Positions 1-24,422 of a stretch of 24,422 nucleotides of DNA are shown here, piece by piece. The notes under the pieces are model-generated. The model worked only from the letters and a program-made list of their open reading frames with translations. It was not told the origin of the DNA and ran no database searches. A program made the translations under genes and the position numbers. How positions within the stretch are numbered: the first letter of the stretch is position 1; every line of letters begins with the position of its first letter. The DNA is taken from positions 1 to 24,422 of the IMG/VR virus record IMGVR_UViG_3300017753_000096. The stretch is one strand, 5' to 3'. This DNA is from a virus.

Positions 1-573
1 ATTCAAGAAAAAGACCCAACCTTTACTGAGGAAATGTATAGACAATATGCAACCTCGTATAATGCTAATGATTTATTAGGTTTGTTGGGGCATTATGGGA
101 CTTCAACCCCAAGTGTTGTTCCTTCTTTTAACAACTATTACCAAGATATTGGTGGAGGTTTTAACCCAGTTGATAACCTTACAATTCCTGGGGATACAAC
201 TTACACATTTTCATGGTATGTTGGTGATTCTTTTATTGGAGAAGGAGATATTATATTACTTGACATTTATAATGTAATAAATTGTGATGAGTATTTTTAT
301 ACAACCTTACAGGTTGAAACAGCTTATGGGGCGGTTTTTAAACGAGATATGTTGTGTTATTATCAATTTGTATCTGGATTAGCATTACCCCCATGTGAAT
401 GTCCTGAGGGGGTTGATTGTTCTTCCCCATTTAGTATATTTTCTCAGGAAACTTTCTACCCAGATGTGCCAGATTATTTCTACCAAACCCAATATGCCAC
501 TTGGGACTTAAACCAAGACAATTCTATTGATACTCTAGATCTTCTTCTTTTACTTAGTGGGTATGGGGGGTAA
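1..573 (+). CDS. C-terminal part of a secreted or structural protein with dockerin-like DLL..YG motifs (partial at 5' end)
   Basis: The frame is open from base 1 to the TAA at 571-573, so the gene starts upstream; the ATG at 34 is probably internal. About 190 residues are visible. Two related motifs bracket a beta-rich middle: QYAT followed by DLLGLLGHYG near the start, and QYAT, an acidic DLNQDNSID stretch, then DLLLLLSGYG at the very end. The second has the spacing of a calcium-binding dockerin/EF-hand-like loop, a motif also common near the C-termini of secreted Bacteroidota proteins. A Cys-containing segment (CECPEGVDC) lies between them. No enzyme motif is visible. It could be a tail-fibre or adhesion component, or another secreted surface protein like the one at 6970. 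A terminator follows immediately, so it ends a transcription unit. Function unknown. Confidence 0.75.
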   Translation: MQEKDPTFTEEMYRQYATSYNANDLLGLLGHYGTSTPSVVPSFNNYYQDIGGGFNPVDNLTIPGDTTYTFSWYVGDSFIGEGDIILLDIYNVINCDEYFYTTLQVETAYGAVFKRDMLCYYQFVSGLALPPCECPEGVDCSSPFSIFSQETFYPDVPDYFYQTQYATWDLNQDNSIDTLDLLLLLSGYGG

Positions 574-596
574 AATTTAAAATAATTTTACTTAGG

Positions 597-622
597 AGGT
601 TTGGTTTCTGCCAAACCTTTTT
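597..622 (+). terminator. Rho-independent terminator
   Basis: A perfect 8-bp stem AGGTTTGG / CCAAACCT with a 6-base loop (TTTCTG) runs directly into TTTTT. It lies 24 bases after the stop of the first gene. This is the clearest classical terminator at this end of the window and separates the first gene from the small-gene run. Confidence 0.8.
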
Positions 623-632
623 GTATCTTCAC
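601..632 (+). promoter_or_regulatory. Possible Bacteroidota-type promoter
   Basis: TTTG at 601-604 (with the preceding T) and TATCTTCAC at 624-632 are spaced by 19 bases. This resembles the Bacteroidota promoter pattern (TTTG near -33, TAnnTTTG near -7), with one mismatch in the second box. It would serve the small-gene operon that starts at 636. The first box lies inside the terminator hairpin, so terminator and promoter overlap. Weak evidence from one site only. Confidence 0.3.
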
Positions 633-635
633 GGT

Positions 636-782
636 ATGAAAATATTTAAACATTATTACGAGGCCGTAATGCATTGCGGTGAAAAGGGTGTTAAAGGATA
701 CCGAGTTAAAAAACATCAATCTCGCCCCAATACTACGTTTAATTGGTATGCAATTGATAAAAAAGGAAAACCAGTAAAATGA
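636..782 (+). CDS. Small basic hypothetical protein (48 aa)
   Basis: The frame runs ATG to TGA and encodes a 48-residue, Lys- and Tyr-rich protein beginning MKIFKHYYEAV. It is the first gene after the terminator and possible promoter. Its TGA overlaps the ATG of the next gene by 4 bases (ATGA at 779), which indicates translational coupling. No motif is recognised. A small host-takeover or early protein is plausible from position alone. Confidence 0.55.
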   Translation: MKIFKHYYEAVMHCGEKGVKGYRVKKHQSRPNTTFNWYAIDKKGKPVK

Positions 783-934
783 ATAGAGAAGAAACCAAAT
801 TAGCAATAAAACTTACGACTGAACAGCGGAAACAAGCTGACGTTATTGAGAAGTATTTATTGGATAACCATACAGACATATATTGTAGAACAAAAAGAAC
901 CCATATAAAAGAATGGGTATTAAAACAAAGATGA
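779..934 (+). CDS. Small charged hypothetical protein (51 aa)
   Basis: The 51-residue frame starts MNREETKLAIKL and ends VLKQR. It overlaps the previous gene by 4 bases and the next by 4 bases (ATGA at 931), so it is part of a coupled run. The composition is charged and probably helical, and LTTEQRKQADVIEKYL looks like an amphipathic helix. No family is recognised. The end of the frame is written in the A-rich linker TAAAACAAAGATGAG that recurs downstream. Confidence 0.6.
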   Translation: MNREETKLAIKLTTEQRKQADVIEKYLLDNHTDIYCRTKRTHIKEWVLKQR

Positions 935-1101
935 GTAAATTAGAACAGCACAGAAAAACTTGGCAAGGCAAAAGTGACGAGTGGATGTATGAAAGACTTG
1001 CTCTTGAATTAACACAAAAGGTTGAAGCAATACACAAGCTACTTGCAGAGAATAAGGAACTACGTTTAGAACTAAACCAAATGAAAGATGATAAAAGTTG
1101 A
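931..1101 (+). CDS. Small coiled-coil hypothetical protein (56 aa)
   Basis: The start at 931 is preferred over the in-frame ATG at 913. It sits in the ATGA junction with the upstream gene and is preceded by the same AAAACAAAG leader used by the later genes. The protein starts MSKLEQHRKTW and has a heptad-like C-terminal half (LELTQKVEAIHKLLAENKELRLEL) ending in a charged tail, so a short coiled coil is likely. It overlaps the next gene by 14 bases. Function unknown. Confidence 0.6.
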   Translation: MSKLEQHRKTWQGKSDEWMYERLALELTQKVEAIHKLLAENKELRLELNQMKDDKS

Positions 1102-1330
1102 TAAGTTTGATAAACTATTTCTATCTCAGATGCAAAGAGATGCATACACCTTTCATGTTGGTGACAATAACTGTAGGGATATTAAGGTTGGGGACGATAT
1201 TGAAATAGATGGTATGGTTGGCAAGGTGGAGTCCTTGGAATGGTTTGTAAAAATGTTTAATGGACTAGATGGTAAACCATTAAAAGGAGATAATGTAACA
1301 ATTTTAATAAACCAAAACAAAGATGAGTAG
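1088..1330 (+). CDS. Small hypothetical protein (80 aa), possible small beta-barrel
   Basis: The frame starts MIKVDKFDKLF and has alternating beta-type segments with a DDIEIDGMVGKVESLEW turn, suggestive of a small beta-barrel; no family is recognised. It starts inside the end of the preceding gene. Its last six residues, NQNKDE, are encoded by the linker repeat that also carries the ATG of the next gene at 1323. The next protein ends in the same six residues for the same reason. Confidence 0.65.
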   Translation: MIKVDKFDKLFLSQMQRDAYTFHVGDNNCRDIKVGDDIEIDGMVGKVESLEWFVKMFNGLDGKPLKGDNVTILINQNKDE

Positions 1331-1517
1331 AATCAAAATACAAGTACTAGACCCAACAGGTATTCCAATACATGAAATTGAAACAAAGTATCCGAGTGAC
1401 CAATTAGATAGATTTCTAAGTCAAAATAGGATAGTCATTATTAGTGATGAAGAGACAATTCATTATGTCTCAAAGGAACATAGATGGAATCCATTAAACC
1501 AAAACAAAGATGAGTAA
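1323..1517 (+). CDS. Small hypothetical protein (64 aa) ending NQNKDE
   Basis: The frame starts MSRIKIQVLDPTG, is predicted beta-rich in the first half (VLDPTGIPIHEIETKYPSDQ), and contains IVIISDEETIHYVSKEH. It overlaps the previous and the next gene by 8 bases each, with the linker repeat forming both junctions. Its last six residues match those of the preceding protein. No family is recognised. Confidence 0.65.
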   Translation: MSRIKIQVLDPTGIPIHEIETKYPSDQLDRFLSQNRIVIISDEETIHYVSKEHRWNPLNQNKDE

Positions 1518-1623
1518 GGAAAAACTTGTTGGTATGATATGTAAAAAGAGGTTGCAAACTCTTGAGGAGAACCACCCATTTTTTGGAATAAAGAAAGTCC
1601 TCACACCTAAATTCATTTTTTAA
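1510..1623 (+). CDS. Very small hypothetical protein (37 aa)
   Basis: The frame starts MSKEKLVGMICKKRL, is Lys-rich, and stops at the TAA of 1621-1623. Support comes from position: it starts exactly at the third copy of the linker (AAACCAAAACAAAGATGAG), and the next linker copy begins at its stop codon. No motif is recognised. It is short enough that a remnant of a former gene is also possible. Confidence 0.5.
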   Translation: MSKEKLVGMICKKRLQTLEENHPFFGIKKVLTPKFIF

Positions 1624-1634
1624 ACAAAACAAAG

Positions 1635-1766
1635 ATGAGTAAAGAAATAGAAAATATTTTATTTGATGTATATGAAAAGGGTGTAAAACAAGAAGATTGT
1701 GACCTAACAGGAGTATATGAGAAATTGATAAAACTATTAAACCAAAACAAAGATGAAACTACCTAA
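1635..1766 (+). CDS. Very small acidic hypothetical protein (43 aa)
   Basis: The frame starts MSKEIENILFDVYEKG and is mainly helical and acidic. Near its C-terminus it again contains NQNKDE (followed by TT), because it reads through the linker copy that starts the next gene at 1753; the overlap is 14 bases. The first four residues, MSKE, match those of the gene at 1510. Function unknown. Confidence 0.55.
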   Translation: MSKEIENILFDVYEKGVKQEDCDLTGVYEKLIKLLNQNKDETT

Positions 1767-1860
1767 ATGGAAATTAAAGTTAATGGAAGACTTAATCAAA
1801 GGTAAAGTTGCTTTAGTTAAAACTAGAATGGGTTATCAATATAAAACAAAACAAAGATGA
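1753..1860 (+). CDS. Very small basic hypothetical protein (35 aa)
   Basis: The frame starts MKLPKWKLKLMEDL and ends KTKQR*. It is strongly basic. Both ends are linker copies, and its TGA overlaps the next ATG by 4 bases. No motif is recognised. The tail KTKQR resembles that of the protein at 779 (LKQR), because both are encoded by the linker read in that frame. Confidence 0.5.
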   Translation: MKLPKWKLKLMEDLIKGKVALVKTRMGYQYKTKQR

Positions 1861-2027
1861 ATATAGAAAGATATAAAGAACTACGCCAACAATGGCTAGA
1901 CCGTTTTAGTGAAATGAATGCTTATGATATAGATTTGTTTTCTTTTATTAAAATGATGGGACACCCCCTTGTTTTTGACTCAGAGCTACGTGAACTTGCA
2001 AAACAAGCAGATAAAGATGATGAATAA
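1857..2027 (+). CDS. Small hypothetical protein (56 aa) upstream of thyX
   Basis: The frame starts MNIERYKELRQQWLDRF and ends KQADKDDE. It is helical, with one central hydrophobic stretch (DIDLFSFIKMMGHPLVF). It overlaps the preceding gene by 4 bases and the thyX start by about 11 bases, so thyX is probably translationally coupled to it. No family is recognised. Confidence 0.6.
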   Translation: MNIERYKELRQQWLDRFSEMNAYDIDLFSFIKMMGHPLVFDSELRELAKQADKDDE

Positions 2028-2637
2028 AGTAGAACTCTTAGGACATTACGGGTCAGATATAACTCATGCCCAATCAGCGTGGACATCCACTAGTAGAGAC
2101 TTAACCGAAGATAAACTAAGTCGAGTAGATAAACTACTTAATATGTTGGCTTCTGAGGGTCATCATACACCATTTGAAAAATCCTCACTTCACTTTTTAG
2201 TAACAGTAGATCAAGCAACCCATATCCACTTACTTAAACATAGAATTGGAGTATCAATTAATGGTGAGTCGGCTCGCTATAAAGAACTAAAAGAAGATAA
2301 AACTTACATCCCGGATGATTGGCCACGAGAGTGGGAAGAAAAACTCCTTGATCTTTCTCGGGTAACAAACATGGCATATCATGAGTGTATAGAAGCATTA
2401 GCTCCTGTGGTGGGTAGGAAACGAGCTAAAGAATCAGCACGTTTCTTTAAAATGTTTAATTCTCAAATTACAATGGATGTTACGTTTAATTGGAGATCAT
2501 TTTATCACTTCCAACAACTTAGAAACTCAGAACATGCTCAAATTGAGGTAAGAGAGTTAGCTCAAGAAATGTTAGATATTGTAAAGAATTTAGAAGGTAA
2601 CCCTTTTGAAAAAACTATTGAAGCATTTAAATTATGA
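2017..2637 (+). CDS. thyX: Flavin-dependent thymidylate synthase ThyX
   Basis: ThyX makes dTMP from dUMP with FAD, NADPH and methylene-tetrahydrofolate, supplying thymidine for phage DNA synthesis. The family signature RHR-x7-S appears as KHRIGVSINGES, so the first Arg is Lys, followed by ARY. Other family blocks are HHTPFEKSSLHF near the N-terminus and the C-terminal FNWRSFYHFQQLRNSEHAQIEVR region. The protein is about 206 aa, normal for the family. The ATG at 2017 (or 2020) fits the MNKVELLGHYG start and the junction pattern of this operon. An in-frame ATG at 1969 would add 16 unrelated residues inside the previous gene. The downstream gene overlaps by 4 bases. Confidence 0.95.
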   Translation: MMNKVELLGHYGSDITHAQSAWTSTSRDLTEDKLSRVDKLLNMLASEGHHTPFEKSSLHFLVTVDQATHIHLLKHRIGVSINGESARYKELKEDKTYIPDDWPREWEEKLLDLSRVTNMAYHECIEALAPVVGRKRAKESARFFKMFNSQITMDVTFNWRSFYHFQQLRNSEHAQIEVRELAQEMLDIVKNLEGNPFEKTIEAFKL

Positions 2638-2957
2638 GAGGAAGACCATCCACAGTACCCCCCGTGGCTAAATTAGATTATATTTTGGATTTTGACACTA
2701 TAACTTATACTTTTAAAAATGGTAGAATGGTTATGTCTGAAGTTAAAGATGATCCAAAAGACCCTCATGTAATATTGGAAAAATATGCAAAGAAGATTGA
2801 TAAACTAAAGGAACCTGTGTATATTAATGGGAGGAAAAAGAGAATAACTAAAGCAGATAAACTTGAATTGGGAAAACTCCAATCTAAGTATGATGAATTG
2901 CATTATAAGTTATGGCCTGAAGACAAACCAAAAAGAAAATATAAAAAGAATAAATGA
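2634..2957 (+). CDS. Small basic hypothetical protein (107 aa)
   Basis: It starts MRGRPSTVPPVAKLDYIL and overlaps thyX and the downstream VWA gene by 4 bases each, so the three are probably co-translated. The middle is charged and probably helical (HVILEKYAKKIDKLKEPVYI) and the C-terminus is strongly basic (DKPKRKYKKNK), which suggests nucleic-acid or protein binding. No family is recognised. Its tight coupling to the next gene hints that the two work together, but that is inference only. Confidence 0.7.
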   Translation: MRGRPSTVPPVAKLDYILDFDTITYTFKNGRMVMSEVKDDPKDPHVILEKYAKKIDKLKEPVYINGRKKRITKADKLELGKLQSKYDELHYKLWPEDKPKRKYKKNK

Positions 2958-4612
2958 CAGGATCACAATATTGGGCAGGTAATGATTTTTCTGCGTTTGA
3001 ATTAGTATCTTACCAACGTAGTATAGCAAATTTTATAGAAATTTTGACGGGGATTAATATCCCCGTTACTTATGCTACTAAAGGTGATTCAAAAACCGAT
3101 GGGAAGTCTGTAGTTATATCATCGGATATCAATAAAAACACACTAGATTCAGTGGTGGGGTTGGCTCTTCATGAAGCTTCCCACATTCTTTTAACAGATT
3201 TTGATCTTGTCCAACAATTTTCCACAAAAATATGCAAAATTACTAAAACTAACATGACCCATGATGATATTAAGTTATGTTTTATGTTATTTAATTTTGT
3301 AGAGGACAGGAGAATTGACCATTTTGTGTATTCTACATCACCTGGTTACAGAACATACTATGATAAGATGTACGAGAAGTATTTCTTTAGTGAAAGCGTT
3401 GATAACTTGCTTAGGGAATCATATAAAACCCCAACTAAGGACTCATATCTGTGTAGAATCATTAACCTTTTTAATAAAAACAACGATTTAAACACATTAC
3501 CTGCGTTAAAAGATGTATATAATGTGGTTGATATAACCAATATTGATCGTTTAAAATCCACAAGAGATTCGCTAGATATTGCGATAGAAATATATAATCT
3601 AATAAAACCTCATATTATAGAAAATGATGATAAGGTTACTGAAAATGAGAATTTAAAACAACAAGAGAATTTTATAAAGGGTCAAGTTAAAAAGAATAAT
3701 CTATCCAAAAAGAAACAACAACAAATACAAAAAATTGCTAAACTTAAGTTTAAAAGAAAAAGTATTGATGGTACTAATATCTTGGATCTTAAGTTAGACC
3801 ACAATTTATTAAAATCTGTTGGGTTGGGGTGTATTGATTTTAAACCATCCACACAGGAACAAAAAATATCACATATTAATGAAGGGGTTAGGTTAGGAAA
3901 AAGACTAACCAAAAAACTTCAATTATTAAATGATCCACAACAGGAAAAAGTTTCATACAAAACAAGAGGTCAATTAGATATTAAACGATTGCCCTTATAC
4001 TCATCTGAGAATAATATTTTCCATACTATAAGTCAACACCAAACACAACAAAATGATTTTCATCTAAGTGTGGATTTGAGTGGTAGTATGAAAGGTCCAA
4101 AGTTTGTAAGATCTTTAAAGTTAGCCGCTGCATTATGTTATTGTAGCCTAAAAATAAAAGATTTTAATTTTAGTTTATCTTTTAGAACCACGAACACTTA
4201 TGGAGAAGAAGCTATTCTAATAAATGCTTTTAATTCTAGAAAAAATTCTCTAAGAGACATTTATTTACTTAAGGGATTAGAACCACTAGGAGGAACACCC
4301 GAAGGAGTATTATTGGAACATGTTTCTAAAAAGCTACCTAAAAACAGCTATATATTCAGTATCACAGATGGGGCTCCTAATTACAAAAGTTCAGTTGTAG
4401 AATCTTCCATTCATACTAAAAAATGTGTAAGTCGGATAAATAAAGCGGGATATAAATTGGTTTCTTTCTTTGTTAAGGGAACCTATGATAAAGAATCTGC
4501 TTATAAGAATTTCGTTGAGACTTACAAGAAAAATGGACATTTTATTGATATAAATAATATAAATGAAGTGTCAAAATCCATCAATAGTATCCTATTAGAT
4601 AAGGTTTCTTAA
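2954..4612 (+). CDS. VWA-domain protein with N-terminal HExxH metallopeptidase-like domain
   Basis: The protein has 552 residues. The N-terminal part carries HEASH at residues 73-77 and VEDRRID at about 116-122; in VWA-linked predicted metallopeptidases an ED..R motif supplies the third zinc ligand. A Lys/Gln-rich middle (residues about 225-265) looks like a charged helix. The C-terminal VWA domain has a complete metal-binding MIDAS set: DLSGS at 374-378, T448 in LGGTPEG and D472 in ITDG. CobT and other VWA proteins of this kind usually work with a MoxR/CobS-type AAA+ ATPase, and T4-like marine phages can carry CobS/CobT-like genes. No such ATPase is visible in this window. The substrate is unknown. 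The gene is coupled to its upstream neighbour by a 4-base overlap. Confidence 0.8.
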   Translation: MTGSQYWAGNDFSAFELVSYQRSIANFIEILTGINIPVTYATKGDSKTDGKSVVISSDINKNTLDSVVGLALHEASHILLTDFDLVQQFSTKICKITKTNMTHDDIKLCFMLFNFVEDRRIDHFVYSTSPGYRTYYDKMYEKYFFSESVDNLLRESYKTPTKDSYLCRIINLFNKNNDLNTLPALKDVYNVVDITNIDRLKSTRDSLDIAIEIYNLIKPHIIENDDKVTENENLKQQENFIKGQVKKNNLSKKKQQQIQKIAKLKFKRKSIDGTNILDLKLDHNLLKSVGLGCIDFKPSTQEQKISHINEGVRLGKRLTKKLQLLNDPQQEKVSYKTRGQLDIKRLPLYSSENNIFHTISQHQTQQNDFHLSVDLSGSMKGPKFVRSLKLAAALCYCSLKIKDFNFSLSFRTTNTYGEEAILINAFNSRKNSLRDIYLLKGLEPLGGTPEGVLLEHVSKKLPKNSYIFSITDGAPNYKSSVVESSIHTKKCVSRINKAGYKLVSFFVKGTYDKESAYKNFVETYKKNGHFIDINNINEVSKSINSILLDKVS

Positions 4613-4652
4613 TTTTTTTCATATGTAGTATTGAAATTTTAATATTAATAAA

Positions 4653-4820
4653 ATGGATAAATACTCTATTATCGAAGCTTTAAATTCTATTATTGACGGT
4701 ATCGGGTACGAAGAAATATCTTTATTAGATACCCAACATCAACTAAAAGAATTAGTTGATGACATTAATGAAAGTCTAGAAGATGATTGGGACGGAGATT
4801 TTCTTAATGATTTTGAATAA
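4653..4820 (+). CDS. Small acidic hypothetical protein (55 aa)
   Basis: The frame starts MDKYSIIEALNSII and is very acidic at its C-terminus (SLEDDWDGDFLNDFE). It is preceded by an AT-rich leader ending ATTAATAAA, similar to leaders of other genes here, and is followed within 24 bases by the next gene. No family is recognised. The size and acidity are compatible with an inhibitor or adaptor, but nothing in the sequence proves that. Confidence 0.6.
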   Translation: MDKYSIIEALNSIIDGIGYEEISLLDTQHQLKELVDDINESLEDDWDGDFLNDFE

Positions 4821-4843
4821 TATCCATTACTAAATCTTATCTT

Positions 4844-5092
4844 ATGGCTCAAAAAAGAGTTAAAAAAACTACAAAAAAAGTAGCTGAAAAAGTATCAGCT
4901 GTAAAAAGAATAATCAACGCTGTAAAAGCTTGGTTATTAGCAAACGGGGTAGAAGGTATTCTTGGTGTTATTGCCGGGGTTGCCCTCTGGATTTTTGGTT
5001 ACAAAATTTATGCAGGTTTTGCATTTGGTGTGTTTGCCACACGTAACTGGGATTTTATAAAAGGATGGGTACTTAAATTATTAAACAAATAA
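4844..5092 (+). CDS. Small basic membrane protein (82 aa), possible holin
   Basis: The N-terminal 25 residues are Lys-rich and Ala/Val-containing (MAQKRVKKTTKKVAEKV), followed by an amphipathic stretch and one or two hydrophobic segments (about residues 36-52 and 54-66). The C-terminus is a short basic helix. The gene stands just upstream of a signal-peptide protein and of the candidate cell-wall enzyme at 5600, so holin-like membrane permeabilisation is one possibility. The strongly basic N-terminus is also compatible with a host-membrane or nucleoid-associated role. A hairpin follows its stop. Confidence 0.6.
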   Translation: MAQKRVKKTTKKVAEKVSAVKRIINAVKAWLLANGVEGILGVIAGVALWIFGYKIYAGFAFGVFATRNWDFIKGWVLKLLNK

Positions 5093-5115
5093 TATAGTGA
5101 TAAATTTATTTATTT

Positions 5116-5138
5116 GAGGGGCCTAGTGCCCCTCTTAT
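5116..5138 (+). terminator. Hairpin, probable terminator
   Basis: A perfect 7-bp GC-rich stem GAGGGGC / GCCCCTC with loop CTAGT is followed by TTATATT. The T-run is short, so termination may be partial. It stands 24 bases after the stop at 5092 and 20 or so bases before the start at 5159. A TTG codon at 5114 that would extend the next frame lies inside this hairpin and is not a likely start. Confidence 0.6.
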
Positions 5139-5158
5139 ATTCTCAAATACTCCTAAAA

Positions 5159-5509
5159 ATGAAATTAATTACTTTTATACTTATTTTTTGTAGCACTATA
5201 ACTACATACTCCCAATCCATTATGTCATTCTATGATAAAGAGCCATATGCTACTGTTGAAAGTAAAACAAAAAGACAAAAATGGGCTGATGTAGAAGTAA
5301 TTGCTGGGACTGTTTTGGTACTTGGGGGTACCTACCTTTATACACAAAATAAATTTCATACACAAGGTGCCTATATCCCCTGTTTTGTAATAGGGGGTGT
5401 TTTAACCATAGAAGGAAGCCGCATGTTGGTTTCTATAGGGTCTAAACAAGACAGATATATTACCAGATATGTAAGGAGAAAACAAAGATTTAATAAAAGG
5501 AAGAGATAA
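5159..5509 (+). CDS. Secreted or membrane hypothetical protein with signal peptide (116 aa)
   Basis: The ATG at 5159 begins a clear signal peptide (MKLITFILIFC, then STITTYSQS). A second hydrophobic segment (about residues 47-62, VIAGTVLVLGGTYLYT) and a third weaker one (IPCFVIGGVLTIEG) follow, and the tail is strongly basic (RYVRRKQRFNKRKR). It therefore probably sits in the inner membrane with its basic tail facing the cytoplasm, or is exported. No family is recognised. Location between a membrane protein and a candidate cell-wall enzyme suggests a link with lysis or envelope modification (inference). Confidence 0.65.
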   Translation: MKLITFILIFCSTITTYSQSIMSFYDKEPYATVESKTKRQKWADVEVIAGTVLVLGGTYLYTQNKFHTQGAYIPCFVIGGVLTIEGSRMLVSIGSKQDRYITRYVRRKQRFNKRKR

Positions 5510-5543
5510 ATTTTAAAGAATTAAGTTTTTGTGTATTTTTTAA

Positions 5544-5561
5544 TATTTATCATCAAAACGG
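5544..5561 (+). promoter_or_regulatory. AT-rich motif, possible phage promoter
   Basis: TATTTATCATCAAAACGG resembles the motif TATTTATAATAAAATACC found before the genes at 11907 and 20106. It is 56 bases upstream of the ATG at 5600 and is the most divergent and most distant copy. Confidence 0.3.
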
Positions 5562-5599
5562 TTTTACTTAAAATGTTTAATTAAAGGTAAAATCGAACT

Positions 5600-6199
5600 A
5601 TGAGTTGTCATACATTAGAGGAAGTAAAATCAGCCGTTTTATCAAAAGGATATAAATGGTTTGAAAACGGAGATTATAACTTAAACTTAGTTGGTATCCG
5701 TAACTCAGAAACAGAAAACTTAGTAACCAACAAATTTGATGATTGCGTTACTGTATCATATAAAGTCGATGGAGAGTGGAACTTCCATTGCTTTAAAGCA
5801 ACAACAGACCCAGGTACTCACTGGACTGAAAATCTTTTAAATGAAAACGGTGTTGCTATTCTAGTTCCAGACCAATATAGAGGTTCTCACACAATTGGTC
5901 TTCACCAAGGTAAATACAAAGCCCTCAAACAACAGAAATCAGTAAAAGTATACAGAGATAAAAATAAAGATGATGTATACGATTTACTTGAAGAAAACAT
6001 TCATGAGGGTATCTATGGTATAAACATCCATAGAGCAACAGCACATGGAGAGTCAAAACAAGTTGATAAATGGAGTGCTGGATGTCAAGTATTAGCCAAA
6101 ACAGCGGATTTTAATAAGTTAATGGAATTAGCTCAAAAATCAGCAGATATGTATGGTAATTCATTTACTTATACACTAATCGAATCAAAAGATATATAA
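5600..6199 (+). CDS. Candidate L,D-transpeptidase-fold cell-wall enzyme (possible endolysin)
   Basis: The 199-residue protein has no signal peptide. The C-terminal half contains GINIHRATAHG (H144) and then KWSAGCQV (S159, C162). This matches the order and spacing of the L,D-transpeptidase (YkuD) active site, where a His precedes an S-x-G-C motif holding the nucleophilic Cys. The segment VAILVPDQYRGSHTIGLHQGKYKAL (about 86-110) has the short beta-strand pattern of that fold. Such enzymes act on the peptide stem of peptidoglycan, so a phage version could be an L,D-peptidase for lysis. A strong terminator follows. The family is inferred from one motif region; another Cys-dependent peptidoglycan hydrolase remains possible. 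Confidence 0.55.
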   Translation: MSCHTLEEVKSAVLSKGYKWFENGDYNLNLVGIRNSETENLVTNKFDDCVTVSYKVDGEWNFHCFKATTDPGTHWTENLLNENGVAILVPDQYRGSHTIGLHQGKYKALKQQKSVKVYRDKNKDDVYDLLEENIHEGIYGINIHRATAHGESKQVDKWSAGCQVLAKTADFNKLMELAQKSADMYGNSFTYTLIESKDI

Positions 6200-6202
6200 G
6201 TT

Positions 6203-6230
6203 TGGATTTACTCAATTGAGTTAAAATCCA
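6203..6230 (+). terminator. Hairpin after the candidate endolysin gene
   Basis: TGGATTT (6203-6209) pairs with AAATCCA (6224-6230), and an inner ACTCA/TGAGT stem forms after a two-base bulge. It begins four bases after the stop codon. There is no clean T-run, so it may be an mRNA 3'-end stabiliser or a processing site more than a terminator. The stem GGATTT/AAATCC recurs after the stop at 14284. Confidence 0.5.
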
Positions 6231-6243
6231 TATGTTTATTAAT

Positions 6244-6290
6244 AAAGGTTTCATTCTAATGGTTTTTACCCACAGGATGGAACCTTTTTG
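6244..6290 (+). terminator. Rho-independent terminator
   Basis: A 14-bp stem pairs AAAGGTTTCATTCT (6244-6257) with AGGATGGAACCTTT (6274-6287), with two G-T wobbles. An inner GGT/ACC pairing lies in the loop and a T-run closes it (TTTTTG). It ends the transcription unit that includes the gene at 5600 and separates it from the secretome operon starting at 6319. Confidence 0.8.
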
Positions 6291-6293
6291 TAG

Positions 6294-6306
6294 TTTATAA
6301 TTAAAA
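6294..6306 (+). promoter_or_regulatory. AT-rich motif, possible phage promoter
   Basis: TTTATAATTAAAA lies directly after the strong terminator and 25 bases before the ATG at 6319, in the position expected for a promoter of the next operon. It matches the core TTTATAATAAAA seen before the genes at 11907 and 20106 with one base inserted. Confidence 0.35.
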
Positions 6307-6318
6307 GTTAATAAAATA

Positions 6319-6603
6319 ATGGCAAAAGAGTTAAATGAAGACACAGGGTTTAAGGTTAGTGTAAAAACCCTTGCAGGTATAGGGGTAGCGCTCGCTACTA
6401 TTATTGGGATGTGGTTTACACTTCAGGCAGATATAGCAGAAGCTAAAGCACTCCCATTACCACCAGATCCAGAAATTACTAGAATGGAGTTTGATATGAA
6501 GGACCAATTAGTCCGTCAAACAATTATGTCAACCCAAGAGGACGTTACAGAACTCAAGGAAGATCTTGATCGTATTGAGGCAAAAATAGATAAATTAAAA
6601 TAA
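6319..6603 (+). CDS. Membrane-anchored coiled-coil protein (94 aa)
   Basis: A hydrophobic segment (about residues 18-36, TLAGIGVALATIIGMWFTL) is followed by a Pro-rich hinge (LPLPPDPE) and a long charged heptad region (TQEDVTELKEDLDRIEAKIDKL). This is the layout of an inner-membrane protein with a periplasmic or cytoplasmic coiled coil, as in i-spanins and some holin partners. It opens the operon after a terminator and ends one base before the next gene. A spanin-like or lysis-accessory role is possible; the sequence alone does not decide. Confidence 0.65.
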   Translation: MAKELNEDTGFKVSVKTLAGIGVALATIIGMWFTLQADIAEAKALPLPPDPEITRMEFDMKDQLVRQTIMSTQEDVTELKEDLDRIEAKIDKLK

Positions 6604-6604
6604 A

Positions 6605-6970
6605 ATGAAATATTTAGTTACAATCCTACTGTTTCTTCTATCTGTATCAACTACCCCAACTTCAAATTTAGAAGAAAAACCCAATTTATGTAATGACGAC
6701 ATTTGTGTAATCCAGTTTAATGCTGGGTTTAATTCTGCAAATGAGGTAAAATGGTTAGATGAACTAACAGATTGTTCTACTACAACAGTAGACATTATGA
6801 AAGATCCAAATTTACCACAAGATTATAAAATAGTAGTTGTGCCCACTATCTTAATTTTAGAAGATGGCGCTGAAGTAGCGAGGTTCCAAGCAAATATTAT
6901 GATGTCTATGGAGGCTACCCAGCAAGAAGTTCAAGAATCCATAGATGAAATCATAATGAGCAAATTTTAA
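6605..6970 (+). CDS. Secreted thioredoxin-fold protein lacking the CxxC motif
   Basis: The N-terminal 18 or so residues form a signal peptide (MKYLVTILLFLLSVSTTP). The rest has thioredoxin-fold signatures: strand ICVIQFNAG at 33-41 and the cis-Pro strand VVVPTILILEDGAEVARF at 77-94 (P80). Where the active site WCxxC would lie after the first strand, the sequence reads GFNSANE, so no redox pair is present. Cys residues are at 29, 34 and 57. It cannot act as a normal oxidoreductase and may be a binding or chaperone version. Its stop overlaps the start of the 1075-aa Cys-rich protein (TAATG), which suggests the two are functionally linked (inference). Confidence 0.65.
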   Translation: MKYLVTILLFLLSVSTTPTSNLEEKPNLCNDDICVIQFNAGFNSANEVKWLDELTDCSTTTVDIMKDPNLPQDYKIVVVPTILILEDGAEVARFQANIMMSMEATQQEVQESIDEIIMSKF

Positions 6971-9900
6971 TGAAACATTTACTAACTACCCTCTTATTAT
7001 TTATTGGTCTTACAGCATTGGCTCAGCCAGCTTATTTAGATCTTTTTATTCAATTTGATAATTATCCCCAGGAGAATAGCTGGACAATTCAAGCTATATC
7101 CCCAGATCAGGATACTTCATTAGTAGCACAAAATCCCAGCTATAATTTTCCTGTGTTTCAAAATGGCACTACTACCGAAAGAATCTTACTCCAGGCAAAT
7201 ACTAATTACATATTTACTATGTTTGATGAATTTGGAGATGGGATATGCTGTGAATACGGAGAGGGATTTTTCTCCGCAGGTAATGATTGTCAGGGGCCAA
7301 TTTTTGGAGATCCCCTATTTGATTCTGGCGAAGTAAGTTATGATTTTGTATTGCAACCATGCGCCTTGCCTGTTTTTGATGTAACTTTTCAATTAGATTT
7401 AAATGGTGCCCCAGAAGAAATAATTAACCCAGAAATTAATGGTGAATTTAATGGGTGGTGTGGTAATTGTAATACTATGCAAGATGATGATGGGAATGGT
7501 ATTTGGGAAACTACTATATCCTTACCTGAAGGTACTTATCTTTGGAAATTTTCCTCTAATAATTTTCAGTTTCAAGAATCACCTGCTGGGGTTAATGAAT
7601 CTCCTTGTTTTTTTCTTGACCAAAATGGATTTGTTAATAGAACACTCACAGTAGGAGCAGAAGATGTGGTCTTACCCCCATATTGTTGGGAATCATGTTT
7701 ACCATGTGGAGGAATTCCTGGATGTACCGATCCAAATGCTCTTAATTGGAGCCCCTGGGCTAATTTTGATAATGGTTCCTGTATATCTCAGACAGTAGAA
7801 TGTGGGATTAGTGAAACTTTAATTGAAATAATAGTAACTCCTGATAATTTTGGTGGAGAAACTAGTTGGATTTTATATGGAGATAATGGGGGTATAGCCT
7901 CTGCCCCAGTAGGTACCTATGCTGGTGCTGCTCCTGGTATTCCTATTACAACTGCTATTTGTGTTCCTATTGGACAGCCTTATGACATTGTAATAGAAGA
8001 TTCGTATGGAGATGGGATGTGTGGTTCATGTTCTACAAATAACCCAAGTCTTATTAATGGTAATATAGTAATTTTAGATTGTAACGGAGATGAATTGTAT
8101 AACACACAAGATCAATACCCTGATGGGAATTTTGGTTACATAGGAGGTTCTGAGCAATTTATCCCTGCAGTATGTACAGAAATAAATGAAATTATAGGTT
8201 GTACAGATCCAAATTACATAGAATATAACCCCGAAGCTATTATAGATAATCCATTTGAATCATTTTGTCAAACTCCTATAGTTTATGGTTGTTTAGATGA
8301 TACTCAATTTAACTACAACCCAGAAGCAAATACTGAAGATGAAATAATAGTCTGTGATTTTACCTTAAAAATTACAGATGGTGTAGGTGATGGTTGGTTT
8401 GGTAGCTGGTTAGGAATTTATCAAGAAGGTTGGGTTTCACCTCAATATAAGATGGGCCCTGATGATGGTTTTGAAGAAACATTTAGTGTTCCTTTAAATT
8501 CTGTAGATGGTACTAAAATTTACTTCTTTGTTACCCCACAATCAATCAATTCAGCTCAACAATGTGGGTTTACATTAACAAACCCAGAAGATGAAGTTAT
8601 CATTGATATTCCTTTCTTTAATATAATTCCTTTTATAAATGAAAGTGGGTGGTATGTTTATGAAATTGAACCTTATTGTGGTAATTCTTGTGAACCATAC
8701 ATTTATGGGTGTACAGATCCTACAGCAGTTAATTTCTTAGAAGAAGCTAACACAGAAGATAACTCTTGTTATTATACTCCTGGATGTACTAGTGCTGGTT
8801 ATTTGGAATATTACACTCAAGGATTTGAAGCTGATTTTGATAATGGTGATTGTCAAGTATTAGCTGTATTTGGATGTACTGACCCAGATGCCTTAAATTT
8901 TGAAGAGACAGCAAACGTAGATAATGAAACTTGTGTTCCTAAAATATTTGGTTGTACTAATGAGTTAGCATTTAACTTCAACCCACTTGCTAATACAGAT
9001 GATAATTCATGCATTCCTATTATAGAGGGATGTACAGACCCAACTGCACTGAATTATAATTTAGAAGCTAACACTGAGGATTTTAGTTGTGTACTTCCTA
9101 TTTTAGGGTGTACTGATCCCGAATCTTTTAACTTTAATCTATTAGCTAATACAGATGATGGGTCTTGTGAAGAAGTAGTATTTGGTTGTACTGATGAAAC
9201 TGCTTTTAACTATGACCCACTAGCTAATACAAATGTTGGGTGTGAGTCATTTATTGAAGGTTGTACTGATAATGAAGCTTTAAATTATAATCCACAAGCC
9301 AATACAGATGATGGTTCTTGTATAGCTGCTGTGTTTGGTTGTACTGATGCTACAGCATTTAATTATGACCCATTAGCCAACACAGATAATGGATCATGTG
9401 TAGAAATAGTATTTGGTTGTTTAGATGAAACAGCATTAAATTATAATCCTTTGGCTAATACTGATAATGGATCTTGTATTCAAATAGTAGAGGGTTGTAT
9501 GGACCCGTTAGCACTTAATTATAATGAATTAGCTAATGTTGAAGATGGTAGTTGTATAGATGCTATTTATGGTTGTACTGACTCAACAGCATTTAACTAT
9601 AATGAATTAGCAAATGCTGATAACGGAACTTGTATAGATGTGGTTGAAGGTTGTACAGACCCAACAGCATTTAACTACAACCCAGAAGCCAACACTGAAG
9701 ACTTTAGTTGTATTGAAATAATATATGGTTGTACTGATCCTCAAGCAGCTAACTATGATGAAGAAGCAAATACCGATAATGGTACTTGTGAAACTGTATA
9801 TGCCAATTGTGTGGATTCAGTAGTTGAAACATACAACTTACTAGGTTTTCAAAATGAATGTTTTGCTTGGGTAATTGATGTTAGCCCAAGTTGTTGTAGT

Positions 9901-10197
9901 AATGAATGGGCTGATGGTTGTCAAACATTATATAATTACTGTGATGAGAATACAGTTACTAATATAAAAGAATTTAGTGAAACACAAATAGTTGTATTCC
10001 CTAACCCAACAAGAAATATAATTACTATAGCAAGTAGCTTGCGTATAAACGCAGTTCTATATAATTCCATAGGACAGTCCGTATTACAAGAAACTAACGT
10101 AAATCAACTTGATTTAAGTCAATTTGAGGCAGGTATTTATAACTTGATTCTAACATATAATGATCTTAAGTTTACTAAAAAAATAGTTAAGCAATGA
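6970..10197 (+). CDS. Large secreted Cys-rich GCTDP-repeat protein with T9SS C-terminal sorting domain
   Basis: The 1075-residue protein has, in order, a signal peptide (MKHLLTTLLLFIGLTALAQ); a beta-sandwich-like domain with FGDGICC (about 75-90); a possible carbohydrate-binding-like domain (FQLDLNG, EINGEFNGW, about 135-210); the first GCTDP repeat at 251; further GDG-type domains (SYGDGMC near 345 and GVGDGWFGSW near 470); and 17 GCTDP repeats in total, 12 of them tandem at 635-940 with a 26-residue period. A short Cys-rich linker and a C-terminal domain at about 998-1075 follow, with VVFPNP and an EAGIYNLIL-type strand, the type A sorting signal of T9SS cargo. In Bacteroidota such proteins cross the outer membrane and are attached to the surface or released. 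The gene is embedded between phage genes with an overlap on each side, so it is not a stray host gene. The target and use are unknown: adhesion, surface masking or superinfection exclusion are all possible. Confidence 0.85.
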   Translation: MKHLLTTLLLFIGLTALAQPAYLDLFIQFDNYPQENSWTIQAISPDQDTSLVAQNPSYNFPVFQNGTTTERILLQANTNYIFTMFDEFGDGICCEYGEGFFSAGNDCQGPIFGDPLFDSGEVSYDFVLQPCALPVFDVTFQLDLNGAPEEIINPEINGEFNGWCGNCNTMQDDDGNGIWETTISLPEGTYLWKFSSNNFQFQESPAGVNESPCFFLDQNGFVNRTLTVGAEDVVLPPYCWESCLPCGGIPGCTDPNALNWSPWANFDNGSCISQTVECGISETLIEIIVTPDNFGGETSWILYGDNGGIASAPVGTYAGAAPGIPITTAICVPIGQPYDIVIEDSYGDGMCGSCSTNNPSLINGNIVILDCNGDELYNTQDQYPDGNFGYIGGSEQFIPAVCTEINEIIGCTDPNYIEYNPEAIIDNPFESFCQTPIVYGCLDDTQFNYNPEANTEDEIIVCDFTLKITDGVGDGWFGSWLGIYQEGWVSPQYKMGPDDGFEETFSVPLNSVDGTKIYFFVTPQSINSAQQCGFTLTNPEDEVIIDIPFFNIIPFINESGWYVYEIEPYCGNSCEPYIYGCTDPTAVNFLEEANTEDNSCYYTPGCTSAGYLEYYTQGFEADFDNGDCQVLAVFGCTDPDALNFEETANVDNETCVPKIFGCTNELAFNFNPLANTDDNSCIPIIEGCTDPTALNYNLEANTEDFSCVLPILGCTDPESFNFNLLANTDDGSCEEVVFGCTDETAFNYDPLANTNVGCESFIEGCTDNEALNYNPQANTDDGSCIAAVFGCTDATAFNYDPLANTDNGSCVEIVFGCLDETALNYNPLANTDNGSCIQIVEGCMDPLALNYNELANVEDGSCIDAIYGCTDSTAFNYNELANADNGTCIDVVEGCTDPTAFNYNPEANTEDFSCIEIIYGCTDPQAANYDEEANTDNGTCETVYANCVDSVVETYNLLGFQNECFAWVIDVSPSCCSNEWADGCQTLYNYCDENTVTNIKEFSETQIVVFPNPTRNIITIASSLRINAVLYNSIGQSVLQETNVNQLDLSQFEAGIYNLILTYNDLKFTKKIVKQ
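8872..9789 (+). repeat. Twelve tandem 78-base coding repeats (GCTDP modules)
   Basis: Each unit encodes 21 residues of the form GCTDP-x-A-x-NYNP-x-AN-x-DDGSC plus a 5-residue spacer such as IPIIE or EVVFG-like strands. One unit (near 9190) is a residue short. Copies differ at many codons, so they are old duplications under protein-level selection and not a recent expansion. Five more, divergent copies lie at 7720-7782, near 8200, near 8288, at 8707 and near 8788. Two Cys per unit suggest one disulfide per module. Confidence 0.9.
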
Positions 10198-11243
10198 AAA
10201 AACTTTTAATTACCTTAATCTTATTTTGTTGTATTCCATTCTTATCACAAGCACAACAGCTTAAAGATTGGGGTAAAAAACAACTTAAATTTGCTACCTT
10301 TTATACAGCAGTAACAGGTAATAACTCACTAGCGGATGTAAGTGTTTATTCTATAAACCCATATAGTGGTATTTTAGAAGAGAACATTGAATCTACCCCC
10401 TTTGATTATACTTTTGCTTTTGGTGTTAGAAAAATTGCTCGTTTAGATTATGAAAACAGAAAAAATGTGTTCTATGATGGTACCGAAACCTCAGTTTCGG
10501 ATGCAGCTACTGTAGGTAATGTAGAGGGTTTAGAGTATCTATTTGAGTTTGATTATAAAAGACAACAAGGAAGAAAATTTGTTGATCAACAACACTTCTT
10601 AAGATATGTACATGATCATTGGATCCTGAAAGTGGAATATGTTCAGGATGGGTTTGCCGATCTAAAGTATTTTGAATCTTCACAACGTTATAGATACAAC
10701 ATAGCTAAAGAATTTTCATTAAATGCTGGTTTAGTTCAACGTTTCTCTGAACCATATGGGTTTGATCCTTTAGATGGTTTAGTAGGAGCTGATTTTACTA
10801 ACATAGCTATTGATCAAGGATACACTACTAATTTTGAAGGAGAATGGGTTAACCCAGAAGGTGAAATAATAGCTGAAAATAATATAGTGTGGAATGCAGT
10901 AGCACTTCCTAATGTATTGAATGAGTATGTTGAACAAGAAAGAGAAACATTACCTAACCAATGGAACTACTCATTAGTAATAGGATATGATTATTATCAT
11001 TACACTAAAACATTTTGGTTCCATTCTTGGGCTAGTGTATTACCACTCCACGTAAGCACTAAAAATGAATATTCATATTCTAATTTTATAGATGGTAATA
11101 CTTGGTTTGACTACACAGGTGGTTTAATTTTAGGATGGCAAGTAAATAAAAGATTAGGCCTCTTTTCAGAGGGAAAATACCATAAGTACTGGAATCGTAC
11201 ATGGCATGATTTTTCAGTTGGTTTTAATTATAGAATAATTTAA
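10194..11243 (+). CDS. Probable outer-membrane beta-barrel protein (349 aa)
   Basis: A signal peptide ends in SQAQQ (MKKLLITLILFCC, then IPFLSQAQ), typical of Bacteroidota exported proteins. The mature part is rich in aromatic residues and alternates beta-type strands and turns (YTFAFGVRKIARLDYENR, LEYLFEFDYKRQQGRKF, WILKVEYVQDGFADL, FSLNAGLVQRFS, WNYSLVIGYDYYHYTK, GLFSEGKYHKYW). It ends in an amphipathic strand DFSVGFNYRII, as expected of a barrel that closes with its last strand. It overlaps the T9SS-type gene by 4 bases and lies 12 bases before the next gene. It could be a surface receptor-masking protein or a partner of the repeat protein. No family is recognised. Confidence 0.65.
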   Translation: MKKLLITLILFCCIPFLSQAQQLKDWGKKQLKFATFYTAVTGNNSLADVSVYSINPYSGILEENIESTPFDYTFAFGVRKIARLDYENRKNVFYDGTETSVSDAATVGNVEGLEYLFEFDYKRQQGRKFVDQQHFLRYVHDHWILKVEYVQDGFADLKYFESSQRYRYNIAKEFSLNAGLVQRFSEPYGFDPLDGLVGADFTNIAIDQGYTTNFEGEWVNPEGEIIAENNIVWNAVALPNVLNEYVEQERETLPNQWNYSLVIGYDYYHYTKTFWFHSWASVLPLHVSTKNEYSYSNFIDGNTWFDYTGGLILGWQVNKRLGLFSEGKYHKYWNRTWHDFSVGFNYRII

Positions 11244-11255
11244 AACAATACAATT

Positions 11256-11477
11256 ATGGCATTCAAAGATATTTTTAAAGACGAAAACGACATTAACGAA
11301 AAATCTGTAGTAGGATTTTTAGCATTTGCAGTAATGACTTTATTTGCTTTTGTAGATCTTGCAACAGGCTATTTCGGAAAAGATCTTGTTATTAACGAAC
11401 TAATTTACAACTCATTTGTTTTTGTAACTTTAGGTTGTTTTGGGATAGCAGGAATAGAAAAATTTGCTAAAAAATAA
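11256..11477 (+). CDS. Two-helix membrane protein, holin-like (73 aa)
   Basis: Two hydrophobic segments (about residues 18-38, VVGFLAFAVMTLFAFVDLATG, and 47-66, LIYNSFVFVTLGCFGIAGIE) are joined by a short loop, with a charged N-terminus (MAFKDIFKDENDINEK) and a basic end (KFAKK). Size and topology fit class II holins, and it overlaps the nuclease gene by one base. Holins are very diverse, so the call rests on topology and context only. Other holin candidates in the window are at 4844 and 6319. Confidence 0.55.
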   Translation: MAFKDIFKDENDINEKSVVGFLAFAVMTLFAFVDLATGYFGKDLVINELIYNSFVFVTLGCFGIAGIEKFAKK

Positions 11478-11857
11478 TGTACGAATATAAAGCAATTGTA
11501 GATAGAGTAGTTGATGGTGACACAATAGATGTCACCATTGATCTCGGATTCAAAACATGGAAAAAAGTACGTGTTAGAATGGAAGGAATAAATACCCCAG
11601 AGTCTCGAACAAGAGATAAAGAAGAAAAGAAAAAGGGTTTAGCCGCTAAGGATAGACTAGTAGAAATTTTAGAATATAATAACAATGAATGTATTCTTAA
11701 AGTTTCGGGGATAGGAAAATTTGGAAGAGCTATAGCCATAGTTTTAGTAGAATCTCTTTCCCCATTAAACGGAGAAGATGGAATTACTCTTATAGATGTA
11801 AATAAACAACTAATAGAGGAAGGACATGCTGTTAGTTATGATGGAGGAAAAAGATAA
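11477..11857 (+). CDS. Staphylococcal nuclease-like (thermonuclease) protein
   Basis: The 126-residue protein carries the SNase core: VVDGDTIDV (D13, D15), VRMEGINTPE (R34, E42) and GKFGRAIA (R84). These align with the calcium ligands and the catalytic Arg35, Glu43 and Arg87 of staphylococcal nuclease. The position of the calcium ligand Asp40 is Asn39 here. The family cleaves DNA and RNA to 3'-mononucleotides. There is no signal peptide, so it acts in the cytoplasm or after lysis, for example in host DNA breakdown. It overlaps the holin-like gene by one base (TAATG), and an AT-rich motif follows its stop. Confidence 0.85.
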   Translation: MYEYKAIVDRVVDGDTIDVTIDLGFKTWKKVRVRMEGINTPESRTRDKEEKKKGLAAKDRLVEILEYNNNECILKVSGIGKFGRAIAIVLVESLSPLNGEDGITLIDVNKQLIEEGHAVSYDGGKR

Positions 11858-11875
11858 TTCTTAGTTCTTTTTATA

Positions 11876-11893
11876 TATTTATAATAAAATACC
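11876..11893 (+). promoter_or_regulatory. AT-rich motif, possible late promoter
   Basis: TATTTATAATAAAATACC, 31 bases before the ATG at 11907, is identical to the sequence at 20085-20102 before the gene at 20106. The 18-base identity between two unrelated gene leaders argues for function. Confidence 0.5.
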
Positions 11894-11906
11894 TTAACAT
11901 ACCCAC

Positions 11907-13106
11907 ATGGCCAACGATAATTTTTACGGATATTCAAATAAAAAGCCAGAATTAACATTACCAAATGGTAATATTGACGCTGCATTTGAAAAAATCAACC
12001 CATACGAATTCAGAAAAGGAATGGATTACGAATTAACTAAAATGGGTTGTAGAAATCTCCATTCATCTACTCCTAAGCAACGTGAAAACGCAACTACTAT
12101 CGTTCTTAAAAAATTGAACGAAATGGGTGGTTATTATTCAAATATGATTGCTTACGAAACTGAATATAGAGGTAGAGAAGATAAACCTAGCTTTAAGAAG
12201 TTCGTTGAAGGTATGGCTGATCATGGGATGAAAGAAGTTGATAAAGAGTTTAAATCCGATAAAATGGAAAAAATTAAACTCAAAGAAGCTATCAGTAAAA
12301 TGGTTAAAGAGGAATTAAGAGAAACAAAATCTACTTATAATGTGCCTCCTACATTCCCTATGGATGATGGTTATACAGATTTAGATTATAATAAGATTAG
12401 AGCATATATAGCTACTAAAAAGGGACAAGATTTTGCAGATGATTTTATGGATACGTCCAATAAGGGTTTTTATGAGAATGTTATAGCATTTCTAGGTATG
12501 AATGAAGACCCAACAGATGAGGAAGTATTTAATTTTGTGGATGGAGAAATCGAAAAAGATAGAACTATTACTAGTGATGAACTTTTAAATATTATAAAAG
12601 ATAATCGAGCAGCTTTAGACATGGATCCTAACCTTGGTGGTGATATGGTACAATTATTTATTAAATTCGGAGATAAAATCCCACAAGCAGAGGTTGATAA
12701 CCTTTTACGTTTTTTAGAAGAAAATAAAACCCAAAACCCAAATAAAATGACCAAAAAAGAATTAGACAAAATGATCAAGGAGGAGCTAGATGCTTACCTT
12801 CGTGAAGAAGACGAAATTGAAGTTGATGTTGAAGACGATGCCGAAGGTGGTGAGTCAGAAGACGTACTTCGTAAAATCTATGACATGCTAAAAGACATGT
12901 TTGAAGGTGAAGCAGAAGCCGAAGAAGTAGAGGATGAAATGGAAGACGAGGAAGAAGATGAGGAAGAAATGGATGAGATAGAAGAAGGGATGAAAAAAGA
13001 TGAGATGGAAGAAGAGATGAAGAAAAAAGATATGGAGGAAGAAATGAAAAAGGATAATAAACTCCAAGAAAGATTCCAAAAATTAGCTAATATAGTTAAA
13101 GGCTAA
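11907..13106 (+). CDS. Acidic coiled-coil protein, possible structural or scaffold component (399 aa)
   Basis: The N-terminal 130 residues are charged (start MANDNFYGYSNKKPELTL). They end in KLKEAISKMVKEELRE, followed by a predicted helical domain (about residues 140-275). At 281 the sequence restarts with MTKKELDKMIKEELDAYL, and the C-terminus is an Asp/Glu/Met/Lys-rich coiled coil (EEEDEEEMDEIEEGM and so on) ending FQKLANIVKG. The K-x-E-L-x-K-M-I-K-E-E-L motif occurs twice here and in related form at the N-terminus of the protein at 20106. Long acidic coiled coils are usual in scaffolding and core proteins, but no family is recognised. The leader carries the 18-base AT-rich motif. Confidence 0.7.
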   Translation: MANDNFYGYSNKKPELTLPNGNIDAAFEKINPYEFRKGMDYELTKMGCRNLHSSTPKQRENATTIVLKKLNEMGGYYSNMIAYETEYRGREDKPSFKKFVEGMADHGMKEVDKEFKSDKMEKIKLKEAISKMVKEELRETKSTYNVPPTFPMDDGYTDLDYNKIRAYIATKKGQDFADDFMDTSNKGFYENVIAFLGMNEDPTDEEVFNFVDGEIEKDRTITSDELLNIIKDNRAALDMDPNLGGDMVQLFIKFGDKIPQAEVDNLLRFLEENKTQNPNKMTKKELDKMIKEELDAYLREEDEIEVDVEDDAEGGESEDVLRKIYDMLKDMFEGEAEAEEVEDEMEDEEEDEEEMDEIEEGMKKDEMEEEMKKKDMEEEMKKDNKLQERFQKLANIVKG

Positions 13107-13123
13107 TAACCCAAACAAAATTT

Positions 13124-14284
13124 ATGTCAAGAATTGACACTGATAAAATTCTGGTCGAATGGGCATATAGATGTCAGAAGGGGTATCCTGATATGGATAA
13201 CCCCTCTGATGTTCATATCCTTAAACAGATCCTAAAGGAAAATAATATTGAGTTTCCTGGTATTGTTGTTGAACAAGAGGAAGAAGAAGAAACATTTACT
13301 AAGGATGATATCATTAAACTAATTAATTCATCAGAACTTACACCATCTCAACTTAAGCGAGTCTATAATGCTGTTGATGGGGTTGCTTCAAAAGAAGCTA
13401 TTGATGATTACTTAGACAAGGTTGCTAAAGAATCAAACATTTCTACAGATCAAATACTCAAGTTTAAAAATCTTCTCAAAACTGAAGGTATAGAAAAGGA
13501 ATTTGTTGAGTATATTAAAAACCCATCTTCATTTGATATTACAAAATCTAATTTTGTAGACCAAGTAAAAGATATTCCAAATGATAAACTACTCACATTA
13601 TATGAAAAAATGGGTAGTGCTATTGTTGGTAACGTATCTATTGGTCCTGGTGAGGTGTTATTTTCAATTTTATTTGATAATACTAAGAAAAGAGACTCAA
13701 AAGGAGACTTAGATGTTAGTGGTAAAAATGTTGAATTAAAAGCATCCACTAGAGGAGCAGGTGCTGTTATAGCTAAGGGTTATAACAGAGGTAATTGGGC
13801 AGATACCAAACGTAAAGGTAGATTTGCAGAATTTGTTAGGGACTTAGGAATGGAAGAAGAACCAACTCAGGATGCTTTAAAATATCTTGAGAAAAAAATT
13901 AAATGGCCAACTAAACTGTCTCTAATCTACGATAATTATACTGATCAAGAAGAATTTGATAAACAAAAGTTTATTGATGGTATTGAAAAAATCTTGAGTA
14001 GGATCTATTCAAAATCTTCATGGTATCCTAATGGGACTCACTTTAATTTAAATTCATATTTTACAGACACCGATTTCGATGAAAACTCATTTATTATTGA
14101 TTTAACTAAAGAATTAGTTCAAGAATATATAGATCACGAAGGGTTTGATGGATTACTTTTTTCGGATAAAAATGGTAATATTACTTATTTGGAAGAAGAT
14201 AATATCATAAAAGGAATTGGAACTACTATTAAAGTGTCTGGACCATCTGATGATGTCCCTCGTTTATCATATAAAGTAAAATAA
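13124..14284 (+). CDS. Protein with PD-(D/E)xK nuclease-like motif (386 aa)
   Basis: The N-terminal 50 residues (DKILVEWAYRCQKGYPDM, NPSDVHILKQIL) look like a helical domain and are followed by an acidic linker (EQEEEEETFTKDD). The centre has GPGEVLFSILF (E177), then GDLDVSGKNVELKAS with D195 and ExK at 204-206. This is the order of the PD-(D/E)xK fold: Glu helix, Asp, then E-x-K on the next strand. The C-terminal 150 residues are less clear. It could cut DNA (packaging, host DNA or recombination) or be a virion protein with a degenerate nuclease fold; the motif alone does not decide. It lies 18 bases after the acidic protein gene and ends at a hairpin. Confidence 0.6.
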   Translation: MSRIDTDKILVEWAYRCQKGYPDMDNPSDVHILKQILKENNIEFPGIVVEQEEEEETFTKDDIIKLINSSELTPSQLKRVYNAVDGVASKEAIDDYLDKVAKESNISTDQILKFKNLLKTEGIEKEFVEYIKNPSSFDITKSNFVDQVKDIPNDKLLTLYEKMGSAIVGNVSIGPGEVLFSILFDNTKKRDSKGDLDVSGKNVELKASTRGAGAVIAKGYNRGNWADTKRKGRFAEFVRDLGMEEEPTQDALKYLEKKIKWPTKLSLIYDNYTDQEEFDKQKFIDGIEKILSRIYSKSSWYPNGTHFNLNSYFTDTDFDENSFIIDLTKELVQEYIDHEGFDGLLFSDKNGNITYLEEDNIIKGIGTTIKVSGPSDDVPRLSYKVK

Positions 14285-14288
14285 ATTT

Positions 14289-14334
14289 GGATTTTTAAAT
14301 CCCCCTTTTTACCCCATTTTCTGTGGGGGGGGGG
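14289..14334 (+). other. Compound hairpin with a G10 tract, possible terminator or RNA switch
   Basis: GGATTTTTAAATCC (14289-14302) forms a small stem and runs into CCCTTTTT. C5 at 14301-14305 and C4A at 14312-14316 can pair with the G10 run at 14325-14334 (TGGGG, then GGGGG). The G10 run is extreme for this AT-rich DNA. The structure lies between the stop at 14284 and the start at 14367, so it probably ends the upstream mRNA, or affects the downstream start. Confidence 0.5.
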
Positions 14335-14366
14335 TGAGAGGTCGAGACGGTCCGTTAAATTGTTAT

Positions 14367-14591
14367 ATGGAATTAAATTCATTCTGGGATTCCGTAGAAG
14401 AGAACCCATTCACCATTTTCTTAGATTATATCTATAAACAGATAAATCTCCATATTTCCTCAAACCACAAACAAATTTTACTACATTCTTTAATGGAGAT
14501 AGATGCTCTTACTAAAGAGAATCTAGATAAACTAGAAACCATAATGGAAGAAGCAAATCAAATTAAAAAAAATTTGGTTTCCGGGAGATAA
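14367..14591 (+). CDS. Small helical hypothetical protein (74 aa)
   Basis: The ATG at 14367 (MELNSFWDSVEENPF) is preferred over a GTG at 14334, which lies inside the G-run. The protein is helical and charged, with an amphipathic end (NLDKLETIMEEANQIKKNL). It starts a run of small genes before the HD hydrolase. Family unknown. The GC-richer stretch GGTCGAGACGGTCC just before the start is unlike the AT-rich leaders of other genes. Confidence 0.55.
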   Translation: MELNSFWDSVEENPFTIFLDYIYKQINLHISSNHKQILLHSLMEIDALTKENLDKLETIMEEANQIKKNLVSGR

Positions 14592-14624
14592 TTTATTACA
14601 ATTAACTATATTAAAAATAAAACT

Positions 14625-14837
14625 ATGGCAAGATTTAAACAACAAGCTCAAACAGCTTACGATCGCTTAGAGAATTCAGTGTCTACTCTAGAAAATTTTA
14701 TTAAAAGAGGTCAAAACGCTGAAGCACTCCAATACATTAAAGATGGTCAATTCAAAGATTGTATGGATTATCTTCAAAATATTATTGAAATTGAGGCGGA
14801 TGGTAATTTTCAAAATAAAACAGGATTTTTAGGATAA
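14625..14837 (+). CDS. Small hypothetical protein (70 aa)
   Basis: It starts MARFKQQAQTAYDRLENSV, is helical throughout (VSTLENFIKRGQNAEALQYI), and ends GNFQNKTGFLG. The leader is AT-rich (CTATATTAAAAATAAAACT). It is followed after one base by the HD hydrolase gene and probably belongs to the same unit. No family is recognised. Confidence 0.65.
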   Translation: MARFKQQAQTAYDRLENSVSTLENFIKRGQNAEALQYIKDGQFKDCMDYLQNIIEIEADGNFQNKTGFLG

Positions 14838-14838
14838 G

Positions 14839-15648
14839 ATGATTCCAGCAGAACAAATACAACAAAATTGGGATCGTTTGATCCAAGTTATAGAACATTA
14901 CATTAAAGATGATCGTAAAGATGAATTAATTTCACTTTACAACGATCATAAAGAACGTATCATGATGGCTCCGGCGTCAGCTAAAAACTGGCACCACTCA
15001 GCATTTCCAGGTGGTTATGTTGATCATGTTTTAAGAGTTATCAAAGGTGCCCTTAAACTCCAAAATTTATGGACAGAAATGGGTACTGTTGATAATTCAT
15101 ATACTGAAGAGGAGTTGGTGTTTGCTGCTATAAACCATGACTTAGGTAAAATAGGTTATGATCAAGACAATGCTGAATATTATGTGCCTAACGATTCAGA
15201 TTGGCATATTAAAAATCTCGGTCAGGTTTATAAGTACAACACCAACATCCCTTCAATGAAGGTTCCAGACAGATCTTTGTTTTTACTCCAAAGTAGAGGA
15301 ATCAAAGTAACTGAGAACGAATTCTTAGCAATCAAATTGCATGATGGGATTTACGACGAGGCAAATAAGTTCTACTTTATGGCAGGACAAAAAGAAACTC
15401 GTTTACGTACTCACTTACCACTTCTTTTACACCATGCGGATCACATGGCATCTCAAATTGAATTCGAAATGTGGGTAGGGAATAACCCATTTAATGATAT
15501 TCAGAGAGCAAAAACCAAACCTGTAAACGCTTCAAAAGCGGATAAAACAACACGTAAAGCCAAAGCAATCAAAGTAGAAAACAACCCAAGATTAACAACA
15601 GCTACATTGGGTGTTATTGATTCATTTTTTAACGACGACGACGAATGA
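14839..15648 (+). CDS. HD-domain phosphohydrolase
   Basis: The 269-residue protein carries the metal-binding HD signature in order: H63 in GGYVDHVLRV, the H100-D101 pair in INHDLGKIG, H168 in KLHDG, and HHADHM with H198/H199 and D201. This spacing fits the HD/PDEase family of nucleotide or nucleic-acid phosphohydrolases. The substrate cannot be read from the sequence; dNTPs, cyclic nucleotides or RNA ends are all possible, and an exoribonuclease-type role like YhaM is one option. The C-terminal 50 residues are Lys- and Ala-rich. It overlaps the next gene by 4 bases and lies just upstream of the membrane coiled-coil gene and late sigma factor. Confidence 0.8.
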   Translation: MIPAEQIQQNWDRLIQVIEHYIKDDRKDELISLYNDHKERIMMAPASAKNWHHSAFPGGYVDHVLRVIKGALKLQNLWTEMGTVDNSYTEEELVFAAINHDLGKIGYDQDNAEYYVPNDSDWHIKNLGQVYKYNTNIPSMKVPDRSLFLLQSRGIKVTENEFLAIKLHDGIYDEANKFYFMAGQKETRLRTHLPLLLHHADHMASQIEFEMWVGNNPFNDIQRAKTKPVNASKADKTTRKAKAIKVENNPRLTTATLGVIDSFFNDDDE

Positions 15649-15911
15649 TTGGATTAACTATAGCATGGGTACTCGTAACTATTATGGTATTTGTAATTAC
15701 CATAATGGCTTACGGTATTCGTAATTTACTTAGAAAAAACGAGTCACTAGAGGATTTTGTTGCCTCTCAAAGTGAAATGATTGAACAAAGTAGTAAACGA
15801 CTTGATGAAATTGATGAAAAAGGATTTTTTCGTGCTGACGATGAGATTGGATGGTTTTTTTCTCAAATAAAAGAAATCCAAGATAGCTTAAATAACTTTA
15901 GATTAAGATAG
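15645..15911 (+). CDS. Membrane-anchored coiled-coil protein (88 aa)
   Basis: The N-terminus is a transmembrane segment (MIGLTIAWVLVTIMVFVITIMAYGI), followed by a basic stop-transfer pair and a coiled coil (NESLEDFVASQSEMIEQSSKRLDEIDE), with DDEIGWFFSQIKEIQDSL near the C-terminus. It overlaps the HD gene by 4 bases and ends one base before the sigma factor gene. Its job is unknown; a membrane scaffold for a nearby enzyme or a lysis role is possible. Confidence 0.7.
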   Translation: MIGLTIAWVLVTIMVFVITIMAYGIRNLLRKNESLEDFVASQSEMIEQSSKRLDEIDEKGFFRADDEIGWFFSQIKEIQDSLNNFRLR

Positions 15912-15912
15912 A

Positions 15913-16611
15913 ATGGGGAGAAAAAAATCAAAAAAGAACTATTTTACACAGGATACTGAAAATGCTATATTAGAATATTTAGCATCTGAAGATCAAGCCG
16001 AAAGAAACAAAATATTTAATGATCGTATTTACTACGCATTATATAAACTCGCTGAAAATCTCATCCACACCTTCAAATTTTACTATACAGAAGTAGATGA
16101 TTTAGAGGATCTAAAACACGAGGTTATTACATTCTTATTAGAAAAACTATCTTATTTCGATCCAACAAAAGGATTTAAAGCATATTCTTATTTTTCGATT
16201 GTAGGTAAAAATTATCTTATTCTCTACAATAACAAAAATTATGCTAAGAAAAAACAAATGGGGGATTTACTTGAGGCCGATAGTGATATCCGAGTAATTA
16301 ATAACATTGAGCATGACATTCAAAGAGAAGATAAAAAAGACTACTTTCAATACTACATAGAGTACATGGAAGATAATTTAGATAGATTTTATAAAGATCC
16401 ATTAGACCACCACATCGCCCATTCTGTAATTTACTTGTTTAAACAAAGAGAAAATTTAGAAATATTCAATAAAAAAGCTCTTTACATCTATATTAGAGAA
16501 ATTACAAACTGTGAAACACCTGCTATTACCAAAGTAGTAAAACAAATGAAAGCTCAATACTTTGAGTTATTTAATCAATACGAAGATATAGGACAGATAG
16601 AGGGGTTGTAG
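15913..16611 (+). CDS. T4 gp55-like late transcription sigma factor
   Basis: The 232-residue protein shows the sigma region-2-like arrangement of phage late sigma factors: a charged helix (EDQAERNKIFNDRIYYALYKLAENLI) followed by DDLEDLKHEVITFLLEKLSYFDPTKGFKAYSYFSIVGKNYLI (about 62-103). F-D-x-T-K-G-x-K-A-x-S-Y is the conserved turn before the core-binding helix. gp55-type factors bind host RNA polymerase and direct late transcription. The remainder has no region 4. The motif at 16619 lies just after its stop and before the first structural gene. Homology is judged by eye. Confidence 0.7.
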   Translation: MGRKKSKKNYFTQDTENAILEYLASEDQAERNKIFNDRIYYALYKLAENLIHTFKFYYTEVDDLEDLKHEVITFLLEKLSYFDPTKGFKAYSYFSIVGKNYLILYNNKNYAKKKQMGDLLEADSDIRVINNIEHDIQREDKKDYFQYYIEYMEDNLDRFYKDPLDHHIAHSVIYLFKQRENLEIFNKKALYIYIREITNCETPAITKVVKQMKAQYFELFNQYEDIGQIEGL

Positions 16612-16618
16612 GGCTGTA

Positions 16619-16635
16619 TATTTATAACAAAATTA
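16619..16635 (+). promoter_or_regulatory. AT-rich motif, possible late promoter
   Basis: TATTTATAACAAAATTA is 20 bases before the ATG at 16639 and matches the core TATTTATAATAAAATA at 11876 and 20085 with two changes. It lies after the late sigma factor gene and before the tail cluster. Confidence 0.45.
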
Positions 16636-16638
16636 AAT

Positions 16639-16989
16639 ATGAGCAACCCACTAGATACCACAGTTTTTGAGGGAAAAACCGTTTCTGATCTATTTAAGGA
16701 AATCTACGGCAATTCAAAGAAAAAAGACAAACAAATCAACACTCTTATTTCTGAATTAAAACCCCTTATTCAAGACATAGGAGATGCTCCTGTTGTTGTT
16801 CCACTTATAAAAGAGTATTTAGAAATTGGTGTTAAAAATGACGAACACATCATTAAATTAACAGCTATTGTTCAAAGAATGATGAATAATACCGCTGGTG
16901 GTGGTAGTGATTCACTCCTCTCAGATGAGGAACTTAAACAACTCCAATCAATAGCGGAAGATATAGCAAAAGGAGAAGATGGCAAGTAA
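16639..16989 (+). CDS. Small structural-type hypothetical protein (116 aa)
   Basis: It starts MSNPLDTTVFEGKTVSDLF, is helical, and contains VVVPLIKEYLEIGVKNDEHIIKL, a kind of segment seen in small proteins next to the tail genes of marine myoviruses. A Gly-rich linker (AGGGSDS) precedes the acidic end. It overlaps the 565-aa gene by 11 bases, so both are co-translated. Likely a tail or baseplate accessory; the exact role is unknown. Confidence 0.7.
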   Translation: MSNPLDTTVFEGKTVSDLFKEIYGNSKKKDKQINTLISELKPLIQDIGDAPVVVPLIKEYLEIGVKNDEHIIKLTAIVQRMMNNTAGGGSDSLLSDEELKQLQSIAEDIAKGEDGK

Positions 16990-18676
16990 TATTCAAAATA
17001 CTGGTGTTTCAACTAGTACCTCATCTACAGGTGGTACTCGCTCTAATGTTGTTAGGGTATTTGATATTGTTCTAGATGCAAATCACCCTATTTTTGATAA
17101 CATCCAATATGACCCCACATTAGTTGGAATGGTATTTTATGGAGATAAGGATTTAGATATTACTACTGTTAATAGTTTATCCTTACCCAAAGCCCTACCT
17201 AAATTTGGTCCTCAAAAAATACCTCTTAAATATGAATGTGTAAAGATAGAAACTGGTCCCTCACCCGATATTTATACCGATATTGGTGGTAATAATGCAT
17301 TTAATTATGTTTATTACGGTGAGGTAGTACCCGTTTTTGGAAATTCTGTCCATAATGCTTTACCAAGCCAAAAAAATTTAGCTTCAACCACTCCTACATC
17401 TGAAGAGTCGGTTTTAGCCTCTAATGGTACCCCAAATCAATCCCAACCAAAAGAATTATCTTTAGATGACACTGGAAATTTTCAAGCCCAAGATAATGTT
17501 AAAAACCTTCAACCATATGCAGGTGATGTAATCACAGAAGGTAGAGCAGGTCAAACAATTAGGATGGGTACAACTAATAAAGAAGGAGCTAATAACTGGA
17601 GTGATGGTGATACTTTTGGGGACCCAGTAATGATTATGAGGGTTGGTCAATCAGAGAATCAACAAGGTTCAACTGTGGTTGAGGATGTAAATGGGGATGC
17701 TTCATCTATTTATATGTTTGCAAATCAAAAACTCAATAACATACAACTTACAACTACAAATTTTGAGTCTTGCCAAGCAACCTATACAGAAGCAACTGTA
17801 CCCACAGTTCAATTAACAATATCCCCATTAGAGTCTTTACCCCCTAAACCTATTCCTATCGCTCCACAAGAACCATTCTTGTTAACCGGTTCTATTATAA
17901 AAGAAACCTCACCACCACCAGTAACATCTTCTTTTTCTGATGATGAGTTAGTGGATCCTGTGTTTGCTGCGTTGGCTGAGGTTGAGGAAGAAGGTCTATT
18001 AATAATAGAAACCACTCCTGGATGGGAATCAAATGAACCAGATACTAATACCCCCATCTCAGATGTCCCTACAAATAACTTAAATGAAAAAGATGCTGCT
18101 AGAGTTCTTAACCCTAACAGGATAGGGTATCAAATAGCTACTAAAACCCCATTATATAGTAAATATAAATTTGATGTTGGTTTTGGAAGAGACGATGCCA
18201 CAGAAGAGGACTCTAAATTATCAAAAATGCAACCTTTTATAGATAATGGTACCATAGTTGAAGTTGGAGATGCAAACACTAATTCCAATAAATTTAGTAG
18301 ATGGATGGATACTGCAATAATATTTAAGGGTAAGTACTATTTACATAAGACCGCAGCCCCACCATTTTTTAATTGGTTAAATGAATTAGATTATAATAAT
18401 ATAAATTATCACATAACTTCCGCTCTTAGGTTTGGAAAAAACACAGGAGCAGGACCTCATGGATATGGATTAGCTGTGGATTTTGGTAATTTACATCAAA
18501 TAGTAGATGGTAGTACAAATCTTATAACTAATAAACAAGCTAGAATTAATTCAACTGAATATAGAGAAATTGCTGAAATAGGTAAAAAATATGGATGGTA
18601 TAATCCTTGGAGGTTATCAGATAGTGGTGGTGATATAGATGAAATATGGCATTTTGAATACTGGGGCGAAGTTTAA
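16979..18676 (+). CDS. Tail-associated protein with M15 (D-Ala-D-Ala carboxypeptidase-type) domain
   Basis: The 565-residue protein has an N-terminal structural part: FDIVLDANHPIFD near the start, and a conserved-looking AGDVITEGRAGQTIRMG at about 181-198, with a Pro/Ser-rich linker around 280-340. The C-terminal domain of about 100 residues has the M15 zinc-peptidase signature: GPHGYGLAVDFG with H494 and D501, and EIWHFEYWG with E555 and H558. M15 peptidases cut D-Ala-D-Ala or L-Ala-D-Glu links in cell wall peptides, so this is probably the tail-tip enzyme that opens the wall at infection, the counterpart of T4 gp5 lysozyme. Its place next to baseplate genes supports this. Confidence 0.8.
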   Translation: MASNIQNTGVSTSTSSTGGTRSNVVRVFDIVLDANHPIFDNIQYDPTLVGMVFYGDKDLDITTVNSLSLPKALPKFGPQKIPLKYECVKIETGPSPDIYTDIGGNNAFNYVYYGEVVPVFGNSVHNALPSQKNLASTTPTSEESVLASNGTPNQSQPKELSLDDTGNFQAQDNVKNLQPYAGDVITEGRAGQTIRMGTTNKEGANNWSDGDTFGDPVMIMRVGQSENQQGSTVVEDVNGDASSIYMFANQKLNNIQLTTTNFESCQATYTEATVPTVQLTISPLESLPPKPIPIAPQEPFLLTGSIIKETSPPPVTSSFSDDELVDPVFAALAEVEEEGLLIIETTPGWESNEPDTNTPISDVPTNNLNEKDAARVLNPNRIGYQIATKTPLYSKYKFDVGFGRDDATEEDSKLSKMQPFIDNGTIVEVGDANTNSNKFSRWMDTAIIFKGKYYLHKTAAPPFFNWLNELDYNNINYHITSALRFGKNTGAGPHGYGLAVDFGNLHQIVDGSTNLITNKQARINSTEYREIAEIGKKYGWYNPWRLSDSGGDIDEIWHFEYWGEV

Positions 18677-18688
18677 ATATAAAATAAT

Positions 18689-19129
18689 ATGGCATACAAA
18701 TTTATACAACCAAACGAATACCAAGGAAAACAACTTATCCTAGACAGCGATCGTGTATTATTTCATGGTCGTAAAGATACTATCTTGGTTGCAAATGAGG
18801 CTTTTGTTGTCACTGCTGATGAATTACATTCAAACGCTAACAATTTAGCTAAAATAAACTCTCCTTTAGTTTATATTGGACCTGTTGAAAACCAACAAGA
18901 TCCCAATAACCCAGCAGTAAAAGGAGAAGAACTAGTAGATACATTAGGACAAATGATTGATAAATTTATCCAATTCTTAACAGTCCAATATCCTTTAACA
19001 GCTACTACCCCTAATGTTGGTTCTCCATCCCCATCAAACGCAGCTGCTGTTAAACCCCTAATAGGTGAGTTAAATGTATTAAAAAATAGTTTGGATATTA
19101 TTAAAAGTGATAAAGTATTTATAAAATAA
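18689..19129 (+). CDS. Baseplate or tail-associated hypothetical protein (146 aa)
   Basis: It starts MAYKFIQPNEYQGKQLILDSDRVLFHGRKDT, a beta-rich opening, continues with LIYIGP-like strands (SPLVYIGPVENQQ), and has a helical region (ELVDTLGQMIDKFIQFL) and a Ser/Pro linker. Such small proteins occur next to baseplate genes in marine T4-like phages. It lies 12 bases after the peptidase gene and 4 bases before the next. Function unknown; structural by context. Confidence 0.65.
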   Translation: MAYKFIQPNEYQGKQLILDSDRVLFHGRKDTILVANEAFVVTADELHSNANNLAKINSPLVYIGPVENQQDPNNPAVKGEELVDTLGQMIDKFIQFLTVQYPLTATTPNVGSPSPSNAAAVKPLIGELNVLKNSLDIIKSDKVFIK

Positions 19130-19133
19130 GATT

Positions 19134-20084
19134 ATGGCAATAAGTGGAGCAATAAAAAATATATTAACAACTAACCAGGGGTTAGTAAATCAAGCTAAAG
19201 ACCAACTCAAACAAGCATCTCTAAATAAAGCTCAAGAGGAAGCCCTAAAAAGAGCACCTGATATCTCAGACTTAACACAACCCTCAGGAGTAAGTGGGAT
19301 TAGTAATAGTGATATAATTGCTTTAGCTAATCAAGAAACTACAATTACTGACTTACAACAAAAAGCTACAATTAGTACTCCCCTCTCTGTTAAAAAAGTT
19401 CAAGAAGTAGATACACTTTATAATAAACTTAAAAATACAACCACATCAATTGATAGTCAACTTAATAGTTTTAATCAACAATTAAATGCCATAAGTAAAA
19501 AGGTAGATATAGCTGAATCTTTATTTGGTAAGATAAATCAAGTTATTGAAATTGTAAATCCCTTAATCAACACTCTTAAATTTGCTGTACCTGTAGCAGC
19601 CAACGCAGCTATTGCTGCCAGTTCGGGTCCCGCAGCTAGTGGGGCTGTAATAGATAGAGCCCAAAAAGCACGAGATAAAGCTCTTGGGTTTGTTAGTGAA
19701 TTTGAAAGTATAATAAAAATTTTCACAGATATATTTGATTTTATAAATAAACAAATAAGAGAAATCAAATCCATTTTAGACCCTGCTAAAGTCGTTTTAC
19801 GGGATACTATATCCTTTATATCTAATATAGTTTTACAATTGGATGGATTTTACAGATTATTTTTATCTCTTCTTAATATTACTGCTAATGAAGATTTAGA
19901 AAACGCTGGAACAAACATTATAGATGAAACACCAGACGAAGAATTAGGAGACCTATTATCTAATTTACCAGATGGTGGGAGTATATATAACCAAAACCCA
20001 CCACAAAAAATATTTGAATTATTAGGAACTCCCCCTAAAACAGGATATAGATACAAAAATATCTCATCAGACGATACTCCTTAA
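19134..20084 (+). CDS. Coiled-coil tail-region protein (316 aa)
   Basis: The N-terminal 130 residues are helical and Gln/Asn-rich, with long heptads (KVQEVDTLYNKLKNTTTSID). An Ala-rich hydrophobic segment lies at about 150-175 (VPVAANAAIAASSGPAASG). Another helical stretch (ARDKALGFVSEFESIIKIFTDIFDFINKQI) leads to a short C-terminal tail. The Ala-rich segment could insert in a membrane, but no signal peptide is present. It lies inside the baseplate cluster, so a tail or baseplate structural role is likely; a small tape-measure-like or membrane-contact role is speculation. Confidence 0.6.
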   Translation: MAISGAIKNILTTNQGLVNQAKDQLKQASLNKAQEEALKRAPDISDLTQPSGVSGISNSDIIALANQETTITDLQQKATISTPLSVKKVQEVDTLYNKLKNTTTSIDSQLNSFNQQLNAISKKVDIAESLFGKINQVIEIVNPLINTLKFAVPVAANAAIAASSGPAASGAVIDRAQKARDKALGFVSEFESIIKIFTDIFDFINKQIREIKSILDPAKVVLRDTISFISNIVLQLDGFYRLFLSLLNITANEDLENAGTNIIDETPDEELGDLLSNLPDGGSIYNQNPPQKIFELLGTPPKTGYRYKNISSDDTP

Positions 20085-20102
20085 TATTTATAATAAAATA
20101 CC
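20085..20102 (+). promoter_or_regulatory. AT-rich motif, possible late promoter
   Basis: TATTTATAATAAAATACC starts directly after the stop codon at 20084 and 21 bases before the ATG at 20106. It is identical to 11876-11893. Confidence 0.5.
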
Positions 20103-20105
20103 CAA

Positions 20106-20516
20106 ATGACTAAAAAAGACCTTACAAAGTTAATTAGACATGTTGTACGCGAGGAGGTTGAATACGCTGTTAAAAAAGAGATTAAACTTTTAAAAGAAGA
20201 ATTAAAAGAAACTCAACCTTTAATAGAATCAACCCAACCCCAATCAAAAAATTACACCAATAATGGTGCATTAAATAATTTACTAAATGAAACTGCTTTA
20301 AGTTTCTCTAGTAAAGATGCACAAGCTTTTGGAGCAATGCGCCAGGCTGGTCAATCTCCGGTTTCCTTAAGTGAACCTTTCCAACCTATTGGAGGAACAA
20401 TTACAGACCCTGTAATGCCTGCTGTCAATCCTAATGACCCAGTAGCACAATTCATTAATAAAGATTATAGAGCTGTAATGTCAGCTATTGATAATAAGAA
20501 AAATCATAGACCTTAA
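20106..20516 (+). CDS. Hypothetical baseplate-region protein with N-terminal helix motif (136 aa)
   Basis: The N-terminus MTKKDLTKLIRHVVREEVEY is a basic/acidic amphipathic helix related to MTKKELDKMIKEELDAYL inside the protein at 11907. A low-complexity middle (TQPLIESTQPQSKNYTNN) leads to a conserved-looking C-terminus with DAQAFGAMRQAGQSP and DPVAQFINKDYRAVMSAI. It ends one base into the gp25-like gene. A small head or baseplate assembly protein is plausible. Family unknown. Confidence 0.65.
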   Translation: MTKKDLTKLIRHVVREEVEYAVKKEIKLLKEELKETQPLIESTQPQSKNYTNNGALNNLLNETALSFSSKDAQAFGAMRQAGQSPVSLSEPFQPIGGTITDPVMPAVNPNDPVAQFINKDYRAVMSAIDNKKNHRP

Positions 20517-20941
20517 TGGCAATTAGAGTAAGAAATCCAATTAGAATTAACCCTTTAGACACTATTGATAAAGTGGGTGTAGGGGTTAAACTCCCTTTCA
20601 ATCGAAAGAATGTATTCACCCAGGATTTTACTACTAAAGACCATGCTAAGTCTAAATTAATAAATCTCTTACTCACAGACCCAGGTGAACGAGTTTATCA
20701 ACCATTATTTGGTGTTGGTTTGAGAAGGTTACTATTTGAGCAAGAAATTGATTCTGAAACTTTAAGAGAAAGAGTTAATAACCAAGCACAAATTTATATC
20801 CCGGAAATATCTGTGGATAATATAGAAGTAAGACCAGATGGGCATCTTGTTTTTCTCACAGTAAACTATACTTTATTATTTAATAATGAAAATGATGGAG
20901 TTGCCTTAAGTTTTACAAATTCAAACCCTAACACACTATAA
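20516..20941 (+). CDS. Baseplate wedge protein, gp25/W-like
   Basis: This 141-residue protein has the GPW/gp25 family layout: a beta-rich N-terminus, the signature LLTDPGERVYQPLFGVGLRR (about 52-71, with G57, E58, R59 and the FGVGL turn) and a C-terminal strand set (VRPDGHLVFLTVNYTL). In T4 gp25 is a baseplate wedge component near the sheath start, and the GE(R) motif is its best conserved part. The next gene is gp6-like, the usual neighbour order. Confidence 0.85.
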   Translation: MAIRVRNPIRINPLDTIDKVGVGVKLPFNRKNVFTQDFTTKDHAKSKLINLLLTDPGERVYQPLFGVGLRRLLFEQEIDSETLRERVNNQAQIYIPEISVDNIEVRPDGHLVFLTVNYTLLFNNENDGVALSFTNSNPNTL

Positions 20942-20943
20942 TA

Positions 20944-22833
20944 ATGGGATATTCTAAGGTAAATAATAAGAATAAGAAAGATATAACTTACCTAAATAAA
21001 AATTATAATGATTTTAAGCAAAATCTTATTGACTTTGCTAAAAATTATTTTCCTAATGTGGTAAATGACTTTAGTGAAGCATCACCAGGTACTATGTTTA
21101 TTGAAATGTCATCGTATGTGGGTGATGTACTTTCATTCTATCTTGATACTCAAATTCAAGAGAATTTTATTCAGTATGCAAAGGAAAGAGAAAATCTATA
21201 TTCATTAGCGTATAATTTAGGATATAGACCAGCGGTAACAAACCCATCCTCGGTAACACTAGATTTGTTTCAACAAATTCCAGCCAAAGTGGTTGGTAGT
21301 ACAACATTACCTGATTATGATTATGCCTTAAGGGTTAATCGTAACTCAACATTTTTAGGCCCTTCAACCTTACCTTTCCTCATTCAAGATGATGTTGATT
21401 TTAGTTTCAGTAGCTCATTCGATCCTACCGAATTATCAGTTTATCAAATTGATGCCTCTAATAATCAGCCTGAATATTATTTATTAAAAAAGAAAGTTAA
21501 GGCAATTTCGGCAGAACTAAAAACCAAAACAATAAGTGTAGGATCTCCAACTAAATTTTTAACTCTTGATATTGAAGATACAAATATTATAGGAATTGAA
21601 TCTATGGTAGATTCTGACGGAAATACTTATACTGAGGTACCTTATTTAGCTCAAGAAACTGTTTTTGAAGACGTACCAAACGTAGCTGCAAATGATCCTG
21701 AACTAAACCAATATAATAACCAAACACCATACTTACTCCGTATCAAGAAAGTCCCTAAAAGATTTGTTTCAAGATTTAAATCTACAGGTGTTCTTCAATT
21801 ACAATTTGGAGCAGGTGCAACAAGTGGTGACGATGAAGAAATTATCCCAAACCCAGATAATGTGGGTGAAGGAATTTCAGATGGTAGATCGTTAATTGAT
21901 TTTGCCTTTGATCCATCTAACTTCTTATTTACTAAAACATATGGTGAGGTACCTTCAAACACTACTTTAACTATAACCTACATGGTGGGTGGTGGTTTAG
22001 CATCTAATATTGACTCAAACCTTATTACAAGAAAAGGAACTACCTCAACAACCCCAACAGCAGGTAATTTAGATTCTACTGTATTAAATACAGCCATTAA
22101 TTCAATTGCTGTAAATAACCCAGAACCAGCTACTGGTGGGGGTGATGGTGATTCAGTAGAAGATATTAGATTAAATGCTGTAGCTAATTTCTCAGCACAA
22201 CAAAGAACAGTAACTAAAGATGATTATTTATTTAGAGCGCTTGCAATGCCATCTAAATTTGGTAAAGTAGCTAAAGTATATATTATGCAAGATAATCAGA
22301 TATCTGTTAGTTCAAATAAGAGAATATCAAATCCTAATGCACTTAATTTATATACATTGGGGTATAATATTAATAAAAATCTTAATAATTTATCTTTAGC
22401 CGCTAAAGAAAATTTAGCAACCTATTTAGATCAATATAGAATGTTAACTGACTCTATCAATATTAAAGATGGATATGTTATTAATGTTGGTATAGATTTT
22501 GATATAGTAGTTGCACCTAATTTTAATAACGAGGAAGTATTATTAAATTGTGTTACGGAACTTCAAAGTTATTTTAATGTAGATAGATGGCAACTAAACC
22601 AACCAATCATTCTGGGAGAAATAGCAAACACATTATATCAAGTACCTGGTGTACAAACAGTAACTAGTATTAATATAATGAATAAAGCGGGTGAATCCCT
22701 AGGTTATTCAAAATACAAATATGATATAGATAGTGCAACGGTGAATGGAGTAATTTATCCTTCACAGGACCCATCCATATTTGAAGTTAAGTATCCAAAC
22801 ACTGATATTAAAGGAAGAGTAAACCAAGTATAA
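20944..22833 (+). CDS. Baseplate wedge protein, gp6/baseplate J-like
   Basis: The 629-residue protein begins with a positively charged stretch and then FSEASPGTMFIEMSSYVGDVLSFYLDTQIQENFIQYAKERENLYSLAYNLGYRP (about 40-95), typical of gp6/gpJ proteins. The second typical block is SVEDIRLNAVANFSAQQRTVTKDDYLF at about 404-430 (D/E and R-x-V-T-x-x-D-Y). gp6 homologues form the iris that binds the central hub and the wedge arms. The length is close to T4 gp6 (about 660). It begins 2 bases after the gp25-like stop and ends one base before the next gene. Confidence 0.9.
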   Translation: MGYSKVNNKNKKDITYLNKNYNDFKQNLIDFAKNYFPNVVNDFSEASPGTMFIEMSSYVGDVLSFYLDTQIQENFIQYAKERENLYSLAYNLGYRPAVTNPSSVTLDLFQQIPAKVVGSTTLPDYDYALRVNRNSTFLGPSTLPFLIQDDVDFSFSSSFDPTELSVYQIDASNNQPEYYLLKKKVKAISAELKTKTISVGSPTKFLTLDIEDTNIIGIESMVDSDGNTYTEVPYLAQETVFEDVPNVAANDPELNQYNNQTPYLLRIKKVPKRFVSRFKSTGVLQLQFGAGATSGDDEEIIPNPDNVGEGISDGRSLIDFAFDPSNFLFTKTYGEVPSNTTLTITYMVGGGLASNIDSNLITRKGTTSTTPTAGNLDSTVLNTAINSIAVNNPEPATGGGDGDSVEDIRLNAVANFSAQQRTVTKDDYLFRALAMPSKFGKVAKVYIMQDNQISVSSNKRISNPNALNLYTLGYNINKNLNNLSLAAKENLATYLDQYRMLTDSINIKDGYVINVGIDFDIVVAPNFNNEEVLLNCVTELQSYFNVDRWQLNQPIILGEIANTLYQVPGVQTVTSINIMNKAGESLGYSKYKYDIDSATVNGVIYPSQDPSIFEVKYPNTDIKGRVNQV

Positions 22834-22834
22834 G

Positions 22835-23968
22835 ATGGCAATTTATAAAATATTTCCAGTAAATGATTCAACCATATATTCTCACCCACTTAGGAGAGAT
22901 TTAAATACTGGATTGGATGAAATATTAGAATTAACGGAAGAACAATCAAACACAGGTATTGATTATTTCCCTTCAAGAATTCTTATAACATTTAAGGACT
23001 CCGAAATAACTGATGTTTTTCAAAATAAAATAGGAGCTAGTTCGTACTCAGCTAGTTTACAACTTTTTACTACTGAAAATAGAGATTTAGCAGCTACACA
23101 AACAATAGAGGTTTACCCCGTTTCTGGAGCTTGGAATAATGGTACTGGTAAATATCTAAATGACCCATCTTCATCAGATGGTGTCTCATGGACTTACAGA
23201 GATAATAAAACAGCAGCTACTGAATGGTTGACTTCTTCTTTCTCAACAGGGGTTACAGCAAGTTTTTCAGGTACTGCTTATGGAGGTGGAAATTGGTACA
23301 CAGGTAGTGGATTTGAAAACACGGCCTCATTTACGTTAGTTGATAATTTAGATTTAGATGTTAACATAACAAACGTAGTTCAAAAATACTCAGCCAGTTT
23401 ATTTGCATCCCAAACATACCCAACAGGTATTGCAAATAATGGTTTTCTTCTTAAGAGACCAGACAATGAAGAATTTGGAAACGTTAACCAAGGTTTACTC
23501 CAATACTTTAGTTTAGAAACACATACAATATTCCCACCTAGTCTTACGTTTAAGTGGGATGATTCATCATATTCAACGGGATCGGGTGAGGTGCTGACTA
23601 CGGGACAGCTATTTTGTACTCTCGCTAATAATAAAGAAGAGTTTAAACAAGAAGAAGAATATACTTTTAGACTAAATGTTAGAAAACGTTACCCAACTCG
23701 TGCATTTGTTACCTCATCAAATTTCTTGAATGTAAATTATTTTACATCTGAATCTTACTACTCAATTAGAGATGCTGCCACTGAATTAGAGGTAATTCCA
23801 TTTAATGATAATTTTACTAAAATAAGTGCTGATTCTAATGGTATGTATTTCAAAATATGGATGAATGGTTTAGAACCCGAAAGGTACTATAAACTCATAT
23901 TTAAACACGTAAATAACGACGGAGTTACAATTTTTGATAATAATGATACCTTTAAGATAGTTAGATAA
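22835..23968 (+). CDS. Baseplate-region beta-sandwich protein (377 aa)
   Basis: It begins MAIYKIFPVNDSTIYSHPLRRDLNTGLDEILELT, and the first 200 residues have the look of a DNRLRE-type beta-sandwich (PVNDSTIYS, then G-x-D-E-x-L, then SRILITF), a fold found in carbohydrate-binding and surface proteins. Later sections (SYYSIRDAATELEVIP, GMYFKIWMNGLEPERYYKLIF) are also beta. It lies directly after the gp6-like gene, so it is probably a baseplate or short-fibre protein. Direct homology is unproven. Confidence 0.65.
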   Translation: MAIYKIFPVNDSTIYSHPLRRDLNTGLDEILELTEEQSNTGIDYFPSRILITFKDSEITDVFQNKIGASSYSASLQLFTTENRDLAATQTIEVYPVSGAWNNGTGKYLNDPSSSDGVSWTYRDNKTAATEWLTSSFSTGVTASFSGTAYGGGNWYTGSGFENTASFTLVDNLDLDVNITNVVQKYSASLFASQTYPTGIANNGFLLKRPDNEEFGNVNQGLLQYFSLETHTIFPPSLTFKWDDSSYSTGSGEVLTTGQLFCTLANNKEEFKQEEEYTFRLNVRKRYPTRAFVTSSNFLNVNYFTSESYYSIRDAATELEVIPFNDNFTKISADSNGMYFKIWMNGLEPERYYKLIFKHVNNDGVTIFDNNDTFKIVR

Positions 23969-24422
23969 TGGCTTATAACTTTGGTGGAAAAAATACACAG
24001 GGTTCTCAACAAACTCCAAATGGATATTCTCCTGCGAATGAGGGGAAAGGTAGTGGGGTTACTATAAATAAAGAAGAATATAAACCACCAACCCCGGCAC
24101 TCCCAACCCCTGAACCTCAAAAAGAAGAATTTAATACAAACATTGAAGGTAATGTAGTATTTGATAAAACCATATATAGTAGAGCTCAATTTGATCAGTT
24201 AGTAGATAATGGTTTTTCAGAATTAACCCAAAGACAGAATAATTTCAATACTAATCAATTTTTTGAACAGTATAACCGTTTATTTTTTGAGATACCTAAA
24301 GATGGTCAAAATTCTCACAAAACCCTAGTAGATAATAGTACTACATATTTAGGAAATTTTATTGATACTAAAGATGATGAAATAGCTCGTTTAAATGAAA
24401 TTATAGCTGATCTACAAGTCCA
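23968..24422 (+). CDS. Partial structural protein gene (N-terminal 151 residues)
   Basis: The ATG at 23968 overlaps the TAA of the previous gene by one base, and the frame stays open to the window edge, so the gene is cut at the 3' end. The N-terminus is low complexity (MAYNFGGKNTQGSQQTPNGY; PPTPALPTPEPQ), followed by IYSRAQFDQLVDNGFSEL and NQFFEQYNRLFFEIPKDG, then a helical DDEIARLNEIIADL. This organisation fits a baseplate or fibre-attachment protein of a T4-like marine phage. Identity not established. Confidence 0.65.
   Translation, partial: MAYNFGGKNTQGSQQTPNGYSPANEGKGSGVTINKEEYKPPTPALPTPEPQKEEFNTNIEGNVVFDKTIYSRAQFDQLVDNGFSELTQRQNNFNTNQFFEQYNRLFFEIPKDGQNSHKTLVDNSTTYLGNFIDTKDDEIARLNEIIADLQV

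Follow-up and report, generated by a model that had tools for sequence, protein, structure and literature searches.

The gene at positions 6970 to 10197 of the window encodes a phage protein with a C-terminal type A sorting domain (CTD) of the type IX secretion system (T9SS), and it belongs to a conserved set of four genes found in far more than a hundred related virus fragments. The window, the whole stretch of DNA analyzed here, has 24,422 bases, comes from IMG/VR as a virus record and contains baseplate wedge genes. The four co-oriented genes encode this cargo, an outer-membrane β-barrel, a short coiled-coil protein of the membrane and an exported protein with a putative thioredoxin fold. 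With slightly less than even confidence, we favor the explanation that they form a phage surface-display operon, in which the cargo would be exported via the host T9SS and kept on the infected cell by the phage barrel, probably against adsorption. The original prediction correctly described a phage gene with a genuine export signal, but missed its membership of the four-gene module. The features of the region are:

5600..6199 (+), endolysin-like gene (phrog_33083 endolysin, E 2.1e-18)
6319..6603 (+), 94-aa protein with one N-terminal transmembrane (TM) helix and a coiled-coil-like C-terminus (topology by eye from the alignment)
6605..6970 (+), exported protein with a putative thioredoxin fold (PF00085, E 7e-4, below cut-off; Asn replaces both active-site Cys)
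6970..10197 (+), T9SS type A cargo gene, 1075 aa (open reading frame; TIGR04183 and PF18962)
6970..7023 (+), predicted Sec signal peptide, aa 1-18 (Gln as the new N-terminus, Q-rule)
7435..7563 (+), weak CBM48/AMPK-CBM-like stretch, aa 156-198 (PF02922, E 0.0057, below the Pfam cut-off)
7720..9804 (+), 17 GCx[D/N/S] modules, aa 251-945 (sequence pattern and predicted model)
9808..9942 (+), conserved Cys-rich linker, aa 947-991, preceding the CTD (CFAWVIDVxPxCC..EWxxxCQxLYNYC)
9994..10194 (+), T9SS type A C-terminal sorting domain, aa 1009-1075 (TIGR04183, PF18962, predicted fold)
10194..11243 (+), outer-membrane β-barrel with signal peptide, 349 aa (AF2 and structural matches; conserved family)
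11256..11477 (+), 73-aa holin-like protein with two TM segments (putative function, from the TM pattern)

The sorting domain proposed earlier scores above the cut-offs of both family models, with E 3.7e-11 and 42.8 bits against TIGR04183 (NCBI cut-off 23) and E 9.2e-9 and 35.9 bits against PF18962 (cut-off 27); the CTD match on which the claim depended is therefore present. A TIGR04183 match at E ≤ 0.001 was found in 43 of the 45 aligned phage homologues of the cargo, and 36 of 39 barrel-carrying virus records contain exactly one such match each. The predicted CTD (pLDDT mostly 76-87) is an Ig-like β-sandwich that resembles the translocon-bound CTD of NucA (8glk_D; TM-score by target length 0.79, rmsd 2.2) and the CTD of FspA (8glj_D; TM-score by target length 0.74), both solved inside the F. 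johnsoniae translocon. The domain is under purifying selection (dN/dS 0.10-0.16), whereas the first 250 aa of the cargo diverge faster (0.28-0.40). Judged from sequence and predicted fold, the proposed export of the cargo through the host T9SS is well supported.

A CTD that is real by score and by predicted fold would also suit a protein that swamps or jams the host translocon or the carriers serving it, removing adhesins that other phages use as receptors. Mutations in gld/spr (T9SS and gliding) genes do make F. columnare phage resistant (PMC9233685), suggesting that the T9SS-built surface matters for adsorption, a point that also favors the surface-display explanation. Nevertheless, we give little credence to a role as T9SS competitor: jamming would call for no conserved barrel partner, nor for an ectodomain that is long, diverse and Cys-rich, and type A cargo seems to have more PorV available than it needs (PMC12618676).

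The cargo reading frame has the length and position originally described, and shares 1 base with the upstream frame (6605-6970) and 4 bases (ATGA) with the downstream frame (10194-11243). Its Sec signal peptide is present as a pattern, by sequence reading alone: the predicted cleavage between MKHLLTTLLLFIGLTALA and Q is consistent with the Bacteroidota Q-rule. This Q-rule pattern occurs in 106 of 113 intact cargos and 139 of 151 barrels, against 87 of 499 other ORFs of the same loci, and together with a hydrophobic stretch in 101 of the 113 cargos against 12 of the 499.

Between the N-terminal part and the CTD, all 17 predicted modules were recovered; the exact GCTDP sequence attributed to them is found in just 8, with variants in 9 (motif GC[TLM][DNS], n = 17). 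The second Cys lies 18-22 residues past the first in 17/17 modules, and most contiguous modules have a period of 25-26 aa. The last 14 form one near-continuous array starting at aa 580, with two further β domains in between. In the linker that follows, the columns C947, C964, W967, C975, C976, W980, C984 and C991 are invariant among the 45 aligned homologues; the cargo contains 59 Cys in total. A literature search for "GCTDP" returned nothing relevant. As the model of the whole cargo has a pTM of 0.30, only single domains were used, and the Foldseek matches of the whole model to large proteins (A2ML1, myoferlin and similar) were discarded as meaningless.

GCTDP-like repeats also occur in a protein of Synechococcus phage S-CAM3 that is encoded in the tail region and annotated as virion structural protein, and the cargo could likewise belong to the tail or decorate the virion. 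A signal peptide and a conserved T9SS CTD would take the protein out of the cytoplasm, where tails are assembled, and we consider a virion component very unlikely.

The arrangement around the cargo is conserved. The four genes occur together on the same strand in 125 of 160 non-redundant contig clusters, and their order shows only rotations of cargo-barrel-coiled coil-thioredoxin. Of 115 adjacent cargo-barrel gene pairs, 63 show an overlap of exactly 4 nt; the barrel of some relatives adjoins a tail-fibre-like gene instead of the cargo. The module is found in T4-like phages (Gp23, sheath) as well as in phages of 55-68 kb that have a different capsid (phrog_13704). The gene thus exists in other phages, together with its partners and in independent virus contigs, as had been proposed for checking. 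That a host gene was wrongly assembled into a phage contig, as the host-like parts of the cargo could suggest, is of negligible probability and was excluded: the same synteny with short gene overlaps recurs in more than 100 non-redundant contig clusters, in agreement with the original argument against a chimera. As DNA, the window has no close cultured relative, and its ORF at 1-573 has no relative among the loci (phmmer). We found no description of the four-gene module in the literature.

The AF2 model of the barrel (pLDDT 75) has about 12 long strands and matches outer-membrane barrels, including OmpG (4ctd_B; VIA-align, Z 12.1, rmsd 5.2, 187 aligned), identifying the protein as an outer-membrane β-barrel. 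The gene is under purifying selection (dN/dS about 0.07-0.14). The viral structure library contains one good match (A0A516LKJ4, E 1e-24, 22% identity), and no cultured phage record carries a relative. Assignment to PorP/SprF or PorV was rejected for want of sequence or profile support: the barrel has no NCBIfam match at E ≤ 1, which leaves it outside TIGR03519/NF033710, hhalign to PorP aligned 24 columns, all in the signal peptide, and hhalign to PorV gave a probability of 1.4%. PorP/SprF and PorV are also not among the structural matches listed. As PorP and PorV are unalignable with each other too, a distant kinship to the barrel may exist. OMPLA was also discarded as a candidate; OMPLA chains are among many barrels matched (Z about 10), and an HxSNG-type motif was not seen by eye.

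The putative thioredoxin-fold protein appears to be redox-inactive. The CxxC motif is absent, the two Cys positions being occupied by Asn in almost all of the 27 relatives compared; an FNAx[FW]NxxN motif is conserved among them and the cis-Pro motif VPT is invariant. A search with a relative of this protein yielded only weak matches (E 0.2-0.6), to Streptomyces phage thioredoxins and one uncultured phage. The coiled-coil protein (6319-6603) has no family match and no close cultured relative. It is highly conserved in the alignment (mean column identity 73%; dN/dS 0.08-0.11, indicating purifying selection), from which its layout reads as that of an inner-membrane spanin.

This layout, and the genes that adjoin the module, bear on another explanation, namely that the coiled-coil protein, the thioredoxin-fold protein and the barrel are an outer-membrane disruption apparatus replacing spanins, with the cargo as surface component or trigger. 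An endolysin-like gene lies upstream, the two-TM protein is found in 59 of 160 clusters at a median of 13 nt from the module, and in other lineages a DUF5675 gene, whose product is a suspected lysin, lies downstream. We consider a lysis module unlikely, because a hypervariable, repeat-rich surface protein that is exported by a dedicated host machine would be an odd part of it. The proximity of lysis genes does make late expression of the module probable.

Parts of the cargo also have cellular relatives. Cargo matches, mostly to the repeats, are present in 52/52 genomes of one family, that of a Flavobacteriales metagenome-assembled genome (MAG), and PorV and PorP/SprF in 21/21 sampled members of the same family. 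In cargo region aa 136-272, approximately, identity to cellular Bacteroidota proteins reaches 40-52%, and the CBM-like stretch has Foldseek matches to the starch phosphatase SEX4 (e.g. 4pyh). Such host-like secreted-protein parts, including the weak CBM48-like stretch, could belong to a gene that gives infected cells adhesion or glycan binding and benefits the phage via its host. This host-fitness role is rather improbable in our view. No catalytic domain was found in the cargo with Pfam, NCBIfam or PHROGs, nor any glycoside hydrolase or PA14 domain, as Pfam gives only the CTD and sub-threshold CBM-like matches; late expression, suggested by the lysis neighborhood, fits the role poorly. Moreover, the barrel was found in just 7 contigs among 84,980 species (one genome per species scanned), which speaks against a common prophage life; in the MAG's class it occurs in 1 of 295 genomes, on a module-bearing contig.

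In the surface-display explanation that we prefer, with Bacteroidota as hosts, Sec would carry the cargo across the inner membrane, and the host T9SS (SprA/PorV) would recognize it via the type A CTD and release it from the cell as a modular protein rich in disulfides. The barrel, translationally coupled to the cargo, would lie in the outer membrane and most likely accept the cargo or hold it at the surface, a role that can be likened to that of a PorP/SprF shuttle acting on the product of its neighboring cargo gene. Within this assembly, the dead thioredoxin may provide the periplasmic part and the membrane-anchored coiled-coil protein the part at the inner membrane. PorV is the usual carrier of type A CTDs and is present in the likely hosts, which means that the cargo could do without a dedicated carrier. 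The purpose of the module would probably be surface remodeling of infected cells: made late, the cargo most likely stops superinfection, or adsorption of progeny to infected cells and debris. Masking or exclusion is one of the better uses suggested by the original prediction. More tentatively still, we propose a general form, in which many uncultivated Bacteroidota phages of at least two capsid types would use a phage-specific barrel, assisted by partners in the periplasm and the inner membrane, to take charge of a cargo exported by the host T9SS and fix this fast-evolving phage protein on the infected cell for exclusion, as a phage-made counterpart of SprB-SprF/PorP.

If true, this would assign several unnamed gene families their first function, and the module would be a source of naturally diverse type A CTDs for work on the T9SS. 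For the display of phage proteins via a host secretion machine we found one brief precedent, and a conserved module in a large, uncultured group of phages would make the strategy general. That precedent is Cryophage (Nat Commun 2020, PMC7468147), from which phage-encoded T9SS cargo as such is already known. In the sections of that report available to us, this phage of Bacteroidetes encodes type A-tagged proteins, as here, which vary between phage variants and for which superinfection exclusion was suggested. The Cryophage cargos described there are an endoglucanase, a GH39 protein and a PA14 protein, whereas no enzyme was found here; unlike in Cryophage as described, the present cargo is linked across many phages to three partners, namely a phage barrel, a coiled-coil protein and a dead thioredoxin.

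The gene order resembles the SprB-SprF and other type B operons of F. johnsoniae, in which the cognate barrel shuttle gene directly follows the cargo gene on its 3' side and to which some add the periplasmic anchor PorE (PMC12618676). In contrast to SprB-SprF, the module is phage-encoded, its CTD is of type A instead of B, and its barrel is without detectable similarity to PorP/SprF or PorV. Ordinary flavobacterial type A cargos share the GCTDP-like repeats and the CTD type with the phage cargo, which differs from them in being linked to phage-specific partner genes. Llp of phage T5 is a phage-encoded envelope protein, a small lipoprotein, that blocks the receptor. The role proposed here is alike in that the host surface would be changed and further adsorption prevented, in this case by a large protein secreted via a host machine.

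The ORF at 6970-10197 (+) encodes a protein of 1075 aa and overlaps the upstream ORF by 1 base and the downstream ORF by 4 bases, as the original prediction stated. The type A sorting domain of the type IX secretion system (T9SS) proposed for its C-terminus (CTD) was recovered above the curated cut-offs with both TIGR04183 (E 3.7e-11, 42.8 bits; cut-off 23) and PF18962 (E 9.2e-9, 35.9 bits; cut-off 27). The N-terminus has the sequence pattern of a typical Bacteroidota signal peptide, also as predicted, with cleavage before the Gln that follows such peptides (Q-rule; PMC5837995). This pattern is present in 106/113 intact cargos and 139/151 barrels, compared with 87/499 other ORFs of the same loci. 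The predicted 17 Cys-rich GCTDP repeats hold in number and only partly in motif: there are 17 GC[TLM][DNS] units, 8 of which read exactly GCTDP. The second Cys lies 18-22 residues after the first in every unit, and contiguous units have a period of mostly 25-26 aa. The intact cargos of the different loci are 411-1572 aa long and contain 2-35 units. GCTDP-like repeats are likewise present in a cyanophage, in a virion structural protein of the tail region (Synechococcus phage S-CAM3, L269:3572-5122), and are therefore not specific to T9SS cargos.

Structure prediction for the whole cargo (from 45 relatives) gave a pLDDT of 68.5 and a pTM of 0.30, so that single domains alone are usable. The CTD was predicted well, and Foldseek matched it to the CTDs of NucA (8glk_D; TM-score by target length 0.79, rmsd 2.2) and FspA (8glj_D; 0.74), both solved inside the F. 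johnsoniae translocon (system in PMC10994853). Type A CTDs exit via SprA with PorV (PMC12618676). We consider export of the cargo by the T9SS very likely.

The cargo gene recurs with the same neighbors in other phages. IMG/VR was scanned with the cargo as query (16 loci) and, in a separate run, with only the barrel (78 loci). Both times the genes found together were those for the cargo, the barrel, a thioredoxin-fold protein (Trx) and a short membrane protein with a coiled coil. Profile scans confirmed at least 536 stretches with Trx and at least 565 with the barrel. Overlapping loci were merged into 160 clusters, each of which was searched with a profile for every one of the four genes. The complete set lies on a single strand in 125 of the 160 clusters (82 + 4 + 20 + 19). 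This tally is conditional on the bait, which was the barrel, Trx or the cargo; each locus was selected by one bait gene, the other three being unused. Gene order in the 125 clusters is always a rotation of the cycle cargo-barrel-coiled coil-Trx, and of the 115 adjacent cargo-barrel pairs, 63 share exactly 4 nt. Most remaining clusters seem truncated by the end of the locus or contig. In L093 and L259, two apparent exceptions, a cargo-like gene is present by eye, its CTD having diverged beyond what the models recognize; in L124 the exception seems genuine as far as the examined locus DNA extends. The four genes likely form one functional unit.

The protein downstream of the cargo is predicted to be an outer-membrane barrel of about 12 long strands (pLDDT 75), with generic outer-membrane barrels as structural matches (NanC, E 7e-7; OmpG, Z 12.1, rmsd 5.2). 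Its assignment as a TIGR03519 or PorV protein was supported by neither sequence search nor profile comparison. The Trx-like protein lacks CxxC; FNAx[FW]NxxN is found in nearly all of 27 relatives, among which the cis-Pro VPT is invariant. With CxxC lost, a role as disulfide oxidoreductase is not expected. The coiled-coil protein has the highest conservation of the four.

Selection was estimated by comparing the cargo and barrel genes with six close relatives and the small genes with five. The resulting dN/dS was 0.07-0.14 in the barrel, 0.10-0.16 in the CTD, 0.08-0.11 in the coiled-coil protein (undefined for one pair) and 0.07-0.27 in Trx, but 0.28-0.40 in the N-terminal 250 aa of the cargo; these ratios are rough because several dS exceed 1, and their ranking is consistent nonetheless. 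By these sequence comparisons, the export tag of the cargo is kept and the exposed part changes.

The 24.4-kb IMG/VR virus record carries genes for baseplate wedge proteins, ThyX and an SNase-like nuclease, and as DNA it had no match among 50,697 phage records. Its nearest relative in the barrel tree (L034, 89% identity) comes from a record (G005) whose capsid is of the T4 Gp23 type. Elsewhere in the window, the tail-region protein at 16979-18676 has a C-terminal VanY/M15 peptidase match just below the cut-off (E 2.2e-5) and is perhaps a tail-borne peptidoglycan enzyme. The 5'-truncated ORF at 1-573 has a dockerin-like end, DLNQDNSIDTLDLLLLLSGYGG (Dockerin_1, E 0.036 only), and the 552-aa product of 2954-4612 combines a weak CglB match (E 0.0017) with a DLSGSMKG motif that by eye resembles a VWA metal site.

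Barrel-encoding virus records number 39; 36 of them contain a TIGR04183 match (E<=0.001), and nine of the 39 (e.g. L260-L263) also encode a type B cargo, with TIGR04131 (gliding-associated) above cut-off. At one locus, L181, two overlapping genes lie beside the module:

L181:7339-8247, (-), type B T9SS cargo
L181:8244-9977, (-), M43 metallopeptidase gene

The former matches CHU_C (E 1.7e-16) and the latter weakly matches an EF-hand and has a tail resembling a dockerin; together they are a candidate phage-encoded secreted protease. In some lineages Laminin-G-like genes, possibly tail fibres, adjoin or lie inside the module (L077:6770-8008, L089:9616-10368, L082:2098-7959), and a 621-aa protein near the module in a virus contig (L036:6481-8346) reads as a DnaK-type chaperone.

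With T4-like phages marked by Gp23 or tail sheath, nine barrel-bearing records of 55-68 kb stand apart: they have a different capsid (phrog_13704), and neither marker was found in any of them. At least two switches from one group to the other are required on the barrel tree, and the module is therefore probably old or has moved between phage lineages. When 84,980 species were scanned, each represented by one genome, the barrel was found in 7 contigs only, some apparently misbinned. Within the class of one Flavobacteriales metagenome-assembled genome it occurs in 1/295 genomes, on a contig carrying the module, whereas cargo-type sequences occur in 52/52 genomes of the family, whose sampled members have PorV and PorP. 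Judged from this distribution, the cargo is assembled from host-type parts and the barrel belongs to the phages.

An endolysin gene (phrog_33083) adjoins the module in the window, which suggests late expression. The phage barrel would keep the cargo attached to the infected cell, with Trx and the coiled-coil protein perhaps completing an envelope-spanning assembly. Since phage-resistant F. columnare carries gld/spr mutations (PMC9233685), adsorption could plausibly be blocked by changing the surface that the T9SS builds; that the module acts in this way is a tentative proposal.

Phage-encoded T9SS cargo is already known from the Cryophage paper (PMC7468147), which termed it unique; for the barrel, the dead thioredoxin and the four-gene module no report was found in the open-access literature searched. 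Type B cargo genes adjoin their own PorP/SprF barrel shuttle genes, and these shuttles also set the final location (PMC12618676). The phage module has the same gene layout as these operons, but its cargo is type A and its barrel looks unrelated.
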